Part shown: piece after piece, positions 1-64,000 of the stretch | How positions within the stretch are numbered: the stretch's first letter is position 1 | How the letters are laid out: every line of letters begins with the position of its first letter | NCBI RefSeq assembly: GCF_000730165.1 | Contig: NZ_CP022111.1 | Span: forward strand, 806,001 to 870,000 | Origin: Nitrospirillum viridazoti CBAmc | Lineage (GTDB): Bacteria > Pseudomonadota > Alphaproteobacteria > Azospirillales > Azospirillaceae | Direction: 5' to 3' | Length of the DNA: 64,000 bases | The notes under the pieces: generated by a model | The model's input: only the letters and a program-made list of their open reading frames with translations | Database searches by the model: none | Told to the model about the DNA's origin: nothing | Made by a program: the position numbers and the translations under genes

Positions 1-1923
1 GACAACCTGACCCCGGCGCAGCAACTGGCCGCCATCAACGAGCGCGCCGCCGAGTTGATGCGCGAACAGCAGGCGTGTTGGCTAATGATGCGCGCCGACT
101 TGGCCAAGGCCGGCATCGCCGCCATCGACCCCGGCGAGCTGACCCCGTCGGAGACCGACTGGCTGGAAGCGAAGTTCCTGGACGATATCTTCCCGGTGCT
201 GACGCCCATCGCCGTCGACCCGGCCCATCCTTTCCCCTTCATCGCCAATTCCGGCTTCTCGCTGGCCGTCCAGCTGTACGACCCGGCGCGCAACACCCAT
301 CTGGACGCCCTGGTCCTGCTGCCGGCGCAGCTGGACCGTTTCGTGCGCCTGCCGGGCAGCGATGTGCGCTTCATCCTGCTGGAAGAGCTGGTGCTGCTGT
401 TCATCGACCGGCTGTTCCCGCCCTTCACCCTGAAGGGACATGGCTTCTTCCGCGTGCTGCGCGACAGCGACATCGAAATCGAGGAAGAGTCCGAAGACCT
501 GGTCCGCACCTTCGAGACGGCGCTGAAGCGCCGCCGCCGCGGCAGCGTCATCCAGCTGTGCGTCAACGCCGGCATGTCGCGCGACCTGCGCGACTTCCTG
601 GCGGGCCAACTGCATGTGCCGACCGACGACGTGTTCGTGCTGGACGGCCTGATCGGTCCGGCGGAGACCAAGCAACTGATCATCGATGAGCGGCCGGACC
701 TGCTGTTCCAGCCGTACAACGCCCGCTTCCCGGAGCGTATCCGCGATTTCGGCGGCGACTGCTTCGCCGCCATCCGCCACAAGGACATCATCGTCCACCA
801 CCCGTTCGAGAGCTTCGACGTGGTGGTGCAGTTCCTGCGCCAGGCGGCGCAGGATCCGTCGGTGCTGGCCATCAAGCAGACGCTGTACCGCACCTCCAAG
901 AACTCCCCCATCGTCGCCGCCCTGATCGAGGCGGCGGAGGCGGGCAAGAGCGTCACGGCGATGGTGGAGCTGAAGGCCCGCTTCGATGAAGAGGCCAACA
1001 TCCGTTGGGCGCGCGACCTGGAACGGGCGGGCGTGCAGGTGGTCTACGGCTTCGTCGACCTGAAGACCCACGCCAAGGTGTCGCTGGTGGTGCGCCGGGA
1101 ACAGAAGGGCCTGCGCTCTTACGTTCATTTCGGCACCGGCAACTACCACCCCATCACCGCCAAGATTTACACCGATCTCAGCTTCTTCACCTGCGACCCG
1201 GCGCTGGTGCACGACGCGGCCCACATGTTCAACTACATGACCGGCTACGCCACGCCCAAGGCGCTGGAGAAGATCGCCATCGCCCCCATCGGCCTGCGCG
1301 ACCGGCTGGTCAGCCTGATCGACGCGGAAATCGCCCACGCCCGCGCCGGCCGCCCGGCGCAGATCTGGGTGAAGCTGAACTCCCTGGTGGACGCCCGCAT
1401 CATCGACAAGCTGTACGAGGCGTCGCAGCAGGGCGTCAGCATTGACATGGTCATCCGCGGCATCTGCTGCCTGCGGCCGGGGGTGAAGGGCCTGTCGGAA
1501 AATATCCGGGTGAAGAGCATCGTCGGCCGTTTCCTGGAGCATGGCCGCGTGGTCTGCTTCGGCAACGGCGTGGGCTTGCCGCACCCCGGCGCCAAGGTCT
1601 TCATCTCCTCCGCCGACTGGATGCCGCGCAACCTGGATCGCCGCATCGAGACGCTGGTGCCCATCGAGACGCCGTCCTGCCACCGTCAGGTGATGGACCA
1701 GATCATGGTCGCCAACCTGAAGGATGAGGCGCAAAGCTGGCAGCTTAGCCCTGATGGCGAGTATCATCGTATCGAAGCACCGCTGGGCGCCTTCAACGCC
1801 CACACGTTCTTCATGACCAACCCCAGCCTGTCGGGGCGGGGCAGCAGCGCGGTCACCGATCCCAAGGGGCCGGCCAAGCTGTTGCTGAAGGCGGCCGCCA
1901 AGGCCGCGAAGCGTGCCGACTGA
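1..1923 (+). CDS. ppk1: Polyphosphate kinase 1, 5' end outside the window
   Basis: Reversibly transfers the gamma-phosphate of ATP onto inorganic polyphosphate; PPK1 is usually a membrane-associated homotetramer. The reading frame is open from base 1, so the true start lies upstream and about 640 C-terminal residues are visible. The segment HFGTGNYHP, with the histidine that PPK1 autophosphorylates, and the following phospholipase-D-like half ([34 protein letters not shown]) are intact. Exopolyphosphatase follows 29 bp downstream on the same strand, so polymer synthesis and breakdown are probably co-transcribed, the common ppk-ppx arrangement. The C-terminus is rich in Ala and Lys. Identification is secure from the motifs and the neighbour. 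Confidence 0.95.
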
Positions 1924-1952
1924 ATTGCCTGCCTTAGCCCGTACCGGATGCC

Positions 1953-3485
1953 ATGCCCGTAAAGCTTGACCGACCCGCCCCTGAACGCCACGTTGGCGCC
2001 GACCGGTTGGCCGTCATCGACATCGGTTCCAACTCCATGCGGGTGGTGGTCTATGACCGCCTGGAACGCTCGCCCATCGCCATCTTCAACGAGAAGATCA
2101 TGTGCGGATTGGGCCGGTCGGTGGAGAAGACCGGCAAGCTGCACCCCGAGGGAGTGAAACTGGCCTTGGCCAATCTGGCCCGTTTCCGCCGCCTGATCGA
2201 GGGCATGCAGGTGGGGCGGGTGGACATCCTGGCGACCGCCGCCGTGCGCGACGCCAAGGATGGCCCGAAGTTCGTGGCGGAGGTAGAGGCGCTGACCGGT
2301 GTCCCCGTCACAGTCCTGGCGGGGGAGGAGGAGGCGCGGCTGTCCGCCATGGGCGTGCTGTCGGGGACCCCCGGCGCCGATGGCCTGATGGGCGACCTGG
2401 GCGGCGGCAGTTTGGAACTGGTGACGCTGGACAAGGGCCTCATCGGCCGCCAAGCAACCCTGCCGCTGGGGCCCCTGCGCCTGATCGAGGCGGTGGAGGG
2501 CAAGCCGGGATCGGCGGCCAAGCTGATCGACACCCAATTGGCCAAGCTGCCGTGGGCCCTGGATGGCCGGGGGCGGGAATTCCACCCCGTGGGCGGCGGC
2601 TGGCGCGCGCTGGCCAAGATGCACATGGAGCAGACGGGACACCCGCTGCACATCATCCATCACTACATGGTCGATGCCCGGGTTATGGCTGACTTCGCCG
2701 GGCTGGTGGGGCGGCAAAGCCGCGCCTCCCTGGAGAAGATGCCGGGCGTTTCCCGCCGCCGGCTGGAAACGCTGCCCATGGCGGCCCTGGTGATGGAGCG
2801 GGTGCTGCGCACCGTGCAGCCGTCCAACGTCGTCTTCTCCGCCTACGGGCTGCGTGAAGGGTTCCTGTTCGACCAGCTGTCGGCCGAAGAGCGGCGGCGC
2901 GACCCCCTGATCGACAGCTGCACCCAGGTGGCGGAACGGCTGGGCCGGTTCGGCGAGGCCGCCACCCTGACGCAATGGACGGCCCCCCTGTTCGCCGGAG
3001 AGGATGAGGCGGCCGCGCGCCTGCGCACCGCCGCCTGCCTGCTGTCCGACCTGGGGTGGTCGGAACATCCCGACTATCGCGCCGAGCACGCCTATTTGCG
3101 GGTGTTGCGCATGCCGTTCGCCGGTGCCGACCATGCCGAACGTGCCTTTCTGGCGCTGGCCTCCTTCGTGCGCTATGCCGGCACCATGGACGGCCAGCCC
3201 CTGGGCCTGACCCGCACCCTGCTGTCGGAGGCGCAGCTGAGCCGGGCCATGATCGTGGGCCTGGCGCTGCGCCTGGCCCATACGCTGACCGGGGGAGCTG
3301 CCACGCTGTTGCAGCGCACAGCCTTGCGGCTGACGCCGGACACCCTGACCCTGCTGCTGCCCCGCGACGCCGCCATGCTGGACGGCGATGCCGTGCAGCG
3401 CCGCCTGGACGGCCTGGCCAAGGTGCTGGGCCGCAAGGGCACGGTGGTGGTCCAGGGACCGGCCTTGGCGGAAGCGGGTGCCTAG
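1953..3485 (+). CDS. ppx: Exopolyphosphatase, Ppx/GppA family
   Basis: Releases orthophosphate processively from polyphosphate ends (Ppx) or hydrolyses pppGpp (GppA); the ppk context favours Ppx. The 510-residue protein shows the ASKHA-fold phosphate-binding motifs: VIDIGSNSMRVVVYD near residue 22 and GDLGGGSLELV near residue 150, followed by an HD-like helical C-terminal half with ANWSD-type character (LLSDLGWSEHPDYR). Length is typical for the long Ppx/GppA form. The ATG at 1953 starts 29 bp after the ppk stop; no strong Shine-Dalgarno is visible, and translation from an in-frame codon slightly downstream cannot be excluded. Ppx and GppA cannot be separated by sequence inspection alone. Confidence 0.93.
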   Translation: MPVKLDRPAPERHVGADRLAVIDIGSNSMRVVVYDRLERSPIAIFNEKIMCGLGRSVEKTGKLHPEGVKLALANLARFRRLIEGMQVGRVDILATAAVRDAKDGPKFVAEVEALTGVPVTVLAGEEEARLSAMGVLSGTPGADGLMGDLGGGSLELVTLDKGLIGRQATLPLGPLRLIEAVEGKPGSAAKLIDTQLAKLPWALDGRGREFHPVGGGWRALAKMHMEQTGHPLHIIHHYMVDARVMADFAGLVGRQSRASLEKMPGVSRRRLETLPMAALVMERVLRTVQPSNVVFSAYGLREGFLFDQLSAEERRRDPLIDSCTQVAERLGRFGEAATLTQWTAPLFAGEDEAAARLRTAACLLSDLGWSEHPDYRAEHAYLRVLRMPFAGADHAERAFLALASFVRYAGTMDGQPLGLTRTLLSEAQLSRAMIVGLALRLAHTLTGGAATLLQRTALRLTPDTLTLLLPRDAAMLDGDAVQRRLDGLAKVLGRKGTVVVQGPALAEAGA

Positions 3486-3617
3486 GGCGGACCGTGATCA
3501 GGTTGAGTCCCTTGATCGTGTAAATCCGCTCTAGCCGGTGACGGGGCTTTCGGTTGGAATACCGGGCCCCACCGCCATATAAGATCAGTCCCGTTCATTT
3601 CCGCCCGGACAGCAGCC

Positions 3618-4259
3618 ATGGCTCTCTTCCCTCGACTTGTCCTCGCGCTTGGTGTTCTGGTGGCGCTGGCGGCCGGCGATATGCCGGCCCGGGCCGACTT
3701 CCTTCCGCCCGCGCGCCCGGGCGAGACCGATCCCATCATCCAGCAGGTCCTGAATTGCTGGAGCTATGGCCACAGGCCCAACGCGAAGGGCGCGGGCGTC
3801 GGGGTGGGTGGGCAGAACCTGGTATGCGCCCATGGCGAGGCCAAGACCACCGTCATGCGGGACACCATCGCCCGCATCACCTCGATCGATGCCCGGACGC
3901 TGGTGATCTGGTCGCAAGGGGGCGGTGACGCGCAGGCGGCGGCCGACCTGGCGCAGACCATCGTCGACCGGGGCATCACCGTCATCATCGACGGCCCTTG
4001 CGCCGGCCCCTGCGTGTGGTGGCTGGCGGCCGCGCCCAAGCGCCTGGTGACGCCGGAAGCGATCTTCGACTTCAGCGCAGGCCCGGACGCGCCGCCGGCG
4101 GTGGTCGAGCGGGTGCGCCAGGCCACGGGCATAGACTTGAACGCCCTGCGACAGACCGGCGGCCCCCGGCAGCCGCGGGACGAGGCCGCCCTGCGCGCCC
4201 TAGGCCTGGGCGTCACTCAGCTTCCTCCCATCGTGGCGGTGAAGCCGACGCCCACCTGA
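3618..4259 (+). CDS. Secreted ClpP/crotonase-fold protein (COG3904-like), probable pseudoenzyme
   Basis: A 213-residue protein with a signal peptide (hydrophobic residues 5-22, cleavage near ARA at about residue 27), so probably periplasmic. The core pattern VIWSQGGGDAQAAADLAQTI followed by ITVIIDGPCAGPCVWWLAA matches the fold of the predicted periplasmic ClpP-like family COG3904, where an oxyanion glycine strand precedes a CxSAC segment carrying the nucleophile. Here that segment reads CAGPC, so the usual serine is replaced, which suggests loss of protease activity; both flanking cysteines remain and could form a disulfide. It stands alone, convergent with the repressor gene 15 bp downstream. 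Family assignment is by eye. Confidence 0.7.
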   Translation: MALFPRLVLALGVLVALAAGDMPARADFLPPARPGETDPIIQQVLNCWSYGHRPNAKGAGVGVGGQNLVCAHGEAKTTVMRDTIARITSIDARTLVIWSQGGGDAQAAADLAQTIVDRGITVIIDGPCAGPCVWWLAAAPKRLVTPEAIFDFSAGPDAPPAVVERVRQATGIDLNALRQTGGPRQPRDEAALRALGLGVTQLPPIVAVKPTPT

Positions 4260-4274
4260 GGCGCCGGCTTTTCC

Positions 4275-4724
4275 TCACGGCGGTCCGTTGGTCCCCGCCC
4301 TGAACAGATCCTCCCGCGCCTGTTCCAACGCGTACCGCAGGGCGCCGCGCCTTTCCCTGTCGTCGGGGATCGCGATCAGCCGGTCATAGATGCGGCTGAT
4401 CAGCTGGCCTCGCTCCGCCGGCATGCTGCGCAGCCCGTCATGGGCGTAGAGCGCCAGCACACCATCGATGATCTGGCTCAGCAACTGGGTGTCCAGCCCT
4501 GGCCGGTTGCCCGTCAGGTGCATGTTGCCGTGGCCGGTCAGCAGCCAATCCACCGAGATGTCCAACTCCAGCAAACGGGCCAGGGTTTCGCCCTTGGGCA
4601 GCTTGCCCAGGCGTTCGTATCCCTGCCAGGTGTTCACACCCAGGGCGAACCGGGCGGACATGCTTTTCTGGGTTTCGCCGAGGTGCTCGCGAACTTGGCG
4701 TAACCTGCCCTTCAGTCCCGTCAT
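4275..4724 (-). CDS. XRE-family (phage CI-like) helix-turn-helix repressor
   Basis: A 149-residue DNA-binding protein. Residues 1-65 form a Cro/CI-type HTH (LRQVREHLGETQKSMSARF, then VNTWQGYERLGKLPKGETL), ending in DWLLTGHG, typical of this family. The C-terminal half (about 70-149) is helical with no serine-protease SOS-cleavage motif, so it is not a LexA/CI self-cleaving repressor. The ATG at 4724 was chosen because the HTH begins right after it; the 24 residues encoded upstream are Arg/Ser/Pro-rich and look untranslated. A pair of inverted repeats (4793-4832) lies 69 bp upstream and probably serves autoregulation. No other phage genes are adjacent, so this may be a domesticated or stand-alone regulator. 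Confidence 0.85.
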   Translation of the reverse strand: MTGLKGRLRQVREHLGETQKSMSARFALGVNTWQGYERLGKLPKGETLARLLELDISVDWLLTGHGNMHLTGNRPGLDTQLLSQIIDGVLALYAHDGLRSMPAERGQLISRIYDRLIAIPDDRERRGALRYALEQAREDLFRAGTNGPP

Positions 4725-4792
4725 GGCGTCGCGCGCAACCCTTCGACGCGCGGACGGAGGGCGGGAGGAGTGGCGGCAAGAGAAAGACGGAG

Positions 4793-4832
4793 GCACGAAA
4801 TTTTGTGCTTCATTGGCACGAAAAAACGTGCC
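4793..4832. promoter_or_regulatory. Double palindromic operator upstream of the XRE repressor
   Basis: Two adjacent inverted repeats share one half-site. The first, 4793-4808, reads GCACGAAATTTTGTGC and has one mismatch between arms. The second, 4815-4832, reads GGCACG-A6-CGTGCC with perfect arms. Their centres are 23 bp apart, about two helical turns. Recurrence of the GCACGAAA half-site is directly visible; assignment to the neighbouring repressor is inference from position and from how phage-type repressors autoregulate. Confidence 0.6.
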
Positions 4833-5249
4833 ATGTTCAATCTCGCGTTCAGTCGGAACACTCCTTGACCACTCCTGATGTCACGGGGTCGCATAAGGGC
4901 GCCGGTGTCCGGAGCGACCATAGGAATGGCGTTCCAAGGCACCGTCGTTTGGGAATTAAGACGGTTGATGGGGTAGGGGTGTGCAGGCCGCGCCCCACCC
5001 GCGGAAGACGCAGGCGGTCGTGACGGGCGCACCGGGGGTGTTGAAAAAAGATCCCAAAACAGGCCGACGATCCTCCTCGGGCCAAGCCACCATCCAAGTA
5101 CGCGTAGCTTCTCCCCCGAGCGGTACATCCGTTCAGGTAAAAGTTTGATTAAGACCTGATAGAATAAAGCTCCCGGACCTGATCGCAACGCCCAATCTGC
5201 GCCAACACAGCGGGCCGGAGCCTTTGCCTATCGCGGTAGGACAGGGTTA
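4833..5249. other. Intergenic stretch without a recognisable gene
   Basis: About 420 bp between the operator pair and the STAS-like gene. Open frames here are short and show no recognisable protein. Local composition is lower in GC near 5040-5170 (A- and T-runs around 5044-5055 and 5138-5170), consistent with regulatory DNA for the downstream gene, but no convincing -35/-10 pair could be assigned. Confidence 0.4.
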
Positions 5250-5726
5250 ATGCACAGGGCTGATTACCGGCTTTTTCCGCAACTGCGGTTAATATGCATT
5301 ATCTATAGTGGGGACATGGACGGCGATGAAATAGCGGATCACATCGGGAAGATCATACAGGGCGGCGCTGTTGGCCGGACTTGGAATTGCCTGGTTGATC
5401 TGAGGTCATTCATCGGCAACATCCATCATTCGTCTTTGGAGCGGATATCCAAGCTACTTAATGAAAAGCAAGAGTCGGGGACGCTGAAGCGATCCCCGGA
5501 TAATGATGGCAGTCGGGTCGCTGTTGTAAGCTACAACGCCGGCCAGAAATTCTTAGTCAATCTGGCCCGTGTTTATATGCGGGACTATGATCTCCGGCAC
5601 TTCTCCGACATGCGGCAAGGCTTTGCTTGGGCGTCCGGGCAAGACGCCCTGCCGCCGGAGATGAGGTCTCTGGATTGGCATCTGGAGAGGGCGGAGGGCG
5701 GTACCCCGCCCAAACTCCGAACATAA
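5250..5726 (+). CDS. Unrecognised STAS/SpoIIAA-like protein, paralog of 11315-11740
   Basis: A 158-residue cytoplasmic protein without signal peptide or membrane segment. The alternating beta/alpha pattern (RLICIIYSGDMDGDEIADHI, then TWNCLVDLRSFIGN, then RVAVVSYNAGQKFLVNLAR) resembles SpoIIAA/STAS-like folds, but no named family is recognised. It aligns without gaps from the first Met to the gene at 11315: shared TWNxxxDLR, GN, AVVSxNAGxxFLxNLAR, LRxFSDM, AWAxG and LPxEM blocks. The aligned N-termini support the ATG at 5250. It carries a 12-residue insert around residue 75-90 and a longer C-terminus than the paralog. Convergent with purF across a hairpin terminator. Function unknown; a regulatory or sensor role is only a guess from the fold. 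Confidence 0.75.
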   Translation: MHRADYRLFPQLRLICIIYSGDMDGDEIADHIGKIIQGGAVGRTWNCLVDLRSFIGNIHHSSLERISKLLNEKQESGTLKRSPDNDGSRVAVVSYNAGQKFLVNLARVYMRDYDLRHFSDMRQGFAWASGQDALPPEMRSLDWHLERAEGGTPPKLRT

Positions 5727-5754
5727 GCGGGGCCATCCCGCACCGCCCTGGCCC

Positions 5755-5780
5755 GCGCCCCCATCCCGCGCCCCCATCCC
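5755..5780. repeat. 13-bp exact tandem duplication
   Basis: The unit GCGCCCCCATCCC occurs twice back to back (5755-5767 and 5768-5780) in the 3' flank of the STAS-like gene. Probably a slippage product; see the finding on tandem duplications. Confidence 0.8.
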
Positions 5781-5819
5781 GCGCACGGTCCTGGCGCGGC
5801 CGGGGATGGGGAATCGAAA

Positions 5820-5847
5820 CGCCCCCGGAAGTCTTCTTCCGGGGGCG
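5820..5847. terminator. Bidirectional hairpin terminator between convergent genes
   Basis: Perfect 12-bp stem CGCCCCCGGAAG / CTTCCGGGGGCG with a TCTT loop. It sits between the stop of the plus-strand STAS-like gene and the stop of minus-strand purF. T-tracts on either side are short (TTT), so efficiency is uncertain, but position and stem strength fit a shared Rho-independent terminator. Confidence 0.7.
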
Positions 5848-5880
5848 CTCGTTTGTGCACAGAACTATTTGGCGTGGTGC

Positions 5881-7335
5881 TTAGGCCCGGCGCTCCGCCA
5901 GGAAGGCGACTTCGCCACCCGGCGTGCCCTCGTAATCGGTCAGCGGGATGGGGTAGTCCCCCGTGAAGCAGGCATCGCAATACTGCGGGCCGCTGGCGTC
6001 GCGGCCGGCGTGGCCCAGCGCCTTGTACAGGCCGTCGTTGGAGATGAAGGCAAGGCTGTCGGAGCCGATATAGCGGTTCATCTCCTCGACCGACAGCTTG
6101 TGGGCCAGCAGCTTCTCCTTCTCCGGCGTGTCGATGCCGTAGAAGCAGGAATGCCGGGTGGGCGGGCTGGAGATGCGCATGTGCACCTCCTTGGCGCCGG
6201 CCGCCCGCATCATCTCCACGATCTTCACCGAGGTGGTGCCGCGCACGATGCTGTCATCCACCAGGATGACGCGCTTGCCTTGGATATAGTGGCGGTTGGC
6301 GTTGTGCTTCAGCTTCACACCCAGATGGCGGATCTTGTCGGTCGGCTGGATGAAGGTGCGGCCGACATAGTGGTTGCGGATGATGCCCAGCTCGAACGGA
6401 ATGCCACTTTCCTCGGCATAGCCGATGGCCGCCGGCACGCCGCTGTCGGGCACCGGAATAATCACGTCGGCGTCCACATGGCTTTCCTGCGCCAGGTGGG
6501 CGCCAATGGCCTTGCGTACCTTGTAGACGCTGGACCCCTCGACCAGGCTGTCGGGCCGGGCGAAGTAGATGTACTCGAAAATGCAGAAGCGGCTCTTTTC
6601 CGGCTGGAAGGGGCGCAGGCTCTGCACCCCGGCGGCGGTCAGCACCACCATCTCACCCGGCTCGATGTCGCGGACGAAGTCGGCGCCGATGATGTCCAGG
6701 GCGCAGGTTTCCGATGCCAGGACCGGCGCGTCGCCCAGCATGCCCAGCACCAGCGGGCGCACGCCGCGCGGGTCGCGCACGCCGATGATCTGGTCCTTGG
6801 CCATGGCGACCAGGGAATAGGCGCCCTCGACCTGGCGCAGGGCCTCGACCATGCGGTCGATGACGCTGCCACCCCGGGCGGTCGCCATCAGGTGGACGAT
6901 GACCTCGGTGTCGGTCGTGGACTGGAATAGGCAGCCACGGCGCACCAGCTGGCGGCGCAGGGTCATGGCATTGGTCAGGTTACCGTTGTGCGCCAGGCCG
7001 AAGCCGCCGAACTCGAAATCCGCGAACAGCGGCTGCACGTTGCGCAGTGCGGTGTCGCCGGTGGTGGCGTAACGCACATGGCCGATGGCGGCATTGCCCT
7101 TCAGGGGGCGCATGACCGCCTCGGAACTGAAGTTGTCGCCGACTTGGCCCAACGCGCGGTGGACGGCGAAATGCTCCCCGTCAAAGGCGACGATGCCCGC
7201 CGATTCCTGGCCGCGATGCTGCAGGGCGTGCAGGCCCAGGGCCACCAGGGCGGCTGCGTCCGTGGCGCCCAGGATACCAAAGACGCCGCATTCCTCGCGC
7301 AACTTGTCGTCGTCGAAGGGGTTCGTGGTCAGCAT
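5881..7335 (-). CDS. purF: Amidophosphoribosyltransferase
   Basis: First committed step of purine synthesis: glutamine plus PRPP gives 5-phosphoribosylamine. The 484-residue protein has the class II glutaminase N-terminus with the nucleophile Cys at position 16 after a short propeptide (REECGVFGIL), the HRGQESAGI segment, and the type I PRPP-binding loop VILVDDSIVRGTT in the C-terminal half. The propeptide before Cys implies autocatalytic processing, as in Bacillus-type enzymes. It lies 61 bp downstream of cvpA on the same strand, and the cvpA-purF order is widely conserved. Start at ATG 7335 fits family length. Confidence 0.97.
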   Translation of the reverse strand: MLTTNPFDDDKLREECGVFGILGATDAAALVALGLHALQHRGQESAGIVAFDGEHFAVHRALGQVGDNFSSEAVMRPLKGNAAIGHVRYATTGDTALRNVQPLFADFEFGGFGLAHNGNLTNAMTLRRQLVRRGCLFQSTTDTEVIVHLMATARGGSVIDRMVEALRQVEGAYSLVAMAKDQIIGVRDPRGVRPLVLGMLGDAPVLASETCALDIIGADFVRDIEPGEMVVLTAAGVQSLRPFQPEKSRFCIFEYIYFARPDSLVEGSSVYKVRKAIGAHLAQESHVDADVIIPVPDSGVPAAIGYAEESGIPFELGIIRNHYVGRTFIQPTDKIRHLGVKLKHNANRHYIQGKRVILVDDSIVRGTTSVKIVEMMRAAGAKEVHMRISSPPTRHSCFYGIDTPEKEKLLAHKLSVEEMNRYIGSDSLAFISNDGLYKALGHAGRDASGPQYCDACFTGDYPIPLTDYEGTPGGEVAFLAERRA

Positions 7336-7396
7336 GAGCGGTCACCGGGCGCCTTTCGCGCGAGGTTGGTACGTTGCGGTCCGTTGTGAGGAAACC

Positions 7397-8095
7397 TTAC
7401 TCCGGCTTCCTCTTATCGACGGAATTCTCGATCAACTGATCAAGGCCCGTGCGTTCGCGGTCGTTATAGCCCTGTTCACCCGGCTTGGCACCCGCGTTCA
7501 CCGCAGGGGTGATCGCCGGGGTTTGAAGCCGTTCCAAGTCCTGCTTGGCGGCCAGGGCCCGCTCGGCTTCCATCCGGGCGGCGTCAATTCGTCCTTCACC
7601 CTCATGCCGCAGGTCGGACGGCGCAAGGGTGCGCAGCATGTCCGCCCCGGCCTCCAGCGCCGGCCGGGTGCGCGCATCACGCAGCCAGTCGGGCTTATTG
7701 TCCGGCCAGATGTAGCCCATGAGCATATAGCCCAGGCTGACCAGCACCGCGCCGCGCACCACCCCGAAGCCGAAGCCCAGCGACCGGTCGATGGCCGACA
7801 GGGCGCTGTCGCTGACCCGGCCTGCCAGGGTATGGCAGATCATCTGCAACACCAGCAAGGCCGCCACGAACAGGGTGATGATGGCGACGCCGTCGGCAAT
7901 CATCTGACGCTCGATATGGGCGCGTACGAAGGGTTTGACCAGGGGAAAGGCATACAGCGTGACCAGGGCAGCCCCGACCCAGGCGCCGATCGACAACACC
8001 TCGCGCACGAAGCCGCGGGCGAAGGCCAGCAGCGCCGACAGCACGACGATGACGACGACGGCGATGTCCAGGGGGTTCAAACCGTTGATATCCAT
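7397..8095 (-). CDS. cvpA: CvpA family inner-membrane protein
   Basis: A 232-residue polytopic membrane protein of the colicin V production family. Hydrophobic segments are visible at about residues 10-27, 31-52, 68-90 and 105-128, followed by a hydrophilic, charged tail of about 90 residues. The typical N-terminus (NPLDIAVVVIVVLSALLAF) and the central GVVRGAVLVSLGYML motif are present. In enterobacteria CvpA is needed for colicin V export and for envelope stress resistance; its biochemical role is not known. It lies between radA (6 bp upstream) and purF, the usual alphaproteobacterial arrangement, so the three are probably co-transcribed. Confidence 0.9.
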   Translation of the reverse strand: MDINGLNPLDIAVVVIVVLSALLAFARGFVREVLSIGAWVGAALVTLYAFPLVKPFVRAHIERQMIADGVAIITLFVAALLVLQMICHTLAGRVSDSALSAIDRSLGFGFGVVRGAVLVSLGYMLMGYIWPDNKPDWLRDARTRPALEAGADMLRTLAPSDLRHEGEGRIDAARMEAERALAAKQDLERLQTPAITPAVNAGAKPGEQGYNDRERTGLDQLIENSVDKRKPE

Positions 8096-8101
8096 GATGC
8101 C

Positions 8102-9529
8102 TCAGCCCCGCCCGCCGCCGGATACGGCCTTGGGTGTGTTCTTGGGCGGTGCGCTTTTCTGCGCAGGGGCGGCCTGGAACAGGGGCAGCAGATCCGACAG
8201 GTGGTGCAACTCGATGCGGCGCATGCCGGCGTCGCCGCCCGACCCCTTACGCCGGGTGGGCACCAGCGCCGTGCCGAAGCCCAGCTTCGCCGCCTCCTTC
8301 AGCCGCGTCTCGCTCTGGCTCACCGCCCTGATTTCCCCCGACAACCCGATCTCTCCATAAACCACCGCGTCGGCCGGCACAGGCTCCCCTGTCAGGGAGG
8401 AGACCAGGGCCGCGGCCACCGCCAAATCCGCCGCCGGCTCCGTGACCTTCAGGCCGCCAGCGACGTTCAGATACACATCATTGGCGCCGATGGCGAGGCC
8501 GCAGCGCGCCTCCAGCACCGCCATCACCATGGCCAGGCGCGCCGTGTCCCAGCCCACCACCGCCCGGCGGGGCGTGCCCAGGGGCGACGGCGCCACCAGG
8601 GCCTGCACCTCCATCAGCACGGGGCGGGTGCCCTCCATCCCGGCGAAGACGGCGGTGCCGGTCACGTCGCCGCGCCGTTCCGCCAGGAAGATCTCCGACG
8701 GGTTGGCGACCTCGCGCAGGCCATCCTCCGCCATTTCGAACACGCCGATCTCGTCGGTGGCGCCGAAGCGGTTCTTCACCGCGCGCAGGATGCGGAACTG
8801 GTGCCCGCGCTCCCCCTCGAAATACAGCACCGTGTCCACCATGTGCTCCAGCACGCGGGGGCCGGCGATCTGGCCGTCCTTGGTGACATGGCCCACGATC
8901 AGCAGGGTGATGCCCCGACGCTTGGCCACCCGGATCAACTCGGAAGCGGAGGCCCGCACCTGGGCCACCGTGCCCGGCGCGCTGTCCAGCGTGTCCACAT
9001 ACATGGTCTGGATACTATCGATGACCGCCACGCGCGGGCCGTCGGCCGCATCCAGCGACGCCACGATGTCGCGCACGTTGGTGGCGGCTGCGAGGTTCAC
9101 CGGCGCCGCCGCCAGGCCCAGGCGCAAGGCCCGCATGCGCACCTGGTCCACGGCCTCTTCGCCGGAGATATAGGCGCAGGATGTGCCCTGGGCCAGGCGG
9201 CAGATGACCTGCAGCAGCAGCGTGGACTTGCCGATGCCGGGGTCGCCGCCCACCAGCAGGGCCGAGCCGTGCACCAGGCCGCCGCCGCACACCCGGTCGA
9301 ATTCCTGGATGTGGGTCATGCGGCGCGGTGCCTGCTCCGACACGCCGGACAGTTCCACGAATTCCAGCCGGCGGCCCTGCACCTTGTTGCCCAGGCCCTT
9401 GGGCGCCGCCTCGGGGGCAGCCTCCTCCACCAGGGTGTTCCAGGCGCCGCAGCCCTCGCACCGGCCGCTCCACTTGGGGTGGGCAGTGCCGCAGCTCTGG
9501 CAGACGTAGCGGTTGGTGTTTCGGGCCAC
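8102..9529 (-). CDS. radA: DNA repair protein RadA/Sms
   Basis: RecA-like ATPase that promotes branch migration during recombinational repair. Domains in order: N-terminal C4 zinc finger (YVCQSCGTAHPKWSGRCEGCG), Walker A GGDPGIGKSTLLLQ, the RadA-specific KNRFG motif (KNRFGATDEIGVFEM), and a C-terminal Lon-like P domain. A GTG start at 9529 is preferred: it begins five residues before the zinc finger, as in most homologs, and has an AGGA Shine-Dalgarno about nine bases upstream. An upstream in-frame ATG at 9571 would add 14 non-conserved residues. First gene of the radA-cvpA-purF block. Confidence 0.95.
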   Translation of the reverse strand: MARNTNRYVCQSCGTAHPKWSGRCEGCGAWNTLVEEAAPEAAPKGLGNKVQGRRLEFVELSGVSEQAPRRMTHIQEFDRVCGGGLVHGSALLVGGDPGIGKSTLLLQVICRLAQGTSCAYISGEEAVDQVRMRALRLGLAAAPVNLAAATNVRDIVASLDAADGPRVAVIDSIQTMYVDTLDSAPGTVAQVRASASELIRVAKRRGITLLIVGHVTKDGQIAGPRVLEHMVDTVLYFEGERGHQFRILRAVKNRFGATDEIGVFEMAEDGLREVANPSEIFLAERRGDVTGTAVFAGMEGTRPVLMEVQALVAPSPLGTPRRAVVGWDTARLAMVMAVLEARCGLAIGANDVYLNVAGGLKVTEPAADLAVAAALVSSLTGEPVPADAVVYGEIGLSGEIRAVSQSETRLKEAAKLGFGTALVPTRRKGSGGDAGMRRIELHHLSDLLPLFQAAPAQKSAPPKNTPKAVSGGGRG

Positions 9530-9758
9530 GGGAAAGGGTTCCTGACGGGATGTTCTGACGGTCGCCATCATAACAGCTTGGGTGACGGAACCGCCACCCC
9601 GGCGCCGGGTATACAGCCACTAGATTTAGGGGGTAGGGGCGTGCGGGACGCACGACAGGATGGTGTGGGCGGCCATGCCGTGATGCCGCCGCGAATTGAC
9701 AGCGCGTGGCCTGGCGCCCACAGTTGCCACCACCCGTTTCCTGTCTGGATGTACCGCC

Positions 9759-11135
9759 TTGAAGCCCCTCGCCACGCTTCTCCGCTCCGCCCTGCTGGTC
9801 TCGTCCGTACTGGTGCCGCCCATGGCGGCGGCGCAGGAGGCGCGGCCGGCGCTGGAGTCGGTGGTGATCTATCGCGGCGCCACCCTGATCGACGGCACGG
9901 GGACGGCGCCGCGTGCCGGCATGGCGGTCGTGACCAAGGGCCAGGGCATCGCCCTGGTGGCGCCCGTGGGCCAAGTGCCGGCCGAGCTGGCCCGGGGCGC
10001 CACGGTGGTGGATGCCAGCAGCCTCTACGTCCTGCCCGGCCTGATCGACACCCATGTGCATCTCGCCACCGTGCCCAACCGCAAGGCTGAGGAGGCGCTG
10101 CTGCGTCGCGCGGTCTACGGCGGCGTCACGGCGGAGCGCGACATGGCGGGCGATACCCGCGCGCTGGCCGACCTGTCGCGATCGGCGCTGCTGGGCGAAA
10201 TCCCGGCGCCGGACATCTACTACGCGGCCCTGATGGCCGGCCCCAGCTTCTTCAAGGACCCGCGCACGGCGGCGTCGGCCAAGGGCGATACGCCGGGGGA
10301 GGTGCCGTGGATGCAGGCCATCACCCCGGCCACGGACCTGAAGGTGGCGGTGGCCTTGGCGCGCGGCACCGGTGCCAGTGCCATCAAGATTTACGCCAAC
10401 CTGCCGGCCGACCTGGTGGCCGGCATCACGCGCGAGGCGCACGCCCAGGGCTTCCGCGTCTGGGCCCATGCCATGGTCTTCCCCGCCACCCCGGCGGAGG
10501 AGATCGAGGCCGGCGTGGATGTGCTGTCCCACGCCTGCATGCTCGCCTACCAGGCCTTGCCGGTGAAGCCGACGCAGTACCATGACCGCGCGCCGGTGGA
10601 CTCGGCCCGTATCGGCAATCCCGACCCCATTCTCGCCGGGCTGTTTGACGGCATGAAGCGCCACGGCCAGGTGCTGGACGCCACCGTGCGCGTCTATGCC
10701 GAGGGCGACAAGCGCTGGGCCGGCCAGCCCAACCCGCCCGGCTCCTATTGCCCCGGTGAGCTGGCGGCCCGCATCACCGCCCAGGCGCATGCCGCCGGCG
10801 TGGCCATTTCCGCCGGCACGGATGGCGAGACGCCCGCCGCCGATGCCTATCCCGCCCTGCATGAGGAACTGGAGCTGCTGGTCCACCAGGCCGGCTTCAC
10901 GCCCCTGGCCGCCATCCAGGCCGGTACGCAGATGGGTGCCCGCGCCCTGAACCTGGAGTCGCGGATGGGCACGGTGGCGGTGGGCAAGCTGGCCAACCTG
11001 GTGTTCGTCGCCAAGGACCCGACCCAGGATATCGCCAACCTGCGCAGCGTCGTCTACACGGTGAAACGCGGCCGCCGGTACAACCGTGCCGACTTCCGGC
11101 CCATCGCCCCGGATGAAGCGGGTGACGTCGACTGA
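9759..11135 (+). CDS. Secreted amidohydrolase family metallo-hydrolase
   Basis: Exported hydrolase of the amidohydrolase superfamily, near the imidazolonepropionase/Xaa-Pro dipeptidase-like group. Metal-ligand motifs in order: DTHVH (His99, His101 from this start), SAIKIYA with the bridging Lys, VWAHAM, LSHAC and AGTDGETP with the terminal Asp. The product ends with an ALNLESRMGTVAVGKLANLV segment typical of the family. A TTG start at 9759 is proposed because it gives a clean signal peptide (Lys at residue 2, hydrophobic core, cleavage near AAAQ); the open frame also extends to another TTG at 9696, which would bury the signal. Substrate unknown. It stands alone, divergent from radA. Confidence 0.8.
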   Translation: MKPLATLLRSALLVSSVLVPPMAAAQEARPALESVVIYRGATLIDGTGTAPRAGMAVVTKGQGIALVAPVGQVPAELARGATVVDASSLYVLPGLIDTHVHLATVPNRKAEEALLRRAVYGGVTAERDMAGDTRALADLSRSALLGEIPAPDIYYAALMAGPSFFKDPRTAASAKGDTPGEVPWMQAITPATDLKVAVALARGTGASAIKIYANLPADLVAGITREAHAQGFRVWAHAMVFPATPAEEIEAGVDVLSHACMLAYQALPVKPTQYHDRAPVDSARIGNPDPILAGLFDGMKRHGQVLDATVRVYAEGDKRWAGQPNPPGSYCPGELAARITAQAHAAGVAISAGTDGETPAADAYPALHEELELLVHQAGFTPLAAIQAGTQMGARALNLESRMGTVAVGKLANLVFVAKDPTQDIANLRSVVYTVKRGRRYNRADFRPIAPDEAGDVD

Positions 11136-11314
11136 ACAAGTGACTCCAGGAAAGGCCGGTGCCGGCGGGCGTCCAGTATTGGGGGCACCTGTCTGCTACC
11201 TATGTAGCTAAGCTGGTTACGTTTTTGAAATTGTGACCGGTAAAATGATCATGCCGGTAAAGTTTCGGCTGTGTTACCCCTTCCGCCGTCCTCGTTTCCG
11301 GTGGCAGTGCGGAA

Positions 11315-11740
11315 ATGTATAAAATACAGCATAAATTGAATCCTTCATCCAGGATCATCTGTGTTCTGATCATGGACGATGTCGGCGGTGAAACCATCGC
11401 CGATTACATCGAGGAAATCCTGGCCTGGAATATGGACGTCGCCACGTGGAACAGCGTGACCGACCTGCGGTTGCATGTCGGCAATGTCTCGCCGGACGCC
11501 ATCCGCCGCATGGGCGCCATAATGGGGGAGGCCATGCGCGGCCGTGCCGGCGGCCGGGCGGCCGTGGTCAGCCATAACGCCGGCCTGCGCTTCCTCCTGA
11601 ACCTGGCCCGTCTGTTCATCCCCGGGCACGAGCTGCGCGCCTTCAGCGACATGGCAACGGCCTATGCCTGGGCGGCGGGGCGGCAGGTCGACCTGCCCCT
11701 GGAAATGGCCGTTGCCGGCTGGGGAAGGGTGGCGGCTTAA
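11315..11740 (+). CDS. Unrecognised STAS/SpoIIAA-like protein, paralog of 5250-5726
   Basis: A 141-residue soluble protein colinear with the product of the gene at 5250. Conserved blocks are TWNSVTDLR, AAVVSHNAGLRFLLNLAR, LRAFSDM, YAWAAGR and LPLEM. It lacks the 12-residue insert of the other copy. The ATG at 11315 aligns exactly with the first Met of the paralog. Its 180-bp upstream region is clearly AT-richer than the surroundings and contains TAAAAT at about 11239-11244, a possible -10, without a convincing -35. No domain can be named with certainty; a SpoIIAA/STAS-like alpha/beta fold is inferred from strand-helix alternation. Convergent with mlaF. Confidence 0.75.
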   Translation: MYKIQHKLNPSSRIICVLIMDDVGGETIADYIEEILAWNMDVATWNSVTDLRLHVGNVSPDAIRRMGAIMGEAMRGRAGGRAAVVSHNAGLRFLLNLARLFIPGHELRAFSDMATAYAWAAGRQVDLPLEMAVAGWGRVAA

Positions 11741-11784
11741 CGCCGGTTCCCTCAAGCGCGGGGCGGGCGTATCCGCGCCGGTCC

Positions 11785-12579
11785 TTATCCCAGCTTCACC
11801 TGCATCTGGATCGGGCCCTCGGCCCGGCCGTGGATGAACTGCTCGACGTAAGCGTTGCCGCTGTCGTCGATGGCGCTGGTGGGGCCCTGCCAGATCAGCT
11901 TGCCCTGGTACAGCATGCCGATGCGGTCGGAAATCTTGCGGGCGCTGGCCATGTCGTGGGTGATGGTCAGGGCGGTGGCGCCCAGGTCGCGCACGCACTT
12001 CACGATCAAGTCGTTGATGACGTCGGCCATGATGGGATCCAGGCCCGTCGTCGGTTCGTCGAAGAAGATGATTTCCGGCGTGGTGGCGATGGCGCGGGCC
12101 AGGCCCACGCGCTTCTGCATGCCGCCTGACAGCTCCGCCGGCGACAGGTTGGCAACATCGGGGCCCAGGCCCACGGCGGCCAGCTTTTCGATGGCGATGT
12201 CGCGCGCCTGGGACCGCTTCATGCCCTGGCCCTGGATCAGGCCGAAGGCCACGTTCTGCCAGACGGGCAGGCTGTCGAACAGCGCGCCGCCTTGGAACAG
12301 CATGCCGAACTTGGTCATCACCCGGTCCCGGGCGCGGCCGCCGATGTGGGTCGTCTCCTCCCCATCCACCTTGATGGTGCCGGCATCGGGACGCAGCAGG
12401 CCCAGGATGGATTTCAGCATCACCGACTTGCCGGTGCCCGAACCGCCGATGATGACGAAGGACTCACCCTTGGCGACGCTGAGGTCCACGCCGTCCAGTA
12501 CCTTCTTCGGGCCGAAGGCCTTCTTGACGCCGATGAGTTCAATCTTGGGGGTGCCAGAGTGGGGGGATACCGTGCTCAT
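11785..12579 (-). CDS. mlaF: Mla-type phospholipid ABC transporter, ATPase
   Basis: The 264-residue ATPase of an Mla/Mce-type lipid transporter that moves phospholipids between outer and inner membranes. Walker A GGSGTGKSVMLKSILGLL, signature LSGGMQKRVGLARAI and Walker B IIFFDEPTTGLDP are all present, and the QKR after the signature is characteristic of MlaF. It overlaps the upstream permease gene by 4 bp, so translation is coupled. The substrate-binding MCE protein (MlaD) and the auxiliary MlaB and MlaC are not next to it; they are probably elsewhere in the genome. Confidence 0.93.
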   Translation of the reverse strand: MSTVSPHSGTPKIELIGVKKAFGPKKVLDGVDLSVAKGESFVIIGGSGTGKSVMLKSILGLLRPDAGTIKVDGEETTHIGGRARDRVMTKFGMLFQGGALFDSLPVWQNVAFGLIQGQGMKRSQARDIAIEKLAAVGLGPDVANLSPAELSGGMQKRVGLARAIATTPEIIFFDEPTTGLDPIMADVINDLIVKCVRDLGATALTITHDMASARKISDRIGMLYQGKLIWQGPTSAIDDSGNAYVEQFIHGRAEGPIQMQVKLG

Positions 12580-13346
12580 GAGAAGAACAGCCCCGTCAGC
12601 AGATAGTTGATCATCAGGATCATGATGGACGCGGAAACCACGGCGTGCGTGGTGGCCGCACCCACGCCCTGGGCGCCGCCCTTGGAATGGTAGCCGTTGT
12701 AGCAGCCCATCAGCGCGATGATGAAACCGAAGGCGGCCGCTTTCGCCAAGCCCGAGACCACATCGATGGTCTCAAGGTATTGTGCCGTGCTGGTCAGGTA
12801 GGCCGACGGGTTGAAGCCCAGGCGGTAGATGCTGACGACATAGCCGCCGAAGACGCCGATGATGTCGGCCACCAGCACCAGGCAGGGCAGCATCAGCGTG
12901 CCCGCGAGGAGGCGGGGCGCCACCAGGTACTTGAACGGGTTGGTGGACAGGGTGGTCAGGGCATCGACCTGTTCCGTCACCCGCATGGTGCCGATCTCGG
13001 CCGCCATGGCGGCGCCCACACGGCCGGCCACCATCAGGCCCGCCATGACGGGCCCCAACTCACGGGTGATGGACAGCACCACCACGGTGGCGATGGCGCT
13101 GGAGGCGTTGAAGCGGGCGAAGCCGGTATAGCTTTGCAGCGCCAGCACCATGCCGGTGAACAGGGCCGTGAGCCCCACCACGGGCAGGCTGTTGTAGCCG
13201 ATCTCCCGCATCTGCTGGACCAGCAGGCGGGGATAGAAGGGGGGACGGACGCAGTGCGACAGGCTGCGCGCCGTGAACAGGGCCAGCCGCCCGGTGGCGG
13301 CCAGGAACACCAGGGTGGCCCGGCCGATCCCGCTCAAGAACCCCAT
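12576..13346 (-). CDS. mlaE: Mla-type phospholipid ABC transporter, permease
   Basis: A 256-residue inner-membrane permease of the MlaE family. The family core is clear: a long EFG-like segment ITRELGPVMAGLMVAGRVGA followed by AAEIGTMRVTEQVDAL, the region that couples to the ATPase, plus hydrophobic helices at both ends. The stop overlaps the mlaF start within an ATGA, so the two are translated together. Its start at 13346 is preceded by an alr gene ending 57 bp away on the same strand. Confidence 0.93.
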   Translation of the reverse strand: MGFLSGIGRATLVFLAATGRLALFTARSLSHCVRPPFYPRLLVQQMREIGYNSLPVVGLTALFTGMVLALQSYTGFARFNASSAIATVVVLSITRELGPVMAGLMVAGRVGAAMAAEIGTMRVTEQVDALTTLSTNPFKYLVAPRLLAGTLMLPCLVLVADIIGVFGGYVVSIYRLGFNPSAYLTSTAQYLETIDVVSGLAKAAAFGFIIALMGCYNGYHSKGGAQGVGAATTHAVVSASIMILMINYLLTGLFFS

Positions 13347-13402
13347 CCGCTCCGCTCCTCAGTCATATAAGGGACTTACAATGCCGAACTGCCATTGTCC
13401 CG

Positions 13403-14572
13403 TCACGGGTGCGCCGCAACAGGCCATGCCCCCTGATACACGCGGCAAAACCTCCGGCCAAGCCCTGTTAGGATCTCATAGCCGATGGTGCCGGCATCCG
13501 CGGCCACGTCGTCCAACGGCCGATCGGGACCGATCAGCTCGGCGAAGGCGCCGGGAACCAGGGCTTCCGGGGGGACCCGCGTCGCATCCACGCTCAGCAG
13601 ATCCATGGATATGCGCCCCACCACGGGGGCGCGTACGCCGGCGATGGTGACATGCCCGGAGGAGCCCAGGGCCCGGCAGTAGCCGTCGGCGTAACCCACC
13701 GCGATGGTGGCCAGGCGCGCCGGCGCCGTGGTGCGATATGTCGCGCCATAACCCACCGTGGCCCCGGCCGGCACCTCCCGCACCTGCAGGATGCGGCCCA
13801 GCAGGCGCAGCGCCGGCGCCATGGGGTTGGGTGCCTCCGGCGTCGGGTTCACGCCGTACAGCGCTGCCCCCGGCCGGACTAGGTCGTGCAGCAGCGCCGG
13901 CTCCCGGAAGATGCCGGAGGAGGCGGCCAGGCTGGCCGGCGCCCGGGGCAGTCGGGCCAGGTGCGCCCGGAGGCGGGCGTCCTGCTCGGCGGCGAGGCCG
14001 TCGCCGGCCACGTCGGCGCTGGCCAGGTGGCTCATCCACCCCGCCAGCGTGAGGCCGGTCAGCAGGGCGGGCTCCGCGGCCAGATGCCGCGCGTCGCGGT
14101 CGTCCAGGCCCAGGCGGTTCATGCCCGTGTCGATATGGATGAAGGCGGGCAGGGCGCGGCCAAGCTCCACCGCCGTGGCCCGCCAGCGGGCGATGTCGTC
14201 CAGGCTGTTCAGGACGGGCGTCAGGCCCAGGGCTGCCATCTCCCGCTCCGTGCCCGCCGTGGGGCCGTGCAGGACCAGGACGCGCGCGCCGGAGAAGGTG
14301 CCAGGGGACAACACCGCGCGCAGGGCGGCGGCCTCCTCCAGATCGGCGACGAAAAAGCTGCGGCAGCCGGCCTCGGCCAGGGCCGTGGCCACCGGCACGG
14401 CACCCAGGCCATAGCCGTCGGCCTTGACCACGCCGGCGCATTCGACCGCGCGGCCGGTCCGCTGGGCATGGTCGCGCAGGACGCGCCAGTTGCCCGCAAT
14501 GGCATCCAGGTCGATGGCCAGGACGGCACCGGCGCCGACCGGCACCTGGCTCGGGAAATCCACGGACGACAC
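13403..14572 (-). CDS. alr: Alanine racemase
   Basis: PLP enzyme interconverting L- and D-alanine for peptidoglycan. The PLP lysine is in ECAGVVKADGYGLGA near the N-terminus, and the catalytic tyrosine motif VGYGATYRTT lies in the C-terminal beta domain. The product is 389 residues, slightly long for the family. A GTG start at 14572 is chosen: it lies 10 bp after the dnaB stop and a GAGGAG ribosome site overlaps that stop. The frame is open for another 79 codons upstream, but that part is the out-of-frame shadow of dnaB. The dnaB-alr order is common in alphaproteobacteria. Alanine dehydrogenase is encoded at 48.2 kb. Confidence 0.95.
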   Translation of the reverse strand: MSSVDFPSQVPVGAGAVLAIDLDAIAGNWRVLRDHAQRTGRAVECAGVVKADGYGLGAVPVATALAEAGCRSFFVADLEEAAALRAVLSPGTFSGARVLVLHGPTAGTEREMAALGLTPVLNSLDDIARWRATAVELGRALPAFIHIDTGMNRLGLDDRDARHLAAEPALLTGLTLAGWMSHLASADVAGDGLAAEQDARLRAHLARLPRAPASLAASSGIFREPALLHDLVRPGAALYGVNPTPEAPNPMAPALRLLGRILQVREVPAGATVGYGATYRTTAPARLATIAVGYADGYCRALGSSGHVTIAGVRAPVVGRISMDLLSVDATRVPPEALVPGAFAELIGPDRPLDDVAADAGTIGYEILTGLGRRFCRVYQGAWPVAAHP

Positions 14573-14582
14573 CCCCGGCTCC

Positions 14583-16091
14583 TCAGTAATCGTCGCCGGC
14601 ACCGGCCAGGGCGTGGTGGGTGTCGAGGTCGGAGAAGCGGGTGAACTCGCCATGGAAGTGCAGGCGCACGGTGCCCACCGGGCCGTGACGCTGCTTGGCG
14701 ATGATGGCCTCGGCCGTATCGTGCACCTCTTCCAGGCGCTGCTGCCAGCGCTGGTAGCGGTCGTTGAACTTGTCCTCCGCCTCCTCCGGACGGCGCGATG
14801 GCTCAGCACGCTCCAGATAGTACTGCTCGCGGTAGACGAACATGACCACGTCGGCGTCCTGCTCGATGGAGCCCGACTCGCGCAGGTCTGACAGCTGCGG
14901 GCGCTTGTCCTCGCGGTTTTCCACCTGGCGCGACAGCTGCGACAGCGCGATCACCGGCAGGTCCAGCTCCTTGGCGATGGCCTTCAGGCCACGCGTGATC
15001 TCGGAGATTTCCTGCACGCGGTTGTCGGTCTTGTTGATCCCGCCGCCGCGCAGCAGCTGCAGGTAGTCCACCACGATCATGCCCAGGCCATGGGTGCGCT
15101 TCAGGCGGCGGGCGCGCGTGCGCACGGCGGTGATGGACAGGGCCGGCGTGTCGTCCACGAAGAACGGCACCTTGGAGATGTAGTTGCTGGCCTCGATGAA
15201 GCGGGGAAAGTCGCTGCCGTGGATTTCGCCGCGGCGGATCTTGTCGCCGCTGACCTCGGCCTCATCGGCCAGGATACGGGTGGCCAGCTGTTCCGCCGAC
15301 ATTTCCAGCGAGAAGAAGCCGACCGGCGCCCCCTCCTTGCCGCTGCTCTTCATATGGGCGCGGGCGGCGTTGAAGGCGATGTTGGTGGCCAGCGCCGTCT
15401 TACCCATCGAGGGGCGGCCGGCCAGGATGATGAGATCCGAGGGGTGCAGGCCGCCCAGCTTGCCGTCCAGGTCGCGCAGCCCCGTGGTGACGCCGGTGAC
15501 GTGGCTGGACCGCTTGTAGGCCGCCTCCGCCATCTCGATCGCTGCCTTCAGCGACCGTTCGAAGGGGATGAATCCCCCCTGCGCGTCGCCGGTGGAGGCG
15601 AGGTCGAACAGCTTCTTCTCCGCCTCCTCGATCTGGTCCGTGGCAACCACGTCCAGGTCGTGCTTGTAGGCGGCGTTGACCATGTCCTCGCCCACGTCGA
15701 TCAGCTGCCGGCGCAGGTAGGCGTCATGGATGATGCGGCCGTAATCCTCGGCGTTGCTGACGGTGACGACGCCGGCGGCCAGGCGGGCCAGGTACTCGGT
15801 GCCGCCGATCTCCTTCAGGTCCGCGTCCTGCTCGAAATAGGCCTTCAGCGTCAGCGGGCTGGCGATCTGCCCCCGTTCCACCAGCTTGGCGATGGCGGCG
15901 AAGACGCGGCCGTTGGCGGGGTCGAAGAAGTGCTCCGGCCGCAGGAACTCGGCCACCTTCTCCAGCGCCTTGTTGTTGACCAGGGCGGCGCCCAGCAGCG
16001 CCTGTTCCGCCTCCAGGTTATGGGGCGGCGTGCGATAGGGCAACGCGCCGGTGGGGGCGGTGGGGTCGGTCAACTTGGTGTCCATGGGCAT
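14583..16091 (-). CDS. dnaB: Replicative DNA helicase
   Basis: Hexameric 5'-3' helicase of the replisome. The 502-residue protein has the N-terminal DnaB domain (PHNLEAEQALLGAALVNN, about residues 20-125), a linker, and the RecA-like C-terminal domain with Walker A GRPSMGKTALATNIAFN, Walker B MIVVDYLQLL and the conserved QLSRQVENREDKRP and SGSIEQDADVVMFVYR segments. No intein is present. A second Met two codons downstream (16085) is an equally possible start. Followed directly by alr. Confidence 0.97.
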   Translation of the reverse strand: MPMDTKLTDPTAPTGALPYRTPPHNLEAEQALLGAALVNNKALEKVAEFLRPEHFFDPANGRVFAAIAKLVERGQIASPLTLKAYFEQDADLKEIGGTEYLARLAAGVVTVSNAEDYGRIIHDAYLRRQLIDVGEDMVNAAYKHDLDVVATDQIEEAEKKLFDLASTGDAQGGFIPFERSLKAAIEMAEAAYKRSSHVTGVTTGLRDLDGKLGGLHPSDLIILAGRPSMGKTALATNIAFNAARAHMKSSGKEGAPVGFFSLEMSAEQLATRILADEAEVSGDKIRRGEIHGSDFPRFIEASNYISKVPFFVDDTPALSITAVRTRARRLKRTHGLGMIVVDYLQLLRGGGINKTDNRVQEISEITRGLKAIAKELDLPVIALSQLSRQVENREDKRPQLSDLRESGSIEQDADVVMFVYREQYYLERAEPSRRPEEAEDKFNDRYQRWQQRLEEVHDTAEAIIAKQRHGPVGTVRLHFHGEFTRFSDLDTHHALAGAGDDY

Positions 16092-16238
16092 CAGTGTAGC
16101 AGCGGGGGAGGCATGGCATAGCCGGCCGCCGTGCGCACGGCAAGTGCAACATGCGGATGGATTTTGTCCACAGGGGGATAATCATGGGGATAAGAGCGGA
16201 AAAGGGGTGCCAATCCCGCCCTTAAACCCTGATTTTCC

Positions 16239-17555
16239 TTATTCCGCCACCATCGCCGGAGTATGGGCGCGCGGTGCCATGGCTTCCTCGGCCTTGTGGA
16301 TATAATCCCGGGTGAGGGGCACGGCGGCCAGGGCGTTGGACAGCTGGATCTGGAAGACCATATGCCCCTGGTAGCGGAAGGCGCATTCCGATCCCGCCAG
16401 GTAGAATTCCCACATGCGCACGAAACGCTCGTCATACAGCGCGGCCGCTTCATCCGCCTTGGCCAGGAAGCGGTGGCGCCAGGCACGCAGGGTCTCGGCG
16501 TAATGCAGGCGCAGGATTTCGATGTCGGTGGTGACGATGCGCGCCTTTTCCACCGCCGGCATGACCTCCGACAGGGCCGGGACATAGCCGCCAGGGAAGA
16601 TGTACTTGCGGATCCAGGGGTTGGTGGCGCCCGGCCCGTCCAGGCGGCCGATGGAATGGATAAGGGCCACCCCCTCCGGCGTCATCAGGTCGCGCACCGC
16701 GGCGAAATATTCGGGATAGTGGGGCAGGCCCACATGCTCGAACATGCCCACCGAGACGATGCGGTCGAAATGGCCGGCGTAGCCTTGGCCTTTCAGGTGG
16801 CGATAGTCCACCAGCTCGAACCTCACCCGGTCGTTAACGCCTTCGTCGATGGCGCGCTGGCGGGCGACGGCCAGTTGCTCCTCCGACAGGGTGATGCCCA
16901 TTATGCGTGCGCCCGGCGCCTGGCGGGCGATCTCCAGCGCCATCCCGCCCCAGCCGCAGCCGATGTCCAGCACCTTCATGCTGGGCTCCAGCCGCAGCTT
17001 GGCGATGATGTGCCGCTTCTTCAGGCTCTGCGCCTCCTCCAGCGTCGTCTCCGGCGTGGGGAAGTAGGCGCAGGAATATTGGCGGTCGCTGTCCAGGAAT
17101 AGTGAGTAGAGCTTGCCGGACAGGTCGTAATGGTGGGCCACGTTGGCCTTGGACCGTTGCGCCGGGTTGAACTGCTGGGCGTACCGCGTCAGTGTCTCGA
17201 TGGGGCCCATCAGGTGATCGGACCAGCCGATATGCTGCCAGCCGCTGTTGCGGGTGACCAGCGCCAGCAGGTCATAGATGTTGCCTTCCTCCATCACCAG
17301 CGTGCCGTCCATATAGGCCTCGCCGGCGTACAGGCGTGGCGCCAGCGCCAGCTTCCAATGCAGGCTGGGATCGGTCACGCGCACGGTGACGGGGCCGTAG
17401 CTGGCGGGGCCGCCGTCGGCGATGCCGCCGGGGCTGATTCCGCCCGGCAGGGCGTCGGGGTCGCGCCGGCCGAATTCGTAGCGGCGGCCGTGGGCGTCGA
17501 TCAGTGTCAGATGGCCGGTCTTGATCAGGGACCGGAACAGGCTGGCCAAGAGCAT
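16239..17555 (-). CDS. cfa: Cyclopropane-fatty-acyl-phospholipid synthase family methyltransferase
   Basis: Transfers a methylene group from S-adenosylmethionine onto unsaturated acyl chains of membrane phospholipids. The 438-residue protein shows an N-terminal lipid-binding-type domain (to about residue 130), then the SAM motif LDIGCGWGGMALEIAR near residue 200, YSCAYFPTPE just before it, and VSVGMFEHVGLPHYPEYF, which holds residues of the bicarbonate/active site in Cfa. It acts at the inner membrane and typically rises in stationary phase or acid stress. Transcribed alone; no strong promoter could be placed in the 128 bp upstream. Confidence 0.92.
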   Translation of the reverse strand: MLLASLFRSLIKTGHLTLIDAHGRRYEFGRRDPDALPGGISPGGIADGGPASYGPVTVRVTDPSLHWKLALAPRLYAGEAYMDGTLVMEEGNIYDLLALVTRNSGWQHIGWSDHLMGPIETLTRYAQQFNPAQRSKANVAHHYDLSGKLYSLFLDSDRQYSCAYFPTPETTLEEAQSLKKRHIIAKLRLEPSMKVLDIGCGWGGMALEIARQAPGARIMGITLSEEQLAVARQRAIDEGVNDRVRFELVDYRHLKGQGYAGHFDRIVSVGMFEHVGLPHYPEYFAAVRDLMTPEGVALIHSIGRLDGPGATNPWIRKYIFPGGYVPALSEVMPAVEKARIVTTDIEILRLHYAETLRAWRHRFLAKADEAAALYDERFVRMWEFYLAGSECAFRYQGHMVFQIQLSNALAAVPLTRDYIHKAEEAMAPRAHTPAMVAE

Positions 17556-17683
17556 GCCGAAGGCTCCCTCGTCTCAAATCACCTGCATATCAAAGACATG
17601 TAGGTAGTTTGCGAGCGGGTGGCCAGGGGGTCTATTAGCTCTAAGGTTTACTCAAAAGGGCAGGGTTCGCCTGTGCCTCGGCC

Positions 17684-18484
17684 TTATTTCCCGTGGGCGA
17701 TGAAGGGGCCGTTACGGAAGCCGGCCTTGCCGTAGCGGAATGGATCGCCTTCCGGCGTGGTCATGCCGCCGCCGGCGGCCAGCAGCACGGCGTGGCCGGC
17801 GGCCGTGTCCCATTCGCAGGTCGGTCCGAAGCGGGGATAGAGGTCGGCCACGCCCTCGGCGATGCGGCAGAACTTGACGGAACTGCCGCAGGCCAGGGTC
17901 TCGGCCACCGAATAGGCCTTGAGATAGGCCGCCAGCGCCTCGTCATTGGCGTGGGAGCGGGAGGAGACGACGGTGACGCCGGCGCGCGGCTGCGGGCGGC
18001 AGGTGATGGTTTCCCGCTCCCCGCCCGCGCGCTGGCGCCATGCCAGGGGCTTGGGTGCCAGCGAACCCGCGAACAGCTCGCCGCTGGCCGGGGCGTAGAC
18101 CACACCCAGCACGGGCTGGCCCTTGTCGACCAGGGCGATGTTCACCGTGAACTCGCCATTGCGCTTGATGAATTCCTTGGTGCCGTCCAGCGGGTCCACC
18201 AGCCAGAAGGGCTGGCGGGCCGCCACGGCTGGAATCTCGCCCCGCTCCGCCGCTTCTTCCGACACCGCTGGGATGGCGGGCGTCAGGCGCGCCAGGCCGG
18301 GCAGGATGACCGCCTCGGCGGCGTGGTCGGCCAGGGTGACGGGGCTGCCGTCCGACTTGGCGGTGGCGCCGTGGTCGCCCTCATAGAAGGGAAGGGTGGC
18401 GTGCCCCGCCTCGACCGCCAGCGCCGCGATGTCATCCAGAAGGGCGACAAGGTCCATTCGGGCGAGGACGGGGGCGGTGGTCAT
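17684..18484 (-). CDS. cysQ: 3'(2'),5'-bisphosphate nucleotidase CysQ
   Basis: Inositol-monophosphatase-fold, Mg-dependent and Li-sensitive phosphatase that removes the 3'-phosphate from PAP, a by-product of sulfate assimilation. The 266-residue protein carries the metal site FWLVDPLDGTKEFIKRNGEF, the upstream acidic AVSEEAAERGE and the C-terminal CEWDTAAGHAVLLAAGG. KEF after PLDGT is the CysQ signature that separates it from SuhB. Divergent from the nuclease gene across about 250 bp. Confidence 0.93.
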   Translation of the reverse strand: MTTAPVLARMDLVALLDDIAALAVEAGHATLPFYEGDHGATAKSDGSPVTLADHAAEAVILPGLARLTPAIPAVSEEAAERGEIPAVAARQPFWLVDPLDGTKEFIKRNGEFTVNIALVDKGQPVLGVVYAPASGELFAGSLAPKPLAWRQRAGGERETITCRPQPRAGVTVVSSRSHANDEALAAYLKAYSVAETLACGSSVKFCRIAEGVADLYPRFGPTCEWDTAAGHAVLLAAGGGMTTPEGDPFRYGKAGFRNGPFIAHGK

Positions 18485-18733
18485 GGGGCCAAGCCTATCT
18501 CTGTAGTGTCGCGGGGGATGATCGGGGAGGGGAATAGTGCATCGGCGCCCTGCTCAGCAACAGTCCAAACCCGAACGCCCACGCGCGGCTCTCATGCGCG
18601 CGGCTGTCCAATTTTAAACCGCATTCTAAGGGTAGGGCTATTGGGCGGCGTCAACCGCGCCGCGAATCCGCGCGATTGGGTGGCAGCGGGCGGCGATGGC
18701 GGGTGGGCGGCGGCGGGTGCTAGACTGGCGCCC

Positions 18734-19291
18734 ATGAGACTGACGCTTCCCCTCCTCATCGCCGTCCTCACCGTGTCCGCCGACGCCCTGGCCGCCCCAC
18801 CGCCCCCTGTCGGGGGGGGCGGCGATGTCATCGAGGGGCATGCCCAGGCGACCGAGGGGGACACCCTGTTGGTCGATGGGGGGGAGATCAGGCTGTACGG
18901 TATCGACGCGCCCGACCCCGGCCAAACCTGCCAGAACCGACGCGGCGCCACTTACGACTGTTTCGCCCAGGCGACCAAGGAATTGCAGGCCGTTGTCCAG
19001 GACAAGATCGTCCGCTGCACCACCAAGGAAAGCCCGCCCAAGCAGCGGCGCTTGGCCGTGTGCACGGTGGAGGGGCGGGACGTCGCCGGCATCATGGTGC
19101 GGGCCGGCTGGGCGCTGGCCTACACCGCCCTGACGCCGGACTATTACAACACCCAGGTCCTGGCCATGAGCCACCGCGCCGGCATGTGGGGCGGGCGGGT
19201 GGAGCCGCCCTGGCTGTGGCGCGACCGGCAGGCGACGCTGGAGGCCGATGCCACCGGCAAGCCCAGGAAAAAGCCCTCGGGCCAGCCGTGA
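18734..19291 (+). CDS. Secreted staphylococcal-nuclease-like protein
   Basis: A 185-residue exported protein with a signal peptide (MRLTLPLLIAVLTVSADALA, cleavage near residue 20-22) and an SNase/thermonuclease OB-fold (about 40-160). The motif GGEIRLYGIDAP supplies the first catalytic Arg. In most bacterial SNases the next residue is Glu (APE); here it is Asp (APDPGQTC). The second Arg region reads KQRRLAVC in place of the usual DRYGR, and AGWALAY is conserved. Four cysteines suggest disulfides. The ATG at 18734 begins the signal peptide; the longer open frame upstream is antisense to cysQ. Activity is plausible but the altered residues leave it uncertain. Confidence 0.85.
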   Translation: MRLTLPLLIAVLTVSADALAAPPPPVGGGGDVIEGHAQATEGDTLLVDGGEIRLYGIDAPDPGQTCQNRRGATYDCFAQATKELQAVVQDKIVRCTTKESPPKQRRLAVCTVEGRDVAGIMVRAGWALAYTALTPDYYNTQVLAMSHRAGMWGGRVEPPWLWRDRQATLEADATGKPRKKPSGQP

Positions 19292-19426
19292 GGCCGGCCT
19301 GAAGATACCGGCGGCCTGCAATCCGCCGGGATGCCACCTACGTGATTGAGGGGGGGGCGGTAGGGGGCCAGAGCCACAGTGCCGCGCAAAGACACGGGCG
19401 CACCCCTGCTGACGCCTGGAAAACAC

Positions 19427-19456
19427 TTGACCGCGACCGCCGGGGCCATCACCTAT
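19427..19456 (+). promoter_or_regulatory. Possible infA promoter
   Basis: TTGACC at 19427-19432 and ACCTAT at 19451-19456 are separated by 18 bp, giving a start near 19463 and a leader of about 50 nt before infA. The -35 is good, the -10 only fair. Confidence 0.35.
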
Positions 19457-19511
19457 GTCGCCGAAATTGCGCGTATCCCGCAGTCCACCCGTTTTTTCCT
19501 GAAAGGAAGTT

Positions 19512-19730
19512 ATGTCGAAGGAGGATTTGATCGAGTTTTCCGGCACGGTGACCGAACTGCTGCCGAACGCGATGTTCCGCGTCAAGCTCGATAACGAACA
19601 CGAAGTGCTGGCCCACACCTCCGGCAAGATGCGCAAGAATCGCATCCGCGTGCTGGCGGGTGACCGGGTCAACGTCGAAATGACGCCCTACGACCTGACC
19701 AAGGGCCGCATCACCTTCCGCTTCAAGTAA
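19512..19730 (+). CDS. infA: Translation initiation factor IF-1
   Basis: A 72-residue S1/OB-fold protein that binds the 30S A site during initiation. The whole protein matches the family ([19 protein letters not shown] at the start, [19 protein letters not shown] in the middle, RITFRFK at the end) and has the standard length. A purine-rich GAAAGGAAG ribosome site precedes the ATG. Upstream of maf and the RNase E/G gene, an order seen in many alphaproteobacteria. Confidence 0.98.
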
Positions 19731-19744
19731 GCGGACGGTCGCCC

Positions 19745-20374
19745 ATGGTGCGCGTGCAAGCGGACGGGACGGGGCGGATGCCACGACAGCTCCCGCCGCT
19801 GGTGCTGGCGTCCAGTTCCCCGCGCCGTCGGGAACTGCTGGCCCAGATCGGGGTGACGCCGGCCGGCATCGACCCGGCCGACATCGACGAAAGCCCGCTG
19901 GTGGATGAGCTGCCGGCCCATCACGCCCTGCGCCTGGCCAAGGCCAAGGCGGAGGTGGTGGCCGCCCGTAGCGCGGGGTCGGTCGTCCTCGCCGCCGACA
20001 CGGTGGTGGGTTGCGGCCGCCGTATCCTGCCCAAGGCGGAAAGCGCCGACGACGTGCGCCGCTGCCTGGATCTGCTGTCCGGCCGCCGCCATCGCGTCTA
20101 TGGTGGCCTGTGCGTCATCGACGCGGCGGGTAAGGTCCGCACCCGGCTGGTGCAGACCGCCGTGCTGTTCAAGAAACTGAGCCGCGCCGAGATCGACGCC
20201 TATCTCGCCTGTGGCGAGGGCGTGGGCAAGGCCGGGGGCTATGCCATCCAGGGACGCGCCGCACTCTTCGCGCGCGGGCTGGTCGGTTCCCACAGCAATG
20301 TCGTGGGCCTATCCCTGTTCGAGACGGCGGCCCTGTTGCGTGCCGCCGGCATCGATCCGCTCTTGGCCGCGTGA
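19745..20374 (+). CDS. maf: Maf family nucleotide pyrophosphatase
   Basis: Hydrolyses non-canonical or pyrimidine nucleoside triphosphates to monophosphates; linked to septum inhibition in Bacillus. The 209-residue protein has the Maf signature LASSSPRRRELLAQIGV near its start, the catalytic Asp in VLAADTVVG and the C-terminal KAGGYAIQG loop. It begins 14 bp after infA. An in-frame ATG at 19778 would remove 11 weakly conserved residues and place the start closer to the LASSSP motif; either start is possible. Confidence 0.93.
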   Translation: MVRVQADGTGRMPRQLPPLVLASSSPRRRELLAQIGVTPAGIDPADIDESPLVDELPAHHALRLAKAKAEVVAARSAGSVVLAADTVVGCGRRILPKAESADDVRRCLDLLSGRRHRVYGGLCVIDAAGKVRTRLVQTAVLFKKLSRAEIDAYLACGEGVGKAGGYAIQGRAALFARGLVGSHSNVVGLSLFETAALLRAAGIDPLLAA

Positions 20375-20387
20375 CGGGCCGGCCCTG

Positions 20388-21704
20388 ATGGCCCGCGAAC
20401 TCCATATCGACGTGACATCGCCGGCGCAGGGGCCCGCCCTGCGCCGCGCCGCCGTGCTGACCGACGGCGTGTTGTCGGATCTCTACATCGACCGGGTGGA
20501 GCGGCCCACCCTGGCCGGCGCCGTGATTCGCGGCCGTGTCACCCGTATCGTTGCCGGCATGAACGCCGCCTTCGTCGACATCGGCACCGGCCGCGACGGT
20601 CTGTTGCCCGCCGCCGACGTGCGCGTGCCCCAGGGGCGTGATAAGGGCGCCCCCAAGGATCGTCCGGCCGCGCGGCCCCAGGGCCCCATCGGCACGGCCT
20701 TGCGGGCCGGGCAGACCATCATCGTCCAGGTCAAGGCCGACCCCGTGGGCGCCAAGGGCGCGTTGCTGTCCATGGACGTGGCGCTGCCCGGCCGTTTCCT
20801 GGTGCACACGCCGCTGGCGGCCGGCATCCACGTGTCCAAGCGCCTGGGGCAGGGGGCCAGCGCCGCGGCGGAGCGTGCGCGCCTCACCACCGTGGTGCGC
20901 GACGCCGTGCCCATCAGCAGCCAGGGTCGGGCCGGTGGCTGGGCAGGTGGCTGGATCGTGCGCGCCGCTGCCGCCGCCGTGCCCGCCGATTGGCTGGCGC
21001 AGGAGGCGGAGGCCTTGGCGATGGACTGGCGCGGCGTGGCGCGGGCCGGCAACGGACCGCCGGCCACGCTATTGGCTGCACCCCATGCCGGCGTCCGCGC
21101 CCTGATGGAACAGACGGGACAGCCTGTATCGGCCATCCTGGTGGATGACCGCGCCGCCAACGGCCAGGACCTGTATGCGGAGCTGCGCCGCTGGTGCGAC
21201 GACCGCGCCACCGACCTGCTGCCAACGCTGAAACGCGTCCCCACCGGCCTGCCGCTGTTCGATGGCGGGGACCTGGACGGCGCCATCGCCACCTTGCTGC
21301 GTCCGCGCGTCCCCTTGCGGGGAGCCGCCGCCGGCAGCCTGGTCATCGAGCGGACCGAGGCGCTGACCGTCATCGACGTGAACGGCGGTGAGAAGGGCGA
21401 CCCCCTGGCCGTCAACCTGGCGGCGGTGCCGGAAATCGCCCGCCAGCTGCGTCTGCGCAATGTGGGCGGCATCGTGGTGGTGGACTTCATCAACCTGTCG
21501 CGGCCGCCGGACCGCGAACGGCTGATCCTCGCCCTGACCGGGGCGGTGGCGGACGATCCCGGCAATACCCAGGTCTATGGCATGTCCCGCCTGGGCCTGG
21601 TCGAGATGACGCGCCAGCGCCGGGGACCATCCCTGCTGGACCTTGTGGCGGCTGACGCGCCGGCCCCGGGCGTTTTGTCCGACGATGATGACGCCGTGAT
21701 GTGA
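20388..21704 (+). CDS. rng: Ribonuclease E/G family protein, short form
   Basis: Endoribonuclease for RNA decay and rRNA processing. Residues about 35-125 form an S1 domain (GRVTRIVAGMNAAFVDIGTG), and the DNase-I-like catalytic part has VIDVNGGEKGDP and VVVDFINLSRPPDRE, where the two Mg-binding Asp residues sit. At 438 residues it ends soon after EMTRQRRGPSLLDL and lacks the CPxC Zn-link through which RNase E/G forms dimers of dimers, so quaternary structure may differ. ATG 20388 lies 13 bp after maf; the earlier part of the open frame overlaps maf and is not coding. Gene order maf-RNase-yacG is common in alphaproteobacteria. Confidence 0.88.
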   Translation: MARELHIDVTSPAQGPALRRAAVLTDGVLSDLYIDRVERPTLAGAVIRGRVTRIVAGMNAAFVDIGTGRDGLLPAADVRVPQGRDKGAPKDRPAARPQGPIGTALRAGQTIIVQVKADPVGAKGALLSMDVALPGRFLVHTPLAAGIHVSKRLGQGASAAAERARLTTVVRDAVPISSQGRAGGWAGGWIVRAAAAAVPADWLAQEAEALAMDWRGVARAGNGPPATLLAAPHAGVRALMEQTGQPVSAILVDDRAANGQDLYAELRRWCDDRATDLLPTLKRVPTGLPLFDGGDLDGAIATLLRPRVPLRGAAAGSLVIERTEALTVIDVNGGEKGDPLAVNLAAVPEIARQLRLRNVGGIVVVDFINLSRPPDRERLILALTGAVADDPGNTQVYGMSRLGLVEMTRQRRGPSLLDLVAADAPAPGVLSDDDDAVM

Positions 21705-21715
21705 GTGATGTTGCC

Positions 21716-21928
21716 ATGACCGACCAACCGATTCCCCTGAAGCCCCGCAAGTCCCGCGCGGCCTGCCCCATCTGCGGCCGGCCGCCGGCACCCGAGGCGA
21801 AGCCCTTCTGTTCCCCCCGTTGCGCCGACGTCGACCTGGGACGCTGGCTGAACGAAAGCTACCGCGTGCCCGTGACCGAGGAGACGGACGAGGATGGCGA
21901 GACCGCCCCAGGAGTGGAGCGGGACTGA
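21716..21928 (+). CDS. yacG: DNA gyrase inhibitor YacG (zinc-binding)
   Basis: Small zinc protein of the YacG family; in E. coli it binds GyrB and inhibits gyrase. Two CxxC-type pairs are visible: CPICGRP and CSPRC, followed by ADVDLGRWLNESYRVP, the family hallmark. About 70 residues with an acidic tail. The frame opens at a GTG (21701) overlapping the stop of the RNase gene; ATG 21716 begins at the usual position before the zinc motif, but a coupled GTG start cannot be excluded. Confidence 0.9.
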   Translation: MTDQPIPLKPRKSRAACPICGRPPAPEAKPFCSPRCADVDLGRWLNESYRVPVTEETDEDGETAPGVERD

Positions 21929-22011
21929 GTCCCGGCACCCCGTCATATCCCTAAATTTGCGAGTAAAATCAGCCATCTAAAAAAAATCTGAAAAAGATCG
22001 AAACAACAGGC

Positions 22012-22040
22012 TGGACAAGCCCGCCGGACTTGTCTACATA
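22012..22040 (+). promoter_or_regulatory. Promoter of tRNA-Phe
   Basis: TGGACA (22012-22017) and TACATA (22035-22040) are spaced by exactly 17 bp, predicting a start near 22047 and a 5' leader of about 90 nt before the mature tRNA. The AT-rich run at 21979-22000 could act as an UP-like element. It is the best sigma-70-type match noticed in the window. Confidence 0.6.
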
Positions 22041-22138
22041 CAGCCACCTCGACGCGCCGCGGACGCCAACGCCACGGCAACGGGTCACAAAAACCCACGC
22101 GAGATCAGGGACTTAGCGCCTGCTACGTTCCTCTGGAT

Positions 22139-22214
22139 GCCCAGGTAGCTCAGTTGGTAGAGCAGGGGACTGAAAATCCCCGTGTCGGTGGTTCGATTCC
22201 GCCCCTGGGCACCA
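22139..22214 (+). tRNA. tRNA-Phe (anticodon GAA)
   Basis: A 76-nt cloverleaf with CCA encoded. The acceptor stem GCCCAGG pairs with CCTGGGC; the anticodon stem GGGGA/TCCCC encloses CTGAAAA with GAA at 22172-22174; the T arm has GGTTCGATTCC. All conserved positions (T8, GG in the D loop, TTC) are present. Confidence 0.98.
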
Positions 22215-22278
22215 TTTTCTTCCAATAGAATCAGCAGTTTGTTTGGCTTGGCTGGCGTGTTTCGCTTTTTGTCATCGC

Positions 22279-23415
22279 TTACCGCAGCACGCCGTTTGAA
22301 TCCGCCAGGCGCACGTCGTGCATCTGGTCCAGATAGGCCTCGTAGTAGCCTTTGTGGGAAGCGCCGACGATGGCCAGCAGGCGCGTGCCCGGATGCTGGC
22401 CCAGCACGTCGCGGATGTTCGCGACCATGCGCAGATTGCGCGTCTCCCAATAACCGACATAGCCTCTGCCGAAGGCTTGTGGTGACGGCTCCATGAGAGC
22501 GGCGCCGAAGTCGGACTGGTAGGTCAGCAGCGGGACCGTCGGCGCATTGTACGCCCGGTACATCTTCAGCAGCCCGTCGGGTAGGGACAGGTCGGCTTCC
22601 AGCCGCTTGTCCGCGGCCTCGCGGGCCTTGGTGGCGGGATTGTCCCAGGCCTTGGTGATCGCGGCCGCGTAGGCGTCGCGGTCGGCCGGGTCGGGCGTGT
22701 CGGCGGTGTGATCGTCGACGCTCCACACCCGTTCCAGCCCCAGCCGTGCCGCCAGCGGGGCGGCGACCAGATAGGTCTCGTTGCGCCGGCTCTTCAGCGT
22801 GTCCAGCTTGGCGGCCAGCTCGCTGGTCACGCCGTCCCCCTCCCGCCGCTCACCCGGCTCAAGGCGCAGCCATTGCACCAGGGCGGAGGCCGGTTCCCCC
22901 GCCGCCAGGAAGATGGCCGCCAGGTGACGGCGATCGGCGGGGGTGGGCGCGGCCGGCCAAGCCGCAAGCAGGCGTTCGGCCTCGGCGGTCGCCGCAGGCA
23001 CGTCCAGTCCCGTGGCCTGCCCGGCGGCCGTCAGGTCGGGGCAATAATCCTGGACGGTCGATGCGTAACGGGCCGGATAGCGGCGCAGGCTGTCACATTG
23101 AAGGCCCGAGAGGCTTTCGGTGGCAATGGCGGTGGGATGCCAAGCCGCGAGGCGGGTCAGCAACGGTTCCAGCATGTCCGGTCGCGGATCGGCCTTGAAC
23201 CCTGACAAATGCGGGCTACCCAAGACCAGCACCTCGTTGGCCTTGCCTGGTGGCGGCCCCTTCAATCGGTCGGGCTTGAACGACGGGTGGTAATCCGTTG
23301 CAGCGGTCCCGGCGTTCGCCGGGACGGCCCCGGCATATGTCAGGGCGCTGAGAAACAGGGCCAAGCCCAGGCGGGCTGACCCCAGGCGGGTTGACCGGTA
23401 ACGGACGCGTTTCAT
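22279..23415 (-). CDS. Secreted DUF5694-like protein (TraB/ChaN-like fold)
   Basis: A 378-residue exported protein with an N-terminal signal peptide (Arg-rich start, hydrophobic LGLALFLSALTYAGA, cleavage near residue 36). It shows EVLVLGSPHLSGF followed by a helical segment ending in HPTAIATES, then RVWSVDDHTAD and near the end ETRNLRMVANIRDV and RLLAIVGASHKGYYEAYL, a pattern matching DUF5694 and more distantly the TraB/GumN and ChaN groups. Biochemical role unknown. A 15-bp near-perfect tandem duplication inside the signal-peptide region (23366-23395) gives the repeated RLGSARLG sequence. Monocistronic, convergent with tRNA-Phe. Confidence 0.7.
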   Translation of the reverse strand: MKRVRYRSTRLGSARLGLALFLSALTYAGAVPANAGTAATDYHPSFKPDRLKGPPPGKANEVLVLGSPHLSGFKADPRPDMLEPLLTRLAAWHPTAIATESLSGLQCDSLRRYPARYASTVQDYCPDLTAAGQATGLDVPAATAEAERLLAAWPAAPTPADRRHLAAIFLAAGEPASALVQWLRLEPGERREGDGVTSELAAKLDTLKSRRNETYLVAAPLAARLGLERVWSVDDHTADTPDPADRDAYAAAITKAWDNPATKAREAADKRLEADLSLPDGLLKMYRAYNAPTVPLLTYQSDFGAALMEPSPQAFGRGYVGYWETRNLRMVANIRDVLGQHPGTRLLAIVGASHKGYYEAYLDQMHDVRLADSNGVLR

Positions 23416-23590
23416 GGACCCCCCAAAAGACTGTGCGTCAACGCGGTGATCATCCTGATCTCCACGGTCCCGCGAAAGGGCCGCTTCGCCGCCCGTCGCC
23501 CGGTCCGCCTATGATCCGCCGCACGTCCAACACCGTATCGTTCGGTGCCGGGGACAACGGGCCCTGGGGCACGGCTGGAAAGGGCTTGAG

Positions 23591-24118
23591 ATGTGGAGAC
23601 GGATTTGCGCCGCGCTGCTGTGCGTTCCGCTGCTCACCAGCTGCGCCGGGATGGCGCCCAAGGATTTCGCGGGCGGCACGCCCCCGTTGGTCTTGGAGGA
23701 TTATTTCACCGGCCATACCAAGGCCTGGGGATTGTTCGAGGATCGTTTCGGCAAGGTGCGCCGCCAATTCACCGTCGACATCGACGGCACCCGGCAGGAT
23801 GGCGCCCTGATCCTTCACGAACGTTTCCTGTACAACGACGGCGAACGGGAGGAGCGGACCTGGACGGTGCGTCGGGTAGCGCCAGATCGCTATGAGGGGA
23901 CGGCCGGCGACGTCGTGGGCGTGGCGCGTGGCGTGGCGTCGGGCAACGCCTTCAACTGGGCCTACCGCCTTGACCTCAAGGTCGGCGACGGCACCATGCG
24001 CGTCGCCTTCGATGACTAGATGTTCCTGCAGCCCGGCGGCGTCCTGCTGAACCGGGCCCACGTCACCAAATGGGGCATCGAAATCGGGTCGGTCAGCATC
24101 TTCTTCCAAAAGGAATAA
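23591..24118 (+). pseudogene. DUF3833 lipoprotein gene interrupted by an amber codon
   Basis: Lipoprotein-type N-terminus (LLCVPLLTSCAG, lipobox Cys at residue 18) followed by the DUF3833 pattern: DYFTGHTKAWGLFEDRFGKV, ERFLYNDGEREERTW and GNAFNWAYRLDLKVG. The frame meets TAG at 24017-24019 after RVAFDD, exactly where the family, as I recall it, has DDWMYLQ, and continues in frame with MFLQPGGVLLNRAHVTKWG and ends in IFFQKE at TAA 24116-24118. A single TGG-to-TAG change accounts for this. It may be a recent nonsense mutation, a sequencing error or a readthrough site. Without the last 32 residues the protein lacks the final conserved block. Confidence 0.75.
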
Positions 24119-24133
24119 AGGCGAAGGACCGGG

Positions 24134-24184
24134 GCCAGGCCGGGCGCGGCGGTCCGCCGGCCCCGGCCCCGGCCCGGCCTTGGC
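24134..24184. terminator. GC-rich inverted repeat between convergent genes
   Basis: Arms at 24134-24145 (GCCAGGCCGGGC) and 24172-24184 pair with one bulge and enclose a very GC-rich loop. It lies between the DUF3833 gene and the chemoreceptor stop. There is no T-tract, so it may be a Rho-dependent or structural element. Confidence 0.35.
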
Positions 24185-24185
24185 T

Positions 24186-25865
24186 TCAGGCGGCGCGCAG
24201 CTTGGCGAAGAAGTCGGCCACGGCCTCCTGCAGGCGGGCTGATTCCTTGGCCAGGCTCTGCGAGGCGCCCAGCACCTGGACCGAGGCGGCGGCGGTCTCT
24301 TCCGAGGCCTCGGCCACGGCGCCGATGTTGTTGGAGACCAGCACCGTGCCCTTGGAGGCTTCGCTCACGTTGCGGGTGATTTCCCGCGTGGCCGCACCTT
24401 GCTCCTCCACCGCGGCGGCGATGACGGAGGTGCCGGCCCCGATGTCGCGGATGGTGGACTGGATCTGGCGGATGGCGCTGACGGCGTCCGTCGTCTCCTG
24501 CTGGATGGCGGCGACCTGGGCGCCGATGTCCTCGGTCGCCTTGGCGGTCTGGTTGGCCAGGGCCTTCACCTCGGTGGCGACGACGGCGAAGCCCTTGCCG
24601 GCCTCACCCGCCCGGGCCGCCTCGATGGTGGCGTTCAGCGCCAGCAGGTTGGTCTGGCTGGCGATTTCGCGGATCAGGCTGATCACCGCCTCGATGCGCT
24701 GGGCGCCCTCGGCCAGCCCGTTGACGGTGGCGTCGGTCTCTTCGGCCTGGCGCACAGCCTCATCGGCCACAGTGGCGGATTGCAGGGCCTGGCGGCTGAT
24801 CTCCCCGATGGAGGCGGTCAGCTCCTCGGTCGCGGCGGCCACGGTCTGCACGTTGGTGGACGCTTCCTCCGCGCCCGTGGCCACGGCCTGCACCTGGCGG
24901 CGGTTGCCGTCCACGATCTGGGTCAGGCGGGCGGCCGTCTGGCCCAGTTCCTCCGACGCGTGGGCGACGAAGTTCACCAGCTCGGTCGAGACCTTATCGA
25001 ACTCCTCGATATGCTGCTCGCGCAGGCGCACGCGGGCCTCACGGCGCAGCTGCTCCTGCCGGGCCTGCTCCGCCAACTCATCGGCGCGGATCATGCTGTC
25101 GCGGAAGACGGCCACGGCGGCGGCCATGCGGCCGATCTCGTCCAGGCGGTCGGCGCCGGGGATCTGGACTGACAGGTCATGGTCGGCCAGGCGGCCCATG
25201 GCGCCTGTCATGTCGTCCAGCGGCTTGGACACCAGGTGGATCAGCGCGAAGCCGGCCAGGCCACCCAGGGCCAGCGACAGGATCAGCGCGCCGATGACCA
25301 CCGTCCTGGCGGTCTGGTAGTTGTCACGGTTGGCCTTGGCGGCCTCGTCCGCGCCCTTCATGTTGATGTCGGCATCGGCCTTCAACGCTTGGCGCAACTT
25401 GGTGAAGGTGTCGATCATCTCCCCCCGGAAGGAGGCGACGGCGTCGTCCAACTTGCCGTCGTGGGCGGTGGCCAGCAGCTTCTCATGCATGCCCAGATAG
25501 GTCGTCCAGATGCGCTGGATGTCGTCCGCCGCCCCGCGTTCCTCGCCGGGGCTGATCATCGGCTGGTAAGCCGTCCAGGACTTGTCAAAGTCCGCCAGGG
25601 TGGCGGCGAAGCGCCTCTCCACCTCTGCCCGCATGGCCGGCTCCTTCACCAGCAGATAGGACCCTTCCAGCGAGCGGAAGCGTTCCGTCGCCTGGACGAT
25701 CTGTCCCACCGCGCGGGTGGAGGGCAGCCAGTCGTCACGGATATCCATCGCGGAGGCGTTCATGCGCGCGGCCTGCATCATGGCGACCACGCCCAGGATC
25801 AGGGTGATGCCCAAGACGGCGCTGAACGCCAGGATCACCTTGTGGCGGATGGACAGGTTTTTCAT
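24186..25865 (-). CDS. Methyl-accepting chemotaxis protein
   Basis: A 559-residue transmembrane chemoreceptor. TM1 spans about residues 9-30, a four-helix-bundle-type periplasmic ligand domain of about 160 residues follows, TM2 lies near 190-212, then a HAMP domain and the long signalling coiled coil. The highly conserved hairpin tip [20 protein letters not shown], which contacts CheA/CheW, is intact. No C-terminal NWETF-type CheR/CheB tether is present (the protein ends in FFAKLRAA). Ligand unknown. Directly upstream of the start is a 12-bp repeat (25889-25915). Not next to che genes, so it probably feeds a chemosensory cluster elsewhere. Confidence 0.95.
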
Positions 25866-25888
25866 GGCCTTCGACGCTCCTCACCCTA

Positions 25889-25915
25889 GCGGGTGCCCCC
25901 AACGCGGGTGCCCCC
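25889..25915. repeat. 12-bp direct repeat upstream of the chemoreceptor gene
   Basis: GCGGGTGCCCCC at 25889-25900 recurs at 25904-25915, spaced by 3 bp, 24 bp upstream of the minus-strand start codon, where it could affect the ribosome-binding region. Confidence 0.7.
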
Positions 25916-26068
25916 CAAAAATCAGGGCGCCATCGCCATCAAATGGCCCTCGGCCAGACAGCATTGAGGACTTACGGAGGGACGGCGCCATGAAGCCGAA
26001 TACTCAGTTAAGCATATTAAGGATCGGTAAAGCGCGGACCTATGCTGTGGGTTAGGGCGCCAATCCCC

Positions 26069-26728
26069 TCAGCTCCCGCCGTCGGCGCAGGGGGACGCGG
26101 CGGGGCCCGGCGCCGCGGCGTCCAGGCGGCCCAGGCTGTCGGCCACGGCGGCGGCCAGCTGCGCCGCGCCATTGGACAGGGCGGCGGCGGCCGCGTCGGG
26201 CGTGGCGGCGGCCACGGGCAGGCTGAAGCCGGCGCGGCAGGTGGACGCCGCGCCTTGCGGCAGGCGCCGCATGGTCCAGCTGCCGTCCACCACGGCGGTG
26301 CCGCCGGGGGTGGCGTCGAAGCGTTCGATGCGCAGTGCCAGGCGGTACTGCGGCGGGCCGTTGGGTGCCGGGGCCACGGGCGCCTGGTAGATATCGGTGG
26401 CGCGCAGCCGTTGCCACAGGACGTTGGCCAGCGCCAGTCGCATTTCATCCGCCACCGGGGCCGCCCAGCGGTCGTCGTCGCGCACGTCCAGCCGGCCGCC
26501 GGCATCGGTCAGCACCAGCTGGGTGCGGTTCAGCCGCTCCGGCACCGTCACCGGCAATACCTCCACCAGCACCCGCGCGGCGCCGGTCGCCGGCTCACCG
26601 GCCGGCTGCGGGGCCAGCGCGTGGTAGCGGATGGGGGTGGAACCGCCGCAACCGGCCAGCAGGACCAGGCCCGTCAGGCCGGCGAGGGCGGAAAGGGAAC
26701 GGGGGAACGGGGTGGGGCTCGTGCTCAT
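26069..26728 (-). CDS. pqiC: PqiC-like outer-membrane lipoprotein
   Basis: A 219-residue lipoprotein of the PqiC/ABC-type transport auxiliary family. The signal peptide ends in a lipobox LVLLAGC (Cys near residue 27), and the VLVEVLPVTVPERLNRTQLVL segment with the later DRWAAPVADEMRLALANVLW is typical of the family. In E. coli PqiC rings sit at the inner face of the outer membrane and dock with PqiB. Its start overlaps the pqiB stop by 4 bp. Last gene of pqiA1-pqiA2-pqiB-pqiC. Confidence 0.88.
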   Translation of the reverse strand: MSTSPTPFPRSLSALAGLTGLVLLAGCGGSTPIRYHALAPQPAGEPATGAARVLVEVLPVTVPERLNRTQLVLTDAGGRLDVRDDDRWAAPVADEMRLALANVLWQRLRATDIYQAPVAPAPNGPPQYRLALRIERFDATPGGTAVVDGSWTMRRLPQGAASTCRAGFSLPVAAATPDAAAAALSNGAAQLAAAVADSLGRLDAAAPGPAASPCADGGS

Positions 26729-28362
26729 TCGTCCTTGTCCTTCCGGCCGCGCACCAGGGATTCCGGGTGGCGTTCCAGGCTGTCGCTCAACGCTTTCAGG
26801 GATCGGGTGGCGTCCATGACGCCCTTCAGGGCCTGGCGGGTGTCCTGCTGCAGGGGGGCGTCCGGGGCGACGCTGGCCTGGGTGGCGGCCAGGGTCTGTT
26901 CCATCTGCTTCAGGCTGTCGCGGATTTCCGGCAGCACGTCGTGGTCGGCATGCTGCACCAGTTCGTCGATATGGCGGGTGGCGCCGTCCACGCTGGCCAG
27001 GGCCTTGCGCGCGTTCTCGCCGATGGCGTCGAAGGGGATCTTGTCCAGCTTGGCCACGATCTCCTGCACCTTCTGGTACAGCTCCTCCAGGTCGCCCGGC
27101 ACGGTGGGCAATTCCACGGGATCGGTGTTTGGGTTGAACTGCACCGGCGGCGCCTTGGGCATGAAGTCCACCGCCACATACAGCTGCCCGGTCAGGAAGC
27201 TGCCGGTGCGCAGCTGGGCGCGCAGGCCGCGGCCCACCAGTTCCGCCAGGCGCTGCATCCGGGCGGCGCGCTCGCTTTCCGGCGGCAGCGTCTGCTCGAA
27301 CGAGGCCAGGCGGTCCGGGAAGATGTTGACCATGACGCGGGACGTGAAATCCTGGGTGGCCGGGTCGTAGTCGATACCCACCCCGGTGACGTTGCCGATC
27401 TCCACCCCGCGGAAGTCCACCGGCGCACCCACAGTCAGGCCGCGTATGGATTGATGGAAGCGCATCACCATGGCGACGTGGTAGCCCTCCGGCGCCTTCA
27501 TCGCGTCGACGTGGTTGGCGGCCAGCCAGAACTGGCTGCCGGCCGCCGCCGGGGTCATGGGTGTGTCCGGCGGATCCTCGAAGGCGATGCCGCCCATCAG
27601 GATGGTGGCCAGCGCCTCGGTATCCACCTTCAGGCCCGAGCCGTCGATACGCACGTCCACGCCGCTGGCGTGCCAGAACTTGCTGTCCTTGGTGATGAAA
27701 TGATCGTAGGGCGACTTGATGAAGACATGCAGGGTGATGTGACGCCCGTCCTCATCCAGGGTGTAGCGCTCGACATGGCCCACGGGGATGCGCTTGTAGT
27801 AGACGGGCGATCCCGCCGCCAGCGAGCCGATGTCGTCGGTGTGCAGGACATAGCGCTGCCCCGGCACGTCGGAGGCCACCACCGGCGGATCCTCCAGCCC
27901 GGTGAAGTCCTTGCGCTGGTTGTCCGACTTGCCGGCATCGACGCCGATGTAGGACCCGGACAGCAGGGTGTTCAGGCCCGAGACGCCGGTCTCGGCGAAC
28001 CGCGGGCGCACCACCCAGAAACGGCTGTCGTCCACGGCGAAGCCCTTGGCGTCCTTGGTCAGCTCTACCGTCACCAGCACGCGGGCGTGGTCGTCGGTCA
28101 GCGTGACGCCCTTCACCTCGCCGATGTCCACGTCCTTGAACTTCACCTTGGTCTTGCCCGGCTCGATGCCGTCCGCGGTCAGGAAGCTGATGGTGATGCT
28201 GGGGCCTTTCATCCAAACCGTCTTCACCACCAGGGTCAGGCCCACGATGGCGGCAATGGCCGGGATCAGCCAAACCAAGGACGGGATCCAGCGGCGGCCC
28301 GAGTCCACCACCGGTTCCGGCAGGTCGTCCTGGTGAGGGGCGGGGGGCGTGGTTTCAGCCAT
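26725..28362 (-). CDS. pqiB: MCE-domain lipid transport protein PqiB
   Basis: A 545-residue periplasmic tunnel protein anchored by one N-terminal TM helix (about residues 27-48, WIPSLVWLIPAIAAIVGLTL). Three MCE domains follow, visible from repeats of the GxPVxxxGVxIGxV type (for example KFKDVDIGEVKGV, SPVYYKRIPVGHV, PVDFRGVEIGNVTGV), then a coiled-coil needle region (about 430-545). PqiB hexamers bridge the periplasm for lipid movement. It overlaps pqiA2 by 8 bp and pqiC by 4 bp, indicating tight coupling. Confidence 0.95.
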   Translation of the reverse strand: MAETTPPAPHQDDLPEPVVDSGRRWIPSLVWLIPAIAAIVGLTLVVKTVWMKGPSITISFLTADGIEPGKTKVKFKDVDIGEVKGVTLTDDHARVLVTVELTKDAKGFAVDDSRFWVVRPRFAETGVSGLNTLLSGSYIGVDAGKSDNQRKDFTGLEDPPVVASDVPGQRYVLHTDDIGSLAAGSPVYYKRIPVGHVERYTLDEDGRHITLHVFIKSPYDHFITKDSKFWHASGVDVRIDGSGLKVDTEALATILMGGIAFEDPPDTPMTPAAAGSQFWLAANHVDAMKAPEGYHVAMVMRFHQSIRGLTVGAPVDFRGVEIGNVTGVGIDYDPATQDFTSRVMVNIFPDRLASFEQTLPPESERAARMQRLAELVGRGLRAQLRTGSFLTGQLYVAVDFMPKAPPVQFNPNTDPVELPTVPGDLEELYQKVQEIVAKLDKIPFDAIGENARKALASVDGATRHIDELVQHADHDVLPEIRDSLKQMEQTLAATQASVAPDAPLQQDTRQALKGVMDATRSLKALSDSLERHPESLVRGRKDKDE

Positions 28363-29074
28363 GGCGGGTTCCGAAGGCTAGTCGTTTCTTGGGCGGGCGC
28401 TTCCCGCGCGGGCGGCGGGCGCGATCCCAGATCATGCGGGGGTCGAAACTGTGGGCGGCCAGCATGGTCAGCACCACCACGGCACCGAAAGCGGCCGCGC
28501 CCGGGCCGGCCTGGATGACGGCCAGCCCCTGGAAGTGCACCAGCCCTACCATCAGGGCCACGACGAACACGTCCAGCATGGACCAGCGGCCGACGAACTC
28601 GATGATGCGGTAAAGGCGGGCGCGCTGGTCGGCACGGCCCCGCGCGCCGCGCTGGATGGACACGGCCAGGGTGCTGAGCGTCGCCAGCTTCAGCAGCGGC
28701 ACCAGGATGCTGACGGTGAAGATCAGCACCGCCAGTTCGGGCGAGCCGGTGTTCCAGAAATAAAGGATGCCGGACAGGATCGTGTCGCTCTGGGTGCTGA
28801 GCAGGGTGGAGGTTTGCATCACCGGAAAGGCGTTGGCCGGGATGTACAGGATGGCCGCCGCGATCAGCAGCGCCCAGGTGCGAGACAGGCTGTCCACCTT
28901 GCGCGGGTGCAGCCGCCCGGCGCACCGGGGGCAGCGGACGCGGCCCTTCCCGTGCCCATCCCTGGCGGCCGTGTCGCGGCATACCAGATGGCAGTGCGGA
29001 CAGGCGACCAAACCCGCTTGTGCCGCTGTGGTCACGCGGGGTTCCGAAGAGGATGTGGTCGGGGTCGCGCTCAT
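28355..29074 (-). CDS. pqiA: PqiA family membrane protein, second half
   Basis: A 239-residue inner-membrane protein corresponding to one of the two PqiA domains found fused in E. coli PqiA. It has a zinc-ribbon (CPHCHLVC ... RCPRCAG, about residues 26-60) followed by four hydrophobic segments with family motifs ALLIAAAILYIPANAFPVM and VGRWSMLDVFVVALMVGLV. ATG 29074 overlaps the stop of the preceding pqiA-like gene as ATGA; the longer open frame upstream is an out-of-frame shadow. It likely forms a heteromeric complex with the product of 29071-29718 and delivers lipid to PqiB. Confidence 0.92.
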   Translation of the reverse strand: MSATPTTSSSEPRVTTAAQAGLVACPHCHLVCRDTAARDGHGKGRVRCPRCAGRLHPRKVDSLSRTWALLIAAAILYIPANAFPVMQTSTLLSTQSDTILSGILYFWNTGSPELAVLIFTVSILVPLLKLATLSTLAVSIQRGARGRADQRARLYRIIEFVGRWSMLDVFVVALMVGLVHFQGLAVIQAGPGAAAFGAVVVLTMLAAHSFDPRMIWDRARRPRGKRPPKKRLAFGTRHG

Positions 29075-29718
29075 GGATGCGCCGATTGTTTGGGCGGGAA
29101 GCGCCGCCTCGGCCGCACGATGACGCGTTCGCCCGCGCGCCACAGGCTGCGCAGGTCCAGCGACAGGATGACGGCCAGCAGGATGGTCAGCAGGCCGAAG
29201 GCCCACAGCGCGATGCCCGGCACCACCTCGGCCATGTTGGACAGCTTCACCAGGGCCACGACGATGCCCAGCATGAACACCTCGATCATGCCCCAGGGCC
29301 GCAGAGCCTGCAGGAAGCGCAGGATGGGGGCGAAGGCCAGGGCCGGCCGGCCCCGCCGGATCATGAGCAGCAGGGCGAACAGGGCGCCCAGATCCACCAG
29401 GGGGAACAGCTGCGTGGTGGCGAAGACCAGGACGGCCACGATCTCCCGCCCCTCCCGCCACAGGGCCAGCACGCTGCCGACCAGGGTGGTGCTGTTGCTG
29501 CGCCCCTGGATCTCAAGATCGACGATGGGGAAGCTGTTGGCGATCAGGTAGATCAGGATGGCGGTGGTCACCAGCGCCAGCTGGTGGTCCAGTTCCAGGT
29601 AGGAGCGGCGGTAGAGCACGGCCCCGCAGCGCACGCATCGGGCTTTGGTGCCGGGCGCCAGCTCACGCCGTTCGTGCAGGGCGTCGCATTCAGGACAGGC
29701 GACCAGGGAGTCGGTCAC
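29071..29718 (-). CDS. pqiA: PqiA family membrane protein, first half
   Basis: A 215-residue protein with its own zinc ribbon (CPECDALHER ... ARCVRCGAVL) and a four-helix PqiA domain (TTAILIYLIANSFPIVDLEI, LRPWGMIEVFMLGIVVALV). It starts with GTG at 29718, overlapping as GTGA the stop of a 93-codon open frame upstream. Together with the next gene it makes up a split PqiA. The four-gene set pqiA1-pqiA2-pqiB-pqiC is complete with overlapping frames throughout. Confidence 0.92.
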   Translation of the reverse strand: MTDSLVACPECDALHERRELAPGTKARCVRCGAVLYRRSYLELDHQLALVTTAILIYLIANSFPIVDLEIQGRSNSTTLVGSVLALWREGREIVAVLVFATTQLFPLVDLGALFALLLMIRRGRPALAFAPILRFLQALRPWGMIEVFMLGIVVALVKLSNMAEVVPGIALWAFGLLTILLAVILSLDLRSLWRAGERVIVRPRRRFPPKQSAHP

Positions 29719-29996
29719 AGAGGATGCCAGTTCGTCGTCATGGTTCGGCCCCGGTGCATGGCCGTTGCCACTTTAGCCTTCATGGTGAGCGGCTTGCCGC
29801 CGCCACGATAGCCCAGCTTCCTGAATAGCACCATCGGGTGGGCGGATGTGAACCCGATGCTGATCGGGGGAGGCCGGTCGACGTAGCAGTCCTGCAACGG
29901 ATAGGCCCCGCGCCGCTGCCGCACGGGGCGGCCGGGTGCGCTGATAATTCCCTGCCCAGATGATGCGGCCTCGTGCACACTGGCCGGCCTGCCCAT
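29715..29996 (-). CDS. Doubtful 93-codon open frame before pqiA
   Basis: The frame ends in a GTGA overlap with the pqiA start, and its 3' half has third-position GC similar to true genes in the window (roughly four of five codons by eye). The product (GFTSAHPMVLFRKLGYRGGG as a sample) is basic, without TM segment, signal or recognisable domain. It could be a small leader-type gene of the pqi operon, a decayed gene, or chance. No other gene occupies 29719-30061. Confidence 0.3.
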   Translation of the reverse strand: MGRPASVHEAASSGQGIISAPGRPVRQRRGAYPLQDCYVDRPPPISIGFTSAHPMVLFRKLGYRGGGKPLTMKAKVATAMHRGRTMTTNWHPL

Positions 29997-30061
29997 TCGG
30001 TGGGCAATGTGGTGCGCCCCCCGGGTAGGCCCTGTGCCGGGTGTGAAAGAAAGGGACGACT

Positions 30062-32866
30062 TTGGCCTCTGGTAAGACTTTCCTGGCGGCGGCCCTCGCC
30101 ACCAGTTGCGCCCTGTCCGCGCTGATGGCGCCTGTTCTCGTTCCCGCTGTGGCGCATGCCGCGGACCAACCCAAGGCCGCCGCTTTCGCCAAGGCGGGCA
30201 AGGCTGACCTCGCCGCCCCCAAGGCGGTGACCAGCGTCGAGGGTATCACGGAATACCGCTTGGCCAACGGCCTGCGCGTGCTGCTGTTCCCCAGCGAGGC
30301 CAAGTCCACCATCACCGTCAACGTCGTGTACCGCGTCGGCTCGCGCATGGAAGGGTATGGCGAGACGGGCATGGCCCATTTATTGGAACACATGATGTTC
30401 AAGGGCACGCCCGATCACCACGACATCCCCCAGGAAACGCAGAAGCGCGGTTTCCAGAACAACGCCACCACGGCCGAGGACCGCACCAACTACTACGAGA
30501 CCTTCGACGCGCGGCAGGACTATCTGGACTGGGCCTTGGGCCTGGAGGCGGACCGCATGGTCCATTCCTTCGTTGCCCGCAAGGACCTCGACAGCGAGAT
30601 GACGGTGGTGCGCAACGAGATGGAGATGCGGGAGAACAACCCCGTCGGCATCCTGATGGAGCGCATGCACTCTACCGCCTACCTCTGGCATCACTACGGC
30701 CATTCCACCATCGGCGCGCGCTCGGACGTGGAGAACGTGGACATCGGCCACCTGCAGGCCTTCTATCACCGCTATTATCGGCCGGATAACGCCACCCTGG
30801 TCATCGCCGGCAAGTTCGACCCGGCCAAAGCCCTGGCCAGCGTGCAGGCGGCCTTCGGCGGGCTGAAAAACCCGGCCGAGGCGCTGCCGCCGGAATACAC
30901 GGTGGAACCGGCACAGGACGGCGAGCGGTCCGTCACCCTGCGCCGCGTGGGCGACACGGGGTACGAGGGGCTGGCCTATCACATCCCGGCCGCCACCCAT
31001 CCCGACAGCGCCGCGCTGTCCATCCTGTCCTTCATCCTGGGCAGCACGCCCTCGGGGCGTCTGCACAAGGCGCTGGTGGAGCAGAAGCTGGCCACCGGCG
31101 TGTCGGCCTCGGCCGAAAAGCGCGTGGATCCCGGCCTGGCCATGGCCCTGGCGGAGGTGCCCAAGGGCGGCGACGCCGCCAAGGTGCTGTCGGTCATGAC
31201 GGGCGTGGTGGAGGGCGTGCACGACCATCCCATCACGGATGAGGAGGTCGACCGCGCTAAGACCCGCATGCTGAAGAATTACGACCAGTTGATGGACAAC
31301 CCCGGCGGCGTGGCGCTCAGCCTGACCGACGTCATCGCGCAGGGGGACTGGCGCCTGCTGTTCGTCGGGCGCGACCGCATCGCCGCCGTGACCACGGCGG
31401 ACGTGCAGCGCGTGGCGGAGACCTATTTCCGCCAGGCCAACCGCACCGAGGGCCACTTCATTCCGACCACGGCGCCAGAACGTGTGGATATCCCGGCCGC
31501 GCCCACCGCCGCGTCCCTGGTGGATGGCTACAAGGGGCGGGACGCGGCGGTGGCCGACACCGTGTTCGACAGCAGCCCGACCAACATCGACGCCCACACC
31601 CAGCGCCTGGATTTGCCGGACGGTGGCAAGCTGGCCTTGCTGGCCAAGCCGGCCCGGGGCCAGGCGGTGAACCTGCTGATCCGGCTGCGCTATGGCGATG
31701 ATGCCAGCCTGACGGGGAAGGACGCGGCGTCCGAGGCGGTGGCCAGCATGCTGCTGAAGGGCACCGCGAAGCACAGCCGCCAGCAGATTGCCGACCTGCT
31801 GGACAAGATGAAGGCCAATTTGGCCATCTCGTCCGGCACGCAGCAGACCAGCATCGCCGTGCGTACCGACCGCGCGCACGTGGCCGAGGTGCTGGCGCTG
31901 GTGGCCGAGATCCTGCGGGAGCCTGCCTTCCCGGCCGATGAACTGGAGCAGTGGCGCGCCGCTACCATTTCCGACCTGGAATCGTCCCGCACCGATCCCC
32001 AGTCCCTGGCCAGCAACGCCTTCGACCGCGCCTTCGACACGACGCAGCCCGACCATCCCGGCCATATCGACACGGTTGACGAGTGGATCGCCAAGATCAA
32101 GGCGCTGAAGCTGGAGGAGGTGAAGGCCTTCTACCACGCCTTTTACGGCGCTCGCGGGGCCCAGGTGTCCGTGGTCGGCGACTTCGACGCCGCGGCCATG
32201 CCGCAGCTGGTGCAGGCGGCCCTGGGCGGATTCGTGGCGCCACAGCCTTACACCCGCATCCCCGAGACCCCCGCCCAGGTGGCCGGCCTGGACCAGGTGA
32301 TCCAGACGCCGGACAAGGCCAACGCCATCCTGCTGGCCGGCCTGCCCCTGGCCATGACCGAGGATGACCCTGACTATCCCGCCCTGTTGATGGCCAATCG
32401 CATCCTGGGTGGCAGCACCCTGCATTCCCGCCTGGGCGACCGCGTCCGCCAGAAGGAAGGCCTGTCCTATGGCGCCGGCTCCGCCCTGTCGGTCGGGGCC
32501 ATCGACCACGTGGGACGGCTGACCCTGCAGGCCATCGCCGCCCCCCAGAACGTGGCCAAGGTGAAGACGGCGTTTGGCGAGGAATTGGCGCGCCTGGTGC
32601 ACGACGGTGTCAGCGACCAGGAACTGGCGGAGGCCAAAAGCGGTTTCCTGGATCAGTTCCGCATGGGTCGGACAGAGGATGCGCGCCTGGCCAGCCTGCT
32701 GGCCACCAACCTTTATCTGGGTCGCACCATGGCCTGGTCGGCGGAAATGGAAGCCAAGGTGGCGGCGGTGACGCCGGCACAGGTGGCGTCGGCTCTGCGC
32801 GCCCGCATCGATCCGGACAAGCTGTCCTATTTCCGCGCCGGGGACTTCGCCAAAGCGACGAACTGA
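30062..32866 (+). CDS. Periplasmic M16 (pitrilysin/insulinase) zinc peptidase
   Basis: A 934-residue exported metallopeptidase. The signal peptide covers residues 1-33 (cleavage near AHA). The inverted zinc motif HLLEH (His106, Glu109, His110) lies in GMAHLLEHMMFKG, with the distal Glu in the following EMTVVRNEMEMRENNP segment. Four M16 domains can be followed: the first pair carries the active site, the second (from about residue 490) is the inactive partner with LSYGAGSALSVG near the end. A TTG start at 30062 with an AAAGGGA ribosome site eight bases upstream is supported by the signal peptide. Substrate likely unfolded or small peptides in the periplasm. Confidence 0.93.
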   Translation: MASGKTFLAAALATSCALSALMAPVLVPAVAHAADQPKAAAFAKAGKADLAAPKAVTSVEGITEYRLANGLRVLLFPSEAKSTITVNVVYRVGSRMEGYGETGMAHLLEHMMFKGTPDHHDIPQETQKRGFQNNATTAEDRTNYYETFDARQDYLDWALGLEADRMVHSFVARKDLDSEMTVVRNEMEMRENNPVGILMERMHSTAYLWHHYGHSTIGARSDVENVDIGHLQAFYHRYYRPDNATLVIAGKFDPAKALASVQAAFGGLKNPAEALPPEYTVEPAQDGERSVTLRRVGDTGYEGLAYHIPAATHPDSAALSILSFILGSTPSGRLHKALVEQKLATGVSASAEKRVDPGLAMALAEVPKGGDAAKVLSVMTGVVEGVHDHPITDEEVDRAKTRMLKNYDQLMDNPGGVALSLTDVIAQGDWRLLFVGRDRIAAVTTADVQRVAETYFRQANRTEGHFIPTTAPERVDIPAAPTAASLVDGYKGRDAAVADTVFDSSPTNIDAHTQRLDLPDGGKLALLAKPARGQAVNLLIRLRYGDDASLTGKDAASEAVASMLLKGTAKHSRQQIADLLDKMKANLAISSGTQQTSIAVRTDRAHVAEVLALVAEILREPAFPADELEQWRAATISDLESSRTDPQSLASNAFDRAFDTTQPDHPGHIDTVDEWIAKIKALKLEEVKAFYHAFYGARGAQVSVVGDFDAAAMPQLVQAALGGFVAPQPYTRIPETPAQVAGLDQVIQTPDKANAILLAGLPLAMTEDDPDYPALLMANRILGGSTLHSRLGDRVRQKEGLSYGAGSALSVGAIDHVGRLTLQAIAAPQNVAKVKTAFGEELARLVHDGVSDQELAEAKSGFLDQFRMGRTEDARLASLLATNLYLGRTMAWSAEMEAKVAAVTPAQVASALRARIDPDKLSYFRAGDFAKATN

Positions 32867-33097
32867 AGCCCCTGCCTTCGGGCGTATCCTGGCCGGGCGG
32901 TGCCACCCACCATGGAATACCTCCTCTAGCCAGGGGCGCATGGCCGGGTTAGCTTGGCGCCCCGGCGATGGCGATGGGCGGCGGACCGGGCATTGGCTTC
33001 ATGCGGGGTAGGCGTGCGGCTGGACCCCGGCGAAGGGGATCGAGACGTGGCGGATGGTGAGGATGTAGCGGCGGGAGGACGGGGCATCGCGGCCACG

Positions 33098-35365
33098 ATG
33101 CCGGCACCGGCGAGCCTGCGCGTGGCTGTGTCCAACCGCCCGGCGCGGACCTCCTCCTCAGCCTTGGGGGTGCGTGGGCGGCTGTTGCTGGCAGCCGTCG
33201 CCCTGCTGCTGCCGCCCCTGCTGGGCGGCGCCCTGCTGCTGGGTGGGGCCTACACGCGGGAACGCCGGGTGGCGGAACGCCACCTTGATGAGACGGCCCA
33301 CATGCTCGCTCTGGCGGTGGACCAGGAGCTGGGGCAAAGCCAGGCCTATTTACGCGCGCTGATCGCATCTCCCGCCCTGGCCCAGGGTGATATTGCGGCG
33401 CTGGAAGCCCAGGCCAGGGCCATCGACCTGCCCAAGGGCTACTGGTTCCGCCTGGCGGCGGCCAGCGACGGCCGGGTGCTGATGAACACCGCGCTGCCGC
33501 CGGGGACACCGCTCTCCGGCGGCCAGCTGGGCCCGAACCTGCGTGCCGCGCTGGAGACGAGGCGCAGCCGTGTCGGCAATCTGTTCAACAGTACCGTCAC
33601 CAACCAGCAGGCCATAGCCCTGCACGAGCCGGTGTTCCGGAACGGCGCCCCGGCCTACATCCTGTCGCTGGTCATGCCGTCGACGGAATTCACCCAGCTG
33701 TTGACGGACCAGCAGCTGCGGGCCGGCTGGATCGGCGCTGTCGTCGACCGCTCCGGCGTCATCATCGCCCGTACCCGCGACCCTGAGCGCTACGTCGGGC
33801 AAAAGGCCCGGCCGGAATTCGCCGAGGCGTATGCCAAGCAGACATCGGGCCGCATGCCCGGCGTGTCGCTGGAGGGCATGCCGACCATAGTCTCCTTCCG
33901 CCGCACGCCCAGCCAGGATCTGGTCGTGGCGATCGCGGCCCCCCGGGACGAATTGGGACGGGAGGCTTGGCGTGGCCTGTTGTTGGCGCTGGCGGGGGCG
34001 GTGGCCTTGTTCGCGCTGGCCATGGGCTTGGCCCTGCGCTTGGCCCGGGGCATCACCTATCCGGTGGAACAGCTGGCCGCCCGGGCGGCCGCGCTGGGCC
34101 GCGGGGCGCTCGTGCCGACGGAGACACTGGGCCTGGCCGAGGCGGATGCCGTGGCCCAGGTACTGGCCGACGCCAGCCAGCGCCTGGCCCGTTCCAGTGC
34201 CGAGCAGGAGGAGAAGGTGCGGGCGGCGGTGGCGGAGGCGGAGAGCGCCAACACCGCCTTGTTCCAAGCCCACCGCATGGAGGCGGTGGGGCGCCTGACC
34301 GGCGGCATCGCCCATGATTTCAACAATCTGTTGCAGGCGGTGTCCGGCTGTCTGGACATGCTGTTGCGCCGGGCCCCGGATGACCGCAGCCGCGACCTGA
34401 TTCGTGCCGGCATGCAGGCCGTCGACCGGGGGGCCGGCTTGACCCGCCAGCTGATGGCCTTCGCCCGCCGTCAGGCCCTGCGTCCCGAGCCGTTGGACGT
34501 GGCCGACCTGATGCGCACCATGCGCCAGTTGCTGATGCACGCGCTGCGCGCCGACATCGTGTTGGAAATGGTGCTGCCTCAAGGGCTTTGGCCAGCCATG
34601 GCCGACAGCGCCCAGTTGGAACTGGCGCTGCTGAACGTGGCGGTGAACGCCCGCGACGCCATGCCCAACGGCGGCGTGCTGCGCTTCGTGGCCGAAAATG
34701 TGCACTTGGCGCCGGACCAGACGGAAGACGCGCTGAAAGGCCAGTTCGTGCGCCTGGCCGTCACCGACACCGGCTCCGGCATCGACTCCGCTGTGCTGCC
34801 CCATGTGTTCGAGCCCTTCTTTACCACCAAGGAGGTGGGCAAGGGCTCCGGCCTGGGTCTGTCGCAGGTCTATGGCTTCGCCCGCCAGTCGGGCGGCACC
34901 GTCCATCTGGACAGTGTGCCGGGCGTGGGCACCACGGTCACCCTGTTCCTGCCCCGCGCCGCCACTGCCCCCCGCCGGCCTTCCGCGCCGGCCGAGGCCC
35001 GCCCGGCCGACCGGGTGGAGACGCGCACCGTGCTGGTGGTGGAGGATGACGCCACCGTGTCCGCCACCGTGTCGGCCAGCCTGAAGGAACGCGGCTTCAC
35101 CGTGATGCAGGCCTCGCGCGCCGACCAGGCCCTGGCCCTGCTGCAGGACGGCGACACCATCGATGTCCTGTTCTCGGACATCGTCATGCCCGGCGGCATG
35201 AATGGCGTGGAACTGGCCAAGGTGGCCCGGCTGCTGCGTCCCGATCTCGCCGTGCTGCTGACAACGGGCTATGCGGAAAACCTGCCGCCGCTGGAAGGCA
35301 TGCGCCTGCTGCCCAAGCCCTACCGCATGGATCAGTTGCTGGACGCCCTGGACGCATTGGACTGA
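33098..35365 (+). CDS. Hybrid sensor histidine kinase with periplasmic sensor and receiver
   Basis: About 755 residues. Order: TM1 (about 24-48), an extracytoplasmic Cache-like sensor (about 50-285, with RDPERYVGQKARPEF), TM2 (about 290-310), a short HAMP-like linker, HisKA with the phosphorylated His406 in GGIAHDFNNLLQAV, HATPase (NVAVNARDAMPNGG, TDTGSGI, GKGSGLGLSQVYG) and a C-terminal receiver with Asp694 in FSDIVMPGG. The HDFNNLL box and the GxGTTVTLFLP end place it with FixL/NtrB-type HPK4 kinases. ATG 33098 precedes TM1; the upstream part of the open frame lacks TM or conserved features. The response regulator partner is not adjacent. Confidence 0.9.
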   Translation: MPAPASLRVAVSNRPARTSSSALGVRGRLLLAAVALLLPPLLGGALLLGGAYTRERRVAERHLDETAHMLALAVDQELGQSQAYLRALIASPALAQGDIAALEAQARAIDLPKGYWFRLAAASDGRVLMNTALPPGTPLSGGQLGPNLRAALETRRSRVGNLFNSTVTNQQAIALHEPVFRNGAPAYILSLVMPSTEFTQLLTDQQLRAGWIGAVVDRSGVIIARTRDPERYVGQKARPEFAEAYAKQTSGRMPGVSLEGMPTIVSFRRTPSQDLVVAIAAPRDELGREAWRGLLLALAGAVALFALAMGLALRLARGITYPVEQLAARAAALGRGALVPTETLGLAEADAVAQVLADASQRLARSSAEQEEKVRAAVAEAESANTALFQAHRMEAVGRLTGGIAHDFNNLLQAVSGCLDMLLRRAPDDRSRDLIRAGMQAVDRGAGLTRQLMAFARRQALRPEPLDVADLMRTMRQLLMHALRADIVLEMVLPQGLWPAMADSAQLELALLNVAVNARDAMPNGGVLRFVAENVHLAPDQTEDALKGQFVRLAVTDTGSGIDSAVLPHVFEPFFTTKEVGKGSGLGLSQVYGFARQSGGTVHLDSVPGVGTTVTLFLPRAATAPRRPSAPAEARPADRVETRTVLVVEDDATVSATVSASLKERGFTVMQASRADQALALLQDGDTIDVLFSDIVMPGGMNGVELAKVARLLRPDLAVLLTTGYAENLPPLEGMRLLPKPYRMDQLLDALDALD

Positions 35366-35405
35366 AATTCCGCCGTCCTATGCGGATTCCCCATCTGGCT
35401 TTCAG

Positions 35406-35433
35406 CTTCCATTAACCCGCCGCCGCCTATACT
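35406..35433 (+). promoter_or_regulatory. Possible promoter of the pentapeptide-repeat gene
   Basis: TATACT at 35428-35433 is a good -10; CTTCCA at 35406-35411 is a weak -35 with 16-bp spacing. Predicted start near 35440, about 50 nt before the ATG. Confidence 0.35.
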
Positions 35434-35488
35434 CGATCCCGGCGGAGCGACCCCGCCCATTTGGGATTGGCCCGGCGGGCTGTCCCGC

Positions 35489-36835
35489 ATGCCTGTTACT
35501 TGGTCGCGAGCGGATGGTTCCATGTTCGGCGCCCAGCTGACCCAGATTATTGACGAGCATGAGCGTTGGCTGGCGGCCAAGCCGGGCGGGCGGCGCGCCA
35601 ATCTGGCGATGCTCATCCTCCGCGGTGTCGACCTGTCGAACCGCAACCTGTCCCGCGCTCAGTTGGCGGGGGTCGACCTGTCCGGCGCCATCCTGACGAA
35701 TTGCCGGTTGGAGGGGGCCGACCTTTATGGCGCCGATCTTACGGATGCCGACCTGACCCAGGCCTGTCTGGCGGGGGCGGACCTGCGCGGCTGCGCCTTG
35801 AGGGGCGCCCTGCTGGACCGTACGGATTTGCGCGGTGCCGATTTACGCTCCAGCGACATGTTGATCGCGGTACCGGATTCCGGGGGGGAAGGCGAGGGGG
35901 CGGCAGAGGTGCCGCGGTCCGGCCAGGGCATCGTCTTCCGCCAGGCCCACCTGGGTCGTGCCCTTCTGGTGGGGGCGCGCCTGTCCGGCGTGGTCATGCT
36001 GGAATGCGACATCACCGGCGCGGTGTTGCGGGGCGCCGACCTGCGGGGTGCCGACCTCACCGGTTCCGTCCTGCGGGAGGTGGATTTGACTGGCGCCGAC
36101 CTGAGCGAGGCCAACCTCACGGCCGCCCGCCTCAGCGGCGCCCTGCTGGTGGGTGCGCGGCTGCAGGGCGCGCGCTTCGCCGGTGCCGATCTCGTCGGGG
36201 TGGAGTTGGACCATTGCGACCTTAGCGAGGCCCTGCTGGATGAAGCGCGCTTCTCCCGCCCCCTCGATTCGCTGGCCCTGGACATGCGCCATCGCGTGCA
36301 CGACCACGAACGCTGGATAGACAGCGGTGGTGCACGCGGCGCCCGTGCCGAGTTGGAGGGCGCCAATCTCGACGGCGCCGATCTGCGCGGCGCACGGCTA
36401 TCCGGCGCCACCCTGCGCGGCGCCCATCTGCGGGGCGCCCTGCTGGGCGGCGCCGACCTGACGCTGGCCGATCTGTCCGGTGCCGACCTGACGGAGGCCA
36501 GCCTGCGTGGCGCCGTGCTGCGCGGCGCCACGCTGGGTCACGCCCGGCTGGCGGGCGCCGACATGGCCGATGCCCGCCTGGACCCCGCGGATATCCTGCA
36601 ATCGGACGGCCATCCCAGCGGCCGGTCATGGCCCGCTGACCTGACCGGCGCCAACATGGCCCGGGCCAGCCTGTGGCGCGCCCAGCTGCAATACGCCAAC
36701 GTCACCGGCGCCGACTTGCGCGGCGCCGATTTGGCGCAGGCGGACACCACCGGCGTGCGCTTTGCCGACGCTCGCCTTGACGGGGTGGTGGGTCTGGATC
36801 GGCCCGAGCTGTCGCCGTCGGCCCGGGTGGGCTGA
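35489..36835 (+). CDS. Pentapeptide-repeat protein with two duplicated blocks
   Basis: A 448-residue soluble protein dominated by A(D/N)LxG pentapeptides, which fold as a right-handed quadrilateral beta-helix. There are two blocks, about residues 45-240 and 290-445. Each is preceded by a similar cap: [18 protein letters not shown] near residue 20 and [19 protein letters not shown] near residue 275, so the protein looks like an internal duplication of cap plus helix. Pentapeptide proteins of this length include gyrase-protecting DNA mimics (Qnr/MfpA) and scaffolds; the many Arg and Asp residues on alternate faces do not decide the matter. A second in-frame ATG at 35522 is a possible start. Confidence 0.85.
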
Positions 36836-37029
36836 AACCGGTCTCGGCACGCTTCCCGAACCCTTGCCCACCTCCGTCCCGGGTCATAGTGAACCGGCGC
36901 CTGGCCAGTACTCTTGGCCGGTATTACTCACCCAAACCGCATAGACCGAATTAATGGGCGCTAAACGAAGCGTCTTTGATTACGGTCCCCTCTATCAAGT
37001 CGTCCATGGGAAGCGGGTGGGAGCGTTAG

Positions 37030-37272
37030 ATGAACGATCGACTAAAGCCGGAATTGCGGGAACTGGCGGTCAAGATCGCAACGTCATATGCCCGGTCCAA
37101 TCCCGTCAGTGTCGAGGCGCTGCCGTCGATTATTGTGATGGCGTACCAGGGGCTTGAAGCCTGCATCGCGCCGCCGCCCCCGCCGCCGCCCGAGCCGGTG
37201 AAGCGCGGCCGCCGTGGTGCCAAGGCGGCCCCCAAGGCCACCGGCCGCGGGCGCAAGGCCGCCAGCCGCTAA
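37030..37272 (+). CDS. MucR/Ros-like N-terminal domain with basic tail, no zinc finger
   Basis: An 80-residue protein. Residues 8-42 (ELAVKIATSYARSNPVSVEA then LPSIIVMAYQGL) match the N-terminal dimer/oligomer domain of MucR/Ros regulators, in which the pattern is (E)LTAxIVxAYVxxNxVPxxxLPxLI. The C2H2-type zinc finger that normally follows is missing. Instead there is a proline run (PPPPPPPEP) and a strongly basic tail with GRR and TGRGRKAASR, resembling an AT-hook or histone-H1-like tail. A GGGAG ribosome site six bases before ATG 37030 supports a real gene. It could modulate full-length MucR by hetero-oligomerisation or bind DNA through the tail; this is inference. Confidence 0.75.
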   Translation: MNDRLKPELRELAVKIATSYARSNPVSVEALPSIIVMAYQGLEACIAPPPPPPPEPVKRGRRGAKAAPKATGRGRKAASR

Positions 37273-37545
37273 GGCTGCGCTTTACCCTCGACTCCTTTGG
37301 TCCACTGTTGCGGTCCGGTGACGTTACACTCCCGGATCGATCGCTGGATTGTGCGCGGCTGGATTGGCCGGGCCCTGTCATGTACAGTGCGCTGAGCACA
37401 GGGGTGGGGCGCGCTTGGCGCCCTGTCCCGATGGGGTCCAATCATCCAGCGGCATAAAGGTGCCGACACGTCGATCCATGGCTGTGACCAGCGGTTCCAA
37501 ACGACAGCAGGCCGTCACTGCCCACCGCCCTGAAGACGGGCGGCG
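37273..37545. other. Intergenic region before the REC-kinase gene
   Basis: About 270 bp without a recognisable gene. It has moderate GC and several short inverted repeats (for example GGCGCGCTTGGCGCC near 37406). No promoter could be assigned with confidence. Confidence 0.3.
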
Positions 37546-39936
37546 ATGACGTCTGACCTCGATTCCCTGTTCCTGGCGGAGGATGCACCGGCGATGCGCG
37601 CGCCGGAGCTTCCGCCCTGGCCCATCCTGGTCGTCGACGACGACGAGGAAGTGCACATCATGACCCGGCTGGTGCTCAGCCGGCTGACGTACAAGGGCCG
37701 GCCGTTGGAATTGCTGACCGCGCGGTCGGCGGCGGAGGCGGCGGGCATCCTGACCAGGCGCGGCGATATCGCCGTGGCCTTGCTGGACATCGTCATGGAA
37801 ACGGACGACGCTGGCCTGGTGCTGGCGCGGCGCATCCGCGAGGAATTCGACAACAACGACGTGCGCATCGTGCTGCGTACCGGCCAGCCCGGCCAGGCGC
37901 CGGTGCGCGACGTCATCGTCAATTACGACATCAACGACTACAAGGCGAAGACCGAGCTCACCTCGGAGAAGCTGTTCATCACCATCATCACGGCGCTGCG
38001 GTCCTACGACAACATCCGCACCGCGCGCGAGGCGCAGAGCGCCAGCAGGCTGAAGTCCAGCTTCCTGGCCACGATGAGCCATGAGATCCGCACGCCCATG
38101 AACGCCGTGCTGGGCATGCTGGAACTGATGTCTCACACGGGCCTGGACGATGACCAGATGGAGATGCTGTTCACCGCGCGGGACGCGGCCGGCACCCTGC
38201 TGCGTATCATCGACGACATCCTCGATTTCTCGAAGATCGAGGCGGGACGCATGGATATCGAATGCCATCCGGTGGCCCTGGGTCCGCTGGTGGAGGGCGT
38301 GGCCGACATGCTGGCGGCCCAGGCGCGCAAGCGCGCGCTGGACCTGCACGTGCACATCGACCCCGCCATCCCCGAGTTGCTGATGGGCGACCCGTTGCGC
38401 CTGCGCCAAGTGCTGTACAACCTGACGGGCAACGCCATCAAATTCACCGAGAAGGGCGGCGTCACCTTATCGGTGCGTTGCCTGCCCGGCGCGGCGCCGG
38501 GCCGGGCTCTGGTACGGGTGGCGGTGCAGGACACCGGCATCGGCATCGACGACGACGTGCAGAAGCAGCTGTTTCAGCCCTTCACCCAGGCCGAAAGCTC
38601 CACGAGCCGCCGCTTCGGCGGCACGGGCCTGGGCCTGTCCATCAGCCGCCGCCTGATCGATTTGATGCAGGGCCGCATCGGCCTGGACAGCGCGCTGGGC
38701 CAGGGGTCCACCTTCTGGTTCGAGATAGACCTGGCCGTCGCCCAGGAACAGCCGGTGGCGGCGCCCCAGCCGGCCCTGCCGTCACTGGCCGGCCTCACCG
38801 TGCTGGTGGCGGCCGAGACCCAGGCCCTGCGCGACACCGTCAACTGTTATATCGAGGCCGCCGGCGGCCGGGTGGCGGGCGATGGCCAACCCTGGAACGT
38901 GGCCGTGGTCGTTCCCCGACCGGGCGACGTGTGGCCCGCCCTGCCGTTGGGCAAGCCGGCGGTGCTGGTGGCCGCAGCGGATTCCGTGCGGCCGGCGGGC
39001 CTGCCGTCGGGCACGGTGCAGATCGGTCGCCCAGTGCGCCGCGTGCCCCTGATCCGGGCCGTGGCTTCGGCGGCCGGGCAGGAGACGGCGGCCCGCGCCG
39101 CGGCGTCGCCCTTGCGCCAGGGGCGCGGCGAGCCGCCGCCGATCGAGGTGGCCATGGCGCAAGGCCGCCTGGTGCTGGTGGCGGAAGACCAGCCCGTCAA
39201 CCAGATGGTCATCCGCCGGCAGCTCAGCCTGCTGGGCATTGCCGCCGAGGTCACCGAGGATGGGCGCCAGGCCTTGGCCGCTTGGCGCACGGGCCGCTTC
39301 GGCCTGGTGCTGACCGACTGCAACATGCCGGAGATGGATGGGTTCGAGCTGACCGCCGCCATCCGCGAGGCGGAAACGGGCACCGGTCTGCGCACCCCCA
39401 TCATCGCCCTGACAGCCAACGCCATGGCGGGCGAGTCCCAGCGCTGCCTGGCGGCGGGCATGGACGGCTTTCTGGCCAAGCCCCTGGAACTGGACCGGCT
39501 GGACCGCTGCCTGGCGCAATGGTTGCCGCCCCTGTCGGACGGAGGTGCAAAGGCCGTGCCGCCGCTGCTTGATACGACGCCCGGCGACGCGACGCGGGGG
39601 GATACGACAGCGGTGCTGAACCTGGCCCGCACGCTGGAATTGTTCAGCGTGCTGGATGATGAGGCGCGGGCTTTCCTGAGCGACTTCCTGGGGGCGGCGC
39701 GCCCGCTGGCGGACGGCCTGGTCCACGCCTTCACCCTGGATGACGCGGGCGCCGCCCGGCGCGAGGCGCATGCCCTGGCCGGGGTGGCCAAAAGCGCCGG
39801 GGCCGACGTCCTGGCCCGCGTGGCCGACCGAGTGGAAGAAGCCCTGGTCCAAGGGAAGGTTGATGAGGCGCGGCAGGCGGCAAAGGCTGTTCCGGGCGCG
39901 CTGGAACAGGTCGCGGCGGCCATCGCTTCTTTATAA
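37546..39936 (+). CDS. Cytoplasmic hybrid histidine kinase: REC-HisKA-HATPase-REC-Hpt
   Basis: A 796-residue phosphorelay protein without membrane segments. The N-terminal receiver (about 25-150) carries Asp81 in [12 protein letters not shown], HisKA has His179 in [17 protein letters not shown], and the HATPase runs to about residue 395 ([26 protein letters not shown]). A degenerate receiver-like segment near 410-500 has lost its Asp motif. The true second receiver has Asp591 in [14 protein letters not shown], and the Hpt domain has His742 in [15 protein letters not shown]. Input by an N-terminal receiver means it is driven by another kinase. The following genes, a lone receiver and a GGDEF-EAL protein on the same strand, are likely output partners. 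Confidence 0.93.
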
Positions 39937-40079
39937 GAAGACGACCACCATCATTTCTGCCTATACTAATCCTGTATTCCGGAGCTTCATGTTCCGGAAG
40001 CCGGGATGGGGTGTGTATTCATTCCTCGTTAAAATAAAATTGTTTGGATTTGAAGGCGGCGGCCGTTTGGGGATGGCAG

Positions 40080-40478
40080 ATGGGTGCGATTTCATTCAAT
40101 TTCCGCAGCTCCCTGGTGATTGAGGATCAAAGTTTCATCCGTGGTGTCGTCGTCCGTATCCTGCGGCAGCTGGACTTCGGCACGGTGATGGAGGCGGAGG
40201 ACGGGTCGTCCGGCCTGAACGTGGCCATGGAACGCCGGCCTGACGTCATCATCGCCGACATCGACATGGCGCCGGTCGATGGGTTGACCTTCCTGCAGCA
40301 CCTCCGGGCGCGGGAAACTCAAGGACATCACATTCCTGTGGTTTTTCTGACCAATCGCGCTGACAAGGTAACGGTTTTGAAGGCCAGGGATTTGGGTGTC
40401 GATGCGTTCATCGCCAAGCCCGTCACCCTGGTGAACCTGCGGGAGAAGCTGCAGGTGGTGATGGCGCCGCGGCGATAG
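40080..40478 (+). CDS. Single-domain response regulator (CheY-like)
   Basis: A 132-residue receiver domain only. The acidic pair is in LVIEDQSFIRG, the phosphoacceptor is Asp60 in IIADIDMAPVDG, Thr is in VVFLTNRAD and Lys in DAFIAKPVTL. The spacing from Asp60 to the following DG is canonical, although a residue is shifted around the proline. ATG 40080 was chosen since it begins just before the first beta strand; a TTG further upstream would add 12 unsupported residues. It lies 143 bp after the Hpt-containing kinase, so it may accept phosphate from His742. TATACT at 39962-39967 could be a -10. Confidence 0.88.
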   Translation: MGAISFNFRSSLVIEDQSFIRGVVVRILRQLDFGTVMEAEDGSSGLNVAMERRPDVIIADIDMAPVDGLTFLQHLRARETQGHHIPVVFLTNRADKVTVLKARDLGVDAFIAKPVTLVNLREKLQVVMAPRR

Positions 40479-40574
40479 GCGAGGACGGCGGCGGGGAATA
40501 GGAATGGCGATGGCGCGGGGCGAGGAAAACGGAATTGGGCGGACGCCGGCGGTTTCACCGGCGAAGGGCGTGCC

Positions 40575-42851
40575 GTGACCAAGACCAACGCCATCCGTTC
40601 CGGTGTGCCGGCCCCCCGGCTGTTCGGCGTCCGCCTGCCGCGCTGGGTGTGCGCTTGGCGTGTGCGCCGCGCCCGCCGGCAGGAGGCGATGCGCCGCCAT
40701 CAAATGACCGTGGCCTTCTGGCGGTCCCTGGCGGTGCGCCAGGCGGCCCTGGCCCTGCTGTCTGCCCTGGTCATCGGCGCCATCCTGTCGCTGATCCAGG
40801 GTATCGGCCAGGCGGAGCGGGAGCGGGCCAAGTTCGCCAACGCCGGCCGCATGGTGCTGGACCTGGTGGAGAACACGGCCAGTGCCGCCGTGTGGAACCT
40901 GGATCCCGACCTGGCGTCCGGACTGGTTCGATCCGTCTTGGCCATCGACGGCGTGCGCGCCGTGCGCCTCATCGAAATGCCGGACCGGGTGCTGGCCGAC
41001 GGCGCGCGTGACCTGCCGCCGGCGGAGGAGGGCGGGGCCTTCTGGCGCGGCTGGCTGTCCGGCGCCCGCTTCACTTCCGTCTTCCAGGACCTGGCGCGGA
41101 CCCAGCGCCTGCTGTACCGCCCGGCCGGCAGCCCCCGCAACAGTCCCATCATCGGCCGGCTGGAGCTGGAGATGGACACCAGCCGGGCGGCGGCCGACTA
41201 CGCCGCCTTCATCCGCACCACGGTGCTGGGCGGCCTGGTGCGCGACCTGGCGCTGGGCGTGGTGCTGGCTTTGCTGCTGCACACCTTCCTGACCCGGCCG
41301 CTGCGCGCGGTGGGCCTTGCCGTGGCCCGCATCGATCCGTCGCGCCCGGGGGCGGCCCGCCTGCCCGACTTCCCCCGCCAGGCGGATAACGAGCTGGGCT
41401 ATCTGGTCCGCCGCTTCAACGAGGTGCTGCGCCTGCTAGACCGCAGCCGCTCGGACATGGAACAACTGGCGACCCATGACGTTCTGACCGGCCTGCCCAA
41501 CCGGCTGCTGCTGCAACGCCGCCTGGAAGAGGCGCTGAGACGGCGGGAGCGGCGGCTGTACAACCCGGAACTGGCCCGCCAGGAAGACCCCCACGGCCGC
41601 ATGGACCGGGCCGGCGGGCGCGGCATCGCCCTGTTCTTCCTGGACCTGGACCGGTTCAAGCATGTGAACGACAGCCTGGGCCACGACGTGGGCGACCGAT
41701 TGCTCAAGGCCGTGGCGGGGCGCCTGCGCGACTGCATCGGCGAGGACGACATGCTGGGCCGCCTGGGTGGCGACGAGTTCCTGGTGGTGACGGAAAACGC
41801 GCTGGAGCCGGTGGATGCCGCCGTGCTGGCGGAGCGCCTGCTGAAGGCCCTGGAATCGCCGTTGATGGTGGAGGGCGGGCATCTGTTGCACGCCGGCGCC
41901 TCCATCGGCGTGGCCTTGGCCAGCGAGGGGGCCCCCAATGGCGACGCCGATACCGCCAGCACCCTGCTGCGCCAGGCGGACACGGCCCTCTATGCCGCCA
42001 AGGCCGCCGGTCGCGGCCAATACCGCTTCTTCTCCCGCGAGATGAGCGAGCGGGCGGAGAACCGGCTGAGCACCGAGGCCAACCTGCGCCAGGCGCTCAG
42101 CATCGGCTCGTTCGAACTATACTTCCAGCCCAAGGTGCGGGCGGCTGACCAGGCCCTGGTGGGGGCGGAGGCGCTGGTGCGCTGGAAGCATGACGGCCAG
42201 CTGGTGCAGCCCGGCGCCTTCATGACCGTGGCCGAGGATTCGGGCCTGATCATGGAACTGGGCAGCTGGGTGCTGGAACAGGCGGTGCGCGAGGCCACGC
42301 ACTGGACCAAGCTGCTGCCCGACTTCCACATCGCCGTGAACGTCTCCGCCCGCCAGATCATCGCCCCCGGCTTCGTCGAGCGGGTGCGCGATTGCCTGGC
42401 GCGCAGCGGCGTGCCCGCCGACCGCATCGAGATCGAGGTGACGGAGAGCGTGATGGTGGACAGCGCCCGCTCGCTGGAGGTGCTGTGGCGCCTGAAGCGT
42501 CTGGGCGTGCGCATCGCTGTGGACGATTTCGGCACCGGCTTCTCCTCGCTGTCCTACCTGCGCCAGATGCCCATCGACACGCTTAAGATCGACCGGGCCT
42601 TCGTGCAGGACCTGCCGCGCGACAGCGCCATTGCCGCCATGATCCTGACCCTGGGCGCGCGCTTAGGGTTGGAAGTGGTAGCCGAGGGTGTGGAGCGGGA
42701 GGAGCAGCTGGCCTGGCTGGTGGCCGAGGGCTGCCCCGTCGTCCAGGGCTTCTTCATCGCCGAGCCCATGCCCGCCCGCCAGCTGGAAGCGCGTTTCCTG
42801 CACCCGCTGGTCATGGCGCAGGAAGAGAGCCGCGAGGGGCGCAGCGCCTGA
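40575..42851 (+). CDS. Membrane GGDEF-EAL protein (c-di-GMP turnover)
   Basis: A 758-residue protein starting at GTG 40575. It has two TM helices (about 52-75 and 215-240) flanking a periplasmic sensor segment of about 140 residues, a HAMP-like linker, a GGDEF domain with intact GGDEF at 398-402 (GRLGGDEFLVV), and an EAL domain with EAL at 532-534 (GAEALVRWKHDG) plus DDFGTGFSSLSYL and EGVEREEQ. Both catalytic signatures are present, so cyclase and phosphodiesterase activity are possible; no RxxD inhibitory site is seen in front of GGDEF. Position after the kinase and receiver genes suggests joint control of motility or biofilm. Confidence 0.93.
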   Translation: MTKTNAIRSGVPAPRLFGVRLPRWVCAWRVRRARRQEAMRRHQMTVAFWRSLAVRQAALALLSALVIGAILSLIQGIGQAERERAKFANAGRMVLDLVENTASAAVWNLDPDLASGLVRSVLAIDGVRAVRLIEMPDRVLADGARDLPPAEEGGAFWRGWLSGARFTSVFQDLARTQRLLYRPAGSPRNSPIIGRLELEMDTSRAAADYAAFIRTTVLGGLVRDLALGVVLALLLHTFLTRPLRAVGLAVARIDPSRPGAARLPDFPRQADNELGYLVRRFNEVLRLLDRSRSDMEQLATHDVLTGLPNRLLLQRRLEEALRRRERRLYNPELARQEDPHGRMDRAGGRGIALFFLDLDRFKHVNDSLGHDVGDRLLKAVAGRLRDCIGEDDMLGRLGGDEFLVVTENALEPVDAAVLAERLLKALESPLMVEGGHLLHAGASIGVALASEGAPNGDADTASTLLRQADTALYAAKAAGRGQYRFFSREMSERAENRLSTEANLRQALSIGSFELYFQPKVRAADQALVGAEALVRWKHDGQLVQPGAFMTVAEDSGLIMELGSWVLEQAVREATHWTKLLPDFHIAVNVSARQIIAPGFVERVRDCLARSGVPADRIEIEVTESVMVDSARSLEVLWRLKRLGVRIAVDDFGTGFSSLSYLRQMPIDTLKIDRAFVQDLPRDSAIAAMILTLGARLGLEVVAEGVEREEQLAWLVAEGCPVVQGFFIAEPMPARQLEARFLHPLVMAQEESREGRSA

Positions 42852-42903
42852 TCGTCCAGGATGCCTCCGGCCCTGCCGGCACCAGGACAGGCGGAAGTGT
42901 TGT

Positions 42904-42933
42904 GAGGTAGGAACCGGCGAGGTAGGAACCGGC
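42904..42933. repeat. 15-bp exact tandem duplication
   Basis: GAGGTAGGAACCGGC occurs at 42904-42918 and again at 42919-42933, just before the first low-GC gene. It marks the left boundary of the accessory island. Confidence 0.85.
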
Positions 42934-42952
42934 CCGCGTGGTCTATGGAGGC

Positions 42953-43303
42953 ATGGTGGAAGTAAGGGACTTCAACTTTCATGACGCGGGCATTGACGAT
43001 ATTGCCGTAGAGGGATCGTCAATCACCTTGAAGATATCGGATGCCAGAATGGGTGGCCATCCGATCAATCTGTCACTGACGTTCGGCAATATCTCAGAAA
43101 TTCATTCCAGTAACGCTGATGGAACATATACTGAGATCAGCCCTTCATCGTTCAACATGAAGGAAGAGGATGGTGAAATACTCACGCTTGAGATCAAGGA
43201 AGGTGAGGCGTTTCTGATTGCCCAATGGACTTGTTTTGAACCGCGCCGATGGTGGACCACGGCGAACAGGATAAAATACGATTACATCTCAATCAATATG
43301 TAA
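42953..43303 (+). CDS. Unrecognised low-GC protein, possibly immunity-like
   Basis: A 116-residue acidic, beta-rich protein (VEVRDFNFHDAGIDDIAVEG, then LTLEIKEGEAFLIAQWTCF near the end). Codon use is much more AT-rich than in neighbouring genes, indicating recent transfer. The FHD start followed by short beta strands recalls small immunity proteins of polymorphic toxin loci, but no family is recognised and the resemblance is weak. ATG 42953 is taken as start, with GGAG just upstream; a GTG at 42938 in the same frame is an alternative. A DUF4262-type gene follows 46 bp downstream in the same orientation. Confidence 0.6.
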   Translation: MVEVRDFNFHDAGIDDIAVEGSSITLKISDARMGGHPINLSLTFGNISEIHSSNADGTYTEISPSSFNMKEEDGEILTLEIKEGEAFLIAQWTCFEPRRWWTTANRIKYDYISINM

Positions 43304-43349
43304 TTAAAAATTACTCCTCATAATCACAAAACGAAAAAATAGAAAATAA

Positions 43350-43880
43350 ATGAAAAGATCAATAAAAAAAATCAGAAATAACATCCAAAAATTTGGATAC
43401 CATGCATACCTCGTATCTGGCGGAGATATTCCAACGTTCTCCTATACAATTGGATTGCGAAATGTGGTTGGTAAGGAAATAATTCTTGCTGGTGGTGCGT
43501 ATTATTCCGCTGATGCGGTTTTTGAGATAATCGCCACATTGGCGCGCCGGTATTTACGGGGGGAGGGGATCAACGACACCTCATTCTCCGTTGATCAGAT
43601 CGGGCAATTCGACCTGCGACCTGTCCATCAATCATGGGTGCGGCAGCTCATGCTGGGGGCGCTTGACTATTATAACAATGAGACTGTGCCTGCCGTCCAA
43701 GTGTGCCCCGACGACGGGCATCGCACCATCGACGTGCCGGACATGTCAGTGGGGTTTATACCAAAGAGCGCTGACTATGACCCATGGGCCCAGCCTCGAA
43801 GTCCGATGGACATGATGCGGTATGGCTGTTCGACGAGCTTATTCCAGGCGCGGCAGCAATGGTCGACGATGTCGTCATAG
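43350..43880 (+). pseudogene. DUF4262-like gene truncated by an IS630 element
   Basis: The first 140 or so codons encode a DUF4262-type protein: IRNNIQKFGYHAYLVSGG, PTFSYTIGLRNVVGKEIILA and SADAVFEIIATLARRYLRGE. The native sequence runs to about 43776; after DPWAQP the frame reads into the end of the IS630-like element and stops at 43880, so the last residues are foreign. Whether the native protein lost only its tail or a larger domain cannot be told. The gene has low GC like its upstream neighbour. DUF4262 function is unknown. Confidence 0.7.
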
Positions 43881-44768
43881 TTCTGGAAGATGCGGTTTGA
43901 GAGCCAGTTGCCGCGCATGAACTGCCAAAGGTTTTCGACCGGGTTGAGTTCCGGACAGCGAGGCGGCAAGGACATGAGCGTGATGTTGACCGGCACGATG
44001 AGTTCGGCCGAGTGATGCCACCCTGCCTGATCAAGGATGAGGACGGCGTGCGCGCCGGGCGCGACGTGGACGGCGATTTCCTGGAGATGGCGGTTCATCG
44101 CGGCGCTGTTGCAGCGGGGCATGACGATGCCGGCACCTTTACCCTCCGCCGGGCAGATCGCACCGAAGATCCAGGCTGAGGCCCGGCGCTGATCCTTTGG
44201 TGCTGACGGCCTGGTGCCAATCCTGGCCCAGCGCCGGGTGAGCTCGGTCTGCTGGCCGCCAGGCGGGTTGCGAAGGTTTTTTAAAATCGGCGAGGTCTTC
44301 GGGCTTCTGGCCGCGATGGCGCGGGCGGGCCGAGAGCTTGCGATAGCCCAGCGCGCGCAACTCGCGACCAAGGGTGAAGCGCGTTACCGACACGCCGAAC
44401 TCGTCCCACAGCAACTGGGCCAGATCGACAAGCCGCCAGCGCACGACGCCGTGCACGGCCGGAATGGGCCCGGCCTCGACGGCTGCGGCCAAGCGCGCGC
44501 GGTGCGTATCGTTCAGCAGCGATGCCTTGCCGGGCGCCTTGCGCGTTGCCAAGCCATCCGGGCCACCCGCATTGAAACGAAGGACCCAGTCCCGCACGAT
44601 CTGCAGCGTCACACCAGCCGTCCTGGCCGCTTCACCCCGGCTCCGACCGTCGAGGATCTGCGCCAGGGCCAACAACCGCCGAACCTGATCAGCATCGCCG
44701 CATCGGCGGGCGAATTGGCGCAAGGCCGCCGCTGAATAATCCGAACGAACCTCGACTGCCGAACCCAT
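43775..44768 (-). pseudogene. IS630 transposase, frameshifted and internally deleted
   Basis: The N-terminal half (44768 down to about 44285) has the helix-turn-helix region GRSRGEAARTAGVTLQIVRD and the winged-helix part ending in RHRGQKPEDLADFKK. The C-terminal half lies in another frame: TRRWARIGTRPSAPKDQR, IFGAICPAEGKGAG, LILDQAGWHHS (second catalytic Asp) and PELNPVENLWQ (catalytic Glu). The frames meet at an A6 run near 44280. About 20 residues, including the DEAR-type motif with the first catalytic Asp that normally precedes the TRRWA region, are missing. Many IS630 elements use frameshifting at A-runs, but the missing Asp argues for decay. Confidence 0.8.
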
Positions 44769-44840
44769 CGCAAGCCTCCTCTGTGCTTGCTCTGGTGAAT
44801 CAGAAAATCAGCCCGATGGGAATCTGGAGGCTTCTGTGAG
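43778..44840 (-). mobile_element. Decayed IS630-family insertion sequence
   Basis: About 1.06 kb. Imperfect terminal inverted repeats are seen at 43792-43816 and 44807-44832; by eye about 18 of 26 positions match, sharing AGCCTC at the outer edge and TGAT at the inner edge. Exact ends and the expected TA target duplication cannot be fixed; TA at 43776-43777 is a candidate on the left. The transposase is frameshifted and missing one catalytic segment, so the copy is not autonomous. Confidence 0.7.
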
Positions 44841-44884
44841 GTCGCGTTGCGCCGAGGGTGCTACCGGGGGCGACCGCGACCTCA
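44837..44884. repeat. Perfect 10-bp inverted repeat at the IS junction
   Basis: TGAGGTCGCG at 44837-44846 pairs with CGCGACCTCA at 44875-44884, with a 28-nt spacer. It lies just outside the IS630 right end, at the start of the 330-bp non-coding segment before the IS91-type genes. Confidence 0.7.
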
Positions 44885-45168
44885 TTGAAGCCGGATTGAG
44901 CGAAGCCGCGGGATGACGGGCGCGGGCTATGGGGAAAGTGGCTTTGGGGCCTGGTTCGTGATGCCGATCCGGGCCCGTTGGAAGGGTTCTGATGGGGCTG
45001 GATTGACCGTAGGGCGCTCGTTGGCGGCCCACGGGCGAGGACTGGCGTCAGCTTTGCCGCTATTTTGAAGCCGGGAGCTGTCCGCGGTGGTGCGGCGGGT
45101 AAAACACCTCCGGCCGGCGCGCGGGGCTGCCGGGGTGGACGGCCGGGCGATGTTGGAATGTTGTCGGT
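44885..45168. other. Non-coding segment between the two insertion sequences
   Basis: About 280 bp without a credible gene. It is GC-rich and probably contains the downstream end of the IS91-type element (the side after the transposase stop). No terminal signature could be identified with certainty. Confidence 0.35.
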
Positions 45169-46356
45169 TCATGAGGTGTCGTACCGGAGGGGCGGGCGAT
45201 GGGGCCGAAGCGGCGGCAAGACGGCCAGGAGGATCATCGCGCCACCGCAGCACGGGCAGCGATCCAGCGGGGGGCTGGCCAATGGGGAGCGGTCGGTGGG
45301 TTCTTCGGCCACCGTTGGCGCCGGCGGTGGGACATCGAGGAGCTTGCGGCAAAGTGCCAGCTTTCCGGCCCGGTGACTGTTGGCGAGGAAGCCATAATGG
45401 CGGATGCGGTGGAAGCCATCCGGCACGGTGTGGAGCAGGAAGCGCCGGATGAACTCGAAGGATGCCAGGGTCATGACCTTGGCCTTGTCATGATGGCGAT
45501 AATCCTTCCATCGGAATGTGACGTCTCTGCCGGTCATGGCGACCAAGCGGGTATTGGAGATGGCGACCCGATGGGTGTAGCGGCCCAGATAGGCCAGCAC
45601 CTGGGCGGGGCCGCCGAAGGGCGGCTTGGCGTAGACGACCCATTCGACCCGCCGCAGGTCGCGCAAGCGGTGGTGGAAGGCGGCGGGCTCCGCCAGGGGG
45701 GCGAGGTCGCCGAAGAAGCCGAGGGTGCCGGCCTCGAACGCGGCGGCCAGCGCGTCGAGGAACAAGCGGCGGAACAGGCGGGAGAGCACGCGGACCGGCA
45801 GGAAGAAGCCGGGCCGGCATCCGACCCAGCGCGTGCCATCGATCGACGGTCCACCGCCGGGCACGACACAATGGACATGCGGATGGTGGTGAAGGGTCTG
45901 GCCCCAGGTGTGGAGCACGGCGACAAGCCCGATCTCGGCGCCCAGGTGCTTGGGATCAGCGGCGATGATGCGCAGGGTCTCGGCGGCGGCCTTGAACAGG
46001 ATGGCATAGACCACCGCCTTGTTCTGGAACGCGATCTCCGCCACGGGTGCCGGCAGCGTGAACACGACGTGGAAGTAGGGTACCGGCAGCAGATCGGCCT
46101 GTCGTGCGGCAAGCCATTCCGCCCGCGCGGCGCCCTGGCACTTGGGACAATGCCGGTTGCGGCAGGAGTTGTAGGCGCACCGCACCAGGCCGCACTCCGG
46201 GCAAGCTTCGGCGTGGCCGCCCAGTGCCGCCGTGCGGCATGCCTCGATCGCACCCATCACCCGGCGCTCGACGCAGCCGAGGTGGCCATCGTGCGCCTGG
46301 CGATAGGCGTCGCCGTGGCGGCGGAAGACGTCCGCCACCTCCAGCCCGGCCGGCAT
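45169..46356 (-). CDS. IS91 family transposase
   Basis: A 395-residue HUH-type rolling-circle transposase. The N-terminal zinc-binding region is clear: EACPECGLVRCAYNSCRNRH then CPKCQGAARAEWLAAR. It is followed by LLPVPYFHVVFTLPAPVAEI (IS91 core), the HUH histidines in LHHHPHVHCVVPGGG, and the tyrosine region YLGRYTHRVAISNTRL with the motif FRWKDYRH. A further CxxC pair near the C-terminus (RCPCCGG) completes the family layout. Length is typical and there is no frameshift, so the enzyme looks intact. Confidence 0.92.
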   Translation of the reverse strand: MPAGLEVADVFRRHGDAYRQAHDGHLGCVERRVMGAIEACRTAALGGHAEACPECGLVRCAYNSCRNRHCPKCQGAARAEWLAARQADLLPVPYFHVVFTLPAPVAEIAFQNKAVVYAILFKAAAETLRIIAADPKHLGAEIGLVAVLHTWGQTLHHHPHVHCVVPGGGPSIDGTRWVGCRPGFFLPVRVLSRLFRRLFLDALAAAFEAGTLGFFGDLAPLAEPAAFHHRLRDLRRVEWVVYAKPPFGGPAQVLAYLGRYTHRVAISNTRLVAMTGRDVTFRWKDYRHHDKAKVMTLASFEFIRRFLLHTVPDGFHRIRHYGFLANSHRAGKLALCRKLLDVPPPAPTVAEEPTDRSPLASPPLDRCPCCGGAMILLAVLPPLRPHRPPLRYDTS

Positions 46357-46368
46357 GGCGATGCCGGC

Positions 46369-47229
46369 TCAGGCGGGAGGCACCACCTCCAGCTTCAGGC
46401 GGTCGAGCGGGCTCTCGGTGCGCCGGATGACGCTGTTGGAGACCTGGGTGTACCGCGCCGTGCTCGACAGGTTGCTGTGGCCCAGCAGGACCTGGATGAT
46501 GCGGATGTCCGTGCCGTCCTCCAGCAAATGGGTGGCGAAGCTGTGCCGGAGCGTGTGGACCGTCACGCGCTTGGCCAGCCCGGCGGCGGCACAAGCCGAA
46601 CGGCAGGCCGAATGGAGCACCTGCACGTCCATCGACCGGCTCCCGTCCCGGCCGGGAAACAGCCAATGACCGGGCCGGGCCAGGCGCCAATAGGTGCGCA
46701 GGATGCCCAGCAACTGCGCCGACAGCATGACGTGGCGGTCCTTGCCACCCTTGCCGTGCTCGACCCGGATGACCATCCGCCCACCGTCAATATCGCCGAC
46801 CTTAAGGCTGACGGCCTCCGACGCCCGCAAGCCCGCCGCGTACGCCGTCGTCAACGCCGTCCGGCTCTTCAGGCTCGGCACCGCTTCCAGGAAACGCACC
46901 ACTTCGTCCGCGCTCAGCACCACCGGCAGCTTGCGTGGCTCGCGCGCGTACGGGATGCGTTCGGGCAGATCGCCATACCCCAGCGTCACGCCATAGAAGA
47001 ACCGCAGGGCGCACACCGTCTGGTTCAACGCCGGCCACGATATCCCCGTGGCGACCAGATGGACCTGGAAAGCACGGACGTCCTCAAGACCAAGGCGGTC
47101 CGGCGACCGCCCAAAATACCGGCTGAACTTCGCCACGGCATGCACGTAGGATCGTTGCGTCGCCGGCGACAGATTACGGACCGTCATGTCCTCGATCATG
47201 CGGCGACGTAGAGGGCTCAACTCGGCCAT
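46369..47229 (-). CDS. Tyrosine recombinase/integrase of the IS91-type element
   Basis: A 286-residue phage-integrase-family recombinase. The SAM-like core-binding domain is residues 5-90 (LSPATQRSYVHAVAKFSRYF). The catalytic domain has the first Arg in AYAAGLRASEAVSLKVGDI, Lys in GKGGKDRHVML, HTLRHSFATHLLEDG (His-x-x-Arg), LLGHSNLSSTARYT with the final His and the nucleophile Tyr. An AGGAGG site seven bases before ATG 47229 decides the start over the upstream ATG at 47271. Twelve bp upstream of the transposase, so both are in one transcript. Catalytically complete. Confidence 0.92.
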   Translation of the reverse strand: MAELSPLRRRMIEDMTVRNLSPATQRSYVHAVAKFSRYFGRSPDRLGLEDVRAFQVHLVATGISWPALNQTVCALRFFYGVTLGYGDLPERIPYAREPRKLPVVLSADEVVRFLEAVPSLKSRTALTTAYAAGLRASEAVSLKVGDIDGGRMVIRVEHGKGGKDRHVMLSAQLLGILRTYWRLARPGHWLFPGRDGSRSMDVQVLHSACRSACAAAGLAKRVTVHTLRHSFATHLLEDGTDIRIIQVLLGHSNLSSTARYTQVSNSVIRRTESPLDRLKLEVVPPA

Positions 47230-47312
47230 CGCGGAACCTCCTGTCTGTGGATTGGGCTTCGACAACCGCAATCCTCAGACCGGAGGCCTCATACGCCAAC
47301 AGCGGCGCCATT

Positions 47313-47326
47313 CCCGCGACAGCGGG
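47313..47326. repeat. Short perfect hairpin near the IS91-type end
   Basis: CCCGC-GACA-GCGGG forms a 5-bp stem with a 4-nt loop and is followed by TTCGTTC. Hairpins next to a GTTC motif are reported at ends of IS91-like elements; here this is suggestive only. Confidence 0.4.
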
Positions 47327-47440
47327 TTCGTTCAATCCCCCCAGTGAGAGTCGCCATCAGCGCTCCTTGGTATCACTTGAGTGTGCTTCAGGGGTTGAAT
47401 GGAGCATGGGGTCTTCAGCCCCGAGGATGCCCGACAAGCG

Positions 47441-47782
47441 CTAAGCCGCCTCCCCGCCCTTTGGTCCCCAGAACAGCACCCAGGTGGCGAAGTCGTCGCT
47501 GAAATCCTCGAAGCGATGCTCGGCGCCAGCCTCCACGAACAGCAGGTCGTGCGGCTGGAAGGGATGGCGCTCACCGTTCTTCACGAAGGTGCCAGTGCCG
47601 CTGATGATCACATAGATTTCATCGCGGACGTGGGGGCCTTGAGGGTCATGGCCCCGCGGGGCGTAGATGCCCACCTTCATGCTGCCGTGCTCCAGCAGGT
47701 ACTGGAACCGTTCTCCTGCCGGGACATCGGGCAGGGTGGCCAGGGCGGGGACGGCCGAAAGAAGCCAAGGCGGGGTTTGCAT
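47441..47782 (-). CDS. Small cupin-domain protein
   Basis: A 113-residue single cupin barrel. The motif GPHVRDEIYVIISGTGTFV gives the first metal-site pattern (H, E) and PHDLLFVEAGAEHRFEDF the second (H). Such small cupins bind a metal and are often of unknown substrate. ATG 47782 is preferred; the upstream part of the open frame overlaps the small membrane-protein gene and is not conserved. The stop of that gene lies 5 bp upstream, so both are likely co-transcribed. Confidence 0.82.
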   Translation of the reverse strand: MQTPPWLLSAVPALATLPDVPAGERFQYLLEHGSMKVGIYAPRGHDPQGPHVRDEIYVIISGTGTFVKNGERHPFQPHDLLFVEAGAEHRFEDFSDDFATWVLFWGPKGGEAA

Positions 47783-47787
47783 TACGA

Positions 47788-47988
47788 TCAGGCGCCAGTC
47801 GAGGACGCTGCGCCGTCCTGTTCCTGTTTCATCCGCTGTTCTTCGCGATCGTTTTCCAGTTTTTGTTTTCGCGTGCGTTCGCGGATCTCCTGCTCCTTGG
47901 CTTCGATCAGGTCCGACAAGTTCCACAATGCGAAGCCTCCGCCGAACAGGAGGAGCAACAAAAGCCCGTCAGTGAACGTCATAGGCAT
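47788..47988 (-). CDS. Small single-pass membrane protein with charged coiled coil
   Basis: A 66-residue protein: one hydrophobic helix (residues 8-23, GLLLLLLFGGGFALWN), then a highly charged helix with heptad character (EAKEQEIRERTRKQKLENDR) and a Ser/Ala tail. There is no recognised family. It begins at ATG 47988 (or 47982) and ends 5 bp before the cupin gene. Plausible because the amino-acid pattern is coherent and spacing is tight; small size limits certainty. Confidence 0.55.
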   Translation of the reverse strand: MPMTFTDGLLLLLLFGGGFALWNLSDLIEAKEQEIRERTRKQKLENDREEQRMKQEQDGAASSTGA

Positions 47989-48107
47989 CCCCGCGTATCA
48001 ATCAATACAACTTAAGCGACACGTCAGGGCCCAGGCCAGGGAAAAAGCCCGGGTTACGGTGTCGCACGTCGGCTGGCCGTGGGGCGGCCGTGGGGGCGGG
48101 CAGCGAA

Positions 48108-48133
48108 AAGGCCCGGCGTCGCCGCCGGGCCTT
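48108..48133 (-). terminator. Rho-independent terminator of ald
   Basis: Stem GGCCCGGCG / CGCCGGGCC with a 4-nt loop, extended by AA/TT pairs, followed on the minus strand by TTTT. Located 33 bp after the ald stop. Confidence 0.8.
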
Positions 48134-48165
48134 CGCATACAACTTAATCGCTGATCCGGAGGAGA

Positions 48166-49281
48166 TCAGGCGATGGCCTTGTCGGCGGCCAGGTAGCGGG
48201 CGTCGCCCTCTTCCACCAGGGCGGGGTGGGTCAGCTTGCCGCGGAACACGTTCAGGCCGTTGCGCAGGTGCACGTCGTCGGCCAGGGCCTGCTGCCAGCC
48301 CTTGTCGGCCAGGGCCAGCACGAAGGGGGAGGTGGCGTTGTTCAGGGCGAAGGTGGAGGTGCGGGCGACCGCGCCCGGCATGTTGGCCACGCAGTAGTGG
48401 ATGACGCCGTCGACCACATAGGTCGGGTCGGCGTGGGTGGTGGCGTGCGAGGTCTCGAAGCAGCCGCCCTGGTCGATGGACACGTCCACCAGCACGCTGC
48501 CGGGGCGCATCTTGGCCACCATCTCCTTGGTGACGACGCGGGGGGCGTTGGCGCCCGGCACCAGCACGGCGCCGATCACCAGGTCGGCGTCCAGCACCGC
48601 CTGCTCGATGGTGTCGATGTTGGCGTAGAGCGTGTTCACGCGGCGGCCGTACTGCTGGTCGATCTGGCGCAGCCGATCCAGCGACTTGTCCAGCACGGTC
48701 ACTTCCGCTTCCAGACCCACGGCCATGCGGGCCGCGTTCAGGCCGACCACGCCGCCGCCAATGACGACGACCTTGGCGGCCGGGGTGCCGGGCACGCCGC
48801 CCAGCAGGATGCCGTTGCCGCCGTAGCTCTTCTCCAGGCACTTGGCACCGGCCTGGATGGACATGCGGCCGGCGACCTCGCTCATGGGGGCCAGCAGGGG
48901 CAGGCCGCCGCGGGCGTCGGTCACGGTCTCATAGGCGATGCAGATGGCGCCGGAGGCCAGCAGCAGCTCGGTCTGCTCCGGATCGGGGGCCAGGTGCAGG
49001 TAGGTGAACAGGACCTGGCCGGGGCGCAGCATGCGGCACTCGTGCGGCTGCGGCTCCTTCACCTTCACGATCATGTCGGCCTTGGCGAAGATTTCTTCGG
49101 CGGTGTCCACCAGGGTGGCGCCGGCGGCGGCGTACTGCTCGTCCGTCAGGCCGATGGCGGTGCCGGCGTTCTTCTGCACGATGACCGAGTGGCCGTGGGC
49201 CACCAGCTGGCGCACGTTGCCGGGGATCAGACCGACGCGATACTCGTGGTTTTTGATTTCCTTAGGAACGCCGACCAGCAT
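48166..49281 (-). CDS. ald: Alanine dehydrogenase
   Basis: NAD-dependent oxidative deamination of L-alanine to pyruvate and ammonia. The 371-residue protein has exactly the family length from ATG 49281, with the N-terminal [20 protein letters not shown], the lysine/His catalytic region ([28 protein letters not shown]), the Rossmann fold [20 protein letters not shown] and the [18 protein letters not shown] segment. A GGGAG ribosome site precedes the ATG. It is divergent from an Lrp-type regulator, the common ald-aldR arrangement in which the regulator activates ald in response to alanine. Confidence 0.97.
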
Positions 49282-49380
49282 GGTTATCTCCCGGATCATC
49301 TGGGTTGGCGCCGCCTGTCCGGTCGCGCAACCGTTGCCTCGATTTCGGAGCCCAAGATAAGGCCGAAGGCCGGTGCATGT

Positions 49381-49420
49381 CCTTGCGTTGAGGGTTAGGC
49401 TTGGCGCACAATGCGCAAGG
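49381..49420. promoter_or_regulatory. Candidate operator for the Lrp/AldR regulator
   Basis: The ald-aldR intergenic region contains CTTGGCGCA (49400-49408), CAA, then TGCGCAAG (49412-49419), an inverted repeat with one bulge, and a further CCTTGCG half-site at 49381-49387 facing CGCAAGG at 49414-49420. The cluster is about 22 bp before the regulator start and 100 bp before ald. Assignment to AldR is inferred from position. Confidence 0.5.
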
Positions 49421-49441
49421 AACCATCGTTAAAGGCGTGTC

Positions 49442-49948
49442 ATGCGGCAGAGTCTGCGAACAACGGTGCTGGATAGGATTGATCGTGCCATCCTGGCCCG
49501 CCTGCAGGAGCATGGCCGCGTTCCCAATTCGGAACTCGCCGCCCATGTCCACCTGTCGGAAAGCGCCTGCCTGCGCCGCGTCAAGGCGATGGAGGAGGCG
49601 GGGATCATCAGCGGCTACACCGCCATCCTGGACCCGGCCTCCTGCGGGCGGCCGGAAAGCGTGTTCGTGCAGGTGACGCTGGAAAAGCAGACGGAGCCCT
49701 ACCTGCGCGCCTTCGAGGAAGCGCTGGCCACCTGCCCGCAGGTGATGGAGTGCTATCTGATGTCGGGCGACAGCGATTATCTGCTGCGCGTGGTGGTGGC
49801 GGGGGCCGCCGATTATGAGGCCCTGCACAACCGCATCCTGACCCGCCTGCCGGGGGTGGCCCGCGTCCATTCCAGCTTCACCCTGCGGACGGTCATGAAG
49901 CGCACGGCTCTGCCGCTGGCCGACGTGGTGACCGTGGGCGGCGATTGA
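49442..49948 (+). CDS. aldR: Lrp/AsnC family regulator, probable AldR
   Basis: A 168-residue protein with an N-terminal winged HTH (LDRIDRAILARLQEHGRVPN then LAAHVHLSESACLRRVKAM) and a C-terminal RAM ligand-binding domain (VFVQVTLEKQTEPYLRAFEE, CYLMSGDSDYLLRVVV). The divergent ald gene makes an alanine-responsive activator role likely. ATG 49442 gives the usual length. It is followed 110 bp later by an SDR gene on the same strand. Confidence 0.9.
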   Translation: MRQSLRTTVLDRIDRAILARLQEHGRVPNSELAAHVHLSESACLRRVKAMEEAGIISGYTAILDPASCGRPESVFVQVTLEKQTEPYLRAFEEALATCPQVMECYLMSGDSDYLLRVVVAGAADYEALHNRILTRLPGVARVHSSFTLRTVMKRTALPLADVVTVGGD

Positions 49949-50058
49949 CGGACGCGGTGCCAGGCCGTAAACCGCAAAGCCAGCCGTTGCGGTGACGCGT
50001 GGGCACCTCGCGCCCACCCGTGTCGCCGAAAAACCTTTATCCGAGGAAAGCGTCCCGC

Positions 50059-50793
50059 ATGACCGAGCCTGCCTCCCCCGCCGTCCCAGGCCGTCTTAAA
50101 GGCCGTGTCGCCGTTGTCACCGGCGCGTCGCGCGGGCTGGGCGCCGCCGTGGCCAAGGGCCTGGCGGCGGAGGGCGCGCACGTCGTGCTCATCGCCCGCA
50201 CCGTGGGTGGGCTGGAAGAGGTGGACGACGCCATCCGCGCCGCCGGGGGCACCGCCACCCTCATCCCCCAGGACATGGCGGCCGATCCTGCTCAACTGGA
50301 TGTGCTCGGCCCGGCCCTGCTGGACCGGTTCAAGCGGGTGGACATCCTGGTGGCCAATGCGGGCATGCTGGGCGCCATCGGCCCGATGGCCCATGCCGAC
50401 GTGAAGCAGTGGGACAAGGTGCTGGCCCTGACGCTGACCGCCAACATGCGCCTGATCCGCACGCTGGATCCTCTGCTGCGCGGTTCTGACGCGGGTCGCG
50501 CCGTCTTCATTACCGACCGCTATGGCCATGAGCCGGTGGCCTACTGGAACGCCTACGCCGTGGCCAAGGCGGGGCTGGAGATGATGGCGCTGACCTACGC
50601 GCAGGAGGTGCTGCAGAGCCCCCTGAAGGTGAACCTGGTGGATCCCGGCCCTATGCCCACCAAGCTGCGGGCCCAGGCGTTTCCTGGGGAAAAGCCCGAT
50701 ACCCAGCCGCCCGTGACCCGGGTCGTACCCACCATCCTGGACCTGGTGGCGCCCGACAACACCCGCCATGGTGAGTGCATCGCCCTGTACTGA
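50059..50793 (+). CDS. Short-chain dehydrogenase/reductase
   Basis: A 244-residue NAD(P)-binding Rossmann protein: VAVVTGASRGLGAAVAKGLA (cofactor glycines), VANAGMLG (NAG), and the catalytic YAVAK near residue 160. The serine of the usual Ser-Tyr-Lys triad is not at its expected place (FITDRYGHEP instead of an SS-type strand end), so activity may be altered. PGPMPTKLRAQAFPGE follows. ATG 50059 is preceded by GAGGAAAG at 12 bases; the open frame extends upstream but without conserved sequence. Substrate unknown; FabG-like or YciK-like oxidoreductases are the closest in appearance. Confidence 0.85.
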   Translation: MTEPASPAVPGRLKGRVAVVTGASRGLGAAVAKGLAAEGAHVVLIARTVGGLEEVDDAIRAAGGTATLIPQDMAADPAQLDVLGPALLDRFKRVDILVANAGMLGAIGPMAHADVKQWDKVLALTLTANMRLIRTLDPLLRGSDAGRAVFITDRYGHEPVAYWNAYAVAKAGLEMMALTYAQEVLQSPLKVNLVDPGPMPTKLRAQAFPGEKPDTQPPVTRVVPTILDLVAPDNTRHGECIALY

Positions 50794-51022
50794 GGCGCGT
50801 GGGATGTGGGGGCCCCCATTCAAGGGCGGTTCACGCATGGCAGGGCATGCTTACGCTCCGCACCGTAGTGATATTGGTCACAGCCGCAGCGGTTCGGCGG
50901 GCATAGTCTTCTTCTTGTGCCGGGGATGGCCCCAACCTCTCCGGCACCCGAGACGGCGACCTCGGTCCCGTTTCTGCTTCCCCGTCCGGGTGGGTTGCTC
51001 CCCGCGCCCAACCCGGCCTCTT
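50794..51022 (+). ncRNA. Candidate structured small RNA before a strong terminator
   Basis: A gene-free segment with three consecutive hairpins: 50917-50947 (GTGCCGG/CCGGCAC, 7 bp), 50948-50965 (CCGAG/CTCGG) and 50986-51016 (CCGGGT/ACCCGG plus a 3-bp extension), then the terminator at 51023. No open reading frame is credible here. It may be an independent small RNA or the structured 3' UTR of the SDR gene, which ends 124 bp before the first hairpin. No clear promoter is visible; it does not match tmRNA, 6S or SRP RNA by eye. Confidence 0.3.
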
Positions 51023-51060
51023 AAAAGGCCCGCCGCTCCCCCGCAGGCGGGCCTTTTTTC
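51023..51060 (+). terminator. Very strong Rho-independent terminator
   Basis: A 12-bp perfect stem AAAAGGCCCGCC (51023-51034) / GGCGGGCCTTTT (51046-51057) followed by T-rich sequence (T6, C, T8 to 51068). It has a minus-strand T4 as well, so it may also stop transcripts from the dienelactone hydrolase gene. It is by far the strongest terminator in the window. Confidence 0.9.
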
Positions 51061-51195
51061 TTTTTTTTGATACCTCAGACGCCGGGCAGCCACATCCGTG
51101 GCTTTGGCTCGTCCTCGATTTCCAGTCCGCCTACGGCTCCCCGGAAATCTCCGGCGGACGCGGTCGCGTCCTATTCAAGAAAAATTTCGGGTGTC

Positions 51196-52071
51196 TCAGG
51201 CGTGCGGCACGTAGGGCACGCCATGCTTCTTGAACCATTCCAGCATTTGCTTCCACGCCGCCTTGGCGTCGACAGGGTTGTAGCTGGGACGGTAGTCGGC
51301 GTTGAAGCCGTGGCCGGAGTCCTCGAACACCATCAGCTTGCAGTCGCTGGCGGCCTTGTCGCCCTTGGCCAGAGCGGCCCGCATCTGATCCACGCTGGCG
51401 ACCGGGATGCCTTCGTCCTTGGCGCCGTACAGGCCCAGGACGGGGGCGTTCAGCTGATCCACCAGGTCTATGGGGTTCTTGGGATGGGCGGCGTCGGTGT
51501 TGCCGACCAAGCGGCCGTACCAGGCCGCGCCGGCCTTCAGATCGGGATTGTGTGCGGAATAGAGCCAGACGATGCGCCCGCCCCAGCAGAAGCCGGTGAT
51601 GGCCATGCGGCGGGTGTCGGCTCTCCCATCGGTCTTCACGAAGGCGACGGTGGCATCCAGGTCGGCCATCACCTGTTCATCGGACACCTTGGACACGATG
51701 TCGCGTACCAGGGTGGGGATGTCCGGCACCTTGGTGGCGTCGCCTTGGCGGAAATACAGGTCGGGGGCGATGGCGTAATAGCCCGATTTGGCCAGGCGCC
51801 GGCAGAGGTCGCGGATGTGCTCATGCAGGCCGAAGATTTCCTGCACCACCAGTACCACCGGATGGTGCCCGCCCTGGCCCGCCCACCTGGGCACGGCGCG
51901 GTAGGCGCCCATGGTGGCGCCGCCGGCCACGGGCACCTGAACCATGCCGGCCTCCAGGTTGTCGGCGTCGGTGATGATGGTTTCGGCCGATACCGGCTGC
52001 ACCGCCAGCGCGAAGCCCGCGGCCAGGCCGGCCGTGGTGAAGCCGCGACGGTTGATCACGTTGTCTTCCAT
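51196..52071 (-). CDS. Exported dienelactone hydrolase family protein
   Basis: A 291-residue alpha/beta-hydrolase. Residues 7-30 form a Tat-like or Sec signal (NRRGFTTAGLAAGFALAVQP, twin Arg present). The catalytic triad is visible: Cys in GFCWGG, Asp in LYGAKDEGIP and His in EDSGHGFNADYR. VVQEIFGLHEHIRDLCRRLA is the DLH family motif near the oxyanion hole. The usual substrates are lactones from aromatic catabolism, but exported members act on unknown esters. It precedes, on the same strand, a CoA-transferase gene ending 71 bp upstream. Confidence 0.9.
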   Translation of the reverse strand: MEDNVINRRGFTTAGLAAGFALAVQPVSAETIITDADNLEAGMVQVPVAGGATMGAYRAVPRWAGQGGHHPVVLVVQEIFGLHEHIRDLCRRLAKSGYYAIAPDLYFRQGDATKVPDIPTLVRDIVSKVSDEQVMADLDATVAFVKTDGRADTRRMAITGFCWGGRIVWLYSAHNPDLKAGAAWYGRLVGNTDAAHPKNPIDLVDQLNAPVLGLYGAKDEGIPVASVDQMRAALAKGDKAASDCKLMVFEDSGHGFNADYRPSYNPVDAKAAWKQMLEWFKKHGVPYVPHA

Positions 52072-52142
52072 GGAAGTCGCCCCTTCGTCGTTGTTATGGC
52101 TGAACTCTTACCGCAAGCCCCTCCGCGTCGCATCCTTGCGGC

Positions 52143-53408
52143 TCACAAGGCGCCGGTATGCCGCAGCTGCCGGATTTCCTCCTCATCCAGCCGCAGCCAG
52201 TCCTGCAGCACGGCGTCGGTGTGCTGGCCCAGGGTGGGTGGGGCTTGGCGGTAGTTGACCGGCGTGTCGCTGAACTTCATGGGGCTGCCGATCAGCTCCA
52301 CCGTGCCCGGCAGGCCGGCACCCGGCGCCCCGGTCCCGCCCGCCTGGGGGTGGGGCAGGGTGACGCGCATCCCACGGGCGGCCACCTGCGGGTCAGCGAA
52401 AACCTTGTCGATGCTGTTGATGGGGCCGCAGGGCACACCCAGCGGTTCCAGCGCGTCGATCCAGAATTGGCTGCTCTGGCCTTGGATGACGGCGGAGATG
52501 GCGGGTACCAGGCTGTCGCGGTTGCCCACCCGCGCCTGGTTGGTGGTATAGCGCGGGTCGCTGGCCCAGGCGGCGTTGCCGGTCAGGTGGCAGAAACGGG
52601 CGAACTGCTCGTCATTGCCCACGGCGAGGATGATCCAGCCGTCACTGGTGGCGAAGGTCTGGTAGGGCACGATGGTAGGATGGGCGTTGCCCACGCGCGG
52701 TGCCAAGTGGCCGCTGGTCAGGTAATACTGGCCCGGGTGGGACAGCCAGGCGACCTGGGTGTCGAACAGCGACAGGTCGATGGCCTGGCCCCGGCCGGTG
52801 TGGTCGCGGTGGCGCAGGGCCGCCAGGATGGCGATGACGGCGTAGGTGCCGGTCATCAAATCGGCGATGGCGACGCCGGCCTTCAGCGGCTGACCCTCCG
52901 GTTCCCCCGTCAGGGACATGAAACCGCCCATGCCCTGCACCAGGTAGTCGTAGCCGGCGCGGGCGGCATAAGGCCCGGTATGGCCGAAGCCGGTGATGGA
53001 ACAGTAGATCAGCCGGGGGAAGGCGTCGCGCAGATCCTCATACCCCAGGCCATAGCGGTCCAGGGTGCCGGTCTTGTAGTTCTCCACCACCACGTCGGCG
53101 TGGCCGATCAGCTGCAGGGCCAGCGCCTTGCCGGCCGGATTGGTGAAGTCCAGGGTCAGCGAGCGCTTGTTGCGGTTGGCCGACAGGTAGTAGGCGCTTT
53201 CCCGGGTGTCCTGCCCGGCATCGTCCTTAAGGAAAGGCGGGCCCCAGGCGCGGGTGTCGTCCCCCTGGCCCGGTCGTTCAACCTTCACCACGTCGGCGCC
53301 CAGGTCACCCAGGATTTGCGTGGCGCTGGGGCCCGCCAGCACCCGGCTCATGTCCAGGACCTTCAGGCCGGTCAGCGGGCCGGTGGCGGGGATGGGCGGC
53401 TGGGTCAT
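52143..53408 (-). CDS. Class III CoA-transferase (CaiB/BaiF/Frc family)
   Basis: A 421-residue enzyme moving CoA between carboxylic acids. Family motifs: LDMSRVLAGPSATQILGDLG near the start, GADVVKVERPGQGDDTR, NRNKRSLTLDFTNPAGKAL, and FGHTGPYAARAGYDYLVQGM with the catalytic Asp in the GYDYL segment. Formyl-CoA, succinyl-CoA:mesaconate/citramalate and carnitine CoA-transferases share these, so substrate cannot be named. With the dienelactone hydrolase downstream it may belong to an acid-catabolic pathway, but no further pathway genes are near. Confidence 0.9.
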   Translation of the reverse strand: MTQPPIPATGPLTGLKVLDMSRVLAGPSATQILGDLGADVVKVERPGQGDDTRAWGPPFLKDDAGQDTRESAYYLSANRNKRSLTLDFTNPAGKALALQLIGHADVVVENYKTGTLDRYGLGYEDLRDAFPRLIYCSITGFGHTGPYAARAGYDYLVQGMGGFMSLTGEPEGQPLKAGVAIADLMTGTYAVIAILAALRHRDHTGRGQAIDLSLFDTQVAWLSHPGQYYLTSGHLAPRVGNAHPTIVPYQTFATSDGWIILAVGNDEQFARFCHLTGNAAWASDPRYTTNQARVGNRDSLVPAISAVIQGQSSQFWIDALEPLGVPCGPINSIDKVFADPQVAARGMRVTLPHPQAGGTGAPGAGLPGTVELIGSPMKFSDTPVNYRQAPPTLGQHTDAVLQDWLRLDEEEIRQLRHTGAL

Positions 53409-53425
53409 GGGCGCAGATCTACCTT

Positions 53426-53459
53426 CTGTCGGGGATGCCTGGCTGTCGGGGATGCCTGG
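53426..53459. repeat. 17-bp exact tandem duplication
   Basis: CTGTCGGGGATGCCTGG at 53426-53442 and 53443-53459, in the divergent intergenic region between the CoA-transferase and thioesterase genes, 18 bp before the CoA-transferase start codon. Confidence 0.85.
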
Positions 53460-53596
53460 TCTGCACGGCGGCGATCTTACACGGCGGACGCGACCAGCGC
53501 CTAGGTGGCATCGGTGTTGTTAAGCCCAGGCTTCCCCTGCGGGCCGTTTCACGCTCTGATATCCCAATTGTTTACCTGCCGAACCCGAGGCCCCCG

Positions 53597-53995
53597 ATGC
53601 TCGATAAGAACGCCAAGATGCCCGACGAGGTCCCCGTCATCCGCACCATCGCCATGCCGGCCGATACCAACCCCGCCGGCGACATCTTCGGCGGCTGGTT
53701 GATGTCGCAGATGGATTTGGCGGCGGGCAATGTGGCGGCCCGCATGGCGCGGGGGCGCGCCGCCACGGTGGCGGTGGACGCCATCGCCTTCCTGGGCCCG
53801 GTGTTCGTGGGGGATGAGGTCAGCCTGTTCGGCCGGCTGGTGTCGCGCGGCCGCACCTCCATGCGCATCGAGGTGGAGGCCTGGCGCCGCAGCCGTGATG
53901 CCGACGATACCAACAAGGTGACCGAGGCGGTCTTCACCTTCGTCGCCATCGACGAGAATCGCCGCCCCCGCCCCCTGCCGGTCGTGGAGGAATAA
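53597..53995 (+). CDS. Acyl-CoA thioesterase, YciA/hotdog family
   Basis: A 132-residue single hotdog domain hydrolysing acyl-CoA. The motif NPAGDIFGGWLMSQMDLAAG contains the catalytic Asp and the NPxGxxFGG signature of YciA/BACH enzymes. VDAIAFLGPVFVGDEVSLFG follows. ATG 53597 has a GAGG site at seven bases upstream and gives the family start; the open frame running back to 53435 lacks conserved residues and overlaps the tandem repeat. Cytoplasmic; probably hexameric like YciA. Confidence 0.9.
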   Translation: MLDKNAKMPDEVPVIRTIAMPADTNPAGDIFGGWLMSQMDLAAGNVAARMARGRAATVAVDAIAFLGPVFVGDEVSLFGRLVSRGRTSMRIEVEAWRRSRDADDTNKVTEAVFTFVAIDENRRPRPLPVVEE

Positions 53996-54097
53996 GCGGG
54001 CGGGAACCGGGGACCCGGACCAAAGTTCCCTCGACATCAGGGGCATGGCGCGCGCACTCTACCGTCGTCCCCTTTTGCTGAAGTCAGAGCTGGTTTC

Positions 54098-54427
54098 ATG
54101 GCCGATCCCCGTGACGAACTGCTGCGCCAGATCCGCGCCATCCGGCGGCGGATAGACCCGGACGTCCTGGAAAAGGCGGCGGCGGCGGCGGAGCGCATGC
54201 AGACGGCGCGGTCGGCCCCCACCGGCCCCCCTCCGGCCGAGGAGTCCCCCGACGTCCCCTTCGACCGCCAGGCCGCGCGCGACGTGGTGATGACCTTCCT
54301 GCAGTCCCGCCATGATGGCGGCCGCTTCGCCATGAAACTGATGGAAGAAATGAAGAAGCCTGAGGCGGCGGCCAAGGCTTACGGGCAGGCGGCAACCAAG
54401 ACGACCAAACCCGCGCGTAAGGTCTAG
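54098..54427 (+). CDS. Small conserved-looking hypothetical protein
   Basis: A 109-residue soluble protein, mainly helical: RDELLRQIRAIRRRIDPDVL, a proline-rich linker (PTGPPPAEESPD) near residue 45, then VMTFLQSRHDGGRFAMKLME and a basic Lys/Thr tail. Codon use is like neighbouring genes, so it is probably real. No family is recognised. It is transcribed with no close neighbour; a hairpin follows the stop. Confidence 0.55.
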   Translation: MADPRDELLRQIRAIRRRIDPDVLEKAAAAAERMQTARSAPTGPPPAEESPDVPFDRQAARDVVMTFLQSRHDGGRFAMKLMEEMKKPEAAAKAYGQAATKTTKPARKV

Positions 54428-54430
54428 GGC

Positions 54431-54447
54431 GGGAAATAGTATTTCCC
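54431..54447 (+). terminator. Hairpin after the 54098 gene
   Basis: GGGAAAT-AGT-ATTTCCC is a perfect 7-bp stem right after the stop codon. It lacks a following T-tract, so it is a weak terminator candidate. The rest of 54448-54645 contains no recognisable gene. Confidence 0.35.
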
Positions 54448-54645
54448 AAAGACGGTATTAAATTACCTGAGGGGTGGGGCCAAAGGCAGTGCCAGTTTAA
54501 ATTCGGCCACAAGGTCAGAATGGGGTTGTTTATCCTGCCTGGACTGGCCTTATCCTGCGGCATCGTGGCAGCGTGACCATCAAAATACTGGCGTAGTCGG
54601 GATTGGCCGGCTCGGTATAAGCTGACCAAGATAAGTCCATCTGGC

Positions 54646-55773
54646 ATGTGTCGCGCCGGGATGGGAAGACAGGGAACGGACCCGGTGGGCCACCATATCA
54701 AACAGGTCGTCTGGCCGGACCGGGCCTATGTCGACTACAAGTTCGATCACCACCGGCTGTTCAGCACCATCATGACGGTGGCGACCTCCATCACCGTCAG
54801 TGGCCTGTGGGGATGGGACTACGTGATCGACGCCGAAGGGGCGCGGCGCACCATCGGCCTGCGGCTGGTGATGTCCGTCATCATTGTGCTGCACGCCCTG
54901 CTGCTGCATTTCCGGGTGCCGCGCCGCCTGACCACGGCCTATGCCTTCATCGGCGCCTTCACGTGCCAGATGCTGTTCATCGAGGTGCTGAACCGCCTGG
55001 ATCACGGCATGCAGGCCCAATTCTCCGGTTTCCTGTTCTTCACCTTCCTGCCGCTGCTGGTGATGCAGTACGTGCCCTTCACCACCGGCGCCGCCTTCAT
55101 GGTGCTGATTATTTCCCTACCACCGGCGGCGGGGGCCGTGGGCTTCGCCCATGACTTCGAATATGTGAAGTACCCGCTGCTGCTGGGGCCGGTGGGCGCC
55201 ATGTTCATCTGCGTGCTCTTTGCGTTCGAGCAGATCAACTACACCAGCTATGAGAGCCAGCGGCTGCTGCGGCTGGTTGCCATCACCGATAGCCTGACGG
55301 GGGCCGGCACGCGGCGATTCATCACCGACACGGCGGCGCGCGAGATGGCGCGGGCCCGGCGCTATGGCGGGCCGCTGTCGGTGCTGATGCTGGATATCGA
55401 CCATTTCAAGCGCATCAACGACACCTGGGGCCACCAGGCCGGCGACCAGGCCATCCGCGCCGTGGTCGACCTCTGCCAGGGGGCCATCCGCGACACCGAC
55501 GTCATCGGCCGCTTCGGCGGGGAGGAATTCGTGATCCTGCTGCCGCAGACCGACCGGCCGGAGGCGGAGCGGGTGGCCGAACGCCTGCGCTGCGCCGTGG
55601 CCGCCGCGCCCATCCCCCTGGCGCCGGACGTGTCCGTGACCCTGACCTGCAGCCTGGGCGTCACCACCCTGTCCGCCAACGACCACAGCGTGGACACCCT
55701 GCTGGGCCGTGCCGACAAGGCCCTCTACGCCGCCAAGAACGCCGGCCGCAACCGCGTGTCGGTGGCGGCGTAG
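54646..55773 (+). CDS. Membrane diguanylate cyclase
   Basis: A 375-residue c-di-GMP synthase. Six hydrophobic segments between about residues 38 and 205 form a membrane sensor of unknown ligand. The GGDEF domain starts near residue 215 (LVAITDSLTGAGTRRF), with LMLDIDHFKRINDTWGH and the active site GGEEF at 291-295 (GRFGGEEFVILLP). The inhibitory site RDTD at 282-285 lies exactly five residues before it, so product feedback is expected. ATG 54646 is the first Met; one at 54661 is equally possible. Confidence 0.92.
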   Translation: MCRAGMGRQGTDPVGHHIKQVVWPDRAYVDYKFDHHRLFSTIMTVATSITVSGLWGWDYVIDAEGARRTIGLRLVMSVIIVLHALLLHFRVPRRLTTAYAFIGAFTCQMLFIEVLNRLDHGMQAQFSGFLFFTFLPLLVMQYVPFTTGAAFMVLIISLPPAAGAVGFAHDFEYVKYPLLLGPVGAMFICVLFAFEQINYTSYESQRLLRLVAITDSLTGAGTRRFITDTAAREMARARRYGGPLSVLMLDIDHFKRINDTWGHQAGDQAIRAVVDLCQGAIRDTDVIGRFGGEEFVILLPQTDRPEAERVAERLRCAVAAAPIPLAPDVSVTLTCSLGVTTLSANDHSVDTLLGRADKALYAAKNAGRNRVSVAA

Positions 55774-55848
55774 GTTTTTGAGTTTCTGTTCAATCGTACG
55801 ATCGCCTCAGATATCGCCCCGCATGAGGCCATCTGACGTGATCGCACT

Positions 55849-56535
55849 CTAAGCTGGGTACAGCGCGTCGCTATGGATGCGCAGGGGCTTGGCCACTGGC
55901 TGGGAGGCGGCGTTCGCCGGGCCCAGCACGGCGGCCACCAGGCGCTGGGTCCAGCCGGGTTCGTCCAGCGGTTGGTGGCGGATCAGCAGGCGGCTATAAA
56001 GGGTGTTGTACAGCAGTTCCACCACTACCGCCTCGTCCAGGTCGGTTGGCAACTCACCGGAGCGCATGCCCGTGCGCACAATCTCGCGGATGCGTTCCCG
56101 GCGGGGCTGCAGCACCTGGGTGCAGTAGGTCTCCAGCACTTCCGGATTGCTTTGCCCTTCCACGATGATGCTGGCGATGACCCGGCCCATGGGGCCCGCC
56201 ATGGTTCCGGCCATGACCTCCAGCAGGCTTTCCAGATCGCGGCGGGCGGAGCCGGTGGCGCGAATGGGGGCCGCCACCTCCACCATCTCCAGCAGCGAGG
56301 CGACGGCCAGCGCGCCTTTGGTGGGCCACCAGCGATAAATGGTGGTTTTGGCGCAGCCGGACCGGGCGGCCACCGCCTCGATGGTGAAGCCAGCCAAGCC
56401 CGCTTGCACCAGCAAATCATAGGCGCTGCTGAGGATGGCCTGGCGCGACTTGTCACAGCGCGGACGGCCACGGACGGAACGCTGCCGGGGGGGCTGGCCG
56501 GGGTCAGGAGTGGTGGCGAGGGCGGTGGCGGTCAT
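55849..56535 (-). CDS. TetR family regulator
   Basis: A 228-residue repressor. The N-terminal HTH is typical: AILSSAYDLLVQAGLAGFTI, AVAARSGCAKTTIYRWWPTK. The C-terminal ligand domain (about 90-200) has the pattern RRERIREIVRTGMRSGELP common in TetR_C members paired with efflux or lipid genes. No divergent target gene is adjacent, since the next gene is the same-strand hybrid kinase, so it may act elsewhere or on itself. Confidence 0.9.
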   Translation of the reverse strand: MTATALATTPDPGQPPRQRSVRGRPRCDKSRQAILSSAYDLLVQAGLAGFTIEAVAARSGCAKTTIYRWWPTKGALAVASLLEMVEVAAPIRATGSARRDLESLLEVMAGTMAGPMGRVIASIIVEGQSNPEVLETYCTQVLQPRRERIREIVRTGMRSGELPTDLDEAVVVELLYNTLYSRLLIRHQPLDEPGWTQRLVAAVLGPANAASQPVAKPLRIHSDALYPA

Positions 56536-56837
56536 TGGGCGTCTGCGCTCTCACGGCATGGGAATTCGGAAGACGGTCCAACCCGGGCGACGGTTTCCAA
56601 ACGCCCCGAAAAGGGTGCGGAAGCGCTTGGAATGACGGCGTTTCGGGTGACGGCAACCACTCCCTGGCTTGGCTGCGCGGCGTCTTGTCCAGCCCCTCTT
56701 ATCGCACCGGACCGCAACAAACAAGATGCTGGTTGGCAACAATGGGTCATATTATTTGCGGCCGAACAGGGAACCGGTGTCATCGCCCGCTTCTGCCTTC
56801 GCCATAGGTCAGCTCGGTCGCAGACTTGGGCGATGGT
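56536..56837. other. Intergenic region upstream of the TetR gene
   Basis: About 300 bp with no gene. It contains an imperfect inverted repeat TTCCAAACG (56595-56603) / CGCTTGGAA (56624-56632), a weak candidate for TetR autoregulation. Confidence 0.3.
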
Positions 56838-59800
56838 TCAATCGTCCGTACCGTTGGCGCTGGATTCCAGGGCGGGGCGATCGTCGCCGACGAAACGTCG
56901 GCGCAGGGCGGCCCAGGCCGGCGGCCCCTCGCGTACGATGCAGTCCAGGACCGTCCGAGCGCCGGTCGGGTCGCCATCCATGCAGGCCTGGTGCAGGTCG
57001 CGGCCCAGGCGCTGCAGCCGGCGCAGGCCGACGTTGCCGGCGGTGGAAACCAGGTCGTGCGCCTCGCCCTGGATGGCGCCAAGGTCGGTGCGGGGATCCA
57101 GGGCCCGCAGGCGGTCGATGCGGGCCATTCCATTATCGGCGAAGCCGCGCACCAGGCTCTGAAAGGCGGCGGCGGGCACCGCAGCGCCCAAGCCGGACAG
57201 CACGCCGGGATCGAAGGCGGGCTCCAACCGCTCCGCCGGTTCCGGCGGGCCTGCCGTGGCGAGGCCGGCGGCTTCAGGCGGGGGCGCGGCCGGCTGTCCC
57301 GCCCAATGTTCCACCTTGCGCAGGAACTGCTCTTGATCGAAGGGCTTGGACACATAATCGTTCATGCCCGCCGCCAGGTATTCCTCACGCATGCCCACCA
57401 TGGCGTTGGCCGTCATGGCGATGATGGGCGTCTGGGCGCAGGGCCCGCCGGCGCGAATGGCGCGGGTGGCGGCCACGCCGTCCATCACCGGCATCTGCAC
57501 ATCCATCAGGATCAGGTCGTAGGCCCGGTCGGCGCAGCGGCCCACGGCCTGCTCTCCGTCCATGGCGTCGTCGACCGCATAGCCTTCCCGTTCCAGCATG
57601 ATGCGCGCGATGGCGCGGTTGGTCTCATTGTCGTCGACCAGCAGGATGGTGTGCCCTTCACCGGGATGGGGGGCGGCAGGCTGTGCCTTGCGCCCCGCCG
57701 TGGCAGTCGCCCGTGTCCTGCCACGGGCGACCGCGCCCGGGCGGCCGGCGCGGCTGCGGCTGGCGGGGGCCTTCTGCTGCATCAGGCGGGTCAGCAAATC
57801 CTTCAGCGTGGCCAGCCGCACGGGTTTGGTCAGCACGCCGTCGAACAGGCCCTTCATCTCCCCCAACTCGCCACCGACGGAGGTGACCAGCACCATCTTC
57901 ACCCCGGCGTAGGCCGGGTCCTGACGGATCTGGGCGGCGAAGGCCAGGCCGTCCATGATGGGCATGGCCTGGTCGACGAAGATGACGTCGAAGGCGCGGC
58001 CCGCCTGGGCGGCCAGCTCCAGCTGGCGCAGGGCCGCGTTGCCGCCCGAGGTCGTGACGCAGTCGATGCCCAGCCGGTTCAGGTGACTTTCCATCACCGC
58101 CAGGTTCAGGGGCAGGTCATCGACCACCAGGGCGGTCCGGCCTTTCAGCACAGGCGCGCGACCGCTGCGGCCTTTGGCCGACACGACCTCCAGCGGGATG
58201 GCGAAGCTGAAAGTGGCACCCTGGCCCGGGCTGCTGGTCACGACGATGTCGCCGCCCATCAGGCGCACCAGCTGGTGGGAAATGGCCAGGCCCAGGCCGG
58301 TACCGCCGAACTTGCGGTTGATGGAGGTGTCGGCCTGGGTGAACTTCTGGAACAGGCGGGCCTGCTGGTCTTCCGTCATGCCCGGGCCGGTGTCGGTGAC
58401 GGAGAATTCCAGCAGGCGGCTTTTCTTATCGGCGCCCTTGGACGCCACCGACGTGACCTTGATGCCCACCTGGCCTGCGGCCGTGAACTTCACGGCGTTC
58501 CCCGCCAGGTTCAGCAGGATTTGGCGCAGGCGGGTGGGATCGCCGCGATAGATGCCGGCGGCCTTGGCGTCGACCAGGCCGGTCAGGTCCAGTTTCTTCT
58601 CTTGCGCCCGTGTGGCCAGAATGGCGACCACGCCGTCCACGACGTCGCCTACGTCGAATTCCAGCATCTCCAGCTCGACCTTGCCGGCCTCCAGCTTCGA
58701 GATGTCCAGGATGTTGTTGATGATGTTCAGCAACGCCTCGGCGCTGTCATAGATGGTCTCGGCGTAGGTGCGCTGGTCATAGGTTAGGTCGGTTTCCAGC
58801 AGGATCTGGGTCATGCCCATGACGCCGTTCATGGGCGTGCGGATTTCGTGGCTCATGTTGGCCAGGAATTCCGACTTGGCTTGGTTGGCCGCCTCTGCCA
58901 CGTGGCGGGACCGTTCCAGGTCGTCGGCCAGGGCCACCAGTTCGCTGGCCTGCGCCTCCAGCCGGCTGTTGACCTCGGTCATCGTCTCCAGGTGGCGCCG
59001 CCGTTCCGTCACGTCACGGGAGGAGGCGACGAAGCGCGGTCCCTCCACCGGGTCGACGATCAGGCGGGCCACCGTCTCCAGCCACACGGTGGAGCCATCG
59101 GCCCTGATGACCCGGAACTGGTAGGTGACGGGCTCGCCATTCGGGGCGGCGATCAGGCGGCGTTGCGCGTCGGCCAGGATGGGGATGTCCGCCGGCTCCG
59201 TGAACTCCACCGTGCGCCGACCCATCACCTGGTTCAGCTGCCAGCCCAGGACCCGTTCCACCGAAGGCGACATGTACAGGCAGCGGCCGTCGAGGGCGTG
59301 CATGGCCACGATGTCGGTGGCGTTGTCGGCCAGGAGGCGGAAGCGCTGCTCGCTTTCAGCCAGCGCGGCGGCGCGCGTCTTCTCCGCCGTGATGTCGGAC
59401 AGGGTGACGGCAAGACCCCTTTCCCAGGGAACGGCGGAGACCCGCAGCCAGGTGCCTTCGCCATCCGGTCCGCCCTCCTGGCGGTTCAGATGCTCGAACG
59501 TCTCGGTGACGTTCTGGCTGACGATGCGGGCGTAGCGCTCGAACAGGCCACCCCCCAGGGGGCCGGGCAATTCCTCCCGCAGGCGCTTGCCCACCAGGTA
59601 GGCGGCCGGCTGGCCGATCAAGTGTTCCGCTGCCCGGTTCACCAGCGCGAAGCGGAAGTCGATGACGGCGCCGGTCTTCGGATCGCGCACCACCGCCAGG
59701 GCAAGGATGCTGTCCAGCGAGCTGTTCATGACGCTGTCCAGGAGGGTGCGCTGCGCCTGCAGGTCGATGCGCGCGCTTTCCAGTTCCGCCACCTTGGCGG

Positions 59801-61226
59801 CCAGGGCATGGGTCGCCTTGACCTCGGCGGTGCGATCGCGGCCGGAGCCACGGAAGCCCAGGAACGTGCCGTCTTCACCAAAGCGGGGGATGCCGCTGAT
59901 GGCGATGAAGTGCGTGTTGCCCTGGTGGTCCAGTGCGGCGTAGGTCAGCTCTCGGAAAGGCTGGCGCGCGGCCAGGAAGGCCTCATACCGGGTGATGGAG
60001 GGATCGGTGGGGTTGGCCGTCAGTTCCCGCCGGGTGCGCCCCAGCATGTCCGCGGGATCCAGGCCTATGGTGGTGATGCCCTGCGACATGGCGGAGATGC
60101 GCCCGGTTCCGTCTGTTTCCCAGAACCAGTCGCTGGAAATCTCGGTCAGGTCGCGGAAGCGGGCTTCCCGCGCCTTCAGTTCCCGGTCCTGCCAGGTGAT
60201 GGCCTCGGCCATGACGTTGAAGGCGTTCGCCAGTTGTTCCAGTTCCCCGGCGCCGGCGGGCAAGTGGGCGCGGGTGGTCTTGTCGCCGGCGCCCAGGCGG
60301 TCCACGGCCTGCTGCAGGGACGCCAGCCAGCGCAGCACCGTGCCGCTCAGCGTCGCCCAGGCCAGGCTCATGGTTGCCAGGGTCACGGCGAGGGCCAGCA
60401 GGGTGATGCGCTTTGAATCCCGGTCCACCTTGGACAACACGGCGGCCCGGTCGAAAGCAATGATCACCCGCATGCCGGTGGCGGGCAGGACGGCGCTACC
60501 GAACAACTTCTCTCGGCCGTCCAGGCCAATGGCGCTGCCGCTGCCCTGATCCCGCTGCAGGGCGAACCGGATGGTGGGTGTATCGGCCATCTTTTTGCCG
60601 ATGGCCTCCGGCATGGCGGGCAGGCGGGCCATCACGGTGCCTTCCTTGTCCACCATCAGGAAGGTCATGTCGTCCTCAAGGATGACCTTGCTGTTGTGCT
60701 CCACCCAATCGAGGTTGATGCCGGCCACCACCAGCCCGTCCACGTCGCCGCCGGGCCGCAGGATGGGGTAGGCCATACCGACAATGGGTTTGGCGGCGGC
60801 CCGCCCCATCAAGAAGCCGCTGACGGTGGGCCTGCCGCTGCGCACTGCTTCCTGCAGGAAGGCGCGGTCGGCGTAGCTGGGCCAGGGCTTGGGCAGGGAG
60901 GAGCAGACGAGTTGGCCGTCGCGGGTGGCGACGTGGATGTTGGCCAGCCAGGGCTGGGCATCCTTCATAATGGCGGCGTCGTCGTTGCAGGCATCGGGCG
61001 TCAGCCGGGCGGAATGCGTGGCGAAGCTGGCCATCAGGTCGCGGACCTGTTCCAACAGGCGCTGCTGGCTGTTGGCCGCCAACCGGGCGAAGGACAGGGC
61101 GGTGGCCTGCACGCCCGCCACCGCTTCATCCCGGCGCTGCTGAATGTCCCAAGCGAGCAAAAGGATGAAAGGCAGGACCGACAACAGCAGAAACAACAGC
61201 AGACGGTGCCGCAAGCCGAACCGCAT
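56838..61226 (-). CDS. Large membrane hybrid histidine kinase (Cache-HAMP-PAS3-HisKA-HATPase-REC-REC-Hpt)
   Basis: 1462 residues from ATG 61226, chosen because it starts just before TM1 and has a GGGGGAG site; the frame upstream to 61400 is not conserved. TM1 (about 10-28), a dCache-type periplasmic sensor (to about 285), TM2, HAMP, then three PAS domains (about 370-700). HisKA has His793 ([18 protein letters not shown]), HATPase shows [13 protein letters not shown] and [12 protein letters not shown], receiver 1 has Asp1085 ([10 protein letters not shown]), receiver 2 Asp1242 ([11 protein letters not shown]), and Hpt has His1390 ([14 protein letters not shown]). All phosphorelay residues are present; the response regulator is not adjacent. 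Confidence 0.93.
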
Positions 61227-61533
61227 GCATCTCCCCCGCTCGGAAGCGCCGCCGTCGCCCCCCCCTGTGGGAAGGGGGCGGGGCCATGGGACGGCCGCGC
61301 CATGATCGGCGGCGCCATTCCCATCAATCAAGCAACCAAATCCCGCGAAATCGACGGGAAATAGGGGGTAGTTCCGACCCCGGGCCAATTCTATCTCCAA
61401 TCGGGGCCGCTGGGTGAAATCAATAAGGCTACTCGTCCGTCAGTTGTGGGCGCCCGATCCGGGCCGGGGATACACGAACGGCCCCGGCGCGGGAAAGCGC
61501 CGGGGCCGTTAAAGCCCGTCTGGACAGGCCGTC
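61227..61533. other. Intergenic region with the DUF3309 terminator
   Basis: About 300 bp without a gene. The only recognisable element is the strong hairpin at 61477-61510, the terminator of the upstream-lying minus-strand DUF3309 gene. The remainder is the presumed promoter region of the large kinase, but no box pair stands out. Confidence 0.4.
61477..61510 (-). terminator. Terminator of the DUF3309 gene
   Basis: A 14-bp perfect stem AACGGCCCCGGCGC / GCGCCGGGGCCGTT with a GGGAAA loop, 24 bp after the DUF3309 stop on the minus strand. The T-tract is short, but the stem is very stable. Confidence 0.75.
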
Positions 61534-61692
61534 CTACAACCGGCCGATCAGGATGAGGACAAGCACGATGACGATCAGCGTGCCCAGGCCGCCGGCCGGG
61601 TAGTAGCCCCAGTTGACGCTGTGCGGCCAGGTGGGCAAGGCGCCGATCAGGAACAGTATTAGAATGATCAGGATGATGGTTCCAAGGTTCAT
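61534..61692 (-). CDS. DUF3309-type two-helix membrane protein
   Basis: A 52-residue protein with two hydrophobic helices (MNLGTIILIILILFLIGALP and GTLIVIVLVLILIGRL) joined by a PTWPHSVNWGYYPAGG turn, the DUF3309 signature. Such genes are common in stress-inducible clusters of alphaproteobacteria; function unknown. ATG 61692 has a GAGAGG site five bases upstream; the longer open frame upstream is not conserved. Confidence 0.85.
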   Translation of the reverse strand: MNLGTIILIILILFLIGALPTWPHSVNWGYYPAGGLGTLIVIVLVLILIGRL

Positions 61693-62189
61693 AGCGGCCT
61701 CTCTCCAGAATTCGAAGGCGTACGGATGATGGAAATTCATTGTGACCAAAACATGTTTTTGAAGTCCCGCCGGCATGAAAAACCGTCTAATCGCCAAAGA
61801 AAAGGGGCCTACATAACCTGAACCATAATGCCTAAGCGCCCAGATGTATCCCGTACTGTCAGGTTGGCGCGTAAGTAAAAGAGATGGCATAGGTAGTTGG
61901 TCGTACGGGGGTGGGATGTGGCCATCGTGGCGATGACGAAATAAATAATGTCCTTCTTTTCCAATCTCCTACTTTATTTCCCGATGATAATTGCCGCATG
62001 ATCCACCTAAACACGCCACATTCCCGCCATAAGGCGTGTCGAACATTGACTGGCTATTGACGGGTCAACTCTTGGGAAATGGCCTGCCCATACTGGAACA
62101 GGCGTTCCCAGGGTGGATCCACGGGGCCCGGATGGCGGCCCTGCTCTTCAGTCCGACTGACACTTCAACCCCAAGTGAGGAAGACGACC
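61693..62189. other. AT-rich divergent intergenic region between DUF3309 and CsbD genes
   Basis: About 500 bp with no credible gene and a markedly lower GC content than neighbours. It should hold promoters for both divergent stress-type genes. A GGAAC-N16/17-GTT EcfG-type promoter was searched for on both strands and not found. Confidence 0.4.
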
Positions 62190-62390
62190 ATGAACAAGAA
62201 CCGTATCGAGGGTAATGCCAAGATCGCCGGTGGCGCCGTGAAGGAAGCGGCCGGCAAGGTCATCGGTGACGACCAGATGGCGGCGGAAGGCAAGGCCAAG
62301 AAGGTCGAAGGCCACGCCCAGAACGCTGCCGGCAAGATCCAGGAGGCCGGCAAGGCCCTGAAGGACACCGCCAAGAAGGCACTGGACTGA
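62190..62390 (+). CDS. CsbD family stress protein
   Basis: A 66-residue hydrophilic, Lys/Ala/Gly-rich protein: MNKNRIEGNAKIAGGAVKEA then VEGHAQNAAGKIQEAGKAL, matching CsbD-like proteins, which are typical general-stress products. The ATG at 62190 has a GAGGA site ten bases upstream and fixes the start over the earlier in-frame codon at 62079. Predicted unstructured or helical, cytoplasmic. Confidence 0.92.
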   Translation: MNKNRIEGNAKIAGGAVKEAAGKVIGDDQMAAEGKAKKVEGHAQNAAGKIQEAGKALKDTAKKALD

Positions 62391-62430
62391 TAGGGCAGCG
62401 GTGGTCTGCCGTTGCGCCCGCCGCTGGACC

Positions 62431-62454
62431 GGTGACGGCGTGAACGCCGTCACC
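62431..62454. terminator. Hairpin between the CsbD and SYLF genes
   Basis: GGTGACGGCG-TGAA-CGCCGTCACC is a perfect 10-bp stem with a tetraloop, 41 bp after the CsbD stop. A C-run follows instead of T, so it is a terminator-like or mRNA-stabilising hairpin. Confidence 0.5.
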
Positions 62455-62613
62455 CCCCGCGCTGCGGCGGGGTCCCTGACCTTATTGACGAGTGCTTTGA
62501 AACAGCAAAGGGAGCCGCCCGTGCGGCCGTTCCCGTCCACCATCCCCGCCGGCTGGACCCTCAGCGGCGATGGCTTGGCCGGTGCCCCCGGCCGGCCCAA
62601 TAACGGAGTGACC

Positions 62614-63360
62614 ATGATGCCTGTGTCGCACATCTCGACGGCGGCCAAGCCGTCCCTGCAGTCCCGAGTCATTCCCGCCGCCCTGTCGGCCCTGATGGTT
62701 TTCGGCGCCATGACCGCGACCGCGCCGCACGCGCTGGCCGCCGTCGCCTCGCATGGCACCGACCAGAGCAACCTGGTGGAGCGTGCCCGCGTCACCGTTG
62801 ACGACCTGCGCAAGGACAAGGAATTCGGCAACGCCCGTGAGTTGATGAAGCGCGCCAAGGGCGTGCTGATCGTGCCCCAGCTGATCAAGGGCGGCTTCTT
62901 CGTGGGCGGCGAGGGCGGCGACGCCGTGCTGCTGACCCGGGGCCCCAACGGCGAATTCAGCTATCCCGCCTTCTACACCCTGGGCTCGGCCTCCTTCGGC
63001 CTGCAGATTGGCGTGGAGCAGGCGGAGCTGGTCCTGTTCATCATGAGCGACAAGGCCCTGTCGTCCGTGCTGCAGGATGAATTCAAGATCGGGGCCCAGG
63101 CGGGCCTGGCCGTCGTGACCTTGGGCTCCACCGCCGAGGCCGCCACCGGCACCTCGATGAGTGGCGACATCATCGTCTGGTCCTCGGCCAGTGGCGCCTA
63201 TGCCGGCCTGACGCTCAACGGCTCGGTCCTGAAGCCGCGCGACAGCTGGAACGAGGCCTATTACGGCAAGCCGGAATCGGTGTCGGCCATCGTCTCGGCC
63301 CGCAGCGTCAAGAATGCCGACGCCGACGGCCTGCGCAAGAACCTGGCGACCATACGCTGA
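62614..63360 (+). CDS. Exported SYLF-domain (lipid-binding) protein
   Basis: A 248-residue secreted protein with a signal peptide (about residues 1-43, ending near HALAA). The SYLF domain follows: KRAKGVLIVPQLIKGGFFVG, GEFSYPAFYTLGSASFGLQI and SDIIVW-like SGDIIVWSSASGAYAGLTLN. SYLF proteins bind phosphoinositides in eukaryotes; bacterial members are stress-associated periplasmic proteins of unknown role. ATG 62614 has a CGGAG site at eight bases; a second ATG directly follows. The frame upstream to 62401 is not conserved. Confidence 0.9.
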   Translation: MMPVSHISTAAKPSLQSRVIPAALSALMVFGAMTATAPHALAAVASHGTDQSNLVERARVTVDDLRKDKEFGNARELMKRAKGVLIVPQLIKGGFFVGGEGGDAVLLTRGPNGEFSYPAFYTLGSASFGLQIGVEQAELVLFIMSDKALSSVLQDEFKIGAQAGLAVVTLGSTAEAATGTSMSGDIIVWSSASGAYAGLTLNGSVLKPRDSWNEAYYGKPESVSAIVSARSVKNADADGLRKNLATIR

Positions 63361-63666
63361 CGGTTGTTGGCCGAAAGGGGTGGGGCGGCGTGCCGTCCCA
63401 CCTCATCCGGACAATGTTCGGGTCGCGTCGGGGTATGCCCATGGACGGAACGCTGACGCGTCCGATCTAGGAGGAAGGTCTTCCAATAATTGATCCGCCT
63501 CAAAGCTTAGACAAACATTATATACTATGAATAGCTGGCTAAATTTACTGATAAAGATATAGCAAACAATTTCTATGAAACAGTCCTTGTGCGGAGTTTG
63601 TTTATTTACGGTCGGGACAAATAATACGACCCCGACACGGTAATCATTCAAGGAGAGGAGCAGACC
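63361..63666. other. AT-rich intergenic region before the PA2169-type gene
   Basis: About 300 bp without a gene. An imperfect hairpin at 63379-63402 (GGTGGGGCGGC/GCCGTCCCACC, one G-U pair) may end the SYLF transcript. From 63485 to 63650 the GC content falls sharply; TATACT at 63521-63526 is a possible -10, without a clear -35. Confidence 0.45.
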
Positions 63667-64000
63667 ATGATCCCGCCCACGGTTCCCCCCAGCGTCCCCC
63701 CCGCCGCCACGGAGCACTCCGTCAAGGTGTTGAATGACCTGATCGAGAAGACCCTGGACAGCGCCCTTGGCTATAAGGACGCCGCGGAAGAGGCGACCAA
63801 CGACAGCTTCAAGACGCTGTTCGCCACCCGTGCCCGCCAGCGCCGGCAGCTGACCACCGCCCTGCAGGCCGAGGTCATCAGCCTGGGCGGCCAGCCGGAA
63901 ACGGACGGCACGGTGCTGGGCGCCGCCCGCCGCATGTTCGTCAACCTGAAGAATGCCGTCACCGGCAGCGACCAAAGCGTCGTCGCCGCCGTCGAGGCGG
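63667..64000 (+). CDS. PA2169/DUF2383 four-helix-bundle protein, 3' end outside the window
   Basis: About 111 N-terminal residues are visible. After a Pro-rich start (MIPPTVPPSVPPAATEH) the helices VLNDLIEKTLDSALGYKDAA and RQRRQLTTALQAEVISLGGQ match the PA2169/DUF2383 ferritin-like family of stress-associated proteins. An AAGGAGAGGAG site precedes the ATG at 63667. Last of four small stress-type genes in this end of the window. Function unknown; whether it binds metal cannot be told from the visible part. Confidence 0.85.
   Translation, partial: MIPPTVPPSVPPAATEHSVKVLNDLIEKTLDSALGYKDAAEEATNDSFKTLFATRARQRRQLTTALQAEVISLGGQPETDGTVLGAARRMFVNLKNAVTGSDQSVVAAVEA

Follow-up and report, generated by a model that had tools for sequence, protein, structure and literature searches.

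The gene at 37030..37272 (+) of the window, a 64,000-nucleotide stretch of Nitrospirillum viridazoti CBAmc DNA, encodes an 80-residue relative of MucR without a zinc finger. In alphaproteobacteria, MucR is regarded as the equivalent of H-NS, with the zinc finger as its defining feature. We read the protein as a branch of the Ros/MucR family that has lost the zinc finger and serves as a minimal H-NS-like DNA-binding protein, at a probability of about 0.5, and we infer that it binds DNA and oligomerises. Its N-terminal domain would form ring- or horseshoe-shaped assemblies, as that of MucR does, and about a dozen flexible, proline-linked tails would project from each ring. The avidity of the tails would offset a weak single contact, and the resulting particle would coat or bridge AT-rich DNA and lower transcription. 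Below, "short gene" and "short protein" refer to this zinc-finger-less 80-residue MucR relative and its orthologues, "family" to the Azospirillaceae genomes examined (n = 82) and "genus" to Nitrospirillum (7 members).

The short gene is an intact reading frame

The host genome comprises 7.38 Mb in four contigs, and the short gene lies on the 2.0-Mb contig. Its reading frame is intact, running from an ATG through 80 codons to a stop at exactly 37030-37272 (+), and an in-frame TAG immediately 5' of the ATG makes a longer frame impossible (80 residues from stop to stop). A GGGAG ribosome-binding site at 37019..37023 (+) lies 6 nt 5' of the ATG and has identical bases in 7/7 aligned genus members, which bears out the good ribosome site of the original prediction. 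We dismissed an overlapping ORF at 36954-37157, the frame of which is broken by indels within the genus and the ATG of which is gone in one relative (L039). An origin from a phage or other mobile element was likewise discarded, as a relative of the short protein was absent from the viral contigs searched with a narrow pattern step. The short protein had no match in a plasmid search, in which records near the window may be missing.

The N-terminal half corresponds to the MucR oligomerisation domain

By profile comparison, residues 6-48 of the short protein are homologous to the N-terminal oligomerisation domain of MucR/Ros. A profile built from the 26 orthologues aligned with a MucR profile over residues/columns 6-48 (hhalign, 96.8%, E 2.5e-10), the MucR side consisting of seven proteins, five from the same genome, one of which lacks helix 1, and two related ones. 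The single sequence matched Pfam ROS_MUCR (PF05443) at E 0.0065 and 16.9 bits, under the curated cut-off of 25.4; PF05443 was matched at E 0.05 or better by 19/26 orthologues, and an NCBIfam search with the short protein returned nothing. In the opposite direction, the short-family profile picked up MucR N-termini in its own genome (E 7.9e-6 and 1.6e-5). It matched in 59 genomes of a class-wide sample of 385, comprising four family members with the short gene and 55 of the other 381 genomes.

The AlphaFold2 monomer consists of two helices, residues 5-23 (37042..37098, +) and 28-46 (37111..37167, +), with block-mean pLDDT values of 96-97 over residues 11-40. The same modelling of a full-length relative of MucR encoded on a viral contig gave helices at 9-26 and 31-47 with less confidence (helix pLDDT 88); in the available text of PMC11662661, the model published for MucR has them at 3-28 and 33-55. 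The N-terminal half is therefore predicted to fold like the MucR domain; the match that the original prediction had placed at residues 8-42 holds in both profile and modelled fold. No significant match was obtained when the model was compared with the PDB by Foldseek (best E 3.1) or when the short protein was searched against the sequences of solved structures (best E 0.86). These nulls are little informative because a full-length MucR of the same genome matches only the Ros DNA-binding domain there.

Residues L36, L39 and I40 of MucR are described as needed for oligomers (available text of PMC6250670 and PMC11662661). Counting from a conserved Tyr, these places are taken in the short protein by L31, I34 and I35. 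They are hydrophobic in 26/26 orthologues (L/F/I/V, V/L/I/M and I/F/V, respectively), often with V or F in place of L or I.

The whole orthologous clade lacks the zinc finger

No zinc-finger-type DNA-binding domain is present in the short protein, and PF05443 was found in its genome only at sites other than the short gene. A six-frame script that looked for a MucR-type zinc-finger word found none at 44 short-gene loci with 1.5 to 9 kb of flanking sequence, at a sensitivity of 25/29 known MucR loci with 4 missed; on this result we rejected a finger displaced into a different frame close by. All 26 orthologues were found without a zinc finger, an architecture that the original prediction had suggested seeking in Azospirillaceae, and the copy in the window is accordingly not the lone truncation of a family whose homologs all carry one. 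In the remainder of the class, finger-less copies were sought and rejected: each of the 29 outside-family loci inspected (L056-L081, L109-L111) has a MucR zinc-finger region, called by the script in 25, separately in L065 and by eye in L066, L075 and L109. The frames of L109 and L110 stop early, within or just past the zinc finger. Class matches beyond these 29 loci lie in frames of 136-251 residues.

Orthologues occur in 26/82 family genomes and 6/13 genera, namely all 7 genomes of g1, 11 of g12, 5 of g7 and single genomes of g2, g9 and g13. The short gene was called at a match of at least 74 bits; the next match scored 38.9 bits and lies in a 170-residue frame, and the sub-threshold matches L033, L034 and L105-L108 are zinc-finger MucRs. 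It was not found in the other seven genera, including the 45 genomes of g11, which is probably Azospirillum. A search at the level of the order drew on the identical 82 genomes and yielded nothing more.

The 26 short proteins grouped as one clade in a domain tree of 67 rows (support 100/98, from a bootstrap not yet converged), and a second tree, without the longest branches, recovered 25 of these as a clade (100/99). Both trees rest on only 48-51 columns and omit L082, L083, L108 and L110; the second also omits L034, L112, L127, L134, L135, L138, L141 and the G018 short protein. The sister group in the 67-row tree consists of full-length g11 MucRs together with L034 (96/99), a placement supported at 91/17 in the second tree. 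This difference in support, together with the few columns, leaves the parent lineage unsure. Three g11 MucRs of the sister type have neighbours in common among themselves and none in common with short-gene loci, so theirs is not the short-gene locus in a form that still has the finger.

Summed pairwise counts among the 7 genus members show purifying selection on the reading frame, strong in the domain within the genus: dN/dS was 0.122 for the whole short gene and 0.045, 0.133 and 0.274 for the domain, the proline part and the tail, respectively. A decaying or chance remnant of mucR without function might be suspected from the loss of the zinc finger and from a Pfam score under the cut-off. Such a remnant would hardly combine a domain dN/dS of 0.045 with a single clade in 6 genera, a conserved upstream element and shared neighbours, and we consider it barely credible. 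Truncation or pseudogene status was rejected on the same orthologous clade, selection and shared neighbours. One frame that does look like a mucR remnant is L006 (G000:C2:1658246-1658383), which has 76 residues and only a C-terminal ROS_MUCR match and lies 3.7 kb from a full-length MucR.

Gene neighbours and a conserved upstream element

Neighbourhoods were compared for 7 of the 11 g12 loci, 2 of the 5 g7 loci, the g9, g13 and g2 loci and the window. An acyl-CoA dehydrogenase and an ECF sigma factor lie beside the short gene in 10 loci (g12, g9, g13, g2), and YjbH, a PepSY-like protein or a transglycosylase occurs in varying subsets of those 10 loci and both Skermanella loci. Directly upstream of the short gene in the window is a 448-residue pentapeptide-repeat protein (35489-36835, +), and a pentapeptide protein of 48% identity lies near the short gene in Skermanella. 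Among the neighbours, this protein alone connects the window with the other genera, and a single, vertically inherited locus is for that reason likely from the gene order, if short of proven.

The YjbH exopolysaccharide protein was located near the short gene in L042 (2513-4297), L051 (1985-4015) and L150 (5733-7487). YjbH matches were also present in 13/13 sampled g11 genomes, at 35-39% identity over part of the protein. Since MucR/Ros regulators elsewhere bind upstream of an exopolysaccharide gene, according to the available text of PMC9779718, YjbH is a candidate target.

Upstream of the short gene, a block at 36932..36987 (+; alignment columns 101-156) has a mean pairwise identity of 95% among the 7 genus members, compared with 51% further up. 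Within it, at 36933..36951 (+) and 78 nt 5' of the ATG, lies a conserved element (CRAANNNYATAGRYC...). The form C[AG]AAnnn[CT]ATAG[AG][CT]C was present at no more than one mismatch in 20/26 short genes, spread over several genera (16 without mismatch), 76-128 nt before the chosen ATG in a search of the 160 nt preceding the start. Shuffled upstream regions gave a mean of 0.005 of 26, a control that flatters the element, which was defined on the same sequences as were counted. It is absent from the five Skermanella short genes and from the G018 short gene. A stricter form occurred in the 7.38-Mb genome as one exact copy and two copies with one mismatch (control 0), and exact matches among 162 loci were only at short genes. 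A scan for sigma-70 promoters and terminators and an Rfam search returned nothing at the element. The element is probably a promoter or operator of the short gene, possibly an autoregulation site or an unusual promoter. One of the single-mismatch copies (L162, G000:C2:889432-889450, minus strand) lies 226 nt before a 103-residue ORF with hydrophobic stretches and is a possible second target.

The proline run and basic tail

A run of seven prolines (residues 48-54; 37171..37191, +) joins the domain to a basic tail (residues 58-80; 37201..37269, +). The tail has pLDDT values below 50 over residues 63-80 and, on the model, is probably disordered from residue 63 on. It contains two RGR cores, at residues 59-61 (37204..37212, +) and 73-75 (37246..37254, +). 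These are followed by R and K (RGRR and RGRK) rather than by P and so depart from the canonical RGRP core; in one genus relative (L010, the same gene as L039) the residue after the second RGR is P. The original prediction had called the AT-hook match loose, which is apt for the copy in the window, and canonical RGRP is found in some relatives. According to the available text of PMC4466236, Lsr2 and Bv3F of low-AT genomes have RGR as their AT-hook-like motif, and the corresponding motif of HMG-I(Y) is R-G-R-P.

To gauge chance occurrence, the 26 tails were clustered to 17 non-redundant ones, each of which was shuffled starting at the first K or R. RGR was present in 12/17 tails (shuffle mean 2.92), GRP in 8/17 (1.30) and RGRP in 6/17 (0.32), and in each case 0/5000 shuffles reached the observed count, although the tails are related by descent and the shuffles overstate their independence. 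In having an RGR core beyond chance in its putative DNA-binding part, twice in the window copy, the short protein is like the Q/RGR silencers. The five tails without RGR are L020, L024, L025, L026 and L030, of which L025 and L030 have GRP; the core is therefore common and not obligatory. Tail length after the Cys varies from 22 to 91 residues, and the tail, which diverges faster than the domain, may act as a non-specific polycation.

This variability and the low prediction confidence of the tail would also suit an adaptor, in which RNA, protein or membrane phospholipids, not DNA, are the ligands of the proline run and basic tail, and the MucR-like hairpin only gives multivalency. The presence of YjbH, a PepSY-like protein or an ECF sigma factor beside the locus in several other genera makes envelope or stress roles possible. 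We regard an adaptor as improbable, in that the excess of RGR and RGRP over shuffles points to AT-hook chemistry and not to plain basicity, and the Ros/MucR proteins studied in the literature examined, as far as its text was available, are DNA-binding proteins.

Short basic arms are also present at the C-terminus of full-length MucRs, and 7/31 non-redundant arms contain RGR (shuffle mean 1.31). For this reason, only part of the original proposal that the proline run and basic tail replace the finger stands: the finger is absent, and its replacement is doubtful. The tail may plausibly be a MucR arm kept after finger loss, which we do not claim and which the alignments do not demonstrate; only 1/30 local alignments of short tails with MucR arms beat shuffles at p <0.05. 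Contact of the C-terminal basic arm of MucR with the minor groove has been put forward as speculation (available text of PMC5693944). Among IMG/VR viral contigs we observed 32 full-length or partial MucR relatives (L112-L143), two of which (L133 and L139) have KRGRP in the C-terminal arm; phages or prophages may thus carry MucR-type silencers.

Interface residues and the MucR companions

Several residues of the domain set the short proteins apart, as judged from counts in which several MucR rows start at an ATG inside helix 1, so that their first residues are missing (as they are in the trees). Cys45 (37162..37164, +) is invariant in 26/26 short proteins, at a position that is mixed in MucR, where Leu is commonest (14/41). 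Ala13 is likewise present in 26/26, at a place where 31/41 MucRs have Thr. The places of MucR Val22 and Val26 are Ala in 25/26 (Ala17) and 17/26 short proteins, respectively. Both valines are named as necessary for helix packing, and in MucR2 of S. meliloti oligomers are blocked by a Val-to-Thr change elsewhere or by an N-terminal extension, either being sufficient (available text of PMC13297338). Ring formation by the short protein consequently cannot be assumed from homology. Its own residues at packing positions argue somewhat, at the level of sequence, against free mixing with MucR.

The partners for such mixing are always available. A zinc-finger MucR above the Pfam cut-off was present in 82/82 family genomes (best E 1e-49 or better), at least one in each and hence in all 26 with the short gene, so the short protein is no replacement for MucR there. 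The genome of the window has four full-length MucR copies, a fifth without helix 1 (L005) and one fragment. L005 (G000:C1:2490398-2490724) keeps the zinc finger and lacks oligomerisation helix 1 (profile 18-123), the opposite shortening to that of the short protein.

The main rival to our reading starts from this constant company. The short protein would enter MucR rings as a modulator and lower or retune the number of zinc-finger domains per ring, as H-NST does with H-NS, and the tail would tune the mixed ring or hold it near DNA. Retention of the oligomerisation triad is in keeping with such a role, and silencers truncated to their oligomerisation domain are known as dominant negatives (H-NST, truncated H-NS acting on StpA and truncated CgpS; available text of PMC7074111). 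Nevertheless, Ala17 (25/26), Ala13 (26/26) and Cys45 (26/26) suggest that the short protein packs with itself, and the short gene is missing from 56/82 family genomes, all of which have MucR. The RGR enrichment of the tail would be needless in a pure antagonist, though H-NST too binds some DNA, as stated in the same source. Weighing these points, we think a modulator rather unlikely; the Ala/Cys interface changes favour the minimal H-NS-like protein, and the constant presence of MucR leaves room for the modulator.

Discussion

The minimal H-NS-like reading can be taken a step further, albeit only tentatively. The short protein would then be a MucR-ring scaffold with disordered AT-hook tails, its own conserved operator and, through the Ala/Cys interface, its own ring specificity relative to the MucRs of the same cell. 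As part of the same tentative proposal, it would represent a third route, beside H-NS and Lsr2, by which an oligomerisation domain is joined to an RGR minor-groove motif, in this case via loss of the finger.

The short protein has counterparts in several known systems, none of which it fully resembles. With the Ros/MucR proteins (MucR, Ros and the Ml proteins) it shares the two-helix N-terminal domain, as seen in profile, predicted fold and hydrophobic triad, and a basic C-terminal end; it differs in lacking a zinc-finger-type domain, in its length (80 residues versus about 140-160) and in having an invariant Cys45 and, at the Val22 position of most MucRs, an Ala. Ml5 of Mesorhizobium loti is zinc-independent as well, but retains a folded, metal-free DNA-binding domain (available text of PMC11662661 and PMC9779718), which the short protein does not have. 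MucR2 and MucR3 of S. meliloti are also divergent paralogues beside a classical MucR, with changes affecting oligomerisation; both retain the zinc-binding DNA-binding domain, however, according to the parts of PMC13297338 available.

Similarly, H-NST is an oligomerisation domain without a folded DNA-binding domain that has a full-length relative in the same cell. It is a relative of H-NS found on genomic islands (PMC7074111, available text), whereas the short gene occupies a seemingly vertically kept locus and its product has an RGR tail. H-NS, Lsr2, Bv3F and HMG-I(Y) have a Q/RGR or RGRP minor-groove motif, joined to an oligomerisation domain in H-NS and Lsr2. They belong to different families, and the motif of H-NS and Lsr2 lies in a folded domain, in contrast to the predicted unstructured tail of the short protein.

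No zinc-finger-less Ros/MucR protein was found in the open-licence literature searched, including the available text of a 2022 review (PMC9779718) and of PMC13297338. Within the same literature, MucR was connected with AT-hooks only through the basic arm of full-length proteins (PMC5693944, available text), and nothing was found on MucR in Nitrospirillum or on zinc-finger MucR in Azospirillum. What was found for an alphaproteobacterial AT-hook nucleoid-associated oligomerising protein is, by title, on other subjects.

In a conserved and selected clade with only the oligomerisation half of MucR and an RGR tail, nature would have uncoupled the two activities of MucR. The short protein would allow a direct test of whether simple tails on MucR rings suffice for organising DNA, and would also test minor-groove binding by the basic arm of MucR, as speculated in the available text of PMC5693944. 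It would, in addition, give a natural H-NST-like modulator to be sought in MucR networks.
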